Source of the DNA: a virus
DNA length: 64,000 nucleotides
Direction: 5' to 3' (one strand)
IMG/VR virus record: IMGVR_UViG_3300009508_000001
Coordinates: 1 to 64,000 of that record
Shown here: positions 1-64,000 of the stretch, one piece after another
How positions within the stretch are numbered: position 1 is the stretch's first letter
Layout of the letters: every line of letters starts with the position of its first letter
Made by a program: the position numbers and the translations under genes
Notes under the pieces: model-generated
Databases searched by the model: none
Told to the model about the DNA's origin: nothing
The model's input: only the letters and a program-made list of their open reading frames with translations

Positions 1-2030
1 ATTAAAGATTGATTTCCTCCAGAATCTATTAAAGCATTAGTCAAGGAAGGTGCTGTAATACTTCTATCTGAATTTAGTAGTAGAACATCATCTTGTTGGT
101 TTAAATTAGGTGTAGCACTTTGACCTAAAGTAAAGCTTATACTTCCAGCATTAGTACCAGTAAATATAAATAAAGACTCTGAACTATATAATCCTCCATT
201 ATCTCTATATTTTGTTATTCCATAACTAGAACTAAATTGCTGTAAAGAAACTAAATTTCTAAAATAATCTGTACCGCCTGACTTTGCTGTAAATCCAGCA
301 TAACCATTAATGCCTCCACTTTGATTATCTGCAAAATATCCTACTGGACTATCTGAAGATAATTTTACAGAATAACCATTAATATCATTTTTAGGAAATA
401 ATCTTGTTCCATAAAAAGGATGTAATTCAGAATTGCTTTCTCTTAATAAAGATTGTAAATCTACATATTCTTTAGTTGTTAATGCTGGGTTACCTAATGT
501 CTCTATATCTTGTAGAGTCATATTAGTAATAGCATCATTTAAATCTGTAGTACCATCAACTCGTAAATCATTGTCTATTTCTACTGATAATCCATTAAAT
601 AATACATTTAATTGAGTATCAATCTCTATTATTCCTGCATCTGGATCACCTATGCCAATAAATAAATTATTATTCTGTAAAGAGCCAAGGGTATATACCC
701 ATTCTAATTGTTTTTGTTCAAATATATCTGAAATAGTTTCAATAAGAATTAAGTCTGTCCCTAATATTTGAGTTCCAGTATTACCATAAGTACCATTACC
801 TTTATTTAATCTGTATAAACTATATTCAGGATCTTTTATATCACCTAATTCATTTAAAGCTGTTATAAATAAATCATTATTATTTATAATATATGTTTCT
901 TCAGTATTAATTTTTTCAGCAATTCCATCTTTATCATTTATATCAGGCACAAATATAGATACAATTTCAGGATCATTAAAAGTTGGATCTGTAGATACTA
1001 AAGGTTCTAATGAAGTTCTTTCTATTAAAACAAAATCACTTTCTATAGTTTCTAAACCATTAATTATATCTTTAACACCTTTCCAATCATAAACTACTCT
1101 ATCTCTAATAATACCAGTACTGTCTCCTATTTTACCAAATCTGTTTTCAGTAGTGATAAATCTATGTATAGTGTTATCAGCTGTAGCAATAATACCTTTA
1201 AATGAGTTTTTAATAGATTCTGCTATATCAGCATAATCTGTTGCAGGACCATAAGGAAAACAATTAGAAACATTAACTTCAATTCTATCGTTATCTAAAG
1301 ATGGTGGATTACCTGAATCATCTAATGTTAAATCTTCTACTAATATAAAATCATTAAATACAAAAGGAGTTTCATTTAAACCATAAGTCCCTTCATTACC
1401 TGTAAACCTATATATTTTTTTACTTGATTCTAAAGTATCTACACTGTCAGCAGATATTATAAAAAAAAGATCCTCATCATTAGATATTATATAACTATCT
1501 GTTTCATTAGCAACAGTATGTGGTTGGTTTATATCACCAACTAAATATTCTATTACTGGAGGTAAACCTGTAGTACTAGTTATTGTAGCTAACTGATTAG
1601 TTCTATATTTTAAGAAATTTTGAAAAGTAACTGGAGTACCACCTGAACCATAAGTACCTTTACCTAATTTAAGAAAATAATAATCAGTAATTAGTTCTCT
1701 TCCTAATCCATTAGGTGAAACGATAGTATATGTATTAGGAACATTTAATATTTCAGTTTCTTCTACTGTTACAGTTCTACTAGCATTAAAACCTACAGAA
1801 GGGTCAATACTTGATTGACCTATAATTGTAGTATTAGAATGAGTTTTAAATATATTATTTTGATCATTTATAGTTCCCCCACTACCGCTTTCTCCACATA
1901 AAGATGAAGAATAAGCTAAATCTGCTAAAGAATCTAAATCAGAAGCTTTAAGTTTGTAACAAGGTTCAAATAAAACTTTTAGTCTATCTGCTTCTTGTTC
2001 TATTTGATTACAAGGTATTATGTTTGCCAT
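1..2030 (-). CDS. Large virion appendage/tail protein, C-terminus beyond window
   Basis: The minus frame is open from an ATG at 2030 to the window edge, giving at least 676 residues. It begins MANIIPCNQIEQEADRL and is rich in Asn, Thr, Ser and Gly. A module recurs several times: a GTYG-type turn (KGTYGSGGTP, NEGTYGLNET, NGTYGNTGTQ) followed by a hydrophobic strand and a DLILIE/DFILVE segment. This suggests tandem beta-rich units as in tail or fibre proteins. It lies last in the leftward virion block, downstream of two fibre-like genes. The role is inferred from position and composition; no enzymatic motif was seen. Confidence 0.7.
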   Translation of the reverse strand, partial: MANIIPCNQIEQEADRLKVLFEPCYKLKASDLDSLADLAYSSSLCGESGSGGTINDQNNIFKTHSNTTIIGQSSIDPSVGFNASRTVTVEETEILNVPNTYTIVSPNGLGRELITDYYFLKLGKGTYGSGGTPVTFQNFLKYRTNQLATITSTTGLPPVIEYLVGDINQPHTVANETDSYIISNDEDLFFIISADSVDTLESSKKIYRFTGNEGTYGLNETPFVFNDFILVEDLTLDDSGNPPSLDNDRIEVNVSNCFPYGPATDYADIAESIKNSFKGIIATADNTIHRFITTENRFGKIGDSTGIIRDRVVYDWKGVKDIINGLETIESDFVLIERTSLEPLVSTDPTFNDPEIVSIFVPDINDKDGIAEKINTEETYIINNNDLFITALNELGDIKDPEYSLYRLNKGNGTYGNTGTQILGTDLILIETISDIFEQKQLEWVYTLGSLQNNNLFIGIGDPDAGIIEIDTQLNVLFNGLSVEIDNDLRVDGTTDLNDAITNMTLQDIETLGNPALTTKEYVDLQSLLRESNSELHPFYGTRLFPKNDINGYSVKLSSDSPVGYFADNQSGGINGYAGFTAKSGGTDYFRNLVSLQQFSSSYGITKYRDNGGLYSSESLFIFTGTNAGSISFTLGQSATPNLNQQDDVLLLNSDRSITAPSLTNALIDSGGNQSL

Positions 2031-2054
2031 TTTATTTATTTTATTATTTATTAC

Positions 2055-2840
2055 TTAACTTAATGTTAAAAACATATCTACTTCTGCTTTTGTAAGATTT
2101 CCTCCTGGAGTCATAAATCCTATTATATCTCCATTAGCTTCTATAGTTAAAGGATATATTTGTTTATTATGAATACAACTTGAAAAAACGGTTCTATCAG
2201 GTCTATACCCTACAGGTAAAGTACCTAGTTGAACATCTGTACCGTCTTGTATAGTAGATCCTACTTTCATAGTTACTATAAGTCTATTACTTTTGATACT
2301 GGCAGTTATAGAACCATCTATATTCGCACCTCTTTGAACACTAACAGGTCCACTATCTGTAGTGTGAATAAAATTGATAGCTGTAACAGTTCCAGCTTCT
2401 ATTGCACCATTTGGTACACTATCAAAATTCTTATTACTATAAAATTGGTGTCTATTGAAAGATTTATAGTATAAAACACTTGATGCTACTCCAAACCCAT
2501 ACATATCAGCAAGATTAAATCTACTTTGAAATAAAGAAATAATGTCTCCTAATGCTGAACTTGCTATAACTTTTTCAGATTCTAAAAAACCTGTAGCTTT
2601 TATATTCCCGTTTATTGTTTGACTTGTTTCTCCTGTTTTCTGTACTGAATTATCAGCTTTAGTTCCTTGAGCTGCTGTAGCACTTTCCCCTTTACTATAA
2701 ACATCTAGGTTAGTTCTTGCAGTAGCGGTATTTGCAACGTCACTTAAATTATTTGCTACTGTAAGAACCTCCGTGCGCAACGTATTAAACTCATCACGTA
2801 TGCGTCCAGCAAGTGCTTGTATATTTGTTACAAAACTCAT
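2055..2840 (-). CDS. Tail-fibre-like protein
   Basis: 261 residues. The N-terminus (MSFVTNIQALAGRIRDEFNTLRTE) resembles that of the next upstream gene (MAFNTNINNVVTRIATEFKTIRT), so the two probably share a particle-attachment segment. An alanine/threonine-rich helical stretch follows (residues about 25-65), then a segment containing NGNIKATGFLESEKVIA, as seen in fibre domains. The C-terminus is beta-rich. The stop and start of neighbouring genes touch at 2840, indicating coupled expression. Receptor-binding or baseplate fibre is an inference. Confidence 0.65.
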   Translation of the reverse strand: MSFVTNIQALAGRIRDEFNTLRTEVLTVANNLSDVANTATARTNLDVYSKGESATAAQGTKADNSVQKTGETSQTINGNIKATGFLESEKVIASSALGDIISLFQSRFNLADMYGFGVASSVLYYKSFNRHQFYSNKNFDSVPNGAIEAGTVTAINFIHTTDSGPVSVQRGANIDGSITASIKSNRLIVTMKVGSTIQDGTDVQLGTLPVGYRPDRTVFSSCIHNKQIYPLTIEANGDIIGFMTPGGNLTKAEVDMFLTLS

Positions 2841-3418
2841 TAAGCTAATCCAGTTTCAAAGGTTGTTACATAGTTTGTATTAGGGTCTCCTAATTCTGCT
2901 CTACTATATACTTGTAAATTATCTTGACCTTGAGTAAGTTGTGGTGCTGTAAGTGTTTGTACTGCATCAAATCTTAATCTATTACCTAATGCTGTGTTAA
3001 TTGTTGTAGCAAAATTAGGATCATCTCCTAAAGCTGCTGCTAACTCATTTAAAGTATCTAATGTACCTGGGGCAGCATCTATAACATTATTAACTATAGC
3101 TTGTGCTAAACTATTAACTTGTGTTGCAAAATCACTAATTGTAGATGCTAACTGTGTTCCTGTCATATTAGAACGTGCAAATGCATCACCATTTACATTC
3201 TGAGGATCATAAGTAGCAGCTAACATATCTCCACCACCCCCACTGACAATTGCATCAACTTCTGTGTGTAACTCATTAATAGCCCCTACTAAGTTGGTTG
3301 AAGCAGTATCTAAAGCTGATACATCTCCTGTACCAGAACCAGATATTAAAGTTCTTATTGTTTTAAATTCTGTAGCTATTCTTGTAACTACATTGTTTAT
3401 GTTTGTATTAAATGCCAT
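2840..3418 (-). CDS. Tail-fibre-like protein, paralogous N-terminus to neighbour
   Basis: 192 residues. It has a helical N-terminus like the adjacent fibre gene, a Gly-rich hinge (VSGGGGDM, residue about 67), and a segment (DAAPGTLDTLNELAAALGDDPNF) typical of phage fibre repeats. Position in the virion operon and the shared N-terminus support a fibre or fibre-adaptor role. No catalytic motifs. Confidence 0.65.
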   Translation of the reverse strand: MAFNTNINNVVTRIATEFKTIRTLISGSGTGDVSALDTASTNLVGAINELHTEVDAIVSGGGGDMLAATYDPQNVNGDAFARSNMTGTQLASTISDFATQVNSLAQAIVNNVIDAAPGTLDTLNELAAALGDDPNFATTINTALGNRLRFDAVQTLTAPQLTQGQDNLQVYSRAELGDPNTNYVTTFETGLA

Positions 3419-3419
3419 T

Positions 3420-3719
3420 TTATATTAAGTTATTTTCAAATAGTAATGTTAAATCATCACCATCTTGTATTTGATTTGTTAAAACATTATGGGGGTTATT
3501 CATATTAGCTCTATGTAAATTATTATCATTTACATCTTGAATAAGTTGAGCAGGTATATCTACATCTGCAGGAACTTGATCTAAATAATTACTATCACTA
3601 TCAGTAATTTTTAATTCAAATTCATTACTATCTTTAATTATATATACTGTCAAAGGTTCAGGTAATATCGGTAAAGATGTAGATTTAAGCCATGTTACAA
3701 ATTTTAATTCATCTTTCAT
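3420..3719 (-). CDS. Small virion-operon protein, unknown function
   Basis: 99 acidic residues starting MKDELKFVTWLKSTSLPILP. The central part looks beta-stranded (LTVYIIKDSNEFELKITD), and an NNPHNVL element suggests a fibre-type HN motif near residue 80. It is packed between fibre-like genes with 1-8 nt gaps, so a tail component is likely. Not recognised. Confidence 0.55.
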   Translation of the reverse strand: MKDELKFVTWLKSTSLPILPEPLTVYIIKDSNEFELKITDSDSNYLDQVPADVDIPAQLIQDVNDNNLHRANMNNPHNVLTNQIQDGDDLTLLFENNLI

Positions 3720-3726
3720 ATTTGTA

Positions 3727-4110
3727 TTACCAATTATTTAATTCTAATTTTAGATCTTCATCTTTAAGTATTAATTCTAAAAATTCAGCTAGTGTACCTG
3801 TATTACCTTGTGATAACCATAAAGAATACAATTCATTTGTATTAACTGTATTAGTTAAAAAAACATTAGAACTTACTTCAGTAAATGCATTATCACTTCT
3901 ATAGTTACATATATCATCATATTTATAAGATATATTTCTAACTAATTCATCAAGTTTATTTGTAGTACCTAATGGTAACTCAAAACCAGGATTGTTCTTT
4001 AATCTTCTTATTAATTTAATTAAAGCTAATTTTTTTAAATCTAATATTCCATATACTTTAGATTTATTTATAGCTTTAATAGATGATCCTACTAATATTT
4101 TATCTTCCAT
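3727..4110 (-). CDS. Virion-operon protein, unknown
   Basis: 127 residues. The N-terminal half is basic and helical (KAINKSKVYGILDLKKLALIKLIRRL). The C-terminal half contains LYSLWLSQGNTGTLAEFLELI, a short motif often seen in collagen-like or fibre-associated phage proteins just before the fibre. It overlaps the next gene by the start base only (4110). Tail role inferred from position. Confidence 0.55.
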   Translation of the reverse strand: MEDKILVGSSIKAINKSKVYGILDLKKLALIKLIRRLKNNPGFELPLGTTNKLDELVRNISYKYDDICNYRSDNAFTEVSSNVFLTNTVNTNELYSLWLSQGNTGTLAEFLELILKDEDLKLELNNW

Positions 4111-4691
4111 TATATAAGTATTAAGTTATTATCTAAAGTAGAAAAGCTTAATCCTGATTTACCACAATATGTAGTAAGTGTTTTACAAGAATCACAAGTT
4201 CCACATAACTTATCTAAAGTTTTAAGTATATCTATAGCTTCACTATAATAACCAGAAGTTATACAAATAGTAACTGTTTCAAGTAAAGTATCAATAGAAA
4301 GTATATTATTTTCTAATTTATCATTACAATTACCAGTTACACATACTGAATATTTTAATACTTTATCTAATAAACATTCATTATATTTAATTAAATTAGC
4401 AGCTATACCTATTAATCCACAATCTTCACATTCTTGGTCAGAAGTAGATACTTCCATAAAGTATATGCCAGTAAAACTACTTTGACCTACATCTTTAAGA
4501 TCAATAGTAAATTCTTCTATATTAGAAGTTTGAGATAACTTGCTTGTAAGGTCTACAGCTTTATTATAATTTTGAAATGTTCTATTATCCCATAGTAAAA
4601 CTTTAGTGACTGTCTCACCTACTGAAGCTTCAAGTTCTACATTTATTAAATTAGCTTCTGAATTTATTTGAAATTTCTTTATTACTATCAT
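4110..4691 (-). CDS. Virion structural protein, Cys-rich, unknown
   Basis: 193 residues. The N-terminal half is beta-rich (KKFQINSEANLINVELEAS). The C-terminal half is helical and carries paired cysteines: CEDC near residue 93, CVTGNC near 116, and CGTCDSC near 163. They could bind metal. It is the first gene after the hairpin terminator at 4701-4740, so it may have its own transcription start. Function not recognised. Confidence 0.6.
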   Translation of the reverse strand: MIVIKKFQINSEANLINVELEASVGETVTKVLLWDNRTFQNYNKAVDLTSKLSQTSNIEEFTIDLKDVGQSSFTGIYFMEVSTSDQECEDCGLIGIAANLIKYNECLLDKVLKYSVCVTGNCNDKLENNILSIDTLLETVTICITSGYYSEAIDILKTLDKLCGTCDSCKTLTTYCGKSGLSFSTLDNNLILI

Positions 4692-4700
4692 ATCTATGAA

Positions 4701-4740
4701 TAAAAAAAGAGAGAAGAGTAGTTATACTCCACTCTCTTTT
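4701..4740 (-). terminator. Intrinsic terminator in the virion operon
   Basis: Read leftward, this is a hairpin with AAGAGAG paired to CTCTCTT and GAGTA to TACTC around a TAAC loop, followed by seven T. It lies just below the 334-residue structural gene, so it should separate the capsid/connector genes from the tail genes or reduce their ratio. Confidence 0.75.
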
Positions 4741-4779
4741 ATATTTAAATTTAAGTTTTGTTAGTTAAAATACCCTTTA

Positions 4780-5784
4780 TTATGAAAGGTCTGCAATAGT
4801 TCGACCAGTTGCAGTCTCTAAATCATTAATAAAAGAATTTACAGCAGTAAAATTAGTTCCTGCACCAGCTCCATCTTGATCAGCATTTTCAAATACAAAG
4901 TATGCAAATCTATGTTGCTTTTCTACATTTGTATACTCACGTTCTTTAAAGTATGAAATATTTACAATATGGTAAGTACTTCCTGGATTAACTACGTATG
5001 GGGTGTCGAAGTTATTAGGATAACCTACAGTTCTGTATCTATCATATTTATTACCTTTTAAGAACCACTCAAGATTAGCTACTTGATTACCAGTTCCACT
5101 ACCAGGATCACCTGCTTCAACAGTTTCTACTGTAAGATCATTATAATAATTACCAGTAACATTACTAGAATTACCATTAGCTCTTACAACAGCTTGTAGA
5201 TCAAATTCTACAGGACGACCATCTTTTTTACCTAGTACAAAAGAAACATTATTCCCTTCTACTATAAATTCACCATTTCCAGTATCAACAGTTACGTTAA
5301 ACAATGTATTACTTTCTCTTTGAAGAGTTTTATCAATATTAGATTTTAAACCATTCAAGATATCTGTAAAAGTGTCATTTTCTCTTGTTACATAAAATGC
5401 TGGAATTTGTCTGAAATTCTCAGGTGAAAGTGTTCCACCATCATTATAAAGTCTTATAAAAACTTCATAAGTGGCATTTTCTCTAGGTGTACCAGTAAAA
5501 CCAGTAACCTTTAATTGTCTTTGTACAGGTGCTTTATATTTAGCAGTCTTTAAAGACGTAATTGTTTTTGGATCAATAACTTCAGTATACTCTATACCTC
5601 CAATAGAACCATCTGCTTTTTGAAGAACTTTAAAAGGTCCTTCTGAAACAGCAGTACCATCTCCTGAAAAGATCTGAACATCTCCATCAGTTCCATTTTG
5701 CATGAAATCTACTAGATCTGATTCATCTCCATAGGTCTTACCTACAATTATTTCTCCTACTTGGTTTCCTCCAAATACGCTCAT
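4780..5784 (-). CDS. Virion structural protein (tail tube/sheath or capsid-associated)
   Basis: 334 residues, beta-rich, Gly/Asn/Thr-rich, beginning MSVFGGNQVGEIIVGKTYGD. No transmembrane segment and no enzyme motif. Codon choice is less AT-biased than in most neighbours, as in the capsid gene, which fits an abundant virion protein. A terminator follows directly. The position between a connector-like gene and tail genes suggests a tail-tube or abundant particle protein, but I cannot assign a family. Confidence 0.6.
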   Translation of the reverse strand: MSVFGGNQVGEIIVGKTYGDESDLVDFMQNGTDGDVQIFSGDGTAVSEGPFKVLQKADGSIGGIEYTEVIDPKTITSLKTAKYKAPVQRQLKVTGFTGTPRENATYEVFIRLYNDGGTLSPENFRQIPAFYVTRENDTFTDILNGLKSNIDKTLQRESNTLFNVTVDTGNGEFIVEGNNVSFVLGKKDGRPVEFDLQAVVRANGNSSNVTGNYYNDLTVETVEAGDPGSGTGNQVANLEWFLKGNKYDRYRTVGYPNNFDTPYVVNPGSTYHIVNISYFKEREYTNVEKQHRFAYFVFENADQDGAGAGTNFTAVNSFINDLETATGRTIADLS

Positions 5785-5808
5785 AATTTTTTAATTTTTT
5801 TTGTTAAT

Positions 5809-6570
5809 TTATTCTTTTCTTTGATATAAGTTTACTAAGTTACTTAAATTGTTTTCTTTATAAGATAGTGTTGCAAGCTCTACAGCTCTTCTTACTATTT
5901 CTGAATGAAAATTAGGATGTAATTTACTAGTTTGTTGTTGAGTTTGCCCTAGTATAGTTAATCCTTCATTTAAATATTCATTAGTATTCAAATCTACTAA
6001 TATAATAGGAGAAGGTTGTTTTAGATATCTCATATTATATTCTTTAATTGGGTATTCAGATATTAACTCTACCGCATTACTTCCAGGTTCAATAGAATTA
6101 TAATCTAATCTCCAAATTATTTTATTATTTGGTTTTTTAAAGGGGTTTTTCTTTTGTTTATTATATTCATCTAAAGTTATAGGTTTAACCTCAACTTGTA
6201 AATTATTACAATTTTCAGTGTCTATAAAAGCTGATTCATATTTAATTAAAAATACATCATTAGGTATTTTATAGAATTTAGATTTTGTAGATATATTATT
6301 AGTTGTTATAGAAGTTGATATTCCTGTTAAAATAGGATTTAAAACTTTATAATCTCTAATTAATTCTTTTAATTCTACTCTTCTTTTTTCACTTTGTTCA
6401 AAACCTTCTTGTAATTTATTACTTTTAGGTGTATTCTTATTTTTAACTAATTCTTCTTGAGCTAAAGTTAAGAATACTGAAACTTCATAATCATCTAGTC
6501 CAGGAGCACCTTTGCTAGCTATATTATCATATAGCAAATCAAATTCATTTCTAAATTCCTGTACTGTCAT
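5809..6570 (-). CDS. Head-tail connector-like structural protein
   Basis: 253 residues. The N-terminus MTVQEFRNEFDLLYDNI, followed by PGLDDYEVSVFLTLAQEELV, is a pattern I recall from structural proteins of Bacteroidota phages, lying after the capsid genes. It has a helical N-terminal domain and a beta-rich C-terminal half. It overlaps neither neighbour but is spaced 2 nt from the next. Connector/ring role is inferred from order: portal, scaffold, capsid, head protein, this gene. Confidence 0.6.
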   Translation of the reverse strand: MTVQEFRNEFDLLYDNIASKGAPGLDDYEVSVFLTLAQEELVKNKNTPKSNKLQEGFEQSEKRRVELKELIRDYKVLNPILTGISTSITTNNISTKSKFYKIPNDVFLIKYESAFIDTENCNNLQVEVKPITLDEYNKQKKNPFKKPNNKIIWRLDYNSIEPGSNAVELISEYPIKEYNMRYLKQPSPIILVDLNTNEYLNEGLTILGQTQQQTSKLHPNFHSEIVRRAVELATLSYKENNLSNLVNLYQRKE

Positions 6571-6572
6571 TA

Positions 6573-7442
6573 TTATTTGTTTTTATCAATTTTTACTTTT
6601 ATAATATCTACTAACTCTTGATTAAGAGGATCAGAAAGATATTTAACTGCGTTGGAATAAGAAGCTATTTCATCTTCATAACATAATTCTATTCCATCAG
6701 CTGTCATATATTGTTTATTTTGTACAACAATGACTCCAGCATCTTCTGCATCTGATAATAGAAGTTTAGTTTCATAAGTTGAGTCTTGTAATAGAGAAAC
6801 AAACTTTTCAGGTGTTTCATCTATAATCTTTTCAACTTGGTCTTGTAAAAATCTAATATCTGTAGTTTTAGCAAGAGGTTTTCTAAGAATAGTTTTAACA
6901 ATACCTCTAAGAATATTAGAATTATCTTCTAATTCAGAATACATTTTAAATGCTTCTTTTTTATAGTTAAATTGTTTTCTATTAATACTTTGCTCTTCAC
7001 CATCTTCTACAATTGCAAACCAATATGTAAGTTTATTATTTCTAGCTTCCCAATTAGGTGCTATAAAATCTTTATTAGCTAATAGAATTTTATAATCAAT
7101 AAAATCAATAGGGTTTGAAAGATCAAGTAAATTAATACCTTTTCTAAGTGTTACAAACCTATCTTTCCAAAATTCTTTATTAGAATATACACTAAGATCT
7201 ATATTAAGACCTTTGTTACTTTCAAGATATTCTTTTTCATCAGCTGTTAACACATTAGCTAACATTTTATTTTTCATCAATGGAACACATAATTTCTTAG
7301 TTGAATTATTAAGCATTCCTCCAGCAATAGCGTGATCTTTAGTTACCCAAGAACCATTAGCCATTCCTCTTTTTCTATTTATAAATTTTACCTTTACCGA
7401 TCTATTAGGTAAAGTAAATTCTTTACTTTTTGTTTCTTCCAT
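6573..7442 (-). CDS. Head-associated structural protein
   Basis: 289 residues, mixed alpha/beta and charged. The N-terminal part contains the segment GMANGSWVTKDHAIAGGML (residues about 25-43). It lies directly downstream of the major capsid gene, where crAss-like phages usually carry a head auxiliary protein. No enzymatic motif. The assignment rests on synteny. Confidence 0.55.
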   Translation of the reverse strand: MEETKSKEFTLPNRSVKVKFINRKRGMANGSWVTKDHAIAGGMLNNSTKKLCVPLMKNKMLANVLTADEKEYLESNKGLNIDLSVYSNKEFWKDRFVTLRKGINLLDLSNPIDFIDYKILLANKDFIAPNWEARNNKLTYWFAIVEDGEEQSINRKQFNYKKEAFKMYSELEDNSNILRGIVKTILRKPLAKTTDIRFLQDQVEKIIDETPEKFVSLLQDSTYETKLLLSDAEDAGVIVVQNKQYMTADGIELCYEDEIASYSNAVKYLSDPLNQELVDIIKVKIDKNK

Positions 7443-7524
7443 TTTTATTTTATTCTTCTTCAGTTAGTAATTTTAATATAGAGGGATATCCCTACCCCTC
7501 TAATATTAATATAATTTTTTCTTA

Positions 7525-9042
7525 TTATAGTACATTTGGTAGTAATGAAGCAGTTCTAGATGGATCTTTCACCATTGAACCTATAGTACACATCGCTGTG
7601 ATAGTTGCACTATCTTCCATTCTTTCCATACGACCTCCTCTACGACCAGTAAATGGATCTCTAATACCAGCTTGGTAACCACGAAGTTCCTCTTCGCCTT
7701 TAACCATAACTTTTTGGATATTAGGTTCACTCATTGAACCGATATCAAAGATATCATATCTGTAAGATTCTACTACACCACCTTTAGGGTGAAGTTGTTT
7801 GTTTCTTACTTTATCATCATAAAAAGGATCTGCTTCTACAACTACGTGTACACCATTAGGTGCAATCCACTCTGTAAATTGGAATCCTGCTTTAAATGAA
7901 TTAGGATGATACTTTGATGAAGTCTTCATCACAGTAGCTGGGTTATTATTACTCAATGAAATCCACCCAAGAGCTTCTCTTGTAGCAGCTTCATGGAATT
8001 GAATAAGTCCACGCTCTCCTGTTTTAACCATAAACTTACGTTCTCCACTAGAATAGTTTAGATCGAGTTTACCTTCAGAAATTTCAGTAAGCATATCTGT
8101 AAGAAGTCTCAAAGAGAATTCATTATAGAATACTGTATTAGAAACTTCCATTTGCTCACGAATACCTGAGCCAGCTTTAATACTAATGTTAGATTTACCT
8201 GTATTTAGGTATCTACCATTTTGATCTCTGTTAGTTTTTCCAAAGAAACAAGTACGTGACTTAATTTTAGCAATTGCTTGCTCAAACTGCCAGTATACTT
8301 CTTGCATCCAAGTAGTAGACTCATGTAGACCTCCTGTTTTAGGATCTCTAGTTACAATGTTAGAGAAAAAGGTTGGTTGACCTTTCAATTTAACATCAAT
8401 CATTTTACCAGATACTTTATGTTCCATACGTATATACGAGAAAGAGTTTCTCATAGTATAAGGCGTATTGAACTGTATTCCAGCACCTTTGATTGAAAGT
8501 TCGTCTTCTACTGGTGCTCCTTCAATAGAGAATCGTTTTTGTGGTAAGAATTCATCACCAGGAATACCTAGTAAAGTTTCTTCACCTCCAAACACCTCAC
8601 AGGTATACACATAATTTGTTCCATCTTCTTTAGGGTCATCAAGAATTCTAATACGATACGTATCAGGTCTTTCTCCTACGATTTCATGAACATCTGTAAA
8701 ATACCTTTCTGGAAATACCAATTCAAATGGTGCTCTTCCAGCACCTACGTTAGTTGTGTTTTCATCCACAACAGCACCTTGCCATCTAGCTTCCACTAGA
8801 GGTATGTTCCTTTCAGAACTACCAGCTAGTCTCCAGATGAAATCATCATCTGTTTCAAGATACTTTACAGGCATGCTGTTTAAGAATGAATCTAAGTTTT
8901 TCATGCCAGACTCTTGTAGCAATTGAGTAGTGATCTTAGATGCCATCTGAGGAGCCTGTTGCCAAATGGCACCAAGGTGATTCCTAGTGGTTAGACCAGT
9001 AAACGACTTTGCTTGAGTCATTACAAATTTTCCTACACTCAT
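7525..9042 (-). CDS. Major capsid protein (HK97-fold, crAss-like)
   Basis: 505 residues, starting MSVGKFVMTQAKSFTGLTTR. The length and position directly below an acidic coiled-coil scaffold gene and a 791-residue portal match crAss-like major capsid proteins. Codon use is visibly richer in G/C-containing codons than the surroundings, as expected for the most abundant protein. No HK97 sequence signature can be proven by eye, so the call combines length, order and composition. Confidence 0.8.
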   Translation of the reverse strand: MSVGKFVMTQAKSFTGLTTRNHLGAIWQQAPQMASKITTQLLQESGMKNLDSFLNSMPVKYLETDDDFIWRLAGSSERNIPLVEARWQGAVVDENTTNVGAGRAPFELVFPERYFTDVHEIVGERPDTYRIRILDDPKEDGTNYVYTCEVFGGEETLLGIPGDEFLPQKRFSIEGAPVEDELSIKGAGIQFNTPYTMRNSFSYIRMEHKVSGKMIDVKLKGQPTFFSNIVTRDPKTGGLHESTTWMQEVYWQFEQAIAKIKSRTCFFGKTNRDQNGRYLNTGKSNISIKAGSGIREQMEVSNTVFYNEFSLRLLTDMLTEISEGKLDLNYSSGERKFMVKTGERGLIQFHEAATREALGWISLSNNNPATVMKTSSKYHPNSFKAGFQFTEWIAPNGVHVVVEADPFYDDKVRNKQLHPKGGVVESYRYDIFDIGSMSEPNIQKVMVKGEEELRGYQAGIRDPFTGRRGGRMERMEDSATITAMCTIGSMVKDPSRTASLLPNVL

Positions 9043-9076
9043 AATTTTTAATTGTTTTTAATTTTTTTCTTTTTTG

Positions 9077-10213
9077 TTAGTCAACAACAATATCATGCCC
9101 AACTATATCAATTGAATAGCTTTCTGGGTCTTGCAAATATGCTGGTGAACCTGGATCTTTAATTCTTGTGTTTGATTTAAACGCTCTTTCTAAATCTTTT
9201 ACTACTTTACTATTTGTAGTTTTTGTAAGAGCATCAAAATTTTCAAACCCATTAGTTATAGTATATAAATAATAGAGTTTAAAATCAAAATCTTCTTGAT
9301 TTTCTCTCCTTGATTTCATTAATGAATTTTCAGGAGTATTAGTTTCTGGATTTTTAGAAACTATATCAAACATATTTTTTTCCACCTTATTTCTTACATT
9401 ATCTGTAATTTTAAAGTCTTTTATAACTTCAGGTGTTTTTTTAATCTTATCTTTAATTTTAGCTATCCTAGCTTCTTCTGCGTCTTTAGCTTTAGTATTT
9501 TGTTCTGCAAGTTTAGCTTCTTCAGCTTCTATTCTAGTTTTTGCAGCTTCTTTAATACTTGTCATAGCTTCTAGAGAATCTGTAACATCTTCTTCTAGTT
9601 CTATACTTCTTTGTAAAAGTTTTCTAGCTTTTTCATCTGAGTAACCTCTATTCACATAATCTTGATAAATTACTCTTTGTCTTAGATTTTCATCTTCTTT
9701 AAGATTATCTTCTGTAATAGTATCTAGTTGTGCAATTTCACTGTTATTTTTTTCAATTACAGCTTGAGGTATACCTTTTTCTAGTTTAGATAAATATTCT
9801 TTTTGAACATCATTGAATTTACTATCTTGAGTTTTTTCAATCTCTTGTTTAAATAAATTAACAAAAGCATCTTCATCTTCTACTTTAATGTCAGAATCCA
9901 CAGAGAGCAAACCTTTTTCTACAAGTAATGCAGTTATGGAATTAAATAAATTTGGATCTGAAGAAGAATTCTCTACATCATTATCTTGTGTAGATTCATC
10001 CTCTGCTTCATCCTGACTATCTTCATTCCCAACTACGCTCTCTGGATCTAGTTGATCCTCGTCGGTTATTGTATCATTTTCTTCTGATGTTTCAATATCA
10101 GTATTATTTTCATCTTGTTCATCCTCTATTTCAAGGAAAGGATTTATTTCATCTGCTCCAATATCAACTATTGGCGCATCATTAAACAGATCCATGTTTA
10201 AGTTATCTTCCAT
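9077..10213 (-). CDS. Capsid assembly scaffold protein
   Basis: 378 residues. Residues about 1-85 are extremely acidic (many D/E runs). The middle, about 150-265, is a charged coiled coil (EEAKLAEQNTKAKDAEEARI). The C-terminal third is basic to neutral. This acidic plus coiled-coil profile immediately upstream of the capsid gene is typical of phage scaffolds. A perfect host-type promoter lies 40-70 nt upstream of its start, so scaffold and capsid can be transcribed apart from the portal. Confidence 0.7.
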   Translation of the reverse strand: MEDNLNMDLFNDAPIVDIGADEINPFLEIEDEQDENNTDIETSEENDTITDEDQLDPESVVGNEDSQDEAEDESTQDNDVENSSSDPNLFNSITALLVEKGLLSVDSDIKVEDEDAFVNLFKQEIEKTQDSKFNDVQKEYLSKLEKGIPQAVIEKNNSEIAQLDTITEDNLKEDENLRQRVIYQDYVNRGYSDEKARKLLQRSIELEEDVTDSLEAMTSIKEAAKTRIEAEEAKLAEQNTKAKDAEEARIAKIKDKIKKTPEVIKDFKITDNVRNKVEKNMFDIVSKNPETNTPENSLMKSRRENQEDFDFKLYYLYTITNGFENFDALTKTTNSKVVKDLERAFKSNTRIKDPGSPAYLQDPESYSIDIVGHDIVVD

Positions 10214-10252
10214 TTTTTTCTTCTTCTATTATATTAAACTTCCAAATTTATA

Positions 10253-10283
10253 CAAATATACTACAATTAAATACTAAATACAA
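10253..10283 (-). promoter_or_regulatory. Bacteroidota sigma-A promoter for scaffold-capsid genes
   Basis: On the minus strand: TTG (10283-10281), a 20-nt spacer, then TATATTTG (10260-10253). This matches the known Bacteroidota -33/-7 consensus TTG-N19-21-TAnnTTTG. The scaffold start codon is 40 nt downstream of the -7 box. Confidence 0.8.
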
Positions 10284-10330
10284 CCTTAATATAAATTATC
10301 TTTAGTTTTCACAGTATGATTTAATAGCTA

Positions 10331-12706
10331 TTAAGAAGTTGTCTTTGACTGTTTAGCAATCTTTTTCTCTTCTAATTTAACTTTATCGTTATGCATAGAA
10401 AGTTGTTGATTTAACCCTTTCATTTTTACCATTAAATCATTTTTAACTTTAGTAACATCTAAATTAAATTTCTGAGATTCTAATATACCATCTTCATTTC
10501 CATCTTCTTTATTATTATCCATAGAACTAATTATGGCTTTTTGTAAATCAGTATTAGCTTTAGTATCTATTTCGTACTTTTTAAGATCTCTATTTTTCTG
10601 TTCAGTTTCTTGTTGAGCTTTTAATTGAGCTTCAGCTATTTTATTTTGCTGTTCTGCTTGAGATTGTTGTTGTTCTTGTAAATTTTCTTCAGCTTCTTCA
10701 ATCTTACGTCTCATATCAGATAAACTAGGTGATAAATATACATCCATAACAGTAGAGAAACTACCGCCATTTTGCATAAATGCTTGAGCAAGTTGTTTCA
10801 TAGTATCTTTAAGTTCTCTACTTCTAGTTGAAGAAGTGATTGCAATACCATAATCCATTTCAGAGATTTCATCTCCATCAATATTTAAGATACCAATAGA
10901 TTGATCATCTAATATATATTGTATCTTTTTATTTTGACCTTTAAATGCAACTTTAGCAGTATCAACAAAACATTGTAATACTCTACGTTTTACATCTTCA
11001 TGCTTCATAAACCACCATTCTGTAATATGAGATGATTGATTTACTGAACGTTCTACACCACCTACAGTTTCTCTATTAGATACTTGACCTTCTCTTTGTC
11101 TAGAAATACCTGCAATTTCACCCATCTCAAGTTTAATATACTCAAGTAGATTAATATGTTGTTGCATATATCCTCCAGTTTCAAGATCTAGATAACCTTT
11201 AGATTGACCCATATTACCAGCAAGTTTACCAGTAGCAGCTCCTTTATTACCTTCTTTAAAACTATCTTTAACAGCAATACCATTAACTACAGCAAAGTGT
11301 AACCATTTATCTACTTCCCAGTTATCTGGTATAGTAGCTAAATCCATCTCTAGTATTTTACCATAATTCTTTTGTACTGATTTATTAAGTCTATCCCAAA
11401 GTATATCATATAAATATTGATAGTTTTTCATTCTATCTATAAGTGATACAGCTTTACCTTGTGATGTATTATATACTGAACCTACAATACCAAAATGACA
11501 ATAAGAAGGATTATTAATTTTGTTGTACTGAACTTTTCTAGGACGCATATTAATATAAATATCTTTACCTATCTTAGTTCCTTCCCAAGCTTCATTAATC
11601 CAGTATGTCTTTGTTTCTTCACCTAAATCTTCATTAGGTATATATTCTTCAGATACAAATTTATGTTGAGCATCACCATTTTCATCATAATACTTTAGTT
11701 TTAAAATTTTCTTTTGTGATTTCCAATAAACTCTTAATACTCTTATATTACCTTCATTATCTGTATAGTTACTACTAAAGTGGTGACCATTAATTTCAGC
11801 TATTGAAACATGACCATCTATAACAGCACTTGCTGGATCATCTCTTAAAAATAAATGATTGTTTTCATTATCTGTATAAGAGTTACTAGTTCCAGTTCTT
11901 TTATAAGCATAATCTGTTATTTCATCAATATCAGTAGGTTTAAGCTCATCATAGAATGTATCTATAATTTTACCTGGACTCCAGTGATCTTCTATAATAA
12001 GTAAATCAGAATCTTCTAAATTGTTACTATTCCCACTACGAACTGAAAATACTTTGAGAGGATTAAGCTTATGTAACACTGGATCATTATGTTCAATGTC
12101 ACATTGATATATTTCTTCACCATAAATTAACGCTTCTTTAAAACCTTCATTAAACTTAACATCAAATTGTTGTTCATGAGAATAATGTCTTAATATTCTA
12201 TTAATAGTAAGTTCTCTTGTATCTTGCCAAGTTTTAAGGTCTTTATCTAATTCTTTTAATTTAGCTTCTATTTGCTGTTCATCACCACCTGTAGACTTAA
12301 TTAATTGAGCTAAACTTTGTTTTATAAATTCTTTCTTATCTTTTTCTTTTTGTGATATGGCATCAGGATTAGTTACTACAGCAGTATATTCTAATTTACG
12401 ATTAATCTCTTCACCTACTAATAGATCTATTTTAGGAACCATTATAGGGTGATGAGGTATATTATCTGGTACATAAGATGCATCAATACCAAAAGGATTC
12501 AATACCTTTTGAATATCATTTCTATCTACATAACCATTATATAAATTTAAGTTTGATAGTTTATTCTTTAAACTATTTCTAACTTTATCATTATGATAAA
12601 AAGAATATTTGTCAGCGTGATTAACAACATCTTTTCTCCACTTTTTATTCTTTCGTGAGTAAGCTAGTCTTTGTCTAGGTAAACTTACTGAAAAATTATT
12701 AGCCAT
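10331..12706 (-). CDS. Portal protein
   Basis: 791 residues, the length expected for crAss-like portals. It lies directly below the terminase and above the scaffold, the usual order. The middle contains long helical segments (YLYDILWDRLNKSVQKNYGK; HINLLEYIKLEMGEIAGISR). The last about 150 residues form a Q/K/E-rich coiled coil (AEENLQEQQQSQAEQQNKIA), as seen in many portal C-termini. It is expected to form the dodecameric DNA gate at one capsid vertex and to dock TerL. Confidence 0.8.
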   Translation of the reverse strand: MANNFSVSLPRQRLAYSRKNKKWRKDVVNHADKYSFYHNDKVRNSLKNKLSNLNLYNGYVDRNDIQKVLNPFGIDASYVPDNIPHHPIMVPKIDLLVGEEINRKLEYTAVVTNPDAISQKEKDKKEFIKQSLAQLIKSTGGDEQQIEAKLKELDKDLKTWQDTRELTINRILRHYSHEQQFDVKFNEGFKEALIYGEEIYQCDIEHNDPVLHKLNPLKVFSVRSGNSNNLEDSDLLIIEDHWSPGKIIDTFYDELKPTDIDEITDYAYKRTGTSNSYTDNENNHLFLRDDPASAVIDGHVSIAEINGHHFSSNYTDNEGNIRVLRVYWKSQKKILKLKYYDENGDAQHKFVSEEYIPNEDLGEETKTYWINEAWEGTKIGKDIYINMRPRKVQYNKINNPSYCHFGIVGSVYNTSQGKAVSLIDRMKNYQYLYDILWDRLNKSVQKNYGKILEMDLATIPDNWEVDKWLHFAVVNGIAVKDSFKEGNKGAATGKLAGNMGQSKGYLDLETGGYMQQHINLLEYIKLEMGEIAGISRQREGQVSNRETVGGVERSVNQSSHITEWWFMKHEDVKRRVLQCFVDTAKVAFKGQNKKIQYILDDQSIGILNIDGDEISEMDYGIAITSSTRSRELKDTMKQLAQAFMQNGGSFSTVMDVYLSPSLSDMRRKIEEAEENLQEQQQSQAEQQNKIAEAQLKAQQETEQKNRDLKKYEIDTKANTDLQKAIISSMDNNKEDGNEDGILESQKFNLDVTKVKNDLMVKMKGLNQQLSMHNDKVKLEEKKIAKQSKTTS

Positions 12707-12727
12707 ATTTATTTATTATTTTAAACA

Positions 12728-12758
12728 CAAAGATACAATATTCTAAACCAAAAGTAAA
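12728..12758 (-). promoter_or_regulatory. Probable promoter upstream of portal
   Basis: On the minus strand, TATCTTTG (12735-12728) is a perfect -7 box. At the usual 20-nt spacing the -33 triplet is TTT, not TTG, so it is weaker than the other host-type promoters. The portal ATG is 22 nt downstream. Confidence 0.55.
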
Positions 12759-12806
12759 GATTATTGTATCAAAATGTACATTTAGGGGTTATGATTTAAT
12801 AGCTAT

Positions 12807-15191
12807 CTAATTAAATTGTATTTTATTATTTCTTTTATTTATTCTATAATCTGTTAATTCATGCAAACCTTTAGTTCCTGACCAATTTTTTTCAAAGAAA
12901 GGATCTTTACTTGCATCTTTTTTAGGTCTACCATCATTTTCTTTACCTGAATTAATAACTCTATAATTATCCTCTACAATAATTAAAAGCATTCCTAAGG
13001 CTGATATTCTATCAAAGTTATAGTTAGGGTCTGGATTATAAGATATAAGTTCTTTAAGTACTCCTACACTTCGTATAGTTTGTACATTAGTAACACCTTC
13101 TTCTTTTCCAGCTGCTTGTTCATCTAACCACATTTCAATTAATTGAATAGCATATTTATTTACTCCTACAGTAGCAGGAGTACCAAATCTAGTGTTTCCA
13201 GTTCTTCTAATAGATATATTAGCTTCATCTCTAAGAGACTCTGGTGTTTCAGCTAGTATATTAAGAGACTTCATTTTTTCATAATGCCAGAATAAACCTT
13301 TTTTATTATTTTCATAGTTATTAACACCATTGTAAAATAATGTAAGTTTTCTAGTTATCTCATAAAATTCTCTAGTTCCTCTTCTACCTGTATATTCTGC
13401 AACTATTCTTTTAGTCCAAGCATCCATTACTAATATAGATCCTAATGAATTAGTAGTACTATCATCATCATCATATGTATCTGTACCTAGATAATATCTA
13501 TTTGGGAATATTATATTCTCTGAGTTACGTTTAGGCATCTCAAATATTTCAACACAACCAGGTTTATTTTTATTATCTAATACAGGATAATCATGAACTA
13601 CTTGATTACTTTCAACAGGTTTAAATTTAACTTCACCTTTAGTAGTTAATGTTAATTCACCATACCAATGTTTATCAGCATAATCCTTTTTGTTAGATTG
13701 TACTTCAACTAACTGTTGTTTAAGATCAGCAATAGGGAATCTATTACCTAATTTATTAATAAACATCTCACTTGGTTTAAGTGGATAGTTCATCATTTCA
13801 AGATCTATTGCAGATGATGATTTAGATTTTTTCTTTTCAGCTCTACGCTTCTCATATACTTCAATTGCATCTGCTAAATTAGTATTACCATTCTTATCTT
13901 TATAGTTACCGTCCATATAATAAGCTGGAACAAACCAACCTATCTTACCATTACCTTCCCATATATCATTAAATTCTAACATTGAGAATCCTTTTGGGTC
14001 TCTAAATATAAGTTCAGATTCTATAATCTTTTCTACGTTACCACCTGTTCCAATATAAATAGATGTACCAAATTTTACTACACCATCTGTCATCTGGGCA
14101 GCTTCATTAGATCCATGTACTGTAAGTATATTAGGTGCAAGTCCTACCTCCTCTACAATAATTAAACCTGGTCTTGTACCTGCTGCTGCTTCAGGATTTT
14201 CTACAGTAAATGTAGCGTGATATATTTTAGATTTAGAACCTAACTTTTTCCATTTACCTGCAATTTTCTTTTCATACTCATGTCTAAATGGATTCTTAAA
14301 ATTATTAGGAGATAATGTACCAGAATGTTCTTTATATAATGGATGTACAGAATCTTTAGAATATTTTCCTGGTAATTCTTCTACCATATCAGATACTTTA
14401 CCAAGTATTTCAGAAGACTTAGATGCAATTGCTGCACCTACTAATATTTCTGCTACAGCAGGGTTTACAATAGATTGTTCTGTATAATATTTAGCTCCAT
14501 CAAATAACCATTCATGCGCAATAGTATTTGCTGTTAAGAATGATTTACCTCCACCACGAGCTCCAAGTAACATAAAATTAGATGCTTCATTTTCATATAC
14601 TGGAAGTCCCATTGGTTTATCAAAAGTTCTTCTTATATACTCTCTAGCATCTACATACTCTTTTCTACTACCATCTTCTTTAAAGAAATTAAAATGTTTA
14701 ATATCAATACGTTCACCATTTTGATCTAAACACATGTGTTCTAATTCTTCATCAGTATAATCATCTAAAAGAAATCTATTACATGAATATTCTTGATCTT
14801 CTGTAAAACCACTAAAACCTCTAGCTTCTATTTCTACATAGTAGTATGCCCATTCAAAATCTCTTAGATAAGGTCTAATTTTAATCTTAGGTGCAGTCTT
14901 AGGTAAATAGTCAGGTCTATGTTTAATAGTACCATAGTTAACATAAAAATAAAGTTTACCAGGCATATATCTATACTCTACTGGTCTATCTTCATTAAGA
15001 TGTTCTATTTGTAAAGGAGAGCAGCTTATATTATCATCTACACCCCAATAACCTTCAATACATCTTTTCTTCTCTTGCTTCCAATATTTAAGAAACTTAA
15101 TAGAAGAAGGATGGTATTTAGGTATATCTTTAACTAAGAAATTATTTCTATTCTTAATTATAGGTATAGTTTTATCTCTAATTATTTGCAT
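12807..15191 (-). CDS. Terminase large subunit (TerL)
   Basis: 794 residues. The ATPase domain has a Walker A motif LLGARGGGKSF near residue 210 and a Walker B LIIVEEVG near 347. The C-terminal nuclease half includes YLGTDTYDDD near residue 565, an expected first metal-binding acidic site, and SILVMDAW after it. The N-terminal 200 residues form an extension seen in large crAss-like TerLs. It packages DNA through the portal, which is the next gene. Confidence 0.85.
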   Translation of the reverse strand: MQIIRDKTIPIIKNRNNFLVKDIPKYHPSSIKFLKYWKQEKKRCIEGYWGVDDNISCSPLQIEHLNEDRPVEYRYMPGKLYFYVNYGTIKHRPDYLPKTAPKIKIRPYLRDFEWAYYYVEIEARGFSGFTEDQEYSCNRFLLDDYTDEELEHMCLDQNGERIDIKHFNFFKEDGSRKEYVDAREYIRRTFDKPMGLPVYENEASNFMLLGARGGGKSFLTANTIAHEWLFDGAKYYTEQSIVNPAVAEILVGAAIASKSSEILGKVSDMVEELPGKYSKDSVHPLYKEHSGTLSPNNFKNPFRHEYEKKIAGKWKKLGSKSKIYHATFTVENPEAAAGTRPGLIIVEEVGLAPNILTVHGSNEAAQMTDGVVKFGTSIYIGTGGNVEKIIESELIFRDPKGFSMLEFNDIWEGNGKIGWFVPAYYMDGNYKDKNGNTNLADAIEVYEKRRAEKKKSKSSSAIDLEMMNYPLKPSEMFINKLGNRFPIADLKQQLVEVQSNKKDYADKHWYGELTLTTKGEVKFKPVESNQVVHDYPVLDNKNKPGCVEIFEMPKRNSENIIFPNRYYLGTDTYDDDDSTTNSLGSILVMDAWTKRIVAEYTGRRGTREFYEITRKLTLFYNGVNNYENNKKGLFWHYEKMKSLNILAETPESLRDEANISIRRTGNTRFGTPATVGVNKYAIQLIEMWLDEQAAGKEEGVTNVQTIRSVGVLKELISYNPDPNYNFDRISALGMLLIIVEDNYRVINSGKENDGRPKKDASKDPFFEKNWSGTKGLHELTDYRINKRNNKIQFN

Positions 15192-15275
15192 TTTTTATTA
15201 TCTTTATTTTTACAAGATATTCTTCTTTTACAACTTCTGTAACTAAAACCACATTTACATCTATAAATTAAAGGT

Positions 15276-15857
15276 TTAGAGTATCCCTTGCTCTGTTGCT
15301 GATTCTTGCATTCCTCCTTTTGTTTCTCCATCTGTTGCTTTTTCTTTTTCTAACTTCTCCCTTACTAATTCTAACTGCTCATAAAGTTTAGCAGTATCTA
15401 CTACCATTTTATCTAACTGAGCAGCTGTACCTTTAACTGTTCTCATTCTACCATCTATTTCTTCTATAGCATCTAATGAATAAGGTGTATTTTTAATAAA
15501 CTCTTTTCTTTCATGCATCTTTTCTTGAAGTTCATAGAAATCTTTCTCAGCTAATGTAAGTACTCTTTCATAATATTCGTTACTAATATCTTGGTAGTCT
15601 TCCCACTTAAACTTTTTATCACTTAAATAATCTTCAGTTATAAGTAATTTCTTATCAAATTCATTTAGGTTTTTCCAAGGGTTATCTTGATGAGGATCTA
15701 ATAAAAAGGCAATAGCCCACATTATCTGTGAGCTTTTCTTTTTACCTTTTGACTTATCAAGATCATGAAAATGTTTAAATTTACTTATGCTTAAAAAAGC
15801 TGGGTTAGTACTCCAGAAACTTTCATCTGTATTAAATGTTCTTGTTATACTTGTCAT
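15276..15857 (-). CDS. TerL-adjacent protein, small terminase candidate
   Basis: 193 residues. The N-terminal half contains FKHFHDLDKSKGKKKSSQIMW. The C-terminal half is coiled coil (TAKLYEQLELVREKLEKEKA), with an acidic/Gln-rich tail. The gene lies immediately upstream of TerL and overlaps the next upstream gene by one base. A small-terminase or packaging role is plausible by position, but I see no definite helix-turn-helix. Confidence 0.45.
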   Translation of the reverse strand: MTSITRTFNTDESFWSTNPAFLSISKFKHFHDLDKSKGKKKSSQIMWAIAFLLDPHQDNPWKNLNEFDKKLLITEDYLSDKKFKWEDYQDISNEYYERVLTLAEKDFYELQEKMHERKEFIKNTPYSLDAIEEIDGRMRTVKGTAAQLDKMVVDTAKLYEQLELVREKLEKEKATDGETKGGMQESATEQGIL

Positions 15858-16246
15858 TATGCTTTAATATCTGGTTGTTCAGTTTCATCTATAGCTCCTG
15901 CAATAACTGAATCATCTAGTAAAGCAAAAGTAAAATCGTTTAATTGAAAAGGATGAATATCTATTTTTTCAATAAAAGCATGAGTATTTACAGGGTTAGG
16001 AACTCTTTTAACTAATTTAGTTAAATCTAAATATACTTTTTGACCTGCTTGATATTCTGAGTTTTTACCATTAGCAATTACAAATTGCCAATCATCTATA
16101 GTCATTTCACTATTAGATACTAGTTCAATATCATTTTCTGTTTGTACTTCATTAATAGTTATTAATACTTTTCTAGAAGATGGTACAAAGTTACATTTAC
16201 TAATTACTTCTTCTAACATATCAGCACTTACATAATTTTCTTTCAT
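15857..16246 (-). CDS. Conserved-looking small protein, unknown
   Basis: 129 residues. Its middle (YQAGQKVYLDLTKLVKRV) followed by beta strands suggests a small beta-barrel such as a chaperonin-10-like or head-completion fold. A GroES-like role would be interesting given the chaperonin at 19217, but no mobile-loop signature is evident. It overlaps both neighbours by one base. Confidence 0.5.
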   Translation of the reverse strand: MKENYVSADMLEEVISKCNFVPSSRKVLITINEVQTENDIELVSNSEMTIDDWQFVIANGKNSEYQAGQKVYLDLTKLVKRVPNPVNTHAFIEKIDIHPFQLNDFTFALLDDSVIAGAIDETEQPDIKA

Positions 16247-16479
16247 TATTTAATTTTTTTATTTGTTTTCTTAATATTTTTATATATTCCTTTATTAAAA
16301 TAAAATCTACCTAATTTTTTATGATAGAAATTTACTTTCTCATCTTTTTCAAAATCTAAATCTTTAATTATCATTCTCATAAACATAAAAGGACATTCTA
16401 CAATTTGTCTTGCAATTAAATCTCTTTTATTATATTTTAAAGCTATTTTATGTAATATGTCTTTTTGTTTTTTAGTCAT
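16246..16479 (-). CDS. Small basic protein, unknown
   Basis: 77 residues, Lys-rich, ending in NIKKTNKKIK. It overlaps its upstream neighbour by 8 nt and its downstream neighbour by 1 nt, so it is translationally coupled. No recognisable domain. Confidence 0.5.
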   Translation of the reverse strand: MTKKQKDILHKIALKYNKRDLIARQIVECPFMFMRMIIKDLDFEKDEKVNFYHKKLGRFYFNKGIYKNIKKTNKKIK

Positions 16480-16852
16480 CTTTAATGTTAAATCTAAAGT
16501 TTATTTGAAATTCTTTACTATTTATATTTAAATCAGGTATAAATTTTTTATCTACTGTGTTATTTTTTATTACACCTCTTTTTCTTAAATCTGTAAATTT
16601 ATTTTCTAATGTATGATTTTTAATATTAAGTTCATTTAGAATTTTAACTTTAGTGTCATATTCAAATATCATTTTCCATATAATTTCATCATCAGTTATT
16701 TTTTCTTTATATTCAAAGTAATAATATAACACTAGAGCTAATATTCTCATAGGTTGCTCTGGTAAATTATGAAAAGGTTTTATAAATTTTAACCAGTAGT
16801 ACATCAAATCTTTAAAGTTTGTGTTTATAACTACTTCTTTTTTATTCTTCAT
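16472..16852 (-). CDS. Small helical protein, unknown
   Basis: 126 residues. The first half has LKFIKPFHNLPEQPMRILAL and YYFEYKEKITDDEIIWKMIF. The second half, with NHTLENKFTDLRKRGVI, resembles a winged-helix segment, so DNA or RNA binding is possible. It overlaps the phoH stop by 11 nt. Confidence 0.5.
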   Translation of the reverse strand: MKNKKEVVINTNFKDLMYYWLKFIKPFHNLPEQPMRILALVLYYYFEYKEKITDDEIIWKMIFEYDTKVKILNELNIKNHTLENKFTDLRKRGVIKNNTVDKKFIPDLNINSKEFQINFRFNIKDD

Positions 16853-17498
16853 TTCTAATTGCGTTTAATACACTTTCTACAGCAGCGTGTCTATGATTAG
16901 TAGATAATGTAGTAATACTTACATAAGGATTACCTATAAGCTTTGTAATAGTATATATTGAACTATCTTCTTTCTTTTTAAGATCTATTTGAACATTAGA
17001 TCCTGTAAATATAAGTTTAGATGTTTTACCAAGTCTACCTATAATCATTTCTAATTGATGTGCTGTACAGTTTTGAAACTCATCTACTATAACGATAGCA
17101 TGATCATAACTTACACCTCTAGTAAAAGCAATTGGTAATATTCTGATATCATCATTTTCTAAATGTTTCTCAATCTTAGTCTTTTTTACTTGACTATTAG
17201 CATATACGTTTCTTATATTTTCATATATAGGTTGCATATATGGATCAAGTTTCTCTTTAAGATTTCCAGGAAGATGTCCAAAATCTTCTGTAGCTACAGC
17301 TGGTCTTGTAATAATAATTTGTTTATAATTAGTATCTTTTCTAAAAAATAAATCTAATGCTATATTTACTCCTAGCATAGTTTTACCAGTTCCTTCTTTT
17401 CCTAAAAGAAAGTTAATTGGTTTAGAAAGTATTAATGCTTTAGCTAACTTCTGTTCTTCATTAAGTTTAATACCAAAATTTATTGGGTTTTTGCTCAT
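16842..17498 (-). CDS. phoH: PhoH-like ATPase
   Basis: 218 residues. Walker A is GKEGTGKT at residues 33-40. The PhoH signature PAVATEDFGHLPGNLKEKLDPY follows about 60 residues later, and Walker B VIVDEFQNC sits near 137. FTGSNVQIDL matches sensor regions of the family. PhoH proteins are P-loop ATPases linked to RNA metabolism and are common in phages. It overlaps the next upstream gene by 4 nt. Confidence 0.9.
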   Translation of the reverse strand: MSKNPINFGIKLNEEQKLAKALILSKPINFLLGKEGTGKTMLGVNIALDLFFRKDTNYKQIIITRPAVATEDFGHLPGNLKEKLDPYMQPIYENIRNVYANSQVKKTKIEKHLENDDIRILPIAFTRGVSYDHAIVIVDEFQNCTAHQLEMIIGRLGKTSKLIFTGSNVQIDLKKKEDSSIYTITKLIGNPYVSITTLSTNHRHAAVESVLNAIRNEE

Positions 17499-17758
17499 CT
17501 ATATCCTATATTTTTTATTATGTATTTGTTTTCCACTTCTTTACTTAATTTTTTATAATTTCCTATTACTACATGTGAATCTCCACTGTAAGTTTTAAGT
17601 ACTGACATTGTTTTATAAAGCTTACCTTCTTTTGTTATATTAGGTGCTACATATTCAATATCTGATTTTTTAAGTATTGTAGGTACATATAATCTAGTTA
17701 CTTCATCTGTATCAGGATCTAATAATGCATCTACTATTTTTATAATAGTTAAATCCAT
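17495..17758 (-). CDS. Small hypothetical protein
   Basis: 87 residues starting MDLTIIKIVDALLDPDTDEV. Mixed alpha/beta with a conserved-looking SVLKTYSGDSHVVIGNYKKL segment. It overlaps phoH (4 nt) and its upstream gene (10 nt). Not recognised. Confidence 0.55.
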   Translation of the reverse strand: MDLTIIKIVDALLDPDTDEVTRLYVPTILKKSDIEYVAPNITKEGKLYKTMSVLKTYSGDSHVVIGNYKKLSKEVENKYIIKNIGYR

Positions 17759-18063
17759 ATATCTCCATACTGTCTAATCCAATAATTAATATTAGGTAAT
17801 GTTTCTAATTTATTTAAAGAGTCACACTTACCACACCAAATCTTAGAACTGTCTTCATCGTCTTCATAAAGAAATAAACTCTTACAATTTGCACAGCATT
17901 CTATTTCTTCTAAATCTTGTTCTTTCATTTTATTAATTGTTATTTCAAATTGTGATACTGAATAAGTATCATATATGGGAAATGGAGCATACTTGTTTAC
18001 TTGCCTGTAGAATTTACACAGTTGTGTTAAATGTTCTAATTTCTGTTTTGTTAGACTGCTCAT
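17749..18063 (-). CDS. Zinc-ribbon small protein
   Basis: 104 residues. Four cysteines in the pattern CCANC near residue 57 and CGKC near 78 suggest a zinc ribbon. The N-terminal half is helical. It overlaps both neighbours. Possibly a transcription or replication accessory factor; the ligand and partner are unknown. Confidence 0.6.
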   Translation of the reverse strand: MSSLTKQKLEHLTQLCKFYRQVNKYAPFPIYDTYSVSQFEITINKMKEQDLEEIECCANCKSLFLYEDDEDSSKIWCGKCDSLNKLETLPNINYWIRQYGDIWI

Positions 18064-18220
18064 TTGTTATACTTAGTTTTAAGTTCCAGTAACCATAAGA
18101 TGATTTTTCTAGTTGTAATTTATAATTTGAGTTTTTATTATTAAGTTTTGTATCTAGTATATCTAGTTTTTCTATTGCTTTTAAGTAATCTTTAAATCTA
18201 TAATTAAATACGTTAGTCAT
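18014..18220 (-). CDS. Small hypothetical protein
   Basis: 68 residues, beginning MTNVFNYRFKDYLKAIEKLD, with a beta-strand pattern at the end (YGYWNLKLSITNEQSNKTEI). Its 3' end overlaps the zinc-ribbon gene by 50 nt in another frame, long for this genome, so confidence is moderate. Confidence 0.45.
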   Translation of the reverse strand: MTNVFNYRFKDYLKAIEKLDILDTKLNNKNSNYKLQLEKSSYGYWNLKLSITNEQSNKTEIRTFNTTV

Positions 18221-18506
18221 TTATGTTGTTTTGTTTTTTAAATTCAATCCATTTTTCTTCACTCATTATATCAGGAAATCTATCTGGATTGCAAGATTCA
18301 TTAACATATACTTTCTTTTCTGTAGGACAACCACATTCTATACATTTACCTTGAGGTACACAATCATCTTTACATTGAGATAATCTATATATATGTTGTT
18401 CTTTAATATAATCTGGTAATCCTACTAATTGATCATAATGATATTTAGCATTACCTTCAATAAAACTAGATATGTTTTTTATATTTAATATTTCTTTAAT
18501 TTTCAT
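18213..18506 (-). CDS. Small Cys-rich protein
   Basis: 97 residues. CKDDCVPQGKCIECGCP in the middle gives five closely spaced cysteines, which suggests one zinc or metal site. It is coupled to its neighbours by 8-11 nt overlaps. Function unknown. Confidence 0.55.
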   Translation of the reverse strand: MKIKEILNIKNISSFIEGNAKYHYDQLVGLPDYIKEQHIYRLSQCKDDCVPQGKCIECGCPTEKKVYVNESCNPDRFPDIMSEEKWIEFKKQNNIND

Positions 18507-18633
18507 TTTCTTCTTCTTGCTCTATAAATATAAAATAATTACCTATTTTTTTATATCTACCTATATTAGGTTTTTCTATTTTAGATAATTCTATAAATCT
18601 TAAACCATCTTTGTAATTATCTGGTTTATCCAT
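18496..18633 (-). CDS. Small hypothetical protein (45 aa)
   Basis: ATG at 18633, TAA at 18498-18496. The product starts MDKPDNYKDGLRFIELSKIE and ends acidic (QEEENEN). It fills the gap between two coupled genes and overlaps each by about 8-11 nt, the same packing style as the rest of the operon, which supports it being real. Confidence 0.5.
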   Translation of the reverse strand: MDKPDNYKDGLRFIELSKIEKPNIGRYKKIGNYFIFIEQEEENEN

Positions 18634-18925
18634 TATGATTTATCATTAATTCTAATTCATATTTATCTACAAATATATCATTATTATATTTACGAATTAT
18701 TTCTTTAAAATTATCTTGAGTTAGTTTATCACCACCTTTATTGATAGCATCTGCTAGTTGTACAAGATATTTTAATCTAGCTTTCATTTGAAAGTAACTA
18801 TCTTGTTTTCTTCCAGACATTGCTTGAACACCTTTTGTTCTTTTAGAGTTATTAAATAATCTCTTAGGTATTGGTCTACCCATATGATCTACTTTACCTC
18901 TACGTTGTTTTCTTGCTATTCCCAT
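18626..18925 (-). CDS. Small basic protein, unknown
   Basis: 99 residues. The first about 40 are strongly basic (MGIARKQRRGKVDHMGRPIP). The second half is helical. A nucleic-acid-binding role is possible. It overlaps the next upstream gene by one base at 18925. Confidence 0.55.
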   Translation of the reverse strand: MGIARKQRRGKVDHMGRPIPKRLFNNSKRTKGVQAMSGRKQDSYFQMKARLKYLVQLADAINKGGDKLTQDNFKEIIRKYNNDIFVDKYELELMINHNG

Positions 18926-19227
18926 TATAAAAATTCTGGTCTTATATTTCTAAAAATATTTCTATAAAATTTTTCTCTAAATCTTATACTTAAATTTATT
19001 ACATCTTCTTCTGTAACTACACTTTCATCTATTAATGTTACAAATTCTTTAACTATTTTTAAACTTCCAACAGTTAATACTATTCCTAAGTCATAATTTT
19101 TTGTACTATTATAAGTACTTATAAACTCTAAATTAACTTGTGTATGAAAGTATTCATCATTTTTTAATTTATTAATATAATCTATTAATGGTTTAAGTTC
19201 TTTATTTAATATTTTATCAATGTTCAT
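18925..19227 (-). CDS. Small hypothetical protein
   Basis: 100 residues: MNIDKILNKELKPLIDYINK, a beta-stranded centre, then VVTEEDVINLSIRFREKFYRNIF. It overlaps the stop of the chaperonin gene by 11 nt and so should be co-translated with it. Not recognised. Confidence 0.55.
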   Translation of the reverse strand: MNIDKILNKELKPLIDYINKLKNDEYFHTQVNLEFISTYNSTKNYDLGIVLTVGSLKIVKEFVTLIDESVVTEEDVINLSIRFREKFYRNIFRNIRPEFL

Positions 19228-20653
19228 TTACTATTACTGTTTCTGTTGTTAATATTGTTGATGCTACACTTACTGCATTCTTTAAAGCTGATTTAGTTAC
19301 TTTAACAGGATCTATAATATTTTCTAGTTCTTTTAAATTTATATATTTATCTTTATTTATTAATTCAAAAGGTTTAGCTATTGCATTATAAAGAATACTA
19401 TCCTTATCATCTTTTAAATCATATAAAGTAGACCCTCCTCCAGGTATAATTCCTTCTTCTAAGGCCGCTTTAACTGCATTATTTGCATCTTCTATTCTAT
19501 CATACTTCTCTCTAAATTCTAACTCTGAATCAGCTCCTATATAAATAACTCCAACTCCTGTTTTAAACTTAGATATTCTTTCTTTAATTTTTTGTTTATT
19601 ATATGTTGAATTATTTTTAGTAAGATGTTCTAGATTAGAAATATAAGAATTTAATTCTTTTTCATCAAAATTACCATCTTGTATAATTGTAGTATCTTCT
19701 GTTACAATTATTTTATCTGATTGACCTAATTGATTTAAATTAAATGTAGATAAAGTACTTTCAGTGATAATTTCACCTTTAGTATAAACTGCTATATCAT
19801 TAAGATATTGTTTTCTAGATTCTGAGAATCCTGGTGTTTTAATAATTACATTTTTTAAATTTCCAGATTGTAAGTTTCTAAAACAAGTATGTAAAACATC
19901 TTGATTAACTTCTTCTGCTATAATTATTAAAGGTCTTTTAATTCTTGCTACATTATCTAATACTGGTAGTAATTGTTTTGAAGAATTTAATTTACCATCA
20001 AATATAAAATATAATGGTTTATCATATTTAACTTGATTAGCTTCACTATTTATAAAGAAAGAATCTATATATGATGAATTAAAACTATATCCTTCTATAA
20101 ACGATGTATATGTTTTATTTGTTATAGATGGTTCTAATATAATTTCAGAACCTTTACTTTTCTTATATAAGTTAGATATTAATTTAGAAGACTCTATATC
20201 TCCATTAGTTGAAACATTAGCTACTTTAATTATATCTGATTTTTTACATTTAATAGATTTCTTTTCTAGTTTATGTAATATTTCTACAAGATCTAATTGT
20301 AAATCTCTTTGTATTTCAAATCCTGATCTATTTTTCAATTCTTCAAATCCTAAATCTAATATTGCTTTAGCTAATACTGTAGCTGTAGTAGTTCCATCTC
20401 CTGCTTCTTTATTAGTAAGTAAACTAGCTTCTTTAAGCATTTGAGCAGCTATGTTTTCTACAGGATCTAGTAAATTAATACTTTTAGCTACTGTTACTCC
20501 ATCTTTAGTAATAGTGTGACTACCATCATTATTTTCTATAATAACAGTCTTACCATTAGGTCCTAAAGTCGAAGATACAGCCTTAGCTAGTTTATCAAAA
20601 CCTTCTTTAAGTTTAACTTTAGCTGTATCTTCAAAATATAGTTTTTTATTCAT
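19217..20653 (-). CDS. groEL: GroEL-like (group I) chaperonin
   Basis: 478 residues against about 545 for bacterial GroEL. Equatorial ATP motifs are intact: TLGPNGKTV near residue 28, TKDGVTVAKS near 48, AGDGTTTATVLA near 82, and the C-terminal GIIPGGGSTLYDLKD. The missing about 65 residues must come mostly from the intermediate/apical region and the C-terminal tail. It probably helps fold capsid or other virion proteins. No GroES partner is obvious in the window, so it may use the host co-chaperonin or act alone. Confidence 0.92.
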   Translation of the reverse strand: MNKKLYFEDTAKVKLKEGFDKLAKAVSSTLGPNGKTVIIENNDGSHTITKDGVTVAKSINLLDPVENIAAQMLKEASLLTNKEAGDGTTTATVLAKAILDLGFEELKNRSGFEIQRDLQLDLVEILHKLEKKSIKCKKSDIIKVANVSTNGDIESSKLISNLYKKSKGSEIILEPSITNKTYTSFIEGYSFNSSYIDSFFINSEANQVKYDKPLYFIFDGKLNSSKQLLPVLDNVARIKRPLIIIAEEVNQDVLHTCFRNLQSGNLKNVIIKTPGFSESRKQYLNDIAVYTKGEIITESTLSTFNLNQLGQSDKIIVTEDTTIIQDGNFDEKELNSYISNLEHLTKNNSTYNKQKIKERISKFKTGVGVIYIGADSELEFREKYDRIEDANNAVKAALEEGIIPGGGSTLYDLKDDKDSILYNAIAKPFELINKDKYINLKELENIIDPVKVTKSALKNAVSVASTILTTETVIVNEH

Positions 20654-20888
20654 TTATTTCTTCTATTTGTAAAAGTATTACATTATTTTCATCTTCATAT
20701 CTATAATCCATATTTGCATATATGTTTTGTAGTTCTTGATCAGAAAGTAATCCTTCACCTATTTCATATTCAAGTTCTTCTCTTATTAATTCTTCAAAGT
20801 ACTCATAAGCTTCATCTTCATTTATAATTTCTTTTTCAATATTAATAAATATACCTGAACCTTCTTTATATTTTATTACTTTGTACAT
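20646..20888 (-). CDS. Small acidic protein, unknown
   Basis: 80 residues from the ATG at 20888. An in-frame GTG at 20906 would add six. It is acidic (EAYEYFEELIREELEYEIGE) and overlaps the chaperonin start by 8 nt, indicating coupling. It could be a chaperonin-linked factor, but no motif supports this. Confidence 0.5.
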   Translation of the reverse strand: MYKVIKYKEGSGIFINIEKEIINEDEAYEYFEELIREELEYEIGEGLLSDQELQNIYANMDYRYEDENNVILLQIEEINE

Positions 20889-20930
20889 TGTGATTCTTTG
20901 TTCCACTGGTCATCCCAGTATATATAATTA

Positions 20931-21098
20931 TTATTCTGTTGGTTGTTCATCCTCTTGTGGTTCTGGATCTTTAATACCTAGATGTTCTTTAAGTTCTATA
21001 ATACAATTTGCAATTGTATGTGAATCAGCTAGTGAATAAGTTCCTTTTCTATTAGCAGCATCTATAGCTGCAACAATAATTCTAAATTGATTTTCCAT
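20931..21098 (-). CDS. Small hypothetical protein (55 aa)
   Basis: ATG at 21098, TAA at 20933-20931. The sequence begins MENQFRIIVAAIDAANRKGT, continues helically, and ends in an acidic Pro/Gln tail. It overlaps the next upstream gene by 17 nt. Its helical body plus disordered tail is like many small phage regulators; no function assigned. Confidence 0.5.
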   Translation of the reverse strand: MENQFRIIVAAIDAANRKGTYSLADSHTIANCIIELKEHLGIKDPEPQEDEQPTE

Positions 21099-21348
21099 TT
21101 ATTACTTTAAATATTTTAGTGTAAGTTTCTTTTCTTTTTATATATAGTGTATCTTTCTTATTTATTAAATAAAATGCATTATAATAGTTTGGATTTACAT
21201 TATATAAACTATCTACAGTTTTTAATACTTCTCCTAAAGTTACTTTAGTTACTTTTTTATAATCTTTATTATGAATTGAAACACTATCTTGTACTTGACT
21301 AAATAATGTAAAATTAATTAAAAGTAATCCAAATAATAGTTTTTTCAT
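21082..21348 (-). CDS. Small secreted protein
   Basis: 88 residues. The N-terminus MKKLLFGLLLINFTLFSQ is a clear signal peptide with probable cleavage after FS or FSQ. The mature part is mixed charged. There is no lipobox cysteine. It is the first of three genes with membrane-directed features (with 21348 and 21845), suggesting a spanin-like or lysis cassette, which is an inference. Confidence 0.6.
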   Translation of the reverse strand: MKKLLFGLLLINFTLFSQVQDSVSIHNKDYKKVTKVTLGEVLKTVDSLYNVNPNYYNAFYLINKKDTLYIKRKETYTKIFKVINGKSI

Positions 21349-21680
21349 TATTTCTTTGTTTTAGTTAATTTCATAGCTTCTTTAGCTTGTGAATTTTCTT
21401 TTCTTAGTTTACTATTAGCTGTAGATAATCTATTTGATTTAATAATCAATACTTCATTTGCAATACTAAGTTTTTCATTCTCTTTAACTACTTCTTGTTT
21501 AATATACCATTGGTATAATCCAGTAACTGCTACTGATATTGTAGATAAGCTTCCTATGAATGTCATAAAGTCTAATTTACCTCCAATAAGTAATCCAAGA
21601 CCAGCTAACCATAAAAGTAAAGTAATTCCTACAAAAATACCTTTAGTACTTTTAAATAAATCTTTAAATTTTTCTTTCAT
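21348..21680 (-). CDS. Two-TM membrane protein, holin candidate
   Basis: 110 residues. Two hydrophobic spans (GIFVGITLLLWLAGLGLLIG; FIGSLSTISVAVTGLYQWYI) are followed by a charged coiled-coil tail rich in Lys. Size and topology fit phage holins. Adjacent genes encode a secreted protein and a membrane-tail protein with a phospholipase-like motif, so a lysis module is a reasonable reading but unproven. Confidence 0.55.
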   Translation of the reverse strand: MKEKFKDLFKSTKGIFVGITLLLWLAGLGLLIGGKLDFMTFIGSLSTISVAVTGLYQWYIKQEVVKENEKLSIANEVLIIKSNRLSTANSKLRKENSQAKEAMKLTKTKK

Positions 21681-21781
21681 TAAATTCTTTTTAATAATTG
21701 TTTATATTTTAATACATTAATCCTATACTTAACTATTTCTTTAATAGGATTATTTTTCTTTAAAAATTTTTTATTTATCAT
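21680..21781 (-). CDS. Small basic peptide (33 aa)
   Basis: ATG at 21781 and a TAA overlapping the next gene's ATG by one base (TAATG). The product is very basic, MINKKFLKKNNPIKEIVKYR and more. The coupled start of the two-TM gene and the promoter just upstream at 21802-21832 argue that this frame is translated. Confidence 0.45.
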   Translation of the reverse strand: MINKKFLKKNNPIKEIVKYRINVLKYKQLLKRI

Positions 21782-21801
21782 ATTATTAATTATTTATGAT
21801 A

Positions 21802-21832
21802 CAAAGGTACAAACAATATTTGGATTATACAA
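21802..21832 (-). promoter_or_regulatory. Bacteroidota sigma-A promoter
   Basis: On the minus strand: TTG (21832-21830), a 20-nt spacer, then TACCTTTG (21809-21802), a full consensus match. It sits between the gene ending at 21845 and the small basic peptide gene, so it should drive the 21.8-20.6 kb genes leftward. Confidence 0.8.
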
Positions 21833-21844
21833 GTTTTTTAACAT

Positions 21845-22291
21845 TTATTTTGAAAATAACTTATAAATTAAGTAAAAAGGAGTTGATAACCATAATAAAA
21901 ATACTCTTATATAAGGTTCTATAACACCTTTACCTAATCTTTCCATATTCTTACCATAATTAAAATCATATTTTAATTTCTTTTTTAACCATTTAAAACC
22001 TTTGTATTGTTTAAGTAAATGTATATAATCATAATCATGTCTAAGAGCTGCTAAATCTACACCTACTAAATCTATTAGATCTTTAACTATAGTAGCACCA
22101 TCATAACCATCTGAATGTATTATAAAGTAATCAAAGGCTTCTAAATAATATTCTGAGTAAGGACCTTTTAGTTTTAGATATATCTCTAATTTCTTTCTAT
22201 CTTTCATTATAGAATCATAAGGTCTATTAAAAAATTTAGGATCACTGAATATAAATTTGTTATTATTTAATAAGTTTTCTTCTATTATCAT
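21845..22291 (-). CDS. Membrane-tail protein with phospholipase A2-like motif
   Basis: 148 residues. Residues about 57-86 read HSDGYDGATIVKDLIDLVGV, then DLAALRHDYDYIH. The D-x-A-A-x-x-H-D-x-D-Y pattern resembles the active-site helix of secreted phospholipase A2 (His-Asp pair). The last 25 residues are hydrophobic (IRVFLLWLSTPFYLIYKLFSK), a likely membrane anchor. It may disrupt membranes at lysis or entry. The calcium-loop part is not convincing, so the enzymatic call is tentative. Confidence 0.4.
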   Translation of the reverse strand: MIIEENLLNNNKFIFSDPKFFNRPYDSIMKDRKKLEIYLKLKGPYSEYYLEAFDYFIIHSDGYDGATIVKDLIDLVGVDLAALRHDYDYIHLLKQYKGFKWLKKKLKYDFNYGKNMERLGKGVIEPYIRVFLLWLSTPFYLIYKLFSK

Positions 22292-22316
22292 ATTTGTTAT
22301 ATTTTATTATTAAGCA

Positions 22317-22347
22317 TAAAAAAAGCCCATACGTTTAAGTATAAGCT
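22317..22347 (-). terminator. Intrinsic terminator of the 22.3-22.6 kb RNA
   Basis: Read leftward: AGCTTATAC pairs with GTATGGGCT (two G-U pairs) across a short loop, then seven U. It closes the transcript started at the promoter at 22643-22673, 25 nt before the start codon at 22291. Confidence 0.7.
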
Positions 22348-22636
22348 ATTACTTCAATTGTTTTCATCATTTAGTTGAGGATTAGATATAACTTTCCCCT
22401 TGAAGTTGAAAATTAGTTACCTAATTTCGATTTTAACCTTAGATTTCTTTAGTACCGTCTTTAGCCTATTTGGGGACTCACCTTTATTTTGTCTTATTCC
22501 CAACTACTACTTTATACTAAGGTAATTTTCCAATCTATTGGGGACAACCTCTCTATTATATATAGATACTAACCCAACTTCTGATCCTATAACTACTTTC
22601 GCCCTCTAGGATGATATTCAGTGTGACTGAATGATT
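22317..22636 (-). ncRNA. Stand-alone structured RNA, about 320 nt, unrecognised
   Basis: No gene lies in 22292-22702. A full host-type promoter precedes this stretch and a U-tailed hairpin ends it. Read leftward the RNA has a 5' hairpin TTCAGT-CAC-ACTGAA and a second ATCCTA/TAGGAT hairpin. Two similar modules follow, each with GTTGGG paired to CCCCAA (one near 22580-22519, one near 22506-22468). A long-range ACCTTAG/CTAAGGT helix encloses the second module. It lacks the conserved elements of RNase P, 6S or group I introns. It could be a trans-acting RNA or an attenuated leader of the downstream gene. Confidence 0.6.
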
Positions 22637-22642
22637 GTTTTA

Positions 22643-22673
22643 CAAAGATACAACATTATATAAGTAAATGCAA
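22643..22673 (-). promoter_or_regulatory. Bacteroidota sigma-A promoter of the structured RNA
   Basis: On the minus strand: TTG (22673-22671), 20-nt spacer, TATCTTTG (22650-22643). Full consensus. No start codon of a credible gene follows for 350 nt, so the promoter serves the non-coding RNA first. Confidence 0.82.
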
Positions 22674-22702
22674 GTATTTAATGTTAAATCTTTGTTAAAG
22701 TT

Positions 22703-22903
22703 TTATTTTCTACCTTTTATTTTCCATTCATAAATTTCTTCTTCAGCATTTTTTCTTTCATTTTCTGGCAAAGTATCTAAATATTTATTAATATCTATCT
22801 TAGTTTGTTCTGAGTATAATCTAAACATATCATCTAAGTTACTCCATATAATATTATATAATATTTGATAATCTTTAATCTTTTCTATATCACTTTTTTT
22901 CAT
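22703..22903 (-). CDS. Small hypothetical protein, apparently leaderless
   Basis: 66 residues from ATG 22903. The in-frame TTG at 22918 is excluded because it lies in the promoter -7 box. The sequence starts MKKSDIEKIKDYQILYNIIW and is helical and charged. The -7 box ends only 4 nt before the ATG, so transcription probably starts at or beside the start codon. It is the first gene of the leftward arm. Confidence 0.65.
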   Translation of the reverse strand: MKKSDIEKIKDYQILYNIIWSNLDDMFRLYSEQTKIDINKYLDTLPENERKNAEEEIYEWKIKGRK

Positions 22904-22907
22904 AATA

Positions 22908-22938
22908 CAAAGATACAACTATTATTTATAACTACCAA
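22908..22938 (-). promoter_or_regulatory. Bacteroidota sigma-A promoter
   Basis: On the minus strand: TTG (22938-22936), 20-nt spacer, TATCTTTG (22915-22908). It immediately precedes the ATG at 22903 and marks the right edge of the leftward arm. Confidence 0.82.
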
Positions 22939-22996
22939 ATATTTTATGTTAAATTTTTTGAAATATTTTTTAAAATTATTTAAGAGTTTCTGTTTT

Positions 22997-23057
22997 ATGA
23001 CCAACCCACAATCAACCCCCACTCTTTTTAAAAATTGGGGATAACCCCTATGGTCAT
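22997..23057 (+). promoter_or_regulatory. Structured leader/switch-like element at the divergence point
   Basis: ATGACC (22997-23002) pairs with GGTCAT (23052-23057). Inside, GGGG (23037-23040) can pair either with the upstream CCCC run (near 23016-23020) or with the downstream CCCC (23045-23048), giving mutually exclusive hairpins. It lies 50 nt before the first rightward gene. This may be an early-gene control element; no protein-binding site is known to me. Confidence 0.4.
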
Positions 23058-23107
23058 TGAGAGAATGAGTCTTTCAAGCCATACATAATAACTTAATACA
23101 TAATACT

Positions 23108-23521
23108 ATGGAAACTGTTAAACTTAATGCAAGACAAGTAACTAATGAAGAAACTAGTGCTATTGAACTACAAGGTTCAGCTGTACTACAAAGCATTGGT
23201 AACAATGTACTAGAGAACTCTAATGGTACAAAGTACAAGATTGGTAATATTGCTTATGACCATAATGGTACTACTGAAGTGAAGTCAGCTCAAATCTTTG
23301 AGAAGACCTATGCTGGTAACCCAGAGAAAGGTACTGCACCAGTTGCTAAAGGTGATATTGTTGCAATCAACATTAGTGCTGATGAGACTAACACTTACTT
23401 TAGAGTGATTGGTACTGGTAGTGCTGGTCTTGAGAGTAAAGACCTATTTGCATCTCTTATGGGGACTGCAAAGCCTATGGTAGTTGCTAATCAAGAAGAA
23501 GAGGCTGATGTACCAGCTTAA
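23108..23521 (+). CDS. First rightward gene, probably highly expressed, unknown function
   Basis: 137 residues, METVKLNARQVTNEETSAIE onward, with no Cys, Trp or His-rich motif and predicted beta-rich. Its codons are clearly less AT-biased than neighbouring small genes, similar to the capsid gene, suggesting strong expression. It is a monocistron: a strong terminator follows at 23540-23573. As the first gene of the rightward arm it may be the earliest transcribed; a DNA-binding or host-takeover role is only a guess. Confidence 0.75.
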   Translation: METVKLNARQVTNEETSAIELQGSAVLQSIGNNVLENSNGTKYKIGNIAYDHNGTTEVKSAQIFEKTYAGNPEKGTAPVAKGDIVAINISADETNTYFRVIGTGSAGLESKDLFASLMGTAKPMVVANQEEEADVPA

Positions 23522-23537
23522 TCAGGTGCATACCTGA
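23522..23537 (+). repeat. Palindrome TCAGGTGCATACCTGA, copy 1
   Basis: A 16-nt inverted repeat directly after the stop codon. A second copy differing at one base (TCAGGTACATACCTGA) lies at 32732-32747. In RNA it forms a six-pair hairpin. It may be an operator, a processing hairpin or part of the termination signal. Confidence 0.5.
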
Positions 23538-23539
23538 AC

Positions 23540-23573
23540 AACTAGGAGTCCTTAGGGGCTCTTAGTTTTTCTT
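23540..23573 (+). terminator. Intrinsic terminator
   Basis: AACTAGGAGTCC pairs with GGGCTCTTAGTT through 12 pairs including G-U, then a T run. It ends the single-gene unit 23108-23521. Confidence 0.85.
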
Positions 23574-23621
23574 TATTAAGATACCTTACTTACTTAACAA
23601 GCTTAGGAAACTTAATTACTT

Positions 23622-23730
23622 AAAATAGCACACCCTCTCTATATTAATAACTAACTAGCTACACAGCTAGATTGTTTTCATCGACAAATATAAATTTAGT
23701 TAGAGATTAGATTGGGTGTGTTTATTTTTT
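23622..23730 (+). ncRNA. Closed-stem structured RNA 1
   Basis: CACACCC (23629-23635) pairs with GGGTGTG (23714-23720), followed by TTTATTTTTT. Inside, CTAACTA pairs with TAGTTAG, TCTCT with AGAGA, and TAGCT-ACAC-AGCTA forms a hairpin, giving a branched fold. No reading frame crosses it. It shares the design of several elements to 28.8 kb: terminal stem, internal hairpins, U-run after the 3' strand. Confidence 0.55.
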
Positions 23731-23760
23731 ATTAGACTTTAATAACTTAATACTTTTAAT

Positions 23761-23865
23761 ATGGAAACTTTTATTTACATACTAAATATACTTTTATTAG
23801 CATTATTAGGATTTAGTGGTCTTTTTATGATAGCACTTATAATTAGAGATATATTTAACTTATAA
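23761..23865 (+). CDS. Single-TM micropeptide (34 aa)
   Basis: METFIYILNILLLALLGFSG, then FMIALIIRDIFNL. It is almost wholly hydrophobic with one membrane span. The leader TAATAACTTAATAC resembles that of the first rightward gene. Several similar micro-membrane genes follow. Function unknown. Confidence 0.5.
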   Translation: METFIYILNILLLALLGFSGLFMIALIIRDIFNL

Positions 23866-23870
23866 ACATT

Positions 23871-23933
23871 ATGAACTTATACTCTTTAGTGGTGATATTA
23901 ATAGTAGTTTTGATTGCTTTTAGAAGTGATTAA
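23871..23933 (+). CDS. Single-TM micropeptide (20 aa)
   Basis: MNLYSLVVILIVVLIAFRSD: one hydrophobic helix with a charged C-terminus. It starts 5 nt after the previous micropeptide. Same size and style as the 24784 peptide (MELLIIVAVIFIAYMFMSDE), which supports both. Confidence 0.4.
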   Translation: MNLYSLVVILIVVLIAFRSD

Positions 23934-24018
23934 AGTGCTGTTAAGTGTTGTTATCAGTGGGATTGTGAGTGTTTATGGTAGCTTAGGTAGCATTACAACA
24001 CCAATAACCACACTTTTA
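23931..24018 (+). ncRNA. Closed-stem structured RNA 2
   Basis: TAAAGTG (23931-23937) pairs with CACTTTTA (from 24011). An inner GTGTTG can pair with CAACAC and GTTAT with ATAAC, so more than one fold is possible. A further hairpin GACTAT/ATAGTC follows at 24020-24041. No gene is present. Confidence 0.45.
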
Positions 24019-24075
24019 AGACTATACTTATCAACATAGTCATTATTATTAACATAGCTAACAAATACGTATTTT

Positions 24076-24291
24076 ATGAAAATATCAAAGAATGAAAAAA
24101 CAATAATTAATAAATGTGATTGTTTAAATCCAAAACAAATAAAAGAAACCTTACCTATATTCTATGAAGAAAATAAAGAAGCTATTGATGATGAAAGAAT
24201 ATTAGTTTATTTAGATTATTTTGCTACTGAAGGAGGTATTGTATTAAATAATGAAACATCAGAGGCATATAGTGTTGATTTAAGAGCTTAA
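24076..24291 (+). CDS. Small hypothetical protein
   Basis: 71 residues, MKISKNEKTIINKCDCLNPK onward, acidic C-terminal half (FYEENKEAIDDERILVYLDY). Helical. It stands alone between structured RNAs. Not recognised. Confidence 0.55.
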   Translation: MKISKNEKTIINKCDCLNPKQIKETLPIFYEENKEAIDDERILVYLDYFATEGGIVLNNETSEAYSVDLRA

Positions 24292-24400
24292 CTAGATGAT
24301 TATCAATGATATACCACAATACCTTAACTTTATCAACTTATAAAACCAACCTAACAATAATAATAAATAGCTAACTTATTAATAATAACGTTGAAGAACT

Positions 24401-24489
24401 GACTAATCCTTGTAATATAAGTATGTTATTAATTACAAGGTGTTTAATGCAGCTTAACTAGTCACAAGCCTAGAGTAATAATGCAGAGT
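24401..24489 (+). ncRNA. RNA element with AATGCA motif, copy 1
   Basis: GACTA (24401-24405) pairs with TAGTC downstream, around a perfect nine-pair hairpin CCTTGTAAT/ATTACAAGG (24408-24440). Then TAATGCAGCTTAA, a CTAG-TCACAAGC-CTAG hairpin and AATGCAGAGT (24445-24489). The last part is shared with 25441-25487. Confidence 0.5.
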
Positions 24490-24519
24490 GAACAAATTAT
24501 TAATTAAAACTTGACAGTT

Positions 24520-24705
24520 ATGAATAAATGCCCTAATTGCTTTGAAAATCACAGTAATAGAAACTTTGAAAATTATTGTGATCCTTGTTATGATGAAATA
24601 TATCTTAGCAGTGGAACAGACCCAAATACAGATGATGATGTAATGATAATCAAATCAACAAACTTAACTAATGCTAAAAAAGAAAATGGCATTACTGTAG
24701 GATAA
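24520..24705 (+). CDS. Small zinc-ribbon-like protein
   Basis: 61 residues from ATG 24520 (an in-frame TTG lies 9 nt upstream). MNKCPNCFENHSNR and YCDPCYDEIY give two CxxC pairs spaced for one zinc. The tail is acidic. The start MNKC-x-x-C resembles the gene at 27691, so they may be paralogues. Confidence 0.6.
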   Translation: MNKCPNCFENHSNRNFENYCDPCYDEIYLSSGTDPNTDDDVMIIKSTNLTNAKKENGITVG

Positions 24706-24716
24706 TAACAAAAAGA

Positions 24717-24756
24717 TTGTCAAGTCTCCTACAGGTAACGCTGGGGAGTTTGACAA
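24717..24756 (+). other. Stable hairpin after zinc-ribbon gene
   Basis: TTGTCAA pairs with TTGACAA and CTCC with GGAG around a CAGGTAACGC-type loop. It has no T run directly after, so it is probably an mRNA 3'-end stabiliser or a small RNA rather than a terminator. Confidence 0.5.
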
Positions 24757-24783
24757 CTTATTAATACTTAAAAACAACTAATT

Positions 24784-24846
24784 ATGGAACTATTAATAAT
24801 AGTAGCAGTTATATTCATAGCTTATATGTTTATGTCTGATGAATAA
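24784..24846 (+). CDS. Single-TM micropeptide (20 aa)
   Basis: MELLIIVAVIFIAYMFMSDE: one membrane helix and an acidic end. Paralogue-like partner of the peptide at 23871. Expression depends on A-rich leader AACAACTAATT. Confidence 0.4.
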   Translation: MELLIIVAVIFIAYMFMSDE

Positions 24847-24876
24847 CTAATAATCACTAAATAAAATATAGCTAAT

Positions 24877-24963
24877 ATGAAAACAAAAGGGACATATGTT
24901 AATCAGATGTTGACAAGAGAAGAGATGATTAATATAACTGAACAGTTAAATAAATTATTATGA
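24877..24963 (+). CDS. Small peptide (28 aa)
   Basis: MKTKGTYVNQMLTREEMINI and a short helix. Its stop overlaps the next start (ATGA at 24960), which supports translation and coupling to the membrane protein that follows. Confidence 0.4.
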   Translation: MKTKGTYVNQMLTREEMINITEQLNKLL

Positions 24964-25187
24964 GTAAAGGTAAAAGTGTAGCATTTATTTGTATAATATG
25001 TATAGTACTAGGTTTATTTAAACTTATACTATTATTTCATAATATACCAAATGATAGTGAAGATATTAAAGATTTACCTATATTAATTTTAGGTGTTACC
25101 TCTTATGTAATTTTAATAGCTGGTACAATAGCTTTAATACGTTACTCAATAATAAAGTTATTAATATGGATAAAATATAACTGGTAA
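24960..25187 (+). CDS. Two-TM small membrane protein
   Basis: 75 residues with two spans (SVAFICIICIVLGLFKLILL; LILGVTSYVILIAGTIALIR). Coupled to the previous peptide by an ATGA overlap and 1 nt from the next membrane gene. Not recognised. Confidence 0.55.
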   Translation: MSKGKSVAFICIICIVLGLFKLILLFHNIPNDSEDIKDLPILILGVTSYVILIAGTIALIRYSIIKLLIWIKYNW

Positions 25188-25188
25188 T

Positions 25189-25407
25189 ATGATAAAACAA
25201 ATTAAACAATTAGGTAAAGGTAAGAAAGTATTTATTATATTATTATTGTTAATAATAGCATTAGATACTTACTATATATTAAACAATGGTAATCCTTTTC
25301 AAGAAGAAACATTTTTTAGTATAATGGTAGGTTTATCAATAATTGGAATATTATTTATATTATTTGTATTAATTACAAAGTATATAATTCATAATTGGAA
25401 CGATTAA
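25189..25407 (+). CDS. Two-TM small membrane protein
   Basis: 72 residues. Spans at VFIILLLLIIALDTYYIL and IMVGLSIIGILFILFVLITK, basic N-terminus. Together with the gene before it this could form a membrane pair; role unknown. Confidence 0.55.
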   Translation: MIKQIKQLGKGKKVFIILLLLIIALDTYYILNNGNPFQEETFFSIMVGLSIIGILFILFVLITKYIIHNWND

Positions 25408-25416
25408 TTAAGTTTA

Positions 25417-25487
25417 GCTACTTCTTAAAAAGTAGCACCATAATGCAACCTAAGACAGTTACAAGTCTGTTTATAAAAATGCAGAGT
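25417..25487 (+). ncRNA. RNA element with AATGCA motif, copy 2
   Basis: A GCTACTT/AAGTAGC hairpin (25417-25436) is followed by TAATGCAACCTAA, an AGAC-AGTTACAA-GTCT hairpin and AATGCAGAGT (25441-25487). The block matches 24445-24489 in order and spacing: AATGCA, small hairpin with a GTyACAAG loop, AATGCAGAGT. Confidence 0.5.
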
Positions 25488-25539
25488 ATGGTAATAATCA
25501 AAACTTTATTGTGTTTTTTTGATTAATTAATAAATTGTT

Positions 25540-25680
25540 AAAAGCAACTATGTCGGTATAATACTTGGTGTATTATATTATGAGGATAAACAATTTAGTG
25601 TAATAAACATCCTTGACTTAATAATCAAGAGCTTGCAGTATGAAAAAACTGTCAATTGTTAAAAGTGTAGTTGCTTTTTT
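25540..25680 (+). ncRNA. Closed-stem structured RNA 3
   Basis: AAAAGCAACTA (25540-25550) pairs perfectly over 11 bp with TAGTTGCTTTT (25668-25678), and the T run continues. Internal hairpins: ATAATAC-TTGGT-GTATTAT, GAGGAT/ATCCTT, CTTGA/TCAAG. No gene inside. The terminal stem doubles as an intrinsic terminator. Confidence 0.65.
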
Positions 25681-25702
25681 ATTAACTAAATAACTATAAA
25701 CT

Positions 25703-25843
25703 ATGAAACCAATGAAAACAATTAAAGTTATAGGTTATGAAGAAGATAACAGAAAAACCTTTAAAGAATTCTTAGAAACTGATTATAAATCAATTAACAT
25801 AATAGAAACAAATGAAGTATTCGCTCAAATATTTACAGAATAA
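25703..25843 (+). CDS. Small hypothetical protein (46 aa)
   Basis: MKPMKTIKVIGYEEDNRKTF onward, ending NEVFAQIFTE. Predicted alpha/beta. It follows structured RNA 3 by about 20 nt and overlaps the next gene by 32 nt. Confidence 0.45.
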   Translation: MKPMKTIKVIGYEEDNRKTFKEFLETDYKSINIIETNEVFAQIFTE

Positions 25844-26048
25844 AACTATTAATAAATTAAAATATATACTACGTAAGTATAGTTTTAATATTTCATTCAT
25901 AGGTATATTAATATGTGGTGTTATAATGATGATGGATGTAATAATATCTTTATCATTATTACCATTAGTATTAATAGGAGGATTTATAGTTTGTTTAACT
26001 ATAATATTAGATGTTATTCTAAATAAACCTTATTATAATATAAATTAG
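25812..26048 (+). CDS. Two-TM small membrane protein
   Basis: 78 residues. A basic N-terminus (KYILRKYSFN) precedes spans ISFIGILICGVIMMMDVIIS and LLPLVLIGGFIVCLTIILDV. It overlaps the upstream small gene in another frame. Unknown function; resembles the other small membrane proteins in this interval. Confidence 0.5.
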   Translation: MKYSLKYLQNKTINKLKYILRKYSFNISFIGILICGVIMMMDVIISLSLLPLVLIGGFIVCLTIILDVILNKPYYNIN

Positions 26049-26158
26049 CTACAACATTGTATCACATCCATAGTAGTTAGTTACGTTCTTGATGTGTAAT
26101 CAATCATTTTTTAATTTTCATAAAGAAAAATGGTTTGGTTTAAATTAGTTGGTTGATA

Positions 26159-26188
26159 AATCCCTTGTTAGAAATAGCAAGGGTTTTT
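26159..26188 (+). terminator. Intrinsic terminator
   Basis: AATCCCTTG pairs with CAAGGGTTT around TTAGAAATAG, then TTT. It ends the unit before structured RNA 4. The 110 nt from 26049 to 26158 hold no gene. Confidence 0.8.
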
Positions 26189-26202
26189 GAATTAAAAAGA
26201 TT

Positions 26203-26316
26203 AAACTCTCATCCAAAAGGTATAATAATGAGGTAATTATTGTGGGTGCAACCACATTATTGAAGTTATTAAACGTGTAGTACTGCACTTCAAGATTGAA
26301 TCTTGTGAGAGTTTTT
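26203..26316 (+). ncRNA. Closed-stem structured RNA 4
   Basis: AAACTCTCA (26203-26211) pairs with TGAGAGTTT (26306-26314) and a T run follows. Inside: GTGG-GTGCAA-CCAC, TTGAAGT/ACTTCAA and CAAGAT-TGA-ATCTTG hairpins. It begins 15 nt after an intrinsic terminator, so it must be transcribed from its own or a read-through start. Confidence 0.62.
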
Positions 26317-26352
26317 AAAATAAAGGTTAAATCTTGAAACCTTGTGATTAAA

Positions 26353-26944
26353 GAATAGTATAAACACTATTCACACTAAAGAAAGATAGAATATAAATTG
26401 TAATGAAGTACTTAGTTGTATAGAAAACTTAGGAGTAATAGCCAGAGTATATTTACATATTAAATCTATCAAGTGTACCAACTGTATGTGATATGTTGGA
26501 ATAAATATACCTTAAATAAACCTAATATAACACTCGTATAGAGCTTTTGGGTGTGTAAAGATAACGGTTTGATTTTACACAAATACACTTAGGATTTCAC
26601 AGCAAGGGATAACAGTCTTGGTCATACTAGACCAATGGGGAATTATCTGGTGACCATTTATAATAATAGCTAGTGAATGACATAGCTTAATACTTCCCAG
26701 TAAGTTGTAGTTATTATAGATGGTGCTAATAAATTAAATAAAGTTGGTCATTTGAGTCCATTAAAATGCAGAAGTGTATGCTTAATGCTTTATTTAATTA
26801 AGGTTGAAATTCCAAGAGATTAAGTTACATTAAAATTAATTCTTTAACGTAAAGTTATAGGTGTACGAATTGATACATATCAATAGAATTAATCTTAATC
26901 TCTAAAATCTACTACATAATACAAGCTTTAATGTAGCGTAGTAG
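26353..26944 (+). ncRNA. Large gene-free, heavily structured RNA region
   Basis: About 590 nt without a credible gene. Successive helices: GAATAGT/ACTATTC (26353-26372), CCAAC/GTTGG (26478-26499), TTGGTC/GACCAA (26617-26634), ACCAT-TATAATAA with TTATTATA-ATGGT (26653-26724), TAAATAAAG/CTTTATTTA (26735-26796). Then GAGATTAAG/CTTAATCTC with an inner ATTAATTCT/AGAATTAAT (26816-26902), and CTACTAC/GTAGTAG (26909-26944). This could be one large ornate RNA or several small ones; no known family signature was recognised. Confidence 0.5.
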
Positions 26945-26989
26945 TCCAATCAAATATTGATTGCTAATTGTATAAAAATTGAAAAGATA

Positions 26990-27652
26990 ATGAGGAAAGG
27001 AAAAATATATAAAATCACTAATATAATTACAAAAAAGATTTATGTAGGTCAAACTATACAATCTTTAAAAGTTAGATTTAGAAGACATAAAAATGATGCT
27101 AAAAATGGTAAAAAAGGATTTTTATTTAATAGTATTAGAAAACATGGCATATCAAAATTTAAAATTAAATTAATAGAATTATGTGATGTTCAGTTATTAG
27201 ATGATAGAGAATCTTTTTATATATCGAGATACAAATCTACTTCATCAAAAGGTTATAATCTATTACCAGGAGGTAGAAAAACTATGAGGGGAATAAACCA
27301 CTTTAAAGCTGATAAAAAAGAATATAAATTCTATCATATTTCAGGTATTGTAGAAAAACTTATAATATCAGACTTTATATTAAAATATAAGCTTGATAAA
27401 TCAGCAGTGCATAGAGTTTTAAAAAATAAACAAACTCATGTTAAAAATTGGTACTCTGACTTAAATAAAATGTTATTATATACTTTTAAACATAAAGAAG
27501 GTATTATTGAAGAAGGAGTAACCAAAAGAGATTTTAAAAATAAATATAAATTTCTTAATGGAAGTATTACTAATTTAATAATAGGTAATGCTAAAACACA
27601 TAAAGGTTGGTCAGTAGAAATATATGATAAATCTAAAAGATTTAAAGAGTAA
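26990..27652 (+). CDS. GIY-YIG endonuclease, free-standing
   Basis: 220 residues from ATG 26990; the in-frame TTG upstream was rejected because the domain begins at once after MRKGKIYKITN. GIY-YIG motifs: IYKITN, then KIYVGQT about residue 20, arginine in KVRFRRHK, and the IRKHGISKFKIKLIEL segment. The C-terminal part (residues 100-220) looks like DNA-binding repeats with HTH-like SDFILKYKLDKSAVHRVLKN. No intron boundary is seen around it. It is a homing endonuclease that sits next to the structured RNA region. Confidence 0.8.
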   Translation: MRKGKIYKITNIITKKIYVGQTIQSLKVRFRRHKNDAKNGKKGFLFNSIRKHGISKFKIKLIELCDVQLLDDRESFYISRYKSTSSKGYNLLPGGRKTMRGINHFKADKKEYKFYHISGIVEKLIISDFILKYKLDKSAVHRVLKNKQTHVKNWYSDLNKMLLYTFKHKEGIIEEGVTKRDFKNKYKFLNGSITNLIIGNAKTHKGWSVEIYDKSKRFKE

Positions 27653-27690
27653 TAGCTTATACTAATTGTATTAACTTAAAATTAAATATT

Positions 27691-27840
27691 ATGAATAAAT
27701 GCGCACCGTGTAAAACAGGATATGTTAACCATTGTACTTATCCTAATTGTTCTAGTGGAAATAATACATCACAAGATGATGTTGTGGGATTAAATGACGT
27801 AGATGAAGAAAAATGGGATGACTTTGACCCAGGATGGTAA
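27691..27840 (+). CDS. Small Cys-rich protein (49 aa)
   Basis: MNKCAPCKTGYVNHCTYPNC has four cysteines in a zinc-binding arrangement, and the C-terminus is acidic (DVDEEKWDDFDPGW). The start resembles the zinc-ribbon protein at 24520. Function unknown. Confidence 0.5.
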   Translation: MNKCAPCKTGYVNHCTYPNCSSGNNTSQDDVVGLNDVDEEKWDDFDPGW

Positions 27841-27867
27841 ATTAACTAACTTAAAACTAAAGAACAA

Positions 27868-27999
27868 ATGTCACAGTTAAAAGAAAAACCAAAAGATGTT
27901 TGTAAAAATTGTAATTTTAAATGGGATGTATGTCCATATTATAAAATTGGAATATGTACTAAATTAAATATAAAAACTAAGAACTTATGTCACGTTTAA
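27868..27999 (+). CDS. Small Cys-rich protein (43 aa)
   Basis: Pattern CKNC-NFKWDVC-PYYKIGIC and a final C: CxxC, C, C, C. It resembles the C-terminal Cys cluster of the genes at 35650 and 35995. It overlaps the next gene by 13 nt. Confidence 0.5.
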   Translation: MSQLKEKPKDVCKNCNFKWDVCPYYKIGICTKLNIKTKNLCHV

Positions 28000-28631
28000 T
28001 AGAAAAAGAAAGTAAATACTTCAAAGAATGTAATGTAGTAATGTTACCTACTGAAGATAGAGTAAATGGTAATATATGCATTAGCCCTAGTATTAAGGGA
28101 GGTACAGAATTAAGAATAATAAGTAATGATAAAGCACTTTTAATAAGTAAGGTGCAACCTCAACATCTTTACATAACATCAAATGATGAAATTAAAGAAG
28201 GTGATTGGTTTTATAGAATTTCCGATAATAGTATTATTAGAAACATAAGAAGAGGAACACATCATTTGGTAGATAAAAAAATAATTGCTACAACAGATAA
28301 ATCTTTAACTACTGGTAATATGATAGATTGTTTATCTAGTAATCCTAAAAAAGAAACTTTACCTCAACCATCACATAACTTTATTAAAGCATTTTGTGAA
28401 CAAAGTGGTATTGATAAAGTGTTAGTTGAATATGAATTAGATATTAAGTATGTAGATTATGCATTTCAAAGATATAAACTTAAAACAGATTTTCACAATA
28501 CTATTACAATTAAACCTGTAAAAGATAGTTGGAGTAGAGAAGAAGTAATTAATTTATGTAGAATCATGTTCGATGAAAGATTTGGACCTACTTGGAATGG
28601 GTTTGATGATTGGATTAAAGAAAACTTATAA
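27987..28631 (+). CDS. Conserved Bacteroidota-phage protein, unknown function
   Basis: 214 residues. Segments such as HLYITSNDEIKEGDWFYRIS, KKIIATTDKSL, LPQPSHNFIKAFCEQ and ITIKPVKDSWSREEVINLCR follow a pattern I recall as frequent in phages and prophages of Bacteroidota, of unknown function. Mixed alpha/beta, no membrane span. The C-terminal SREEVI helix is the most recognisable part. Confidence 0.7.
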   Translation: MSRLIEKESKYFKECNVVMLPTEDRVNGNICISPSIKGGTELRIISNDKALLISKVQPQHLYITSNDEIKEGDWFYRISDNSIIRNIRRGTHHLVDKKIIATTDKSLTTGNMIDCLSSNPKKETLPQPSHNFIKAFCEQSGIDKVLVEYELDIKYVDYAFQRYKLKTDFHNTITIKPVKDSWSREEVINLCRIMFDERFGPTWNGFDDWIKENL

Positions 28632-28636
28632 AAATT

Positions 28637-28836
28637 AAACTCTTTGATTGAAGATAAATGATAATATATCTGTAAATAATAGCGGACAAAGTATTAGTAT
28701 TTATATTAATATAGGAAGAGGAGATACCCGTAATATTATTAAACTGTATCAGCAGTTGTGTTTATTCGAGATATAGCTAAATAGTACACATTATCGTGGC
28801 TAACTATCCTAACTGATATTTAGGCAAAGAGTTTTT
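28637..28836 (+). ncRNA. Closed-stem structured RNA 5
   Basis: AAACTCTTTG (28637-28646) pairs over 10 bp with CAAAGAGTTT (28825-28834), then T run. It starts only 5 nt after a stop codon. The 200-nt interior includes CTAA/TTAG and several AT-rich hairpins and no reading frame. From 28837 to 28946 I see only weak hairpins and an A-rich leader. Confidence 0.6.
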
Positions 28837-28946
28837 AAGATACTAATTAAGCTAGTTTATGAACAGCTACACGAGCTAAAACAATTGCAGTGTAAAGTGG
28901 TGAGATACCATATATTAATTTTATTTTAATCTTTAAATCTTAACAA

Positions 28947-29348
28947 ATGAAAAAGTTAATTTTTATGTTTGCTTTTGCAGTAATGACAATGTTCACTACA
29001 GTAAATGCACAAACTTTAGTAGTTGATACTGATCTATCAACAATTGAAGAACCAGTAACAGTAGACACTGTTATTGCAGATTTGGATGTCTTACAACAAG
29101 ATCTTCAATTATTTTTTAATAATGGTATTAGGTCAAGTATAGACCAACTAGTAAATGATGTTGGAAAACAGCTAGAACCTTCTATACTTTATTTAAATAA
29201 TACTATTACAGAGAATACTGTTAATGTAGTTAATAACACAGCTCAAAATAACTATTATAGTAGCAGTGGTAATAATTTACTTAACACTATTATTAATCAA
29301 TCTAAACAACAATACTCATCAATTATGAGTAGGCAAGGCATAGATTAG
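28947..29348 (+). CDS. Secreted protein, unknown
   Basis: 133 residues. The signal peptide MKKLIFMFAFAVMTMFTTVNA is cleaved probably after VNA. The mature part is Asn/Thr/Ser-rich with TIEEPVTVDTVIADLDVLQQ. The gene at 33446 shows a similar signal peptide and an acidic EEPLLEDISTFEQ segment, so the two may be related. It would be exported to the periplasm or surface. A strong terminator follows. Confidence 0.65.
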   Translation: MKKLIFMFAFAVMTMFTTVNAQTLVVDTDLSTIEEPVTVDTVIADLDVLQQDLQLFFNNGIRSSIDQLVNDVGKQLEPSILYLNNTITENTVNVVNNTAQNNYYSSSGNNLLNTIINQSKQQYSSIMSRQGID

Positions 29349-29380
29349 ATTACTATAAGAAACAATACAATAAATTTAAT

Positions 29381-29415
29381 AAAAAGCTGTTAATATAAAG
29401 TTAACAGCTTTTTTT
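29381..29415 (+). terminator. Intrinsic terminator
   Basis: AAAAAGCTGTTAA pairs perfectly with TTAACAGCTTTTT around TATAAAG, followed by more T. One of the strongest terminators in the window. Confidence 0.92.
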
Positions 29416-29489
29416 ACTTAAACAACTTATGTCACATAAAACACAATCAGATATTGCTTTAAAAGTAATGTCACAACATAAACAACAAA

Positions 29490-30026
29490 ATGAAAACAAT
29501 AATAACAATAGTGATATTAATGTTCAGCATAGGGCTTATATCACAAGAACAACAAGAACGTAGAACAGTAATAAGTGTAGGATTAGATCCAGCAGTTTTA
29601 ATTGATAATAATAGAGTAGGAGGAGGTAATTTAGATTTTACTGGTAGAATAGGAGTTGAAGATAATATCTTTAAAGCTCAAATATCGATAGAATATTTTA
29701 ATGTTATTAATTATTTTGCTACTTCAGGTCAAGCTGGTGTAATATTACCTTTATATTATAAAGGATTATATGGTACATTAATGCCTGAATTAAATTTAAT
29801 TAATAGATGGGGTATAAATGATGGACGTAAAACTGCTGATAATCATAGTAGTCAATTAGGTATTGGTATGAATGCTGGATTACAATATGAATTTAACTTT
29901 GGTGGTTTTATAGAATGGAATGCTAATTTAAAAAGTAGACCAGATTTAGATTATCATTATCAATCATTTGATGAAACTAGTCAAACTGTATTTAACACTA
30001 CTTTTTCAATAGGATATAAATTTTAA
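29490..30026 (+). CDS. Predicted outer-membrane beta-barrel protein
   Basis: 178 residues. The signal peptide is MKTIITIVILMFSIGLIS with cleavage near SQ. The mature part alternates short amphipathic strands and turns (LDFTGRIGVEDNIFKAQISI; LQYEFNFGGFIEWNANL) and ends TFSIGYKF with a C-terminal Phe, the typical recognition end of outer-membrane beta-barrels. It has about eight candidate strands, like small OmpA/OmpW-size barrels. A phage-made surface protein could block receptors (superinfection exclusion); this is an inference. Confidence 0.65.
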   Translation: MKTIITIVILMFSIGLISQEQQERRTVISVGLDPAVLIDNNRVGGGNLDFTGRIGVEDNIFKAQISIEYFNVINYFATSGQAGVILPLYYKGLYGTLMPELNLINRWGINDGRKTADNHSSQLGIGMNAGLQYEFNFGGFIEWNANLKSRPDLDYHYQSFDETSQTVFNTTFSIGYKF

Positions 30027-30037
30027 AACCAACAAAG

Positions 30038-30145
30038 ATGAAAACAATATTATTAGAAAATATTTATGAAGATTTAAATGAAGACTTACATTCAAGAGAT
30101 GAAACTATTGATGTAGAAGAAGATGATGTATTTTTATACATTTAA
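30038..30145 (+). CDS. Small acidic peptide (35 aa)
   Basis: MKTILLENIYEDLNEDLHSR and an acidic end (DVEEDDVFLYI). It lies between the barrel protein and the tmRNA with an A-rich leader AAACCAACAAAG. Function unknown. Confidence 0.4.
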   Translation: MKTILLENIYEDLNEDLHSRDETIDVEEDDVFLYI

Positions 30146-30155
30146 TAATAAAAAA

Positions 30156-30707
30156 GGGGGCGACTTGGGCTTGACCTTGTATTATACATTATAATATTCA
30201 GCCAGAGACAACTGTAAACATAGGTGAATTTTATAAATGGAAACATTAATAAGACGCAGGAAACTGCACAGATTGAAGCTAATATGAATGTTGTTCACAA
30301 CATTCTAAACTCTGAACCAGTACTACAAGGTAGTTCTTGGTATGGAGATAAATTAGCAATGGTAGCATAATATCATAGGTGAAAAAAGGTTTGTAGTAAC
30401 CGTTATGCATAAATATATCACAGAAACCTTGATGTTACAAGTAAGCTTCTAATACTGATAGCCCAGCCTTTTAAGCTGGAGATGTAACTAAACACACTAA
30501 CTAGAAATAGTAAGGAGAACTGTATGATATATTTTTTATTACCTTTTGGTAATGTATTCTAAGATTTCTTATTTAGATTAAAATAAGTGGTGGAGTATCA
30601 ATTAAGATTGATCCTACGTGCAGAAAAGCACATTAAAAAATTAAAAAGCTGTAAATAATATTATAATTTAAGTATGAGACACGCGGGTTCGAATCCCGCC
30701 GCCTCCA
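30156..30707 (+). ncRNA. ssrA: tmRNA (transfer-messenger RNA)
   Basis: The 5' end GGGGGCG (30156-30162) pairs over 7 bp with CGCCTCC (30700-30706), leaving discriminator A 30707. CCA is not encoded (CTA follows). The T arm is GCGGG-TTCGAAT-CCCGC (30683-30699). The 5' tRNA-like part is GACTTGGGCTTGACC. The long P2 helix is a perfect 11 bp: ATTATAATATT (30188-30198) with AATATTATAAT (30657-30667). A pseudoknot follows the tag: AAGGTTT/AAACCTT interleaved with GTAAC/GTTAC. The tag frame ends ...GDKLAMVA with TAA at 30368-30370; the resume codon is unclear. At 552 nt it is longer than usual bacterial tmRNAs. It should rescue stalled ribosomes with host SmpB. Confidence 0.85.
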
Positions 30708-30727
30708 CTAATTAAAACCAACTAATT

Positions 30728-30874
30728 ATGAGTAAAAGAACAAGATTACAACGTAAAATATTTTTAGCTTCTTCTTGTAGAATTAAAAATCATAAAATAA
30801 TGATTAATAATTTAAAACATATAAGAAGTTTAGAAAGAATTACTAAACAAAAGAGAGAATTAACTTTTGCTTAG
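30728..30874 (+). CDS. Small basic protein (48 aa)
   Basis: MSKRTRLQRKIFLASSCRIK onward; strongly basic and helical, so likely RNA or DNA binding. It starts 21 nt after the tmRNA. No known family. Confidence 0.45.
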   Translation: MSKRTRLQRKIFLASSCRIKNHKIMINNLKHIRSLERITKQKRELTFA

Positions 30875-30880
30875 TATATT

Positions 30881-30959
30881 AAACTATTAATGTAGGGTAA
30901 CATTTTAACTTAAACTTGAGCAGGCTCACCTCGTACAGTGAAGGCGTTTAAGATAGTTT
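30881..30959 (+). ncRNA. Structured RNA 6
   Basis: AAACTAT (30881-30887) pairs with ATAGTTT (30953-30959). Inside, TTAAAC (30910-30915) pairs with GTTTAA (30946-30951) and encloses a GC-richer GAGCAGGCTC hairpin. No gene, no T run after it. Confidence 0.45.
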
Positions 30960-31011
30960 AGTAGTGCTAAAGACCATAGAGAGGCACACAAATATTATCC
31001 ATTGGCGAAGT

Positions 31012-31111
31012 AGACAGTATTAGCATTAAAGATGTATTTACCTAATATTTTAGGCATGCTATTCCCTAGCATTTAGATTTATATCTAACCAATACATCTT
31101 TAATACTGTCT
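31012..31111 (+). ncRNA. Structured RNA 7, long closing stem with three hairpins
   Basis: AGACAGTATT, then AAAGATGTATT on the 5' side, pair with AATACATCTTTAATACTGTCT on the 3' side: about 21 pairs with one 6-nt bulge (AGCATT). The interior forms three hairpins in a row: CCTAATATTTTAGG, ATGCTA-TTCCC-TAGCAT and TAGAT-TTAT-ATCTA, a cloverleaf-like outline. It lacks tRNA-conserved loops. The interval 30960-31011 shows nothing clear. Confidence 0.62.
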
Positions 31112-31142
31112 ATATTAATAATTATTATTTAAAACAATAAAA

Positions 31143-31412
31143 ATGAGTAATGATCAAAAAATATTATTAACAATTTATATAACATCAATTGTATTACTAG
31201 GTATTATATTTATAATTAATTTAATTAGATGGTATTTACATAAACAAAAAAGTAAAAGATTAAATACTAATAGAAAAAGAGATAATTTTATGAATTTTTT
31301 CTCTGATGATAATACTTTTATTACTACTCACGTGCCATCAGTATTATTTTTATTATGTTTAATAGGTTATTTAATTTATAAGTTTTATAACTTTATATAC
31401 AATTTATTATGA
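31143..31412 (+). CDS. Two-TM small membrane protein
   Basis: 89 residues. Spans at ILLTIYITSIVLLGIIFIIN and VPSVLFLLCLIGYLIYKFYN flank a basic loop (HKQKSKRLNTNRKRDN). Its end overlaps the next start by 4 nt (ATGA). Confidence 0.55.
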   Translation: MSNDQKILLTIYITSIVLLGIIFIINLIRWYLHKQKSKRLNTNRKRDNFMNFFSDDNTFITTHVPSVLFLLCLIGYLIYKFYNFIYNLL

Positions 31413-31926
31413 AAAAATATAAATTAGTTAAAGAATATCCAGGAAGTCCTAAAATAGGTTTTGAAGCTATTGTAAAAAAGACTGTGAAAAATGGGCTAAT
31501 GAACAAGTAATTGAAAAAGATTATGAGATATTAACATATAGAAATAATTCTATTTTAACAGAATTTAGAAGTTATAAAGATTATGTAAGTTTAGTAAATC
31601 ATTCTAAACAATTTTGGCATATCCATTCAGTAAAAAGATTATCAGATGGTGTTGTTTTTACTATTGGTGATAAAATCAATAGATATGTTGAAATATCAGA
31701 ATTAAGAATATCTCCAGTAGGTAATTATCAATTTAAATCTGAAACATTTTCTCATAATTTACATAAATGTTGGATTAGTTTATCAATTATTGATAAAACA
31801 GACCATAATTTACATCAAGAATGGGAACAACTTAGACCTGAGAACATGCATCCTTTTTCACCACAAGAAGCATTTGAAACTTTTAAAAGAGAATTTATTT
31901 ACAAAAAATTATTACTAATCTGTTAA
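31409..31926 (+). CDS. Gene split by a -1 frameshift at A AAA AAG
   Basis: The zero frame (MKKYKLVKEYPGSPKIGFEA) stops at 31508-31510. At 31474-31480 lies A AAA AAG in the exact zero-frame phase of the E. coli dnaX -1 frameshift site. A -1 shift there continues GAC TGT GAA AAA TGG as DCEKWANEQVIEKDYEILTY and stays open to TAA 31924-31926, giving about 172 residues. The joined product resembles the next gene (MRKFKLIKNF...ENWEEI), supporting one original gene. The -1 frame has no early start of its own. Programmed shifting or a lost A in a run are both possible. Confidence 0.6.
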
Positions 31927-31937
31927 AAAATTAAAAA

Positions 31938-32693
31938 ATGAGAAAATTTAAATTAATTAAGAATTTTTGTGATTCAGGATTACAAGAAGGAGATATTATT
32001 ACATTTCCTGAAGGGTCTAATATTGCACAATACAAAAGAAGACATGATTCTTTATTTTTAGAATTTACATTGTCTGAAATTACAAAGTATACTGAGAACT
32101 GGGAAGAAATTACTGAGACAAAAACTATAAAGAGATTACCTGATTATTGGTTTGTTGTTCCAGAAACAGAAGAAAATCTTAAATTTATTACAGAATATTG
32201 TCCTAAATATAAGTTTTTTAGAATAAGTAATCCTAACAATGCATATTCTAATCTAAATAAAGTTCTTCAATATCATACTGATTATAAAACAGATGAGAGA
32301 CTTCATTTATTTACAAGAATTAGTATGGATGACTTTAGGAAATTTGTTTTAGGTGTTGAAATATTATTATCAGATTTATCAAAAGTTAAAAAACCATTAT
32401 TCACAACAGAAGATGGTGTTGATATATTTGAAGGTGATACTTATTGGTGGGTTACTAAATTAACTTATTGGTGTAATTTTACTAATAATGTTAAAATATC
32501 TTTTTATCACGATACTGAAAAATATTGGTATTTTTCAACAAAAGAAGCTGCTGAAGAGTATATTTTAATGAATAAACCTTGTTTATCTTTAAATGATGTA
32601 TTTAAAGTTTATCCGAAATTAAAACGTAGTAGTAATAATATATGGACTAAACATGCTTTAGAACTTAAAGAATTAGTAAAATCAAAATTATAA
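31938..32693 (+). CDS. Hypothetical protein, paralogue of split gene upstream
   Basis: 251 residues, MRKFKLIKNFCDSGLQEGDI onward. The N-terminal about 60 residues parallel the upstream split gene (KKYKLVKEYPGSPKIG..., then W...I). The middle has VDIFEGDTYWWV, a beta-rich small domain seen in other phage proteins with KxGD/EGD turns. The family is of unknown function. Confidence 0.6.
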   Translation: MRKFKLIKNFCDSGLQEGDIITFPEGSNIAQYKRRHDSLFLEFTLSEITKYTENWEEITETKTIKRLPDYWFVVPETEENLKFITEYCPKYKFFRISNPNNAYSNLNKVLQYHTDYKTDERLHLFTRISMDDFRKFVLGVEILLSDLSKVKKPLFTTEDGVDIFEGDTYWWVTKLTYWCNFTNNVKISFYHDTEKYWYFSTKEAAEEYILMNKPCLSLNDVFKVYPKLKRSSNNIWTKHALELKELVKSKL

Positions 32694-32699
32694 TAACTT

Positions 32700-32764
32700 A
32701 ACACCACATCAGAATCTCTACAATCTCTCTTTCAGGTACATACCTGAGATGTGGTGTTATTTTA
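32700..32764 (+). terminator. Branched terminator-like RNA with palindrome copy 2
   Basis: AACACCACATC (32700-32710) pairs perfectly with GATGTGGTGTT (32748-32758), followed by ATTTT. Inside, TCAGGTA-CA-TACCTGA (32732-32747) forms a second hairpin, the other copy of the palindrome at 23522. From 32765 to 32971 I see no gene. Confidence 0.6.
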
Positions 32765-32971
32765 AAATATTATACTTATTATACAAAGATGGAATAATTT
32801 ACCTTCATTTTAATAATACTGACCGTAAGTGATATGTCTACCTAGGAAATAGAAATTATATCTCGGAGGAAAACTATAAATTATAAACTTTAAAAGAGTA
32901 ATAATGAAGATGTTAGTACAGAACATAATTGTTAATCACTTTTATGTAAAGTAGTATTAATAAGTATAAAT

Positions 32972-33044
32972 GGTCTCATAGCTCAGTTGGTAGAGCAATC
33001 CGCTCATAACGGATAGGTCAGCAGTTCAAATCTGTTTGGGACCA
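32972..33044 (+). tRNA. tRNA-Met (CAU anticodon)
   Basis: Acceptor GGTCTCA/TGGGACC, D arm TAGCTCAGTTGGTAGAGCA, anticodon stem CCGCT-CATAA-CGG-type loop with anticodon CAT at 33005-33007, T arm CAG-TTCAAAT-CTG. Discriminator A at 33044; CCA not encoded. Elongator Met versus Ile2 (lysidine) cannot be separated by eye. Confidence 0.9.
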
Positions 33045-33045
33045 C

Positions 33046-33127
33046 TACCTAGTAAGGATTAAGCCCCGTTAAATACTAGGTCCACTTAAAAAAGGCTTGA
33101 AGGAGGTAAAAGTGGATAACCTCCGAA
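33046..33127 (+). other. Structured spacer between tRNAs, pseudoknot-like
   Basis: A hairpin ACCTAGTA/TACTAGGT is followed by TCCACTT...AAGTGGA, interleaved with GGAGGT...ACCTCC. The last loop is only 2 nt, too short for both helices to form fully, so the helices may alternate or form a partial pseudoknot. It may aid tRNA processing. Confidence 0.45.
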
Positions 33128-33128
33128 T

Positions 33129-33202
33129 GGTTCTGTAGCTCAACTGGATAGAGCATCTCCCTTCTAAGGAGAAGGTTCTAGGTTCAAATCCTAGCAGAAT
33201 CA
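33129..33202 (+). tRNA. tRNA-Arg (UCU anticodon)
   Basis: Acceptor GGTTCTG/CAGAATC with one G-U pair, D arm TAGCTCAACTGGATAGAGCA, anticodon stem TCTCC/GGAGA with loop CTTCTAA and anticodon TCT at 33163-33165, T arm TAGG-TTCAAAT-CCTA. CCA not encoded. It reads AGA, a very common Arg codon in this AT-rich phage. Confidence 0.93.
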
Positions 33203-33218
33203 CTAAAATTAAATATTA

Positions 33219-33422
33219 ATGGAAACAGAATTTAAACCTTATGATGAATGTTATATCATTCATAAAAATATGATAACTAAATGTAAAATTTCATCAATAC
33301 ATATTGATTGTATTTCTATAATAACATATAATCTTTTATGGGAAAGAGGTATAATTTCAAGCATTGAAGAAAATCATATTGGTAAAACAAAAGAAGAATT
33401 AAAAAATAAACTATTTAATTAA
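33219..33422 (+). CDS. Small hypothetical protein
   Basis: 67 residues, METEFKPYDECYIIHKNMIT onward. The start looks like a small beta-barrel (YIIHKNMITKCKISSIHID) seen in phage accessory proteins. It begins 16 nt after tRNA-Arg. Not recognised. Confidence 0.5.
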   Translation: METEFKPYDECYIIHKNMITKCKISSIHIDCISIITYNLLWERGIISSIEENHIGKTKEELKNKLFN

Positions 33423-33445
33423 TTATTAACAACTAAATTTAAAAA

Positions 33446-34036
33446 ATGAAAACAAGATTTAAAATGATTGCTTTAGCAGTCACAATGTTAGGAGTAACAA
33501 CAATTACTGCACAAGAAGTAGAAACTAATATACCTGCTGAAGAGCCTTTATTAGAAGATATAAGCACATTTGAGCAAACATTTGTACATTATACTAAGCA
33601 AATGATTGAAGGCACTAAAACAACTGTATCTCAAGCTGTAGACCTTATTGTGACAGAAGGATTAATAATTACTAAACAGTATATTATTTTCACTTCAATA
33701 AGTCATCTTATTCCTATTATTATAGGTTTATTGCTTATATTCTGGTTATCTAGAAAGTTTTATAGTAGTATAGGTAGATCTAAGATATCAGGAGCTGTAT
33801 ACAATGATGAACTTGAAGAGAATGATGAACATGCTTTTAAACGTCCAGCACCTTTAGTTAAAATACTAAATAGATATTATGTTAGTAAATACACAGGTAT
33901 ATCAACAATTGTAGTTTCTTTAGTACCATTATTATTAGGTTGTTTTTTAATAGCAATTAATATAATGGATTTTATTAAAGTAACTTTCTTTTCTAAATTA
34001 TACTTAACTGAATTAGCACTTAAATATATACAATAA
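33446..34036 (+). CDS. Exported membrane protein
   Basis: 196 residues. A signal peptide (MKTRFKMIALAVTMLGVTTITA) is followed by an acidic EEPLLEDISTFEQ region and two membrane spans (LIPIIIGLLLIFWLSRKF; STIVVSLVPLLLGCFLIAIN). The signal peptide and acidic segment resemble the secreted protein at 28947. It overlaps the next start by one base. An inner-membrane exclusion or envelope role is possible. Confidence 0.55.
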   Translation: MKTRFKMIALAVTMLGVTTITAQEVETNIPAEEPLLEDISTFEQTFVHYTKQMIEGTKTTVSQAVDLIVTEGLIITKQYIIFTSISHLIPIIIGLLLIFWLSRKFYSSIGRSKISGAVYNDELEENDEHAFKRPAPLVKILNRYYVSKYTGISTIVVSLVPLLLGCFLIAINIMDFIKVTFFSKLYLTELALKYIQ

Positions 34037-34824
34037 TGTCAGGAACTTCTAGAAAATTAATGAGCATAAAAAATAAAGGATTAAAATCTGTTTATGCTCA
34101 AACAGGTGAATTATCAGAAGATGAAGTATTATTACTTAATGAACCTGATGAAACAGATAGTATATTTAGAACTTTAGGTATACCTTCTCAATCTAAATTT
34201 GTAAATGATTCATTAAAAGATATTACAGCAATTAAAGTTTATGAAAAATTATTTGATAATAAGGAAGCTTTTAAAGGTCACTTTATTAAGAAACTTTGTA
34301 ATGAATACTTTTTAGGTATATATAAATTAGATAAACTTAAAGGTTATTTAAATAAAGATACTGTAAGAGAAATTGATTCTTTTGTAAAAAAATTTGATAA
34401 AGTTTTAAAAAGTAGTTCTTTTTATATTCTAGCTGGTAGAGAATGTTTTGAAAAAAAATATTATGGTAAAGAAGTTAAAACGTTTATAATATTTTATTTA
34501 GATGGAGCTGATAGTAGATATACAGAAAAAGTTAAGGAAAATACTACTTTAATTCAAATTACATCTTCTGGAAATGATTGGAATGAAAATAGAATTTGGT
34601 TAAAACAAATAGATAATAATAATTATAGTGGAGAATTACCCATGTTAAGTTTTAATTTAATTTGTGTAGCTTTACCATTATTTATATCTATATTATGTAC
34701 TATAGCAGGTCAATTTGGTGTAGCTATATTTTTTGGCTTACTAAGTATATTATTATTTACAATAAATACATATCTAAATAATCATAATTATAAAAAATAC
34801 TGGAATGAAAAATATGAAGATTAA
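34036..34824 (+). CDS. Membrane-anchored protein, unknown
   Basis: 262 residues. The soluble N-terminal about 205 residues have a helical core with FKGHFIKKLCNEYFLGIYKL. Two C-terminal spans follow (LICVALPLFISILCTIAGQF; VAIFFGLLSILLFTINTYL). It is coupled to its neighbours (1 nt and 20 nt overlaps). With the preceding and following genes it forms a three-gene membrane set. Confidence 0.55.
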   Translation: MSGTSRKLMSIKNKGLKSVYAQTGELSEDEVLLLNEPDETDSIFRTLGIPSQSKFVNDSLKDITAIKVYEKLFDNKEAFKGHFIKKLCNEYFLGIYKLDKLKGYLNKDTVREIDSFVKKFDKVLKSSSFYILAGRECFEKKYYGKEVKTFIIFYLDGADSRYTEKVKENTTLIQITSSGNDWNENRIWLKQIDNNNYSGELPMLSFNLICVALPLFISILCTIAGQFGVAIFFGLLSILLFTINTYLNNHNYKKYWNEKYED

Positions 34825-35116
34825 TCCTTTATTTGTAATATTATTATTATTATGTTCTATAATATCATTAAACTGGTATTTAAATATTGATATGGAATAT
34901 TATGATATTGTTAAAGATAAAGAATATTTAAATCAAAGTCAAATAATATCTTTGCAACAAAAAGGTGTAGTAAAAAAACATCTCAATTCTTCAGATGGGA
35001 GAATATACAGAGTTAGAGATATAACTTATTATAAAACTAAATCTAATATTCCTTTTATTTGGGATAAAGATACTATTTCAGAAGAAGAATGGGATTATAA
35101 AAGAGAAATAGACTAA
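34805..35116 (+). CDS. N-terminally anchored membrane protein
   Basis: 103 residues. One N-terminal span (INPLFVILLLLCSIISLNWY) acts as signal anchor, and a charged C-terminal domain with RIYRVRDITYYKTKSNIPF follows. It overlaps both neighbours. Confidence 0.5.
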   Translation: MKNMKINPLFVILLLLCSIISLNWYLNIDMEYYDIVKDKEYLNQSQIISLQQKGVVKKHLNSSDGRIYRVRDITYYKTKSNIPFIWDKDTISEEEWDYKREID

Positions 35117-35352
35117 TGTTTAAAGGAAAAAATGCAGAATTTAAACCCGTAAAATATTCTTTTATAGAATATTGTGATGAAAAAACTGCAAAAGAAAATT
35201 ATGACAGAATAATGGAAAATAAGAGCTACCATCTAGAATTTACTTTAGATGGTAGAAATCTTAAAATAGAAAGTGAATCTTTTAAAGGTTTTAAATTTAG
35301 TAGTTCTAAATTTATTAATAAAATAATTACTAATTTATACTCTGAATTATAA
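35116..35352 (+). CDS. Small hypothetical protein
   Basis: 78 residues, MFKGKNAEFKPVKYSFIEYC onward; alpha/beta and charged. Its stop and the next start share one base at 35352. Not recognised. Confidence 0.5.
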   Translation: MFKGKNAEFKPVKYSFIEYCDEKTAKENYDRIMENKSYHLEFTLDGRNLKIESESFKGFKFSSSKFINKIITNLYSEL

Positions 35353-35648
35353 TGGCGATAATAACATATGCAGATATACTATATGAAATGTCATTTTGCT
35401 TAGAAGGTGATTGTAATTTAGTATGTATTGATAAAATTGAAACTAAAACTTTAGATTTAAGAGATTTTGTTTTTATTCATGATAATACTAAAAATAAACT
35501 AAAAGATTTTAGAAAAATAAAAAGAATGTTGCGTAAGTTATTCGATGAAGATACTTACCAAACTCAGTTTATTATAGTAGATAGAGACAAAGATAATATA
35601 GCACCTTCCTTAGTTGAGAGAAAAGCTTTACAAATAATATTTAAATAA
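35352..35648 (+). CDS. Small hypothetical protein
   Basis: 98 residues starting MAIITYADILYEMSFCLEGD. It includes LRKLFDEDTYQTQFIIVDRD. Alpha/beta, no clear active site. 1 nt from the next gene. Confidence 0.5.
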   Translation: MAIITYADILYEMSFCLEGDCNLVCIDKIETKTLDLRDFVFIHDNTKNKLKDFRKIKRMLRKLFDEDTYQTQFIIVDRDKDNIAPSLVERKALQIIFK

Positions 35649-35649
35649 T

Positions 35650-35985
35650 ATGAATTTAGATAATTTAAAAGTTGACAAGAGTAAAGAAGTTAATATATAT
35701 CATAAAAAAACAAGAGGATCTAATACTTCAAATAATACAAAGAAAAATAATAAAAATACTGGTATTAAAAAACCTAGTAAATTTAGTAGAAAACAAAGAA
35801 GAAGAATTAATTCAGGAGATAAAAGAATTTTAAAAGATTTAAAAGCTCAATTTCCAGAAAGATTTAAATGTTCTTCTTGTAAATTTTCTGATAATTCTAA
35901 ATCACCCACTTGGTGTTTTTTACATAAAAATGTTATAATGGGTGATAATATGACAGCTTTACTTTGTAATAACATAGAAGTTTAA
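35650..35985 (+). CDS. Small Cys-cluster protein with shared N-terminal motif
   Basis: 111 residues. The N-terminus MNLDNLKVDKSKEVNIYHKK matches that of the gene at 37668 (MNLKHLKLDNSKEISILEKK). The middle is basic (KFSRKQRRRINSGDKRILKD). The C-terminal CSSCKFSDNSKSPTWC and a late C form a metal-binding-like cluster shared with 35995. Probably an adaptor or nucleic-acid-binding protein. Confidence 0.55.
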   Translation: MNLDNLKVDKSKEVNIYHKKTRGSNTSNNTKKNNKNTGIKKPSKFSRKQRRRINSGDKRILKDLKAQFPERFKCSSCKFSDNSKSPTWCFLHKNVIMGDNMTALLCNNIEV

Positions 35986-35994
35986 AATTTAATT

Positions 35995-36219
35995 ATGTTT
36001 AAAAACTTAAGTTCAGATAATTTAGATCAAAGTGTAGACATTGCTGAAGTAGATAAGAAACCTATTATAAATAAACATTATTCTAATCCAAAATTTGATA
36101 CTGATTATTGTGGAGAATGTATTTTTTATGATTACAGTATGAAAAGATGTGAATTATTAGATGTTGATTTAAAAGTGAATGAAGTAGCTTGTCTTAGATT
36201 TGAAGGAGCTTATGGTTAA
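35995..36219 (+). CDS. Small Cys-cluster protein
   Basis: 74 residues. A CGECIFYDYSMKRCELLDVD pattern with a later C matches the C-terminal cluster of the preceding gene. The N-terminus MFKNLSSDNLDQSVDIAEVD is a looser version of the shared N-terminal motif. Probably paralogous to 35650. Confidence 0.55.
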   Translation: MFKNLSSDNLDQSVDIAEVDKKPIINKHYSNPKFDTDYCGECIFYDYSMKRCELLDVDLKVNEVACLRFEGAYG

Positions 36220-36228
36220 ATAATTTTT

Positions 36229-36495
36229 ATGAATAATAAAAAAAGATTTATTCAAGAAAAAGTTTCTAGAAATTTTCAAAAAAGCTCTTTAATAGGTTTA
36301 CTTAGTAGAACAAGACCTGAAAATTTAACAGTTACTTTTTTACATCAAGATGACAGTAAGAGAACACTGACTATTAACGAACCTTTTTTTTACAATGATA
36401 ATAATGAAAGGTTAAAACCTTATGAAATAATAAAAAAAATTAATACATTAAGTCACGACTTTAATGCTAAAAGTTACAAAGTTACAAAAATATAA
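36229..36495 (+). CDS. Small basic protein, unknown
   Basis: 88 residues. MNNKKRFIQEKVSRNFQKSS is basic, then a beta-rich domain (LTVTFLHQDDSKRTLTINEP). Spaced 2 nt from the next gene. Confidence 0.5.
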   Translation: MNNKKRFIQEKVSRNFQKSSLIGLLSRTRPENLTVTFLHQDDSKRTLTINEPFFYNDNNERLKPYEIIKKINTLSHDFNAKSYKVTKI

Positions 36496-36497
36496 TT

Positions 36498-36776
36498 ATG
36501 GAAGTAAAAAATGATATTGTATATGGAGATTATAAATTTAATTTTCATTCATATAGAGTTCCAAGACCAATTCAAGGAGCAGCAAATGAAGTAGTAAAGG
36601 CTACTAGATGTGTTATACGTAAAAGTGGAGAAATGATAGCTCAAGCTGATGTTGTACGTAATAACAAAGATCAAGATAATAAAGTTAAAGCTAGAGAATT
36701 TGCTGTTAGAAAAGCTATTTCTTCTATAGAAGATAGAGAAGTTAGGACTGATATTTGGAATAACATAAACCAATAA
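36498..36776 (+). CDS. Small hypothetical protein
   Basis: 92 residues, VYGDYKFNFHSYRVPRPIQG near the start and a basic helical second half (DNKVKAREFAVRKAISSIED). Could bind nucleic acid. Not recognised. Confidence 0.5.
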   Translation: MEVKNDIVYGDYKFNFHSYRVPRPIQGAANEVVKATRCVIRKSGEMIAQADVVRNNKDQDNKVKAREFAVRKAISSIEDREVRTDIWNNINQ

Positions 36777-36779
36777 ATT

Positions 36780-37160
36780 ATGCATAGTGATCAAGCAATT
36801 GTAAAAGGTTTAAAACAAGCTATTGATGATTTTACAGTCTATGTTATAAAGAATAGATTAACTTTAGAACAAAAAGATGCTAAAGGTCAATTATATACTT
36901 GTATCAGAAGATATCTTAATCAGATAGTAAATATTAGAAATGGTTTTTCAATTGCTAACATTGACACTATACATTGGGATATAAATACAGGTAAAATATT
37001 ATATATAATGTTTATTGTTAATTATGGTGGTGCAACTAATCAAAAATTAATTGATTTAATGAATAATTCAATTATAGATTTAGAACCTTCTTTAGAACGT
37101 AAACCTTATGAATATTCAATTAATAAAGTAATTCAAGATTTAAATTATTATACACATTAA
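36780..37160 (+). CDS. Hypothetical protein
   Basis: 126 residues, helical N-terminal half (VKGLKQAIDDFTVYVIKNRL) and beta-rich centre. No motif recognised. Part of the compact 33.2-37.6 kb operon. Confidence 0.5.
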   Translation: MHSDQAIVKGLKQAIDDFTVYVIKNRLTLEQKDAKGQLYTCIRRYLNQIVNIRNGFSIANIDTIHWDINTGKILYIMFIVNYGGATNQKLIDLMNNSIIDLEPSLERKPYEYSINKVIQDLNYYTH

Positions 37161-37165
37161 AAATT

Positions 37166-37588
37166 ATGCAAGTAGAAGAAAATAAATCAAAAGAGCAAAA
37201 AAAAGTAGAAGCAGCTTATGAAAATGCTATGAATAAAGCATTAGCTCTTTTAAAAGGTAACAATTTTAAACCAGTATCATCAATTCCTAATGCTGAAGTT
37301 GATGCTATTATGGATGAATTCTTCAAAGAAGAAATTGAAGAGAAAAAAGAAGAATTTAAAACTAAACTTAAAGATCTTTTAAAAAAGAAAGTTGCTTTTG
37401 ATAATTTTGTTAAACAAAAAAAACAAGAGTTTGATAAAGTAATTGTTGAAAAGAAAAAAGAATTTACTAAAGACCTTAATTCAGTTACTGGACTAGTAGA
37501 TGGAATTGAAAAGTTGAAACAAGATTATCTTAATGTATTAAATACTCCTAGAGTAGACGTTATTGATAATACTGATACTGAAGATTAA
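37166..37588 (+). CDS. Coiled-coil protein, unknown
   Basis: 140 residues, Lys/Glu-rich throughout (EEKKEEFKTKLKDLLKKKVA), a long coiled coil with an acidic end. Last gene before the terminator at 37613, so it closes the operon. Confidence 0.55.
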   Translation: MQVEENKSKEQKKVEAAYENAMNKALALLKGNNFKPVSSIPNAEVDAIMDEFFKEEIEEKKEEFKTKLKDLLKKKVAFDNFVKQKKQEFDKVIVEKKKEFTKDLNSVTGLVDGIEKLKQDYLNVLNTPRVDVIDNTDTED

Positions 37589-37612
37589 GTATCATCATAT
37601 ACATATATGAAC

Positions 37613-37641
37613 AAGCCCGCTATATATTTAGTGGGCTTTTT
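37613..37641 (+). terminator. Intrinsic terminator
   Basis: AAGCCCGCTA pairs with TAGTGGGCTT (one G-U) around TATATT, then TTT. It separates the small-gene operon from the replication genes. Confidence 0.88.
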
Positions 37642-37667
37642 GTTAGACTTTTCAAAAAAATGTAAAT

Positions 37668-37889
37668 ATGAATTTAAAACACTTAAAATTAGATAATTCT
37701 AAAGAAATTTCTATTTTAGAAAAAAAACAAAAAGTAATTCCTTTAAATGCTCATGTAGGAAGTGAAGATGATGATGCATTATATGATTATTATAATGAAG
37801 CATTTGGTTGTGGATATTATCCAATGTCTCAACAATCATTTCCTCATTCTTTAGATAACGAGAATAATTCTAGACATCCTATTGACTAA
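37668..37889 (+). CDS. Small acidic protein with shared N-terminal motif
   Basis: 73 residues. MNLKHLKLDNSKEISILEKK repeats the N-terminus of the gene at 35650. The rest is acidic and Asn-rich without cysteine cluster. The shared N-terminus on an otherwise different protein suggests a docking or targeting peptide. Confidence 0.5.
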   Translation: MNLKHLKLDNSKEISILEKKQKVIPLNAHVGSEDDDALYDYYNEAFGCGYYPMSQQSFPHSLDNENNSRHPID

Positions 37890-37910
37890 TCTTCTAAAAA
37901 AAGAAGATAT

Positions 37911-40052
37911 GTGAATGAAATTAAAAAAACAAGAAATTTATATGTTTATGATTTAGAAACATATCCTAATTTCTTTTTAGCTACATTTAAGAATGTAGAT
38001 AATAAAAACTTTTATAGATTTGAGATATCAGATAGGAAATCTGATATAACATCTTTATATGATTTTCTAAATCAAAAAGACCTATTATTAATAGGTTTTA
38101 ATAACGTAAACTTTGATTATCCAGTATTACATAACACAATATTAAAATATAAGCGTAAATGGACTGCAAAAGCTATTTACAACGCTGTAGAAGAGATAAT
38201 TCAAGCTGAGTATTCATCTATTCCTGATAAATGGACTAAAATACCTCAACTAGATTTATATCGTATATGGCATTATGATAATAAAAACAAAAGAACTAGT
38301 CTTAAATGGTTAGAATTTGCTATGAGATTAGAGAATGTTGAAGATTTACCTTATGAACCAGGTACTATACTTACATATTCTCAAATGGATCATATTATTG
38401 AATATTGTGATAATGATATTAATGCAACAGAAAAGTTTTATGAATTAAGTACTAAGCACATAGAAATTAGAAAATTTTATACTAAACTAGAAGGTATAAA
38501 TCTTATTAATGCTTCAGAGACAAAAATAGCTAAAGAAATATTTGCTAAATATCTATCTAAAGATATGAATGTAAGTGTATGGGATTTAAAACAAATGAGA
38601 ACTAAACGTTCTTATATCCCTATCAAAGATATTATATTTCCTTATATTAAGTTTAAACATAAACAAAATATTAAAATGTTAGATTATTTTAAATCTATAC
38701 ATTGGAGATCTACTGAAGAAGGTTTTAGTACTAAAATAAGCCATTCTAATGAGTATTTAAATGTTAAACGTGAATATGGTGAAGGAGGTTTACATTCATT
38801 TGGTAAAGCTGGTATATATGAATCTAATGATGAATATATTGTATATGATGTAGATTTTGCATCATACTACCCTCATCTATCATTTGTTAATGGTTTACAT
38901 CCTGAACATATTCCTGAAAAAATATTTAGTACAAAATATAAAGGTTTTTATACTGAAAGACAAAACTATCCTAAAAGTAATCCTATTAATTATGTATTAA
39001 AAATTATATTGAATAGTGCTTATGGTCTTAGTAAAGATAAATATGCTTATTTATATGATCCTAAATGGCAACTTGCTATTACTATTAATGGTCAGTTACT
39101 TTTAACAATGCTTACAGAATGGATTGTAGATGCTACATCTTACTGTAAAATATGTTTTGAAAATACTGATGGTGCTTCTTATATTATTAAAAAGTCTGAA
39201 AAACATTTAGTTGATAAAGTTCTTAAAGAAATGGAACAATTATCAGGTATAGGTTTAGAAGCTCAAACATATAAGAAACTTATAATGAGAGATGTAAATA
39301 ATTATATGTCTATTGATTTGCAAAATAAAGTTAAATTTAAAGGTGCTTTTGAAATAGATAGAGATTTTCATAAAAATCATTCTAAAAGAATAGTAGCTAT
39401 TGCAGTAGCTAATTATTTTATTAACAATATTAGTCCTGAAATGACAATTAAGAATCATCTTAAAGGTTGGGATTATGATTTTGCTAAGAACTATGGTATC
39501 TATGATTTTTGTATAGGCGCTAAAATGACTGGTAAAAATAAACTTTATAAAAGAAACTGGATAAAAAAAATACCACATTATAATGATGATTTTAAAATAA
39601 ATTATATTATAAATAAAGGTTATTCCAGATATTATAATAATACGTATTTACCTCCTAATAGAGAAGGTATGTATGCGATGAGTTTAAATCAAGCTTTCAA
39701 TAGAGAGTTTAGATTTAAACCATATATAAAAGATATTAAACTTTATAAAGTTACAAGATATTATGTATCTAATAATGGTTCAGAGTTGATTAAAAAGCTC
39801 CCACCGCTGGAAAAGAATTATCTTACTAATACAGAAAAGATAAAACAATCAACTCCTAATCAAACAGATATATTTGATATTATAGAAGATATTAAAGTAG
39901 ATCCTAAACATAGAGAAACTAATATTGAAGCAGGATGGTTATGTACAGTATTTAACAAATACGTTGCAAAAAAAGAAGAATCTTATGATATTAATTATAA
40001 ATATTATATAAAAGAAGTTTATAAAATTATTAATAAAATACAATATGAGTAA
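37911..40052 (+). CDS. Family B DNA polymerase
   Basis: 713 residues from GTG 37911; no in-frame ATG lies before the exonuclease motif. Exo I is VYDLETYPNFF near residue 13, and Exo II contains LIGFNNVNFDYP near 58. Polymerase motif A is VYDVDFASYYPHLS near 307, motif B is KIILNSAYGLSKDK near 363, and motif C is FENTDGASYI near 418, where the usual DTD reads NTD. It is compact, in the protein-primed/crAss-like size range. It should replicate the phage genome with the primase and helicase encoded nearby. Confidence 0.9.
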   Translation: MNEIKKTRNLYVYDLETYPNFFLATFKNVDNKNFYRFEISDRKSDITSLYDFLNQKDLLLIGFNNVNFDYPVLHNTILKYKRKWTAKAIYNAVEEIIQAEYSSIPDKWTKIPQLDLYRIWHYDNKNKRTSLKWLEFAMRLENVEDLPYEPGTILTYSQMDHIIEYCDNDINATEKFYELSTKHIEIRKFYTKLEGINLINASETKIAKEIFAKYLSKDMNVSVWDLKQMRTKRSYIPIKDIIFPYIKFKHKQNIKMLDYFKSIHWRSTEEGFSTKISHSNEYLNVKREYGEGGLHSFGKAGIYESNDEYIVYDVDFASYYPHLSFVNGLHPEHIPEKIFSTKYKGFYTERQNYPKSNPINYVLKIILNSAYGLSKDKYAYLYDPKWQLAITINGQLLLTMLTEWIVDATSYCKICFENTDGASYIIKKSEKHLVDKVLKEMEQLSGIGLEAQTYKKLIMRDVNNYMSIDLQNKVKFKGAFEIDRDFHKNHSKRIVAIAVANYFINNISPEMTIKNHLKGWDYDFAKNYGIYDFCIGAKMTGKNKLYKRNWIKKIPHYNDDFKINYIINKGYSRYYNNTYLPPNREGMYAMSLNQAFNREFRFKPYIKDIKLYKVTRYYVSNNGSELIKKLPPLEKNYLTNTEKIKQSTPNQTDIFDIIEDIKVDPKHRETNIEAGWLCTVFNKYVAKKEESYDINYKYYIKEVYKIINKIQYE

Positions 40053-40200
40053 ATCACACTGTCCTATTTGCCTTGGTGCAAAAACTGAAATGAAAGAAGT
40101 TAAAGGACGTTTAAAATATGTAGAGTGTAATGTATGTGATGAAAATGGAGAAGTAGAAGACTCTATGTTTGAACATTATGATGATGAAGAATTAGTATAA
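40045..40200 (+). CDS. Small zinc-ribbon protein (51 aa)
   Basis: CPIC near residue 6 and CNVC near 31 give a four-Cys zinc site, and the tail is acidic (MFEHYDDEELV). It overlaps the polymerase stop by 8 nt, so it is co-translated with it. Possible replication or transcription accessory factor. Confidence 0.6.
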   Translation: MSKSHCPICLGAKTEMKEVKGRLKYVECNVCDENGEVEDSMFEHYDDEELV

Positions 40201-40210
40201 AAAATTAAAT

Positions 40211-40849
40211 ATGATAATTAAGAAGAGTATAATTATAGACATTAAATGTTTAACTATTACTCCACTAAATTTAAATCATATATTAACTCTATTAAAAGTA
40301 CAATTTTATTTAGATAAAGATTTGTTAAACTACGAAGTTAGACAAGAAGATCTAGATTATTTAACATTAAATAAATATATATTATTATTTGATGAGAAAA
40401 TTAAAGGACAAAAATATTATTTACGTGAAAAAGGAAAAGTTACACTAAATAAAATTGTACAAATAGAGAGTAAAGATTACGATGAAAATAAGTTAGTTCT
40501 TAAAGATAAATCTAATAAAGATAAGATAGAAGATTATGAAGCATTTGTAAATAAATTTAGAAGTTTATTTAAAGACTTAAGAATAGGTTCTATGGGTAAT
40601 TTAAAAGCTGTAAAAGATAAGCTTAAAAGATGGATGAAAGATAATCCTGAGATTACTAAAAAAGAAATACTTAATGCTACAAATAGTTATATCGAATCTT
40701 TAAAAGGAGATTATAGATTTCTTCAAAGAGCAGATTACTTCATATATAAACAAAATCAAAGAAAAGAAGAGAGTTCTAGATTAAGTTTATTTATAGAAGA
40801 AGAACAAAAAGAAGTTGTTAATTCAGATTGGACAACTTCATTAACATAA
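40211..40849 (+). CDS. Replication-linked protein, helicase-loader candidate
   Basis: 212 residues. The N-terminal half looks like a winged helix (HILTLLKVQFYLDKDLLNYE ... YYLREKGKVTLNKIV). The C-terminal half has AVKDKLKRWMKDNPEITKKE and FLQRADYFIYKQ, resembling the DnaD/replisome-organiser C-terminal region. It lies directly before the dnaB gene. A loader role is inferred from this position. Confidence 0.5.
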   Translation: MIIKKSIIIDIKCLTITPLNLNHILTLLKVQFYLDKDLLNYEVRQEDLDYLTLNKYILLFDEKIKGQKYYLREKGKVTLNKIVQIESKDYDENKLVLKDKSNKDKIEDYEAFVNKFRSLFKDLRIGSMGNLKAVKDKLKRWMKDNPEITKKEILNATNSYIESLKGDYRFLQRADYFIYKQNQRKEESSRLSLFIEEEQKEVVNSDWTTSLT

Positions 40850-40863
40850 AAAAATAAAAATAA

Positions 40864-41037
40864 ATGAGTAACGATAATTTATTTGATAGAGTACGTAGAG
40901 ACTTATTAAAAAGAAGAGAGAGATCCCTTTCAGGTAAATTAAATTGTATACCATTCAAATTACCAAGATTCAGTAATGAACTTCCTGGTATTGAACAGGG
41001 TACATATAGTATAGTTACAGCAAACAGTAAAGTTGGT
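40864..41037 (+). CDS. dnaB: DnaB-type replicative helicase, exon 1
   Basis: 58 codons, MSNDNLFDRVRRDLLKRRER to TANSKVG. The frame stops at 41041 inside the intron. Splicing after U41037 to A42984 restores NSKVG-KSQACDWLYMYNP, completing a Walker A (SKVGKS). The joined protein is 375 residues: the RecA-like domain with a very short N-terminal part and no primase-binding domain as in host DnaB. Confidence 0.8.
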
Positions 41038-41106
41038 AAATGATTTGCCCCTCTATATAGTAATATATAGTTGAATTCCGAATTATTTAGTTTAAAAATA
41101 AAGTTG

Positions 41107-41880
41107 ATGAGAATATATAGATACCAATTATCAAAAGATGGTAAAAAAAGCAATAGTGAAAGTTATAATGTAAATAAAAGAACATTAGATTGTGCAGATT
41201 ATTTTACACAATATACTAATAATAGTATTAAATTTAATACATTAGAAGTTGATGATACAGAATTTTTTATTAAAAATCCTAAGTTAAAAGATATAATAGA
41301 AAAATTACAAGGTACTTTTATAAATGATTATATAGTACAATTTGATGCTAAATATAAAGCAATATTTGCTTTTAGAATAATTAGACTTTCAAATAGTAAT
41401 TTAAAAAAAAGATTAGAATTATTATATGACATAATTGAAAGATCTAATTTAGGTATATTTCAAGCTATTCAGTTATCTGAAGTTCTTAGTAAAATTAGAA
41501 GATTTAATTGTAATTATTCATTAATGAGTAATTATTCAAAATTAATTAATGTAAGTAATAATATATATGATGCTACTAAAAGAAGAACTATTCAAAATAT
41601 AAAAGATTATAATAGACCTTATCAACAAGCAAATTATAAAGCTATATTTTCTTCTGAAAAAGAATATTTGGATAAATATAATAAAGGTTTTATATATTGT
41701 AATAGTTCTGGTTCAAATAGCCTTTATTCATTAAAACTAAAAACTTCAAAATTAAAAAATGAACAAGAAGTTAATGAATATTTTGATAATAAAATTTTAA
41801 GAGCTAAAAAACAATTAAAAATATCTAAATTTAAGAGATATGGTACAATGTATAATGCTCTAGCAAAATTAGAAGAATAA
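41107..41880 (+). CDS. Intron-encoded protein, unrecognised
   Basis: 257 residues from ATG 41107 (an in-frame TTG lies 36 nt upstream). Lys/Asn-rich and helical. LQGTFINDYIVQFDAKYKAI and AIQLSEVLSKIRRFNCNYSL are its clearest segments. No GIY-YIG, HNH or LAGLIDADG motif is visible. It sits between P1 and the intron core, an unusual location. It may be a new homing or splicing factor, or simple cargo. Confidence 0.6.
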   Translation: MRIYRYQLSKDGKKSNSESYNVNKRTLDCADYFTQYTNNSIKFNTLEVDDTEFFIKNPKLKDIIEKLQGTFINDYIVQFDAKYKAIFAFRIIRLSNSNLKKRLELLYDIIERSNLGIFQAIQLSEVLSKIRRFNCNYSLMSNYSKLINVSNNIYDATKRRTIQNIKDYNRPYQQANYKAIFSSEKEYLDKYNKGFIYCNSSGSNSLYSLKLKTSKLKNEQEVNEYFDNKILRAKKQLKISKFKRYGTMYNALAKLEE

Positions 41881-42233
41881 TAACTAAAATAAACTAAATA
41901 TGATAATATACATAAAAAATAATAGTATATTATTAAACGGGGAAACCCATTAAAATAAGAATTATGTGTAAATGTAATAATGGCAATCCCGTGCCGTCAC
42001 TTGATAGTATTAAAAATGAATCTATAAATTATATAAAAAATAAGAATCTTGAAAGAAAAGACGCTTTAATAATTACAGATTTTATTAAACATATATTACA
42101 AAACGGTGTAGAGACTAACAAGGAATATCCTGAACTAACTGTGTCTGGAAAAAGACGTGAATTAGTAGGATAATGAGATAGTCCGAACTATAAAAATAAA
42201 ATAATTAAAAATTAAATTAAAACTAAATTAAAG

Positions 42234-42908
42234 ATGAAACAAGTAGTATGTATTAATCCAAAGAGATATAGACTAACACAAGGTGGTGAATACACAGTTG
42301 CTAATAACCCTGTAAGAGGTTTTTACAACGTAGAAAATGATAATGGTAGTATAAGACGTTATTCAGCAGAACTATTCAGAGATGTACCTAATGAAGATAC
42401 AGCAGATGTAGCTTTAAATACATTAAGAATAACTAGAACTGAAGCTGGAGTTATATCAATTAGCATTACAGTTGACAATCAAAATTATTCAACACAAACT
42501 TCAGAAACATTAGGTAGAATTACTTGTAGTTGTGGTATTCATAGTATAAATGCTATAACAACAATGTTAAATTTCGTACAAACTTTACCTGATAGACAAG
42601 ATCTTAGGGTTAGAGTATTAGCTAGATTTATTCAATATTGTACTCAAGTAAGAGATATTGGAGCTATGTTAATTAGTACAAATATTAATTGTGCTAACTA
42701 TGCTTATTTACCTCAAGCTGTTGCTCATTTAAGACAAAATGGTTTTATTATAAATGAAACTTTTGTAGATAATCCTAATTCAGGTAATACAATAGTAATT
42801 TATACAGTAGTTGTAACACCTGTAGAAGGTGTAGATTATGATGAGTTAGAAGAAGAAGACGATGTTGAAGATATTGTTGATTTAGCTCAATTGGAAGAAG
42901 ACCACTAA
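42234..42908 (+). CDS. Intron-resident protein, not an obvious endonuclease
   Basis: 224 residues. The N-terminal about 50 residues form a small beta-barrel-like domain (YRLTQGGEYTVANNPVRGFY, then NDNGSIRRYSAELF) that I have seen on assorted phage proteins. A helical region with ITCSCGIHSINAITTMLNF follows, and the tail is very acidic. It lies after P7, toward the intron 3' end. Not recognised as a homing enzyme. Confidence 0.6.
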   Translation: MKQVVCINPKRYRLTQGGEYTVANNPVRGFYNVENDNGSIRRYSAELFRDVPNEDTADVALNTLRITRTEAGVISISITVDNQNYSTQTSETLGRITCSCGIHSINAITTMLNFVQTLPDRQDLRVRVLARFIQYCTQVRDIGAMLISTNINCANYAYLPQAVAHLRQNGFIINETFVDNPNSGNTIVIYTVVVTPVEGVDYDELEEEDDVEDIVDLAQLEEDH

Positions 42909-42983
42909 TTTTTTAATTATATTAAATTATAGAGTATAGCAGAAATGACTATACCGCCAGATAAAACTGGTAGTAACAAATAG

Positions 42984-43937
42984 AAATCACAAGCTTGCGA
43001 TTGGTTGTATATGTACAATCCAATTGACTATATTATAAACAATAAAACTAATATTAAACTTAAAATATTTTATTTCTCATTAGAGATGTCTAAAGAACAA
43101 AAACTTAGACAATCTATATGTAATTATTTATATGTAAAATCTAAAGGTAAATATAAAATAGATCCAAAAAATCTAAGGAGTGTAAAAAATCCTGTAAGTG
43201 AAGAAATACTAAATGAAGTAGAAGGTTCTAAAGAACATTTTGATAAGTTTCAAGAAGTGGTAACATTTATTGATAATATTAAAAATCCTACTGGTATTTA
43301 CAAATTTATGCGTAACTACGCTAGAGCAAATGGTACTATTCATATGACCACTAAGACTTTTAAAGATAATAAGACTGGTGAAAAATATGAAAATGAAATA
43401 TTTAATTATTATGAACCTAATGACCCTGATGAATATGTTATAATGATCATTGATCACGTATCATTATTGCATCAGGAACAAGGTATGACATTACATCAAA
43501 CTATAACTAAGTTATCTTCTAATTATTTAGTAGAACTTAGAAATAGATATAATTTTATACCTGTAGTAATACAACAACAATCAGCAGCTCAAGAATCAGT
43601 TGAAAATATGAAAGCTAATCGTCTTAAACCTAGTTTAGATGGTCTTGCAGATAATAAATTAACTGCTAGAGATGCTGATGTTGTATTAGGTTTATTTAGC
43701 CCTTATAGACATAAAATAAAAACATATCCTGAAAAGGATGGCTATAACATAATGTATTTTAAAGATAATATTAGGTTTTTAGAAGTATTAGCTTCACGTG
43801 AAGGAGGAGGAAATAGTATATGTCCATTATATTTTGATGGCGCTGTAAACTTTTTTAAAGAACTTCCTTTACCTACTAATATTCCTGAAATGAATAAGAT
43901 TAAAAATTTTATAAAAAATGAAAGAGAAAGAACCTAA
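42984..43937 (+). CDS. dnaB: DnaB-type replicative helicase, exon 2
   Basis: 317 residues beginning KSQACDWLYMYNP. Helicase motifs: IFYFSLEMSKEQ (H1a), Walker B VIMIIDHVSLLHQ, VIQQQSAAQE, and the LADNKLTARDADVVLGLF region with an arginine-finger-type end. The frame extends upstream only to the intron boundary. It overlaps the next gene by 20 nt. It unwinds DNA ahead of the polymerase. Confidence 0.85.
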   Translation, partial: KSQACDWLYMYNPIDYIINNKTNIKLKIFYFSLEMSKEQKLRQSICNYLYVKSKGKYKIDPKNLRSVKNPVSEEILNEVEGSKEHFDKFQEVVTFIDNIKNPTGIYKFMRNYARANGTIHMTTKTFKDNKTGEKYENEIFNYYEPNDPDEYVIMIIDHVSLLHQEQGMTLHQTITKLSSNYLVELRNRYNFIPVVIQQQSAAQESVENMKANRLKPSLDGLADNKLTARDADVVLGLFSPYRHKIKTYPEKDGYNIMYFKDNIRFLEVLASREGGGNSICPLYFDGAVNFFKELPLPTNIPEMNKIKNFIKNERERT

Positions 43938-44679
43938 AAATATAGGCAATTTAAAAGATATTTTAAATAAAAATATCAATAAAGAACTTTTTGAAAGAGA
44001 AGATCATGATGAATTAATTAATGATTATAATGATGAAGGTACAGATGGTGTATATTCACCAATTTTAGAAATTATAAATAATGTTTTTGAAAATTTTGTA
44101 AAAAAATCTAGAGAACAAAAGTATTTTTTTAAAATGAATAGAAATTCAAATGGTCATAATGTAGCTGGTCATATGTTTTCTATAGATAAACTAGACAAAA
44201 GAGATAGATGGACTTTTGAAGTGTTTATTAACGATTCTGGTAAATTAGAAATAGCACTTATGTCTAATAGTGATTATAACACTGTTAATTTCACATATAG
44301 TAGACTTCAAGTAGATAATAAATCAGGTTTGTATTCTAGAATGTTAATGACAGCTAGAAAAAGTAATTCTGTTAGAATTGATGATATTAGCTTATATAAA
44401 GTAATAGGTGAAAATATTATCGAAATAGAAGTGCTTTCTGAAAAAAAGAAAGAATTAGATCAAATTTTGAAAGATCAACTTGAGGAATTAAATAACATAA
44501 AAGAATTAATTGGAAATGTAGTTTATATGATTGATTTTATGGAAAAATCTAAAACTACTATTGATACATTATCTAATATTAAAAGTAATATGATCCTTGA
44601 ATCAATGAATGAATCTAAAGAAGATTCTACAGTAGATTTGAAAACTACAATTAATGAAATAATTAACTTAGAACTATAA
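43918..44679 (+). CDS. Hypothetical protein of the replication operon
   Basis: 253 residues. The middle (DRWTFEVFINDSGKLEIALM) is beta-rich. The C-terminal third is coiled coil (VLSEKKKELDQILKDQLEEL). It overlaps the helicase stop by 20 nt and is followed 2 nt later by a UVR-like gene. Not recognised. Confidence 0.55.
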   Translation: MKEKEPKNIGNLKDILNKNINKELFEREDHDELINDYNDEGTDGVYSPILEIINNVFENFVKKSREQKYFFKMNRNSNGHNVAGHMFSIDKLDKRDRWTFEVFINDSGKLEIALMSNSDYNTVNFTYSRLQVDNKSGLYSRMLMTARKSNSVRIDDISLYKVIGENIIEIEVLSEKKKELDQILKDQLEELNNIKELIGNVVYMIDFMEKSKTTIDTLSNIKSNMILESMNESKEDSTVDLKTTINEIINLEL

Positions 44680-44681
44680 TT

Positions 44682-45077
44682 ATGTTTAAGAATCTCTTAA
44701 AAGAATTAAAACCTGTTATACCAAGATTAGAAAGTAATCTTTTTGACAAAGATACTGTTTTTAATAATGAAGAAATACTTAATAGAGGTATATATAAAGA
44801 ATCTTTACAGGAAGATTTAGATGGTATTGTATTAACAAAAGAATTTATATCTTCAGATAAAACTTTTAGTAAAATTCAAATTACTAAAATGGATAAATCT
44901 TCTTTTTTTATTCAAGTAAATCATGATTTAATTAATTTACCTGAAGCTAGGAAAGAAATTGCATGTATTAAATCTAAAATAAATGATTTAGTAGAAGAAA
45001 ATAAATTTGAAGAATGTACTATTTTAAGAGATAAAATGTATATTTTAAATAAAATAGTAGAAATAAAAACAACATAA
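44682..45077 (+). CDS. Small protein with UVR-like helical hairpin
   Basis: 131 residues. The C-terminal INDLVEENKFEECTILRDKM follows the UVR-domain pattern (charged helix, FE-x-x-x-x-LRD), known from UvrB/UvrC and regulators such as McsA. The N-terminal part is beta-rich. It ends at the thyA start. Protein-protein contact in replication or repair is likely. Confidence 0.5.
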   Translation: MFKNLLKELKPVIPRLESNLFDKDTVFNNEEILNRGIYKESLQEDLDGIVLTKEFISSDKTFSKIQITKMDKSSFFIQVNHDLINLPEARKEIACIKSKINDLVEENKFEECTILRDKMYILNKIVEIKTT

Positions 45078-45905
45078 ATGGCAAAAATAGATTATGAATA
45101 TAAAAAATTATTACAACACATCTTAGATGAAGGATATAGATATGAAGATCCTAATCGTAAAGGTGTATATAGGCGTCAAATATCAGATTATAAGATTGTA
45201 CACGATTTTAGAGATGGTTTTCCTGCGCTAACTACTAAAAAGTTAGCGTGGAAATCTGTTGTAGGAGAGTTATTGTGGATTTTAAGAGGAGATACTAATA
45301 TTAAATATCTTGTAGATAATGATATTAATATTTGGAATAAAGATACTTATAATTATTATTTAAGTAAAGGTGAAGGTAAATTTGGAATTAAACCTTATGA
45401 TGAGTTTATTAAAAAAATAGGTGTAGAAAGAAATATTTCAAATAATAAAAACTATAATTTTGGAGATATAGGTAGAGGTTATGGTGCTCAATTGAGAAAT
45501 TGGAGAGGTTCTAGTGAAGTAGATAATGGTCCAGAGTTTAATACTATAGACCAATTTGCAGAACTTATAAACATTCTTAAAACTAATCCAATGGCTACTA
45601 AGAAGACAGTAACATTCTGGAATCCAGCAGAGAAAGATCAATGTGCTTTAACACCTTGTCATTGGAGTTTTGAAGTATTGGTTGAACCTATTGAATTTGA
45701 TTATGTTGCTGATTATACAGGACTTAAAGAAAATGATTGGTTTGAAAAAGCTTGTAAAAATTTAGAACATAAAGATGTTATAAAATGTGAAAATAAATAT
45801 TATCAAATATTTTTTGGACCAGAACATGATTCTTGTGAAGAGTTTATACCTAAATATCAATTCACTTTAAAATGGCATCAACATAGTGTGGATACATTCC
45901 TCGGT
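45078..45905 (+). CDS. thyA: Thymidylate synthase, exon 1
   Basis: 276 codons up to HSVDTFLG. The catalytic motif is ALTPCHWSFEVLV, with the nucleophile Cys in PCH. An insertion of about 60 residues follows (from EPIEFDYVADYTGLKEN to EEFIPKYQ) before the conserved W-HQHSVDTFLG, making the spliced protein 389 residues against about 264 in E. coli. The frame ends at TAG 45909-45911 in the intron. It makes dTMP for phage DNA. Confidence 0.93.
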
Positions 45906-46025
45906 AGGTAGTAAGCTGAGGTTAAAACTAGTTAAACGGGGAAACTCCTAATATTAAGTTAAGGACAATCCCGTGCTAAATTTTTTTATATAATAAATAT
46001 TATTATAAAATAATGAGTAAATAAC

Positions 46026-46056
46026 TTGCAATATAGGTAACTATTTTGTATATTTG
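46026..46056 (+). promoter_or_regulatory. Host-type promoter for the intron endonuclease
   Basis: TTG (46026-46028), 20-nt spacer, TATATTTG (46049-46056): full Bacteroidota sigma-A consensus inside the intron. The endonuclease ATG is 15 nt downstream. Confidence 0.78.
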
Positions 46057-46071
46057 TAGAAATACAAATTT

Positions 46072-46755
46072 ATGAAAGGTTATATTTACAAAATTACAAA
46101 TTTAAATACCAATAAATATTATATTGGTAGTACAGTTGATTTTAAAACAAGAAAAAAACAACATTTATGGCATTTAAGAGCTAATAAACATGTAAATAAA
46201 CATTTACAGAGTTCTTATAATAAACATGGTGAAGAATTTTTTGAATTTAAAATAATAGCTGAAGTTAATAATATTAAAGAAACTGAACAAGAGTTTCTAG
46301 ATAATTTAGATTTTACAAAATCTTATAATATATCACCAAATTCTGTTGGTGGAGATATAATAAAAACATTTCCATTAAAAAGACAAAAAGAAGTTTATAA
46401 AAAAATATCAGAAAGTAGAAAAGGTAGTTTACCTGGAAATGCTATTTCTGTTAATATAAATGGTGAAATATTTAATTCTTTTAATAAAGCCTCAATTGCT
46501 TTAAATTTACCAGTTACAACTATTAGATATAGATGTAAATCATTAAATAGTAAATTTAGAAATTGGAACATTATAGGAGAAGAAAAAGATGAAAATAAAC
46601 TGTATAAAGAAGGTATTAATCAAGGTCATATAATTATATGTGAACAAAAAGAATTTCCTTCTTATGCAGAAGCAGCAAGATATTATAATATGTCTATAAC
46701 TGCTATTCAAAATAGAGTAAAATCCAAAAATTATCCACAATTTTATAAAAAATAA
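46072..46755 (+). CDS. GIY-YIG homing endonuclease of the thyA intron
   Basis: 227 residues. MKGYIYKITNLNTNKYYIGS carries both GIY and YIG elements, followed by R/H residues in FKTRKKQHLWHL and the SSYNKHGEEFFEFKII segment. The C-terminal half has repeated DNA-binding modules of NUMOD type (SFNKASIALNLPVTTIRYRC; SYAEAARYYNMSITAIQNRV). It cuts intronless thyA to spread the intron, as I-TevI does for td. Its stop lies in intron core sequence. Confidence 0.9.
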   Translation: MKGYIYKITNLNTNKYYIGSTVDFKTRKKQHLWHLRANKHVNKHLQSSYNKHGEEFFEFKIIAEVNNIKETEQEFLDNLDFTKSYNISPNSVGGDIIKTFPLKRQKEVYKKISESRKGSLPGNAISVNINGEIFNSFNKASIALNLPVTTIRYRCKSLNSKFRNWNIIGEEKDENKLYKEGINQGHIIICEQKEFPSYAEAARYYNMSITAIQNRVKSKNYPQFYKK

Positions 46756-46885
46756 ATGCCGAACGACTATCCCTTATGGGAGTACAATCAAGTGATTGGA
46801 AACGCTAGTCCTCAGAAATGAGTGAAGATATAGTCTAATCTGCATAGTAATATGCAGCAGTTTAATTAATAAAAAATAAAAAATT

Positions 46886-47122
46886 ATGCAAAATTTATAT
46901 TATGTAGTAGAAAAACATCTACAGCAAATTGATTTAGAAGAAAATATAGAAGAAACTACAGGTTGGAAAACAATAACAGTTTATGATATAGATACTCAAG
47001 CTATGAATTTAATAGAAGTGTGTCAAATAGAAGCTAAAACTGAAACTAATTCTGAAGAGGAAATTTATATTTATTTAGAAAACAACAATGATGAAAATGA
47101 GTATAATTTAATAGAATTATAA
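46886..47122 (+). CDS. Small acidic intron-resident protein
   Basis: 78 residues, MQNLYYVVEKHLQQIDLEEN onward, Glu/Asn-rich. It lies between the P7/P9 region and the terminal GCATAAAGT/ACTTTATG hairpin of the thyA intron. Not an endonuclease. The beta-stranded start (TGWKTITVYDIDTQAMNLIE) resembles small phage anti-host factors in size and charge only. Confidence 0.55.
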   Translation: MQNLYYVVEKHLQQIDLEENIEETTGWKTITVYDIDTQAMNLIEVCQIEAKTETNSEEEIYIYLENNNDENEYNLIEL

Positions 47123-47163
47123 TTAAACGCATAAAGTAGTTACGCACTTTATGGAATAAAATG

Positions 47164-47505
47164 TTACCCTTTAACATTGCTTCTTATGGACTTTTAGCAC
47201 AGATTATAGGTAAGATGACTAATATGATACCAAAAGGTATTATAGGTGATTTAAGCAACGTACATATTTATGAACCTCATTTAGATGCTGTTAAAGAGCA
47301 GTTAAGTAGGGATGTTGATAAGTATGGTGATAGTGAATTAATGATTAGTACATTAACTCAAACTAATTTAAATAATGATAATTTTAAAAATAATGATATT
47401 ATGAGGCATATTGATAATGGTAATATTGATATTAAAGATTTTACATTATTTGATTATAAATCATACCCAAGAATACCAGCAGAAATGTTGGCTTATAGTA
47501 ATTAA
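47164..47505 (+). CDS. thyA: Thymidylate synthase, exon 2
   Basis: 113 residues starting LPFNIASYGLLAQIIGKMTN, the dUMP-binding C-terminal part of ThyA (Asn in FNIASY; HIYEPHLDAVKEQL corresponds to the H-x-Y motif). The ATG at 47161 supplies only its G as the last intron base, so it is not a true start. Confidence 0.92.
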   Translation, partial: LPFNIASYGLLAQIIGKMTNMIPKGIIGDLSNVHIYEPHLDAVKEQLSRDVDKYGDSELMISTLTQTNLNNDNFKNNDIMRHIDNGNIDIKDFTLFDYKSYPRIPAEMLAYSN

Positions 47506-47518
47506 AAACTAATTAAAA

Positions 47519-48121
47519 ATGAGAAATAATTATTCTTGTTATTATGGTATAAAAATAGAAGATAAAATATATGATAATATAAGTTCTTCAAGTAAAGTTA
47601 AATTTGAACATTTTCATTTAGGAACTGCTTGTTGGTCAGGTTTACAAAGATTACCTTTAAAAACTAAATATATTTATATTTATAAATTTAATAATACTAA
47701 AGATTTACCACGATTAGTTCAATTAATAAATAATATAACGTCTTGTAAAATTGTTAAAATAAATAACAAGAAATATATTAGATATAAATTAATTGATTGG
47801 GATAAAGATAGAGTAAAAAATAGAGCTTGTTTTTTTTATTCTAAAAATCTTTTATTATTAAATATTATTAGATTAAATTGGTATAGAGCTAGTCAGTTTA
47901 ATATTGATCAATTTAAAAAAGATATATTTAATAATTGTAGAGGAACTGATTCTTTATATTTTTTACTTAAATGTATAAAAGATAATGTAATAGATAAATC
48001 TCAAGGAAGAGGTATTAATTTTGGAGATCATAGTCCTATATATAAAAATATAATCCTTAAAAAGAAAAAAGATTTATTTAAATATAAAGGTAATAGTATG
48101 CAAATATTTTTAACAAAATAA
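47519..48121 (+). CDS. Hypothetical protein
   Basis: 200 residues, basic. Segments: KVKFEHFHLGTACWSGLQRL and LDW-like KLIDWDKDRVKNRACFFYSK. No recognised family. Bears weak similarity in style (Cys/Arg/Tyr-rich, similar length of spacing) to the gene at 52134. Lies between thyA and the recombination ATPase. Confidence 0.5.
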   Translation: MRNNYSCYYGIKIEDKIYDNISSSSKVKFEHFHLGTACWSGLQRLPLKTKYIYIYKFNNTKDLPRLVQLINNITSCKIVKINNKKYIRYKLIDWDKDRVKNRACFFYSKNLLLLNIIRLNWYRASQFNIDQFKKDIFNNCRGTDSLYFLLKCIKDNVIDKSQGRGINFGDHSPIYKNIILKKKKDLFKYKGNSMQIFLTK

Positions 48122-48188
48122 CAGCTCATTTTTTATTTATATAGTTGATGAAAATAATCTAAACAATTATTAACTATAAAATAAATTA

Positions 48189-48647
48189 ATGGGACAATTA
48201 GTATTTATTGTTGGGAAATCAGGAATGGGTAAATCAACTAGTGCAAGAAATTTAGATCCAGATAAAACTGTGATTATAAATTCTGATCAAAAAGATTTAC
48301 CATTTCCTAAATTTCGTAGCAAATACAGTGAAGAAAAAGGAAATTACTTACAAACAAGTAATGTAGATGAAGTAATAACAAAATTAAAAGAAGTACAAAG
48401 TAATGATAATGTAAATACAGTTATAATTGATACTTGGAGTAGGATGATGACTGATGGAGTAATGGCGCCTAGCTTTGTAAAAAATAAAGGTTTTGAAAAA
48501 TGGGGTAATTTCTCATTTAGTCATTATAAACTTATTAATATTATCAACGAAAAGTTGAGAGATGATTTAGTAGTATATTTATTTTGTCATCCTGAAATAG
48601 TATATGATGAATCAGGCTTTCCTAGAATGGAAATAGCTGTGCAGGGT
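48189..48647 (+). CDS. RecA-fold ATPase (Sak4-like), exon 1
   Basis: 153 codons. Walker A GKSGMGKST is at residues 9-17. Walker B is TVIIDTWSRM near residue 79, and VVYLFCHPEIVYDESGFPRM is a sensor-like strand. The frame ends in the intron at TGA 48648-48650. The spliced protein has 223 residues. Sak4-type ATPases promote annealing and recombination, which fits the SSB-like gene downstream. Confidence 0.75.
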
Positions 48648-48884
48648 TGATTAATGTTTGCCCTGATTAAACCTATTTAATTGCTGGAACGTCTTTAAGC
48701 TTATATAACTACAACGTAATCATAAATGATAAGCGTGAATGTTTAAAAATATATAAGATTAGATAATCAGCAGCGAAGCTCTTTTAAAATAGAGAACGTT
48801 CACAGACTATCCCGTGAGGGAGTAAGTATAAATTATTAGTATAAAATTTATATTGAAAAAGTAGGTATTCACGAATTTTTGTTG

Positions 48885-48892
48885 TATCTTTG
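48885..48892 (+). promoter_or_regulatory. -7 box inside intron, before endonuclease
   Basis: TATCTTTG 4 nt before ATG 48897. No TTG occurs at the 20-nt spacing (TAG-like there), so only a half match. If used, the mRNA would be leaderless, like the gene at 22703. Confidence 0.4.
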
Positions 48893-48896
48893 TATT

Positions 48897-49670
48897 ATGA
48901 AGAAACAACTATTAAAATTTGTAAATATAGAAGAACTTAGTTCTACTGGTATTTACAACATAACTTTTAAAGGAACTAATAAAATATATATTGGTTCTAC
49001 TATAGCAGGTTTAAAGTCTAATAAAATTTCTGATAAAGGATTTTATTGTAGATGGTCTAAACATTTAAGATTATTAAAACAAAATATTCATCCTAATAAT
49101 TATTTGCAAAATGCATTTAATAAATATGGTAATGATAATATTGAATTTAATATAATTAAAATATGTATAGATAAAAATAAAATAATAGAATTAGAACAAT
49201 ATTATTTAGATAAATTAAAACCTTATAATAGAAAAAATGGATATAATATTCAAAAAAAAGCAGATAGAGTTGAACTATATAATTTAAATTTAAATAAAAA
49301 GAAAATAGTTCAGTATGATATTAATGGTAACTTTGAAAAAATACATAATAGTTCTTTAGAAGCCTCTAAAGAATTAAATGTAACTTCAAGTTCTATATAT
49401 CATTGTTTGCAATCTGATAATAGAATATGTAAAAATAAACAATTTGTATATTTTACTAAAAATTATCCTAAAAAAATAAAACCTTATATTAAAAAAGTTA
49501 AAACTAGAAAAAAAGTATATCAATATACTAAAGATAAAAAATACATTACTAATTATAATTCTGTTAAAAAAGCAGCAGAATCTGTAAATGGAAGTAGTGG
49601 TACATTATCTTATTATATACGTAAAACTGGTTTTTTCAAAGGTTATTATTGGAGTTATGAACGTGAATAA
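48897..49670 (+). CDS. GIY-YIG homing endonuclease of the ATPase intron
   Basis: 257 residues from ATG 48897; the TTG 18 nt upstream overlaps the -7 box. GIYNITFKGTNKIYIGSTIA holds the GIY/YIG core, with RWSKHLRLLKQNIH and FNKYGNDNIEFNIIKI following. The C-terminal part has modules with DNA-binding character (SLEASKELNVTSSSIYHCL; SVKKAAESVNGSSGTLSYYI). Its stop codon adjoins the P7 strand GATATAGTC. Confidence 0.88.
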   Translation: MKKQLLKFVNIEELSSTGIYNITFKGTNKIYIGSTIAGLKSNKISDKGFYCRWSKHLRLLKQNIHPNNYLQNAFNKYGNDNIEFNIIKICIDKNKIIELEQYYLDKLKPYNRKNGYNIQKKADRVELYNLNLNKKKIVQYDINGNFEKIHNSSLEASKELNVTSSSIYHCLQSDNRICKNKQFVYFTKNYPKKIKPYIKKVKTRKKVYQYTKDKKYITNYNSVKKAAESVNGSSGTLSYYIRKTGFFKGYYWSYERE

Positions 49671-49712
49671 AGATATAGTCGGTATATATATGAAAATGTA
49701 TATGTAAAAATG

Positions 49713-49925
49713 AAACAAATTAAGAAATTCTTCCCAGAAAGTTTTTCAAGTATAGTACTTTATGCAGAAGCTGTTAAAAGTCCAGGAAATCCTGTTCAAT
49801 ACGTATTTAGAACAGTTACAGGAGGAGATGACACATGTAAGACACCAATGGGTATGTTTGAAGAAGAAAACATAGACAATGATCTTATAATAGTCAATAA
49901 CGCTATAACAGAATATTATTCTTAA
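49713..49925 (+). CDS. RecA-fold ATPase (Sak4-like), exon 2
   Basis: 70 residues, KQIKKFFPESFSSIVLYAEA, ending in an acidic tail. It starts at the first base after intron G49712. It supplies the last strands of the ATPase core and a TVTGGDDTCKTPMG loop, probably a DNA-binding or finger-type segment. Confidence 0.75.
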   Translation, partial: KQIKKFFPESFSSIVLYAEAVKSPGNPVQYVFRTVTGGDDTCKTPMGMFEEENIDNDLIIVNNAITEYYS

Positions 49926-49988
49926 AATTTATATAAGTCGATGAAATATAGTCAATAATTATTAACTATAAACTTATAATAAAATTTT

Positions 49989-50600
49989 ATGATAAATTTA
50001 AATGAAATTTCACAACAAAATAATAACAATGATGAAGATAGAAAACCTATCTTTAATGAAGGAATTGCTGGTAGAGTAAAAGACGTAAGAGTACGTGTTG
50101 CTAAAAGAACAGCAGAAGAGAAAGAAAATGCACCACCATATAAAATATTCTATGTAGATAATAATGGAGGTGAAGTAAATGATGGTATTTACTATCCAGA
50201 TGATAGTGGAAAAGGTAATCCTAAATTTGCATTGTCAAGATTAGTAAATTTACTACATGCTATTAACCCTTCTTTAATAGGTAAAGAACTTCCTGAATTT
50301 GAAGATTATAAACCAGCTGTTGATTTCTTAATGAAACAAATTGCTGAAGCTTCTAAAACAGGTAAAGTAAATGTATTTGTTAATTATGGTACAAAAGGTT
50401 ATCCTAGTCAGTATCTTAATGTTAGAAAAATTAATTTTGTTGAAGCTGTAGATTCTTCAGATGAATTTACAAAACTTAAAGTTGCTGTAAATTCAAACTC
50501 TGATAAATCTCAGTATGATGACTTAATGTCAAGAGTGGAAGAAACTTCTTTTGAAGAGACTTCAGCTGATCTACCATCAAGTGATGAAATAGATTGGTAA
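49989..50600 (+). CDS. Single-stranded DNA-binding protein candidate
   Basis: 203 residues. The N-terminal two thirds include RVKDVRVRVAKRTAEEKENA and YKIFYVDNNGGEVNDGIYYP, beta-rich. The C-terminus is acidic and ends SSDEIDW, like the acidic, aromatic-ended tips of SSB proteins that recruit partners. It lies next to the recombination ATPase and primase, followed by a strong terminator, as expected for an abundant replication protein. Confidence 0.55.
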   Translation: MINLNEISQQNNNNDEDRKPIFNEGIAGRVKDVRVRVAKRTAEEKENAPPYKIFYVDNNGGEVNDGIYYPDDSGKGNPKFALSRLVNLLHAINPSLIGKELPEFEDYKPAVDFLMKQIAEASKTGKVNVFVNYGTKGYPSQYLNVRKINFVEAVDSSDEFTKLKVAVNSNSDKSQYDDLMSRVEETSFEETSADLPSSDEIDW

Positions 50601-50608
50601 TATAATAG

Positions 50609-50634
50609 AAGGGAGTGTAAAAGCTCCCTTTTTT
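50609..50634 (+). terminator. Intrinsic terminator
   Basis: AAGGGAG pairs with CTCCCTT around TGTAAAAG, then TTTT. Confidence 0.9.
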
Positions 50635-50647
50635 ACTTTAACTAAAA

Positions 50648-51730
50648 ATGAAAATAAACTTGAATAAATTACCTTATGTAAATAAACCAATTATAAGTAG
50701 AGAAGTAATATTAAAAAATATAACTGAATGGGATATATTCAAAAAATATATTAACAATGATATTAAATTAAAAGAACCTTTTTCATCTCCTTTTAGAAAA
50801 GATAATACACCTAGTTTTGCATTATTTAGAAATTCTACTGGAGATATATTATATAATGATTTTGTATTGGGAGGAGGAGATGCTTTTCAATTTGTAAAAT
50901 ATTATTTTGGATATAATAGTTGGTTTGATGTATATAGTAGAATAGCTGTAGATTTTTGGCTAGATAATATATATCATTGTAAAAATTCTATTAAAAATGA
51001 ATATAAAAAGTATAAGCCTGAAACAGGTGCTAAACCTGTAAAAATAAATGATAAAGTAAAAATAGGTGTTACAGTAAGACCTTGGAAAGATTATGATATA
51101 AAATATTGGAATTCTTTTGGTATAGACCATATTACACTTTTAAAATATAATGTTTTTCCAGTTGACTATATTATATTTAAATCTAATAGTAAAGAAAAAA
51201 CAGTAAAAGCTGATAAATATTCTTATGCTTATTATGAATTCAAAGATGGTGAAGCCACTTTTAAAATATATCAACCTTTTAGTAAATATAAATGGTTTAG
51301 TGATGTAAATACTTCTATATGGCAAGGATGGAGAGAATTACCTGTGTCTGATGAAATATTAATTTGGACCAAATCTCTTAAAGATGTAATGTCTATAAAT
51401 GAAACTTGTAGATTAGCATCGGTATCTTTACAAAATGAAAAAATAAAACCTAAAATAAATGTAGTTAATGAATTAAAAAGAAGATTTGAAACTATATTTA
51501 TATTATATGATAATGATTTTGATAAAGAGTCTAATTATGGTCAGATATTTGCATCAGAATTATGTGATGAATTTAATATTATAAATATTAAAATACCTGA
51601 TAAATATAAAACTAAAGACTTTAGTGATTTAGTAAAAAATTTTGGGAAAGAAAAAGCAAAAAAGATATTAACTGATTTAATTTCAGAAAAATTAAAAAAA
51701 TTAAAAATTAACGACAATTTACCTTATTAA
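50648..51730 (+). CDS. dnaG: DnaG-type primase
   Basis: 360 residues. The N-terminal part has FSSPFRKDNTPSFALF and ILYNDFVLGGGDAFQFVKYY, the CHC2-like primase start without the zinc cysteines. The TOPRIM domain is EILIWTKSLKDVMSINE (about residue 235), with TIFILYDNDFDKESNYG as the DxD part and IPDKYKTKDFSDLV near the end. It makes RNA primers for the DnaB helicase/polymerase complex. Confidence 0.8.
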   Translation: MKINLNKLPYVNKPIISREVILKNITEWDIFKKYINNDIKLKEPFSSPFRKDNTPSFALFRNSTGDILYNDFVLGGGDAFQFVKYYFGYNSWFDVYSRIAVDFWLDNIYHCKNSIKNEYKKYKPETGAKPVKINDKVKIGVTVRPWKDYDIKYWNSFGIDHITLLKYNVFPVDYIIFKSNSKEKTVKADKYSYAYYEFKDGEATFKIYQPFSKYKWFSDVNTSIWQGWRELPVSDEILIWTKSLKDVMSINETCRLASVSLQNEKIKPKINVVNELKRRFETIFILYDNDFDKESNYGQIFASELCDEFNIINIKIPDKYKTKDFSDLVKNFGKEKAKKILTDLISEKLKKLKINDNLPY

Positions 51731-51732
51731 AT

Positions 51733-52128
51733 ATGAATAAAAATATAAAAATAGCAGTTTACGGAACATTAAGAGAAGGTTATGGAAATCACGGAGTATT
51801 AGGTAATTCAAAACTTATTGATTCTGGATGGACTAAAGATAAATATAAATTAACAGCAAGTGGGATACCTTTTGTAAATTCAAAAGAACCTATTAGCAAG
51901 ATTAAAGTTGAAGTGTATGATGTTACTCCTGAACAATTACCTATAGTAGATGGTCTTGAAGGTTATAGACCTGGAGATACCTCTAAAACAGGTTACTATA
52001 GAGAACCTGTACCTGTAGAACTTGATGGTGGTGAAGAAATAGAAGCTTCATTATATTTTCACGATGGAGCTAGTAATGCAACTTTAATTGAATCAGGTGA
52101 TTATACTGATTATAGAAACAAATATTAA
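51733..52128 (+). CDS. Gamma-glutamyl cyclotransferase-like protein
   Basis: 131 residues. VYGTLREGYGNHGVL (residues 9-23) is the family's YGTLR glycine-rich loop. VDGLEGYRPGD (about residue 75) holds the catalytic Glu position. YYREPVPVELDGG is the following strand. Family enzymes cleave gamma-glutamyl amides to 5-oxoproline. It begins 2 nt after the primase gene and leads the amide-bond cluster to 58356, where it may remove or recycle a gamma-glutamyl group. Confidence 0.8.
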   Translation: MNKNIKIAVYGTLREGYGNHGVLGNSKLIDSGWTKDKYKLTASGIPFVNSKEPISKIKVEVYDVTPEQLPIVDGLEGYRPGDTSKTGYYREPVPVELDGGEEIEASLYFHDGASNATLIESGDYTDYRNKY

Positions 52129-52133
52129 AATAA

Positions 52134-52580
52134 ATGAAATTATATGTAAAAATAGAAAAAAAACCTAGATATATAAAAGATTTTATAAAATGGTTTTTTG
52201 AAAGTAGAAGATATGGATGTCAATATACTTATAAAAATTATGAGTGTAATCAACCTCATTGTATTTCTCTTCAAAGATCTATAATTGATTTATATAATGT
52301 TTGTAAAACTTATTATTCTTCATTAACTAAAAAAAGATTTTTTACTATTCTTAAAAAATATCTTTTAAGTTCTAATGTAACAGGTAGATATTGTGGAGAT
52401 AGACAAGGTTTTGTTTTTTATAATTCTGTTATAAGATTGGAATCACACGGTAGAGATATTAAATATCCTTTTTTAATAAAATTAAATTCTGTACCTCATA
52501 ATAATTTAAATAAAATGAAGGTAAAAGGTTTTAGAGAACCAGAATATAATTTAGAAAACTTAACAAAATTATTAAAATGA
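52134..52580 (+). CDS. Hypothetical protein in the amide-bond cluster
   Basis: 148 residues, basic, with five cysteines (RYGCQYTYKNYECNQPHCIS). The segment VTGRYCGDRQGFVFYN is the most ordered. It overlaps the ATP-grasp start by 4 nt. It may be the acceptor or carrier for the ligases, but this is only a guess from context. Confidence 0.5.
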   Translation: MKLYVKIEKKPRYIKDFIKWFFESRRYGCQYTYKNYECNQPHCISLQRSIIDLYNVCKTYYSSLTKKRFFTILKKYLLSSNVTGRYCGDRQGFVFYNSVIRLESHGRDIKYPFLIKLNSVPHNNLNKMKVKGFREPEYNLENLTKLLK

Positions 52581-53479
52581 CTATAATTAAAAAGAAAAAT
52601 TACACTAAGTTTAGACCTATGGTTAGATCTAGACATCCTTCTCATTCAATATTAAGGTTAAAAAATAGAACTCTACCACTTTTACCATTTAAATCTATTA
52701 TTAGATTAGGATCTACTACAGATCAATCTGATACAGTATCTAATGGAGGTGATAGAATTGAACTTAATACTATTGATGCTATTAGAAATAGTAGTAGTAA
52801 GTTAAGAATGAAACGTTGTTTTGTTAAAGGAAAAGTTAAGACAGCTGTAGGTTACCTATGGTCTGAAAAACTTAACTTTATATTAATGGATTCAAATGAA
52901 GATTTAATATTATCTATTAATGATCTTCAATATCCTATTATTTCTAAATCATTATTTGGTAGTAGAGGTAAAGGTAATACAAAACATAATACTCCTGAAG
53001 AATTGCAAGCTTGGATGAAAGGTAAGAATTGTAAATCTTATATTTTTGAAAAGTATTATAATTACTCTAGAGAATATAGACTTCATGTAAATAGTGAAGG
53101 TTGCTTCTATACTTGTAGAAAAATGCTTAAAAGAGAAACTGAAGATGAAAAAAAATGGTATAGAAACGATGATAACTGCGTTTGGATTATGGAAAACTCA
53201 GAAACTGGGTTGTTTGATAAACCAGTTAATTGGGACGATGTTGTATTACATAGTGTTAAAGCCCTTAATGCTGTTGGACTCGATTTTGGAGCTGTAGATT
53301 TAAGAATTCAATCTTCTACTGATTCTAAAAATAGAAAAAGAGATTATTCTGAATTTATAGTTGTTGAAATAAACTCTGCACCTAGTTTTGGAGATAATCA
53401 AGAAGAATTAACTTTTGTTACTAAACAGTATATAGAAGAAATTCCTAAAATGTTAAAACTTAAATATGACAGAGCCTAA
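52577..53479 (+). CDS. ATP-grasp ligase
   Basis: 300 residues. YPIISKSLFGSRGKGNTKHN is the nucleotide-grasping glycine loop. CKSYIFEKYYNYSREYRLHV, LDFGAVDLRIQ and IVVEINSAPSFGDN hold the Mg/ATP acidic residues (Glu and Asn of EIN) of the RimK-like ATP-grasp family. Family members join a carboxylate to an amine through an acyl-phosphate. Overlaps with both neighbours place it in one operon with two more amidoligases. Confidence 0.8.
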   Translation: MTIIKKKNYTKFRPMVRSRHPSHSILRLKNRTLPLLPFKSIIRLGSTTDQSDTVSNGGDRIELNTIDAIRNSSSKLRMKRCFVKGKVKTAVGYLWSEKLNFILMDSNEDLILSINDLQYPIISKSLFGSRGKGNTKHNTPEELQAWMKGKNCKSYIFEKYYNYSREYRLHVNSEGCFYTCRKMLKRETEDEKKWYRNDDNCVWIMENSETGLFDKPVNWDDVVLHSVKALNAVGLDFGAVDLRIQSSTDSKNRKRDYSEFIVVEINSAPSFGDNQEELTFVTKQYIEEIPKMLKLKYDRA

Positions 53480-54146
53480 AAAAAATTTAGTAATACTAAC
53501 AAATAAAAAATATTTATCAATAGATGTTCAAAGATTTTTTCAAGATAAATATAATTGTACATTTTTAGATAGACCTAATAAAAAATATCCTTTGGCTAGA
53601 ATTGATTTAATATTATTTACTGGAGGTAAAGATGTGAATCCTTATATCTATAAAGAAGATAAGATTCATCATATGACTAGAGTTAATAATAGAAGAGATA
53701 TTACTGAATCAGTAATGTTTAATAAATATCCTGTTACAATACCTAAAATGGGTATTTGTAGGGGTGCTCAATTATTAACAGCTCTATCAGGAGGTAAAGT
53801 TATACAACATGTAACAAATCATCTTTCAAGTCATAATATTATTACATCTGAAGGTAAAACTATTAATGTAATATCTACTCATCATCAAATGATGTATCCT
53901 AATAATATAGATTCTAAACATTACAAATTATTAGGAACTACATTAAAAAAGATATCTACTAGATATGAATCAGGTGAAGGAAAAGATTTCCCAGTGCCTA
54001 AAGATTTTAAAGAGCCAGAAATAGTATATTACAAAAATACTAGATCTTTAGCTATTCAAGGTCATCCTGAAAGAAGTTATTCAAGTAAAGGTTTTAAAGA
54101 ATATAGTTATGAATTATTAAACAAATTATTATTAAATGAGTTATAG
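53466..54146 (+). CDS. Class I glutamine amidotransferase-like / gamma-glutamyl hydrolase-like
   Basis: 226 residues. LFTGGKDVNPYIY is the family's oxyanion region. MGICRGAQLLT carries nucleophile Cys98, and IQGHPERS (about 198-204) carries the His-Glu pair: a complete triad of the peptidase C26/GATase I fold. In the cluster it may hydrolyse gamma-glutamyl links or supply ammonia. It overlaps neighbours by 14 and 11 nt. Confidence 0.85.
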   Translation: MTEPKKNLVILTNKKYLSIDVQRFFQDKYNCTFLDRPNKKYPLARIDLILFTGGKDVNPYIYKEDKIHHMTRVNNRRDITESVMFNKYPVTIPKMGICRGAQLLTALSGGKVIQHVTNHLSSHNIITSEGKTINVISTHHQMMYPNNIDSKHYKLLGTTLKKISTRYESGEGKDFPVPKDFKEPEIVYYKNTRSLAIQGHPERSYSSKGFKEYSYELLNKLLLNEL

Positions 54147-54954
54147 TATAAAAAATGTACTTATAGGATCAGATCCTGAAATTTTTATTAAAGACAAATC
54201 AGGTGAATTATCATCTGCAATTAATCTTTTTAAAGGTACGAAAGATAATCCTATAGATATAGGTAAAGGTTGTTTTGTTCAAGAAGATAATATTCTTGTT
54301 GAATTTAATACTCCACCTACTAACAATTTAGAAGTGTTCTTAAAATCAGTAGACCATTCTAAAAATTATATAGAAACAATTTTAGCTCCTTTAGATAAGG
54401 AATTATATTATTCTAGTAGTGAAATAGCTACTAAAAAGATATTAGAAGATGAGAAAGCAAATATATTTGGTTGCTCACCATCTTATAATGTTTTAGATGA
54501 ACAATCAGTTGAACTCAACATTGAATTATTATCAGAAGAAGATAGAAATTTAAGATCTGCTGGGATGCATATTCATATAGGTTATGAATATCCTGAGGAA
54601 GAAACTAACGATAGATTAGTACTTTGTTTTGAACTGTTTGTTACTTTACCTTTAATTAATCAAGATTTAGATGTGCATAATCGTAGATTATTGTATGGAA
54701 AAATTGGTGATTCTAGAGATAAAGATTATGGAGTAGAATGTAGATCTCTAGGAGGTTATTTTCTACGTAATGAAGAATCTATTACTGATGTATGGAATAG
54801 AACCTTAAAAGCAATTGAATTTGCAAATAATAGTAAGAAAACTAATAAAGAATTAAAAGAATTAGTAGAATCATGTTTAAACAGTGACAAAACTGTTAAC
54901 TTAAAGAACTTAGATAAAGTTCTTAATAACTTAAATGATAAACAATTAGCTTAA
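54136..54954 (+). CDS. Amidoligase, phiEco32-type COOH-NH2 ligase
   Basis: 272 residues. IGSDPEIFIKDKSGEL near the start, FVQEDNILVEFNTPP near 57, LRSAGMHIHIGYEYP near 136 and YGVECRSLGGYFL near 196 follow the glutamine-synthetase-fold COOH-NH2 ligase family described in phage phiEco32. Acidic and His residues in these segments are the ATP/Mg ligands. It should form an amide bond on a small molecule, peptide or protein; substrate unknown. Confidence 0.82.
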   Translation: MSYSIKNVLIGSDPEIFIKDKSGELSSAINLFKGTKDNPIDIGKGCFVQEDNILVEFNTPPTNNLEVFLKSVDHSKNYIETILAPLDKELYYSSSEIATKKILEDEKANIFGCSPSYNVLDEQSVELNIELLSEEDRNLRSAGMHIHIGYEYPEEETNDRLVLCFELFVTLPLINQDLDVHNRRLLYGKIGDSRDKDYGVECRSLGGYFLRNEESITDVWNRTLKAIEFANNSKKTNKELKELVESCLNSDKTVNLKNLDKVLNNLNDKQLA

Positions 54955-54964
54955 AATAAATTAA

Positions 54965-56803
54965 ATGAAAACAATCTTAATATTAATATTAATACATTAT
55001 GTATTATTACTCGTAAGAAAGAATAAAAATTCATCAGTTTTATCTTGTGGTTTATTTGGATGGGTAGGAAGTAGCTCAGATAAATTTTCTAAAGATAAAT
55101 TTGATAAATTAGGTATGTATAATGTAGAGAGAGGTAAACACTCTTGTGGAGTTGCTGTAAATGGTGAGTTATACAAAGGTATTGGAGTGATATCTGAATA
55201 TCAAGATTATATAATCAAAAATACAACTCCTCATCCAAAAGAATCTACAGTAGTTATAGGTCATACTAGACATGCTACAGTAGGTAAACATACTATTTCT
55301 GCTGCTCACCCTTTTAAATTTGATTATGGTGAAGAAGGTTATTTTATAGGTGCTCATAATGGAACACTTAAAAATTATCATCAAATAGCTAGAGAATATG
55401 GAATTGATGCTACTGGTAAAATTGATAGTCAAATATTATTAGAAATTATATCCAAAGATGATGCTAATATTAAAGTTTTAGAACAGTATTATGGTGCTGC
55501 TGCATTATTAATGCATAGTTCTGAAAACCCTGATACTATGTATTTATTTAGAGGTAAATCTAAACAAGATACTTTTACTAATACTTATGAAAGGGACGAA
55601 AGACCTTTATATTATTGGCAAGAGAATGATGGTAGCATGTATATTTCATCTTTAAAAGATTCATTATTAGCAATAATTAATGTTGAAGAGGATAAAAAAA
55701 ATATATTTGAAGTTGCTCCTAATAGAATCTATGAGATAAAAGCTGGTAAAATAGTTAAAAAATGTGTTATAGATAGAAGTAATGTTATTGACTATTATGA
55801 AACTAAAAAGAAAGAGTTTGCTAATACTACTAAACCAAAATCTACTACAAATAGTAGAATAGGTTATAATAGAACATTAGATTCAAATTCTAATGATGAT
55901 ATGAATACTAATGATCACGCTATAAATAATTTATTTTATGAAAAGAAATATATTAAAAATACGTATCAAGAAATCAACTTTAACAAACTAAGATGGTTTG
56001 ATTCTGAAAATAAAAGAGTTAGTGGTATTCACATATTTATAGATCAAATTGGTTATGTTAAAATTGGAGATGATATTAATAAACTTAAAAGTAAATTATC
56101 AGATTTTAGTTTTTTAGATTCTTCTTTAACCCAGCCTGAAAATATCAATTTTGGAAATATCGAAGATGCAGATTTATTTTATTTTCATAATGGAGTTCTT
56201 TTAGAAACAGAAGAAGACTATATGTTTTGTCTTAATCCTTCATTAGCTAGAAAAAAAGAACCTACATTTGAAGATTATTCTGACATGTCTGTTCATCCTA
56301 TTATTGATTTAGATAGGATAAAAAAAGAGGATGTTATAACAAGAGCTAAACAAGCTATTACTAAAGATAGTAAAATGTTTAGTGGTCAAATAATAATGGC
56401 TGGAAGTTATGTTGTTTATACTGTCCATAATGGTATATTAACCAAAGCATCCTTAAAAGATGAAATGATAGAATATGACAGTGCTAATTTTAATACTCTT
56501 GATATTTTTGAAAACGCCTCTATAACTTCTTCTAAACTTGAAGATGAAGAAGAGGATGATGTAGAAGATTCTACTTTTGAAGAAGAAATTAATTCTATGA
56601 TGGAATTAGGTAGTATAGATGAAATAGATACTGTATTTGAAGTAATGTCTAATTTTGACGCAGCTATAGAAAGCGTACAAGAATTAAAAGAGTATAAGTC
56701 AAATAGTAAATTAACTAATATGATTATAGAGTTTACAGAAACTTTAGAAAATGGCTTAAAACCAATTTCAGAAGCAGTAAATTCTATTAATCAAAATGTG
56801 TAA
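54965..56803 (+). CDS. Class II glutamine amidotransferase-domain protein
   Basis: 612 residues. An Ntn-type domain starts at Cys28 (SCGLFGWVGSS), with KHSCGVAVNG, IGHTRHATVG, FIGAHNGTLKNYHQI and IDSQILLEII as in GFAT/PurF-type GATases. The N-terminal Cys must be exposed, yet 27 residues precede it, including a hydrophobic MKTILILILIHYVLLLVRK; a propeptide or processed anchor is implied. The C-terminal about 300 residues are acidic and unrecognised. It releases ammonia from glutamine, presumably for the cluster. Confidence 0.8.
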   Translation: MKTILILILIHYVLLLVRKNKNSSVLSCGLFGWVGSSSDKFSKDKFDKLGMYNVERGKHSCGVAVNGELYKGIGVISEYQDYIIKNTTPHPKESTVVIGHTRHATVGKHTISAAHPFKFDYGEEGYFIGAHNGTLKNYHQIAREYGIDATGKIDSQILLEIISKDDANIKVLEQYYGAAALLMHSSENPDTMYLFRGKSKQDTFTNTYERDERPLYYWQENDGSMYISSLKDSLLAIINVEEDKKNIFEVAPNRIYEIKAGKIVKKCVIDRSNVIDYYETKKKEFANTTKPKSTTNSRIGYNRTLDSNSNDDMNTNDHAINNLFYEKKYIKNTYQEINFNKLRWFDSENKRVSGIHIFIDQIGYVKIGDDINKLKSKLSDFSFLDSSLTQPENINFGNIEDADLFYFHNGVLLETEEDYMFCLNPSLARKKEPTFEDYSDMSVHPIIDLDRIKKEDVITRAKQAITKDSKMFSGQIIMAGSYVVYTVHNGILTKASLKDEMIEYDSANFNTLDIFENASITSSKLEDEEEDDVEDSTFEEEINSMMELGSIDEIDTVFEVMSNFDAAIESVQELKEYKSNSKLTNMIIEFTETLENGLKPISEAVNSINQNV

Positions 56804-56811
56804 TAATAACA

Positions 56812-58356
56812 ATGGATAAAAACAGAATTATTAAAACTTTTACAGGTAAAAAAGCAAAAAGATCAGACTGTAAAAGAATAAGAGGTCAATATTATTTAGT
56901 TGGTGATGTTTCAATAAAAGATAGTGGTGAATGCTATAAAATTGAAGATCAATATCATAGATTTAATAATGGTCTTATAGAATATGATCATAATGTAAAA
57001 AAATATGTTTTAATTCATAAAAATCATTTAAAATCAGGTATTGTAGATATTAATAATGAAGAACCTATTATAGGTTTTTATACACCTAATTTAGTTGAAA
57101 ATGTTGTTCTACGTGATGATCCTAATAAAGTATCTAAAGATTTACATTGTATATCTGAAGAAATAGCTTTAAAATTAGGATATAAAGAACGTTTAGGAGA
57201 TGGTATTTTTTATAGTACTAAACATTCATCTATTACAGCAAAGTTTCTTAATGAAATTAGTAATAAAATTATTAATAAATCAAGATTACCTTATGATAGT
57301 AGATTTTCTCAAGGGATAACTAAAAATATATTTAATTCTCATTTTAAACCAGATTACTCTAATAATCAGTTAAATGTTTTAGGTGATTGGTTAGAAGATA
57401 ATGGAATTACTTTTGGTGTAGAATTTGAAACTTCTACAGGTTATGTTGCTGAAAGATTATGTTATAAATATGGTGTTTTAGCTTTAAGAGATGGTAGTAT
57501 TGACGGTTTAGAATATGTTACTATACCTTTATCTGGTAAAAAAGGTTTATATGCTTTAAAAGGTATTTGTGAAGAACTTAAAAAGCGTACTAAATTTGAT
57601 ATAAAATGTGCATTGCATATTCACGTAGGAGGTCTTAAAAGAGAAGAAAATTCTATATTAGCTTCTTATAATTTAGGATATCTTTTACAAGATGAATTAT
57701 TTGAAATGCAACCTTTTTACAAAAGAGGTAATACAGGTTATCATAATAATCCTAGAGAAAAAGATTATTCTAAAAAAATTGCTAAATCTGTTCATGATAA
57801 TATTAATGAACCTAAAACTTTAAAAGAAAAGTTTGCTAGATTATTTTATATGGCTTCTGACAGTAGAAGTTATGATAATTATAATAATGATCTTAAAAAA
57901 GTTAAAAAGCATCCTAGTGATCCTAAAGGTACATCTAAATGGAATATTCATTCTAGATATACTTGGTTAAATTTAGTACCTATAATTTTTGGTAATAAGA
58001 AAACTTTAGAATTTAGACAACATTCACCAACGTTTGAATTTGAAAAAGTAGTTAATTTTTTAATATTCTGTTCTACATTTGTTAAATTTGTAAATATTAA
58101 TTCTGATAAACTAGCTGATAATACTTCAGATTTGTATAAAGAATTAAAATCTTCAAGTAATAAATTAGAATATGTTATTAAGAAATCATTACCTCTTCTT
58201 AAATTTAAGGATATTATTGAAAGATATGTATCTTATAATTCTTTAAGAACTAAAATAATGGAAACTCTTAAAGCTAAAAAAGATTATTTAGGTAAAAATG
58301 AAGCTAAATTTGATTCTATGTATGGAGCTTTAACTAAAGATAATTTTTGGAATTAA
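56812..58356 (+). CDS. Second amidoligase (Amidoligase_2 type)
   Basis: 514 residues. The C-terminal domain has ITFGVEFETSTGYV (about residue 198), LALRDGSIDGLEYVTIPLSG (about 223) and CALHIHVGGLKREENS (about 264), the Glu, Asp and His motifs of the GS-fold amidoligase family. NIHSRYTWLNL and LEFRQHSPTFEF supply later active-site positions. The N-terminal about 190 residues are a separate domain. Second ligase of this fold in the operon; the next gene starts within its stop codon. Confidence 0.78.
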   Translation: MDKNRIIKTFTGKKAKRSDCKRIRGQYYLVGDVSIKDSGECYKIEDQYHRFNNGLIEYDHNVKKYVLIHKNHLKSGIVDINNEEPIIGFYTPNLVENVVLRDDPNKVSKDLHCISEEIALKLGYKERLGDGIFYSTKHSSITAKFLNEISNKIINKSRLPYDSRFSQGITKNIFNSHFKPDYSNNQLNVLGDWLEDNGITFGVEFETSTGYVAERLCYKYGVLALRDGSIDGLEYVTIPLSGKKGLYALKGICEELKKRTKFDIKCALHIHVGGLKREENSILASYNLGYLLQDELFEMQPFYKRGNTGYHNNPREKDYSKKIAKSVHDNINEPKTLKEKFARLFYMASDSRSYDNYNNDLKKVKKHPSDPKGTSKWNIHSRYTWLNLVPIIFGNKKTLEFRQHSPTFEFEKVVNFLIFCSTFVKFVNINSDKLADNTSDLYKELKSSSNKLEYVIKKSLPLLKFKDIIERYVSYNSLRTKIMETLKAKKDYLGKNEAKFDSMYGALTKDNFWN

Positions 58357-59045
58357 TGAATTGGACTAAACACTTAGGTGAATGGTATAAGATCCCTGAA
58401 GTAAGGGATCTTGTATCTTCTCCTTATATGAAAAAAGTATTACAATATCTACAGAATGAATATGATAAAAAGATAATATACCCTGATAAAAAAGATGTAT
58501 TTAAAGCTTTTAAATTATGTAATCCTAAGAAGATAAAAGTTGTAATATTAGGACAAGATCCTTACTTTGATGGTAATGCTACAGGTTTAGCTTTTGCTAA
58601 TAAAGACTATATATTAAAAACAAGTCCTTCATTAACAAAAATTATTGAATCTGTAGAAAGAGAAGTATATAAGGAATTTAATCTTGATTTTGACCCAACA
58701 TTAGAAGATTGGGCAGATCAAGGTGTTTTATTACTTAATACAGCTTTAACTGTAACTCGTAATAAACCTACTTCTCATTTTAAAGTATGGGATAGATTTA
58801 CTAAACAAATTTTAAAAATTATTAGTGAAAATAATCCAGGTTTAATAGTTATGCTATGGGGTAATAATGCTCAAAAATATGAAACTACTGATGTTTATGA
58901 TTTAAGTAAACAATGTTATGTATTAAAAGCAATACATCCAGCAGCTTCAGCTCATAATAAAACAGATTGGAAATGTGATAACTTTGTAAAAGCTAATGAT
59001 ATAATAAGAGAAAATAATGGAGAAGAATTTTGTATTAAATGGTAA
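58356..59045 (+). CDS. ung: Uracil-DNA glycosylase (family 1)
   Basis: 229 residues from ATG 58356, overlapping the previous stop by one base (an in-frame TTG lies 9 nt upstream). The water-activating motif is VVILGQDPYFDGNATGLAFA (usual GQDPYH, here F). LLLNTALTVTRNKPTSH follows, and the leucine-loop motif HPAASAHN is near the end (usual HPSPLS). It removes uracil from phage DNA and pairs with dTMP synthesis. Confidence 0.9.
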   Translation: MNWTKHLGEWYKIPEVRDLVSSPYMKKVLQYLQNEYDKKIIYPDKKDVFKAFKLCNPKKIKVVILGQDPYFDGNATGLAFANKDYILKTSPSLTKIIESVEREVYKEFNLDFDPTLEDWADQGVLLLNTALTVTRNKPTSHFKVWDRFTKQILKIISENNPGLIVMLWGNNAQKYETTDVYDLSKQCYVLKAIHPAASAHNKTDWKCDNFVKANDIIRENNGEEFCIKW

Positions 59046-59388
59046 TAAACTTATTAGAAAGTTTGAATTAAAAATTGATGATAATAAGTTTTTTATTGAT
59101 AAATATGATTTAAAATATCATAAATCATGGGATTGGTTAATGCAAATTGTTGAAAAGATTGAATATTTATATGAAGATGAATCAACTTTACCTAAAATAA
59201 ATATAAATTCTCATTATTGTGAATTTAGTTTATATTTAGAACAAAAAGATACTTTTAGAGCTATAGCAGGATGCATTCCTGAAAGTCCTGAAAAAGTAAT
59301 TATGAAATCTAAATTAGAAGCAGTTTATTATGTAGTAATTAAATTTATAGAATGGTATAATGAAAACAACAAAAGTAACAAGAGTTGA
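59017..59388 (+). CDS. Hypothetical protein
   Basis: 123 residues, MEKNFVLNGNKLIRKFELKI onward. Alpha/beta, ends in a helix with Asn/Lys. Overlaps ung by 29 nt and the next gene by the same amount. Not recognised. Confidence 0.5.
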   Translation: MEKNFVLNGNKLIRKFELKIDDNKFFIDKYDLKYHKSWDWLMQIVEKIEYLYEDESTLPKININSHYCEFSLYLEQKDTFRAIAGCIPESPEKVIMKSKLEAVYYVVIKFIEWYNENNKSNKS

Positions 59389-59512
59389 AATTATTAAAGA
59401 AGGTATAGGAAGACAATTTGTAGATATGAATTGTGAAATTGATGAAATTCAATTACAAGATGATAATAAAACTATGAAAATATTTCTTAAAAATGGTAAA
59501 AAAAAGAAATAA
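59360..59512 (+). CDS. Small hypothetical protein (50 aa)
   Basis: MKTTKVTRVEIIKEGIGRQF onward, ending in a Lys run (NGKKKK). Predicted small beta-rich domain. Overlaps neighbours, consistent with the compact operon. Confidence 0.45.
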   Translation: MKTTKVTRVEIIKEGIGRQFVDMNCEIDEIQLQDDNKTMKIFLKNGKKKK

Positions 59513-59633
59513 AGCTTATATGATTGAATTGTGTACCCAAATGATTGAATTATATAGGAATGGTAAATCTAGATGGGCAGAACCTAATAAAAAAATATGG
59601 GAGAAAAAATTAGAAATATGGAAAAACAAATAA
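59493..59633 (+). CDS. Small basic protein (46 aa)
   Basis: MVKKRNKAYMIELCTQMIEL, then RNGKSRWAEPNKKIWEKKL. Start 59493 preferred over in-frame ATG 59520 because it overlaps the previous gene as other genes here do. Trp/Lys-rich helix; unknown. Confidence 0.4.
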   Translation: MVKKRNKAYMIELCTQMIELYRNGKSRWAEPNKKIWEKKLEIWKNK

Positions 59634-59651
59634 AAAAAGAATAAAAAATAT

Positions 59652-60029
59652 ATGACATTATTTTGTGAGGGCAACGTCCCTTCTTCTAAAAATGGTCGTC
59701 GTTGGACTGGTAAACATTTTATACCTTCTAAGGCGACTGTTAAATGGAGAAAGAATACAAAATGGTGGTGGGAGAAAAATAAAGATTTATTTAAAGAGTT
59801 AATTAATAACAAAGAAAAACCACTTAAAATTGGATTTCACTTTGTTAGAGGTACTCGTCACAAATATGATTGGGTTAATCCTTTACAAACTATACAAGAT
59901 GAAATGACTGAGATGGGATGGATAGATGATGATAATGTAGAAGAAATAGTTCCATTTCCTTTTAAAGTTAAAAAATCTTATACTAGTTATAATAAAGAAA
60001 AACCAGGATTTTATATAAAAGTGTATTAA
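59652..60029 (+). CDS. rusA: RusA-family Holliday junction resolvase
   Basis: 125 residues. GNVPSSKNGRRWTGKHFIPS is the typical N-terminal strand-turn. YDWVNPLQTIQDEMTEMGWI and DDDNVEEIVPFPFKV carry the acidic catalytic residues spaced as in RusA (D...D...DD). It ends right at the next start codon. It resolves recombination and replication branches before packaging. Confidence 0.75.
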   Translation: MTLFCEGNVPSSKNGRRWTGKHFIPSKATVKWRKNTKWWWEKNKDLFKELINNKEKPLKIGFHFVRGTRHKYDWVNPLQTIQDEMTEMGWIDDDNVEEIVPFPFKVKKSYTSYNKEKPGFYIKVY

Positions 60030-61310
60030 ATGAGTATGACAGAAAAAGAATACAGGCAATTACCTTATAGTGAATATTTTAGTGCTAGTTTTATTAAAAT
60101 GTTTGATAAAGAAGGTCCTAAATGCCTTATAGAAAAAATTGTTTATGATAACAAAGAATTATTAAAAGGTTCAATTATTGATTCTTTAGCATTTGATAAA
60201 AACAATTTTGAAAATATATACTATGTTTCAAGTAGTATAAAAGAACCTACAGTAACTGAAAAAACATTATTAGATAGTTTTAAAGCTACTATAGAATTAA
60301 AAGATATTGAGTCTCCACTTTATATTAAAGAGGGTTTAAATCTTATCAAAAATTTAAAATTGTGGAAAAACATAAAAAAAGAAGATATCTTAATTGAAAA
60401 ATTAAATAACCCCGAATTTAAAAAACATTTAAAAGATTTATTTCTTTCTGAAGGTAAAATTGTTATATCAGGTAATGATTATATGAATTCTTTAGATACA
60501 GTTAAAAATCTTAAAAATAATAAATTTACTAAAGAGTATTTTGAATCTAAAGATATTAAAAAAAAACAAGCATTATTTCAAATTCCTATAATATTTAATA
60601 TTCAAGATGATAAATTTAAATGTTTACTTGATATATTATTAATAGATCATACAAATAAACAGATTAGAGCTGTAGATTTAAAAACAGGTTTTGATACTAA
60701 TTCATCATTTAAATATTCTATTTTAAAATGGAGATATGATATACAAGCTGCTTTATATACTAAAGCTCTTGAGAATTATATTATAGAAAATGATTTAAAA
60801 GATTATAGTATAGAAAATCCTATATTTATTTATACTCAAGTTTCTCAACCAGATAGACCATTATGTTTTGAATTTAATCATCAAGTAGTTAAAGCAGCTT
60901 TTAGAGGTTTTAAATTATCTAATGGTTATAAGTATAAAGGTATATTTGAATTAGTAGAAGAAATTAATTGGCATAGAGAAAATGAAATATATAATTATTC
61001 TAAAGAAGAATATGAAAATAATGGTAAAGTAGATTTAACATTATCTTCTATGAATATAGATGATTATACGAATGATATGCCAAACAATTTTTTTAATAAT
61101 TATAATAGACAAGAACCTTTACCTTTTTACACAGGAACAGAAGGAGGTATATCTGCTAGTCAAAGAATTATTTTAGAAAGAGAACTGCGTGGTTTAAGAA
61201 ATGGTACTTTTGGACTTGGAAGAACTGTAGACCCTAATGAAATACCAAGACCAGAAAGAGTAGTAATACGTGATGAAGTAAGAGATAATAATGAAGAACA
61301 AGGATGGTAA
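60030..61310 (+). CDS. PD-(D/E)XK nuclease (RecB/Cas4-like exonuclease)
   Basis: 426 residues. FKCLLDILLIDHTNKQIRAV then DLKTG gives the D...DxK catalytic core near residues 200-220. WRYDIQAALYTKALENYI is the following QxxxY motif. The N-terminal YSEYFSASFIKMFDKEGP resembles the start of phage PD-(D/E)XK exonucleases (PDDEXK_1). The last 100 residues are acidic and disordered. With SSB, RecA-fold ATPase and RusA it forms a recombination set. Confidence 0.8.
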   Translation: MSMTEKEYRQLPYSEYFSASFIKMFDKEGPKCLIEKIVYDNKELLKGSIIDSLAFDKNNFENIYYVSSSIKEPTVTEKTLLDSFKATIELKDIESPLYIKEGLNLIKNLKLWKNIKKEDILIEKLNNPEFKKHLKDLFLSEGKIVISGNDYMNSLDTVKNLKNNKFTKEYFESKDIKKKQALFQIPIIFNIQDDKFKCLLDILLIDHTNKQIRAVDLKTGFDTNSSFKYSILKWRYDIQAALYTKALENYIIENDLKDYSIENPIFIYTQVSQPDRPLCFEFNHQVVKAAFRGFKLSNGYKYKGIFELVEEINWHRENEIYNYSKEEYENNGKVDLTLSSMNIDDYTNDMPNNFFNNYNRQEPLPFYTGTEGGISASQRIILERELRGLRNGTFGLGRTVDPNEIPRPERVVIRDEVRDNNEEQGW

Positions 61311-61894
61311 AAAATTATAGTTATACATATCTTTTACCTTTATTATCAGAATTAGTTTATTTAAATAAAGAAATACATAAATGTATAAGAAATACTTATG
61401 TTTTTAGTAATAAAAATGGAGAAATAGGTAAATTCTATATATTATGTTCTTATAATTATAAAGATCCTAAATATTCTATTTATGAAGAAAAATTAACAAG
61501 TAATGAATTATATGTAACATCATATGATATTAAAGAAATGGTGTTATATGAATTTAACTTTCCTAAAGTTTATACTTTTGAACAAGTAAAATTTATAAAT
61601 GGGGAATATTCATTATTTAAAAAAGATGCTAAAAAATTAATATTAACTTTTTGGACTGAATTATATGGTCATATACCAAGTTTTGTAACAGGTAGTCTGT
61701 TAAAGATAAAACAAATATTATATAAGGAAGAAAAATTAAAATTAAAATTAGAAGAAGAATTAGGAGAAACTATTGAAGATCATCAAGAACTTGGTCAAAA
61801 AATAGAAGTAAAAGATGAAACATTTATATTTGATGAAAAAAATGAAAAAATAAAATTAACAGATTTAAAAAAATTATTTAAAAAAGATGAGTAG
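61304..61894 (+). CDS. Hypothetical protein
   Basis: 196 residues. Helical C-terminus rich in Glu/Lys (KLKLKLEEELGETIEDHQEL). Start MVKNYSYTYLLPLLSELVYL. Overlaps both neighbours by 7-8 nt. Not recognised. Confidence 0.5.
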   Translation: MVKNYSYTYLLPLLSELVYLNKEIHKCIRNTYVFSNKNGEIGKFYILCSYNYKDPKYSIYEEKLTSNELYVTSYDIKEMVLYEFNFPKVYTFEQVKFINGEYSLFKKDAKKLILTFWTELYGHIPSFVTGSLLKIKQILYKEEKLKLKLEEELGETIEDHQELGQKIEVKDETFIFDEKNEKIKLTDLKKLFKKDE

Positions 61895-62195
61895 AGACAT
61901 TGGAAAAATAATAAATAATATTACAGATTGGGGTAGAGATAAAGGTCTACTCGAAAATGATAAAAAATTAGCTCAATTAGGTAAACTTTTTGAAGAAGGA
62001 GGAGAACTTGCAGGAGCTATATTAAAAGATAATAAGGAAATTCAAAAAGATTCAATTGGTGATTGTGTAGTAGTGCTTACATTATTAGCAGAACAACTAG
62101 GTTTTACAATTGGAGAGTGTACTGAATATGCTTACAACGAAATTAAAGACAGAACTGGTAAAGTTAGTTCTGACGGAAGTTTTATAAAAGATTAA
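61887..62195 (+). CDS. mazG: MazG-like nucleotide pyrophosphohydrolase
   Basis: 102 residues. KLFEEGGELAGAILKDN and DSIGDCVVVLTLLAEQLG give the ExxE...ExxD-type magnesium-binding helices of all-alpha NTP pyrophosphatases. C-terminal EIKDRTGKVSSDGSFIKD is typical of phage members. It hydrolyses (d)NTPs or alarmones; here it lies in the dNTP gene set just before nrdB. Confidence 0.8.
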   Translation: MSRDIGKIINNITDWGRDKGLLENDKKLAQLGKLFEEGGELAGAILKDNKEIQKDSIGDCVVVLTLLAEQLGFTIGECTEYAYNEIKDRTGKVSSDGSFIKD

Positions 62196-62198
62196 TAT

Positions 62199-63173
62199 AT
62201 GGATATATTTGAAAAGAGAGCAAATGTACTTCCATATGAATATCCACAATTGATGAAATATAAGGATGCTATTAGACATTCTTATTGGATTCACACAGAG
62301 TACAATTTTACACAAGATATAAGTGATTTTAAAACTAAGTTAACAGATGTTGAACGAGACATAATAACTAAAACAATGCTTGCTATTGCACAAATAGAAG
62401 TAAATGTTAAGAGTTTTTGGGGAGACTTATATAAAAGATTACCAAAATATGAAATTCAAGCTGTAGGTTCTACCTTTTCTGAAAGTGAAACAAGGCATTT
62501 TGATGCTTATCAGTTTCTTTTAGAGAAATTAGGGTTGCAAAAACAATTTGAAACAATAGTAGAAGTACCAGCTATTAAAGATAGAATTTCATATCTTACC
62601 AAATATTTGGATGGAACACGTAGTAAGAGCGATAAGATGTATACTAAATCAGTATTACTCTTTAGCTTGTTTATTGAACATGTCTCTTTATTTAGTCAGT
62701 TCTTAATAATGATGTCTTTTAACAAGGAGAAAAATCTATTTAAAGGAATAGATAACGTAGTACAGGCAACAAGTAAAGAAGAAGATATACATGGTAATTT
62801 TGGTAGTGAGTTAATCAATATAATAAAACAAGAAAACCCTGAATGGTTTGATGAAGAATTTGAAAAGTTAATATATTCTGCATGCGCTAAAGCGTATGAA
62901 GCAGAATGTAAAATTCTTGACTGGGTATTTGAAAAGGGGGAATTGACATTCCTTCCTAAGAATGTTATTAAAGAATTCATTAAGAAACGATTTAATGACT
63001 CTTTGCAGAGAATTGGTATGGACGCATACTTTAAAACTGATTCAGCTTTATTAGAGCCTACAATGTGGTTTGATGTAGAAATTAAATCTACTAAAGAAGG
63101 GGATTTCTTTTATAAGAAACAAATTGATTATAACAAAAAGAGTGAAAGTGTAACAAGTGATGACTTATTTTAA
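62199..63173 (+). CDS. nrdB: Ribonucleotide reductase class Ia, beta subunit
   Basis: 324 residues. Metal ligands are visible: WIHTEYNF (first acidic), SESETRHFDAY (ExxH with the radical Tyr four residues after His), LFIEHVSLFSQF (Glu) and SKEEDIHGNFG (ExxH). So the di-iron/tyrosyl centre is complete. Less AT-biased codons than neighbours. It generates the radical for NrdA, encoded 88 nt downstream. Confidence 0.92.
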   Translation: MDIFEKRANVLPYEYPQLMKYKDAIRHSYWIHTEYNFTQDISDFKTKLTDVERDIITKTMLAIAQIEVNVKSFWGDLYKRLPKYEIQAVGSTFSESETRHFDAYQFLLEKLGLQKQFETIVEVPAIKDRISYLTKYLDGTRSKSDKMYTKSVLLFSLFIEHVSLFSQFLIMMSFNKEKNLFKGIDNVVQATSKEEDIHGNFGSELINIIKQENPEWFDEEFEKLIYSACAKAYEAECKILDWVFEKGELTFLPKNVIKEFIKKRFNDSLQRIGMDAYFKTDSALLEPTMWFDVEIKSTKEGDFFYKKQIDYNKKSESVTSDDLF

Positions 63174-63179
63174 ATTATA

Positions 63180-63235
63180 ATACCTATTGGTATTGTAGTT
63201 TATTTAAGTTAGAATACCAATAGTATATGATTTAT
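63180..63235 (+). promoter_or_regulatory. Hairpin between nrdB and nrdA
   Basis: CTATTGGTATT pairs perfectly with AATACCAATAG (11 bp) around a 19-nt loop. No T run, so not a terminator; likely an mRNA processing or stability element setting the nrdB:nrdA ratio. Confidence 0.5.
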
Positions 63236-63260
63236 TTATGAGTAGAGACATAAATAAAAT

Positions 63261-64000
63261 ATGAAAGAAGAGAAATACAAGAAATATTATTGGTTAAATG
63301 AAGAAAGCCGCAAGTTTTTATCTAGAGGATATCTAGCAGAAGGAATATCACCTGAGCAGAGAATCAAAGATATAGCTAATTATGCGGAGAAAATACTTGG
63401 TGTAAAAGATTTTGCACACAAGTTCGAGACATATATGAGTAAAGGGTATTATTCCCTTTCAACACCTGTATGGGTTAATTTTGGTAAAGAAAAAGCTTTA
63501 CCTATCAGCTGTTACGGATCATATGTAGATGATACTATGGATAGCATTTTAAATGGTGCTAGAGAGATTGGAATGATGTCTAAATATGGAGGAGGTACTT
63601 CAATGTACTTAGGAAATATTAGACCAAGAGGAACTAGTATATCATCTGGCGGTATGGCTGATGGTCCTGTTCATTATGCTAAGATTTATGATAGTGTAAT
63701 TGACAGATGTAAACAAGCAGAAGCACGAAGAGGTGCATGTGCATTATATTTACCAGTTGAACATGCAGATATTATGGAATTTTTGGATATTGGTAGTGAA
63801 GGAAATGATATTCAAAACTTACAATTTGGAGTTACTGTAGGAGATGACTGGATGAAGGAGATGATTAGCAATGCTGAATCACCAAATAGAAAAATTTGGG
63901 CTAAAATCATAGAAAAGAGACGTGATTTTGGATTCCCCTATTTGATGTTTAAAGATAACTCTAATAAAAACACACCATACAAAGAACTTGGATTAGACAT
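63261..64000 (+). CDS. nrdA: Ribonucleotide reductase class Ia, alpha subunit, partial
   Basis: At least 246 residues, running off the window. YYSLSTPVWVNFG near residue 55 and PISCYGSYVDDTMD near 78 (substrate-site Cys) are followed by SKYGGGTSMYLGNIRPRGTS and KQAEARRGACALYLPVEHAD. Only about 55 residues precede the core, so the N-terminal ATP-cone of E. coli NrdA is absent. It reduces ribonucleotides with NrdB. Confidence 0.92.
   Translation, partial: MKEEKYKKYYWLNEESRKFLSRGYLAEGISPEQRIKDIANYAEKILGVKDFAHKFETYMSKGYYSLSTPVWVNFGKEKALPISCYGSYVDDTMDSILNGAREIGMMSKYGGGTSMYLGNIRPRGTSISSGGMADGPVHYAKIYDSVIDRCKQAEARRGACALYLPVEHADIMEFLDIGSEGNDIQNLQFGVTVGDDWMKEMISNAESPNRKIWAKIIEKRRDFGFPYLMFKDNSNKNTPYKELGLD

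Follow-up and report, generated by a model that had tools for sequence, protein, structure and literature searches.

A one-piece tmRNA gene in a crAss-like phage, with an elongated tag and a conserved peptide core

The segment at positions 30156-30707 of the window (the whole 64,000-nt stretch that was analysed, which belongs to a 101,615-bp virus record) is best explained, with a probability of roughly 0.8, as a one-piece tmRNA gene whose tag would join a degradation-type end to a core serving as a second recognition site. A tmRNA rescues ribosomes that are stuck and adds a tag to the protein left incomplete. The carrier is a Crassvirales (crAss-like) phage: the window encodes a crAss-type major capsid protein (PF23898 Crass_capsid, E 4.6e-186), and portal and terminase matches are also present. 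The unusual features are the length of the tag, 26-50 residues among the phage genes, and a conserved Q[VI]xANM core that precedes the hydrophobic-Ala end.

The earlier note, made from the letters alone, had placed the gene exactly in both coordinates and size, and the 7-bp acceptor, complete T arm and perfect 11-bp P2 that it described are all present (Table 1). The tRNA-like domain is complete (7-bp acceptor stem, G3.U70, A73 and T arm). In the tag frame, which closes with a terminal stop, an A at position -4 sets the resume codon; this base is a known frame determinant in Escherichia coli tmRNA (PMC2481249). CCA is absent from the 3' end of the gene, where the bases after A73 (30707) are CTA. 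With respect to the tmRNA pseudoknots PK1-PK4, the window gene has one clear pseudoknotted module.

Table 1. Coordinates of the tmRNA gene and its parts, of other genes in the window and of stand-alone copies of the module.
Feature	Position	Strand	Evidence
tmRNA gene, 552 nt, G1 to discriminator A73	30156-30707	+	sequence, RF00023 match, homologues
Acceptor stem, 5' strand GGGGGCG, G3 paired with U70	30156-30162	+	7/7 pairs; covariation across the 39 distinct genes
Acceptor stem, 3' strand CGCCTCC	30700-30706	+	7/7 pairs with 30156-30162
D-loop-like segment ACTTGGGCTTGAC (host counterpart ACTGGTTTTGACA)	30163-30175	+	sequence comparison
P2 helix, 5' strand ATTATAATATT	30188-30198	+	11 bp; in relatives, equivalent position with other sequence
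P2 helix, 3' strand AATATTATAAT	30657-30667	+	perfect 11-bp pairing with 30188-30198
Context upstream of resume codon TTTTATAAAT, U-5 A-4 A-3	30229-30238	+	invariant across phage relatives
Tag reading frame, 43 codons and TAA, GNINKTQETAQIEANMNVVHNILNSEPVLQGSSWYGDKLAMVA	30239-30370	+	stop at 30368-30370; relatives compared
Conserved tag core AQIEANMNVVHNILN	30266-30310	+	family comparison; helix predicted
Pseudoknotted module, common to stand-alone phage RNAs	30376-30534	+	pairing and motif searches
Further structured segment 3' of the module, GUGGUGGAG...CUACGUGCAGAAAAGCACAUU, candidate pseudoknot region	30587-30634	+	sequence; counterparts in relatives by eye
T arm GCGGGTTCGAATCCCGC (GCGGG-TTCGAAT-CCCGC), complete	30683-30699	+	sequence, family comparison
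GroEL-like chaperonin gene	19217-20653	-	PF00118 E 6e-42, phrog_5725
Gene cluster: class I glutamine amidotransferase (peptidase C26 type), possible COOH-NH2 ligase, class II glutamine amidotransferase, amidoligase	53466-58356	+	
GIY-YIG endonuclease-like gene	26957-27652	+	
GIY-YIG endonuclease-like gene	46072-46755	+	
GIY-YIG endonuclease-like gene	48879-49670	+	
Stand-alone motif copy (example)	L166:372-499		
Stand-alone motif copy (example)	L151:10161-10293		
Stand-alone motif copy (example)	L153:9116-9242		

Is this anatomy maintained in other phages? Homologues were found by blastn in the Cellulophaga phages phi14:2, phi38:1, phi40:1 and Calle and in Flavobacterium FpV-type phages, and many more by searching IMG/VR with DNA patterns; a large-gene query found no relatives. 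The 64 loci retained comprise 39 distinct complete genes, and the closest named relative of the window RNA is that of phi14:2 (Crassvirales, Steigviridae). Hosts of the named relatives are Cellulophaga and Flavobacterium. The acceptor forms 7/7 pairs in 39/39 distinct genes, in a final gene table that demanded a perfect acceptor beginning GGG, and pairs 4-7 covary (e.g. GGGGGTG/CACCTCC, GGGCCCG/CGGGTCC and GGGGCAT/ATGCTCC). An earlier scan that required just 6/7 pairs returned 7 pairs in every gene except L006, where the match was spurious and the true acceptor, located later, is GGGCCTG/CAGGTCC. G3.U70 and A73 are unchanged in all 39. P2 spans at least 10 bp at nt 29-34 in most phage members, with differing sequences, and the longest helix averages 10.4 in the phage family as against 7.4 in shuffles. 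Bases -5/-4/-3 are U/A/A, and the resume codon is GGA or GGC followed by AAC or AAT, in 39/39 genes. It is this comparison across the family that establishes the window gene, though highly divergent, as a genuine tmRNA. In one relative, L009 (tag 9210-9323, minus strand), the acceptor strands match, but a T arm cannot be recognised ahead of the 3' acceptor, which suggests a tmRNA that is degenerate, rearranged or misassembled.

Standard tools miss such genes or shorten their tags. For the check that had been proposed with Infernal and ARAGORN, a restricted cmscan of the window did give an RF00023 match over the whole model, but at 24.5 bits against a cut-off of 47; neither Rfam at its curated gathering cut-off nor ARAGORN in a default run reported the gene. 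The gathering score is a detection rule, not a defining feature of tmRNA. The 24.5 bits by themselves prove little because an unrelated genome scores equally, and the Rfam score as sole proof was dropped, as equally weak matches occur in another genome and the weak-match control set includes archaea. The note had held that lack of an above-threshold match, together with loss of P2 and of acceptor covariation, would count against the gene; the first of these was seen, the acceptor covaries and P2 is kept in most relatives. Some relatives are recognised as tmRNA by ARAGORN or Rfam: the loci that pass the cut-off include L002, L003, L004 and L162, and, among the named phages, the Calle, phi38:1 and FpV genes pass it and phi14:2 falls one bit short. 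ARAGORN itself called the full 30-residue tag of L020; in most other phage members its tag start falls inside the true tag. The automatic calls for Cellulophaga phage tmRNAs, GSSVQKLAMVA and AQIEANMEAVNAILNLEVAVGV, begin inside the long tag in this way. For Calle, the ARAGORN resume codon GCA, at the start of the core, was rejected in favour of the position upstream of it, where -5U/-4A/-3A and GGN-AAY never vary. Under-reporting of phage tmRNAs, and of the tags that they encode, is a probable result of genes missed and tags truncated in this way.

Could the resemblance be due to chance, or the locus be the degenerate relic of a tmRNA that is now dead? Its Rfam score, on a par with weak matches in unrelated genomes, would fit, as would the finding that 152 of 5000 shuffles give a frame as long, which makes frame length alone mildly unusual. 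The intact acceptor stem, T arm and P2, the tag of phi14:2 with 59.5% identity to that of the window and the family-wide constraint argue against chance or a relic, a reading that is hardly credible.

The window tag has 43 residues and ends YGDKLAMVA*. The note had read the end of the frame correctly as GDKLAMVA, and rightly as differing from the host type, but missed the length, and LAMVA itself departs only modestly from the hydrophobic-Ala ending that is usual. In a comparison of tags across related phages, as had been suggested, the 33 distinct tags of complete phage genes span 26-50 residues, with the core nearly universal, and end in AA (28), VA (4) or GV (1). Bacterial counterparts were sampled in 31 Bacteroidota tmRNAs (30 from Flavobacteriaceae and one Prolixibacteraceae assembly). 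ARAGORN assigns a 9-residue tag of GENNYALAA type to 29 of these and an 8-residue tag to L096; in L083 it chose a different frame, and reading by eye from the customary resume context gives GENNYALAA. The commonest length for a tmRNA tag is 10 residues (PMC11915505). The phage RNA shares with the bacterial one-piece tmRNA (RF00023, Flavobacteriaceae type) the TLD with G3.U70 and A73, the P2 helix and the hydrophobic-Ala end. The host resume context is TTTAAAC followed by GGC, and host tags begin from UUUAAAC followed by GGN, as in phages. The phage RNA differs in the 26-50 residues of its tag versus 9 in likely hosts, in the Q[VI]xANM core, which is absent from those hosts, and, for the window gene, in lying under the Rfam cut-off.

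The core, with consensus Q[VI]xANMx[VK]V[HFY][NS][IL][LI], is found in nearly all phage tags. Q[VIL]xANM is present in 35 of 36 phage tags selected without reference to it, many of which are near-identical, so that distinct core sequences number 22. In this set the pN/pS of the core, calculated pairwise and ignoring relatedness, is 0.45 in the tag frame, against 0.92 and 1.63 when the other two frames are read; core columns outside any search pattern yield 0.57 in the tag frame, against 0.72 and 1.58. The core is conserved as a peptide. AlphaFold2 predicts a helix over tag residues 8-25 (mean pLDDT 78 in residues 11-20, lower elsewhere), a hint that the core is probably helical. Two phage tmRNAs are without it: L030:2559-2705 (minus strand), with a 49-residue tag, and L162:557-1040, with a 25-residue tag, read by eye, that ends AVRMAA.

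Was the core instead kept for RNA structure, as a P5-like hairpin within the frame of a working tmRNA whose long tag has no peptide role? The window core can form the hairpin GAATGTTG-TTCA-CAACATTC, as read from its letters, at the place to which Infernal assigns P5. Change in the core nevertheless follows a codon-like pattern, in which codons for Ala, Asn, Gln, Val, Ser and Leu vary synonymously; the lower pN/pS is confined to the tag frame, and no such hairpin stands out by eye in Calle or FpV4. A purely structural role is unlikely. Selection on a peptide could also arise if the ATG in ANM were an independent start and the RNA gave, also or instead, a small free protein. The Met codon is invariant in all core-bearing members, but conservation reaches upstream of the ATG (Q, A and N), up to the resume codon, and evidence for a separate start at this ATG was not found; such a product is very improbable.

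Where else does the core occur? A strict pattern gave no genuine instance in 84,980 bacterial and archaeal species and a looser pattern none in 395 Bacteroidia genomes, although divergent forms could escape both patterns. Pattern matches in protein-coding sequence were discarded as chance, and so were all 13 matches in the bacterial and archaeal set and both of those in the Bacteroidia genomes. Elsewhere in the window phage the core is absent from all six frames of the whole record. A tblastn search of named phages with the tag found phi14:2 only, plus one insignificant match, and a PDB search gave no meaningful match. The tmRNAs of phi14:2 and of phi38:1 and Calle (both Pervagoviridae) are homologous RNAs with the same frame and core; that of Calle is annotated in MT732432 and mentioned in PMC8776804.

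How might the RNA act? Its expression, charging, SmpB use, tagging, proteolysis and core role are what we infer from the features above. Host processing and CCA addition would yield the mature RNA, to be charged with alanine via G3.U70 and bound by host SmpB, which must serve because the phage record has no SmpB gene. The RNA would then enter ribosomes stalled on truncated messages, translation would switch to the GGA codon at 30239, and the stalled chain would gain Ala and the 43-residue tag. The tag is modular: a short start (GN) leads into the core, which is probably helical, and a variable linker and the hydrophobic-Ala end follow; by analogy with ordinary ssrA tags this end is probably a degradation signal for host proteases. 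Judged by its conservation, the core probably adds another recognition site, to be read by an adaptor, by a Lon-like protease or by a protein of the phage. A bolder and tentative proposal is that the core is a phage-specific address, by which stalled chains would be read by a receptor of the phage's choosing (its own protein, a host adaptor or an alternative protease) and their fate diverted from the host 9-residue route. The roles suggested from the sequence at the outset, to retag stalled proteins or to take the place of host tmRNA, are plausible.

A locus that acts mainly as a competitor or decoy, titrating SmpB or host tmRNA function, would resemble the TLD-only tmRNA of DS6A (PMC4131195, PMC11915505). 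An RNA of that kind inhibits tmRNA, according to work cited in these two papers. Here selection maintains the resume context, the tag frame and the stop codon, none of which a decoy requires, and this role is improbable.

tmRNAs in phages are known: 10 were listed in one study (PMC4131195), 402 of 18,146 phage genomes carried one in another (PMC9004378) and 79 unique phage tmRNA sequences were given in a third (PMC11915505). Bacillus phage G, the mycobacteriophage Bxz1 group, DS6A and Melnitz likewise have tmRNA genes in their genomes (PMC4131195, PMC9004378, PMC11915505), but these phages have other hosts, the Melnitz tmRNA is two-piece and that of DS6A is a TLD only. No description of a long conserved phage tag was found in the open-access literature. 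The best precedent known for the extended phage tag may be mf-SsrA of Mesoplasma florum, an elongated ssrA tag read by Lon and tied to a protease change to Lon (PMC9382460); mf-SsrA differs in ending NYAFA, in being bacterial-encoded, in a class without active ClpXP, and in having no common core. In phages of several families, crAss-like phages included, the tag exceeds the commonest length of 10 residues by a factor of three to five and has a conserved peptide core, which suggests an altered fate of stalled proteins during infection. The core is a short peptide and can be tested directly.

At 552 nt the window tmRNA is the longest of the 39 distinct genes (range 319-552 nt), in line with the earlier remark on its size. 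The processed RNAs of phi14:2 and phi38:1 would measure 469 nt and about 360 nt. The extra length comes largely from the pseudoknotted module 3' of the tag stop. Here AAAAAAGGUUU (30382-30392) pairs with AAACCUU (30424-30430), and AAAUAUAUCACAG (30411-30423) pairs with CUGUAUGAUAUAUUU (30520-30534), the two pairings being interleaved. Part of the downstream pseudoknot described in the note is a separate module that also occurs outside tmRNAs. The stand-alone motif, GUGAAGCUGUA ... GAAAAAAGGUU..AGUA ... CAGAAACCUUGAAAGACCCGAA, is closed by a variable P1. More than 40 phage contigs carry it alone, often close to tRNA genes. It occurs in two circularly permuted orders, and a permuted form lies inside crAss-type tmRNAs. 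Across 25 of the stand-alone copies, pairs form in 93.5% of cells; their covariation score of 0.49 compares with 0.07-0.14 for slid versions and was reached by 0/500 shuffles. Having been included in the search pattern, the long pseudoknot stem shows little variation; support from covariation comes from the other three helices. Against Rfam the stand-alone module had no match at gathering level, and by E-value no plausible family emerged; it possibly constitutes an undescribed RNA class.

An intron as the cause of the window gene's length was rejected, its T loop being intact and the extra length lying largely in the module. Two other phage tmRNAs seem to carry introns. In L016 (785-1010) a group I intron (RF00028, 82.8 bits) appears to interrupt the T loop of a phage tmRNA, and L010 has, from about 4990, an apparent group I intron in the T loop, judged from motif and acceptor strand, the latter lying 1069 nt past the resume codon. 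Group I introns are already known in bacterial tmRNAs (PMC11915505).

Several other features of the window stand out. Directly past the tmRNA, the non-coding segment 30880-31110 has a long inverted repeat, GACAGUAUUA...UAAUACUGUC, and a folding z-score of -2.95; it has no match in named phages. A GroEL-like chaperonin gene is also present. The amidotransferase and amidoligase cluster, whose possible COOH-NH2 ligase lies just under its cut-off, suggests a surface or peptide-modification pathway. Among the three GIY-YIG-like genes, that at 48879-49670 is just under the cut-off but has NUMOD1, and one of the three directly follows a thymidylate synthase gene, an arrangement like that of intron or homing elements.
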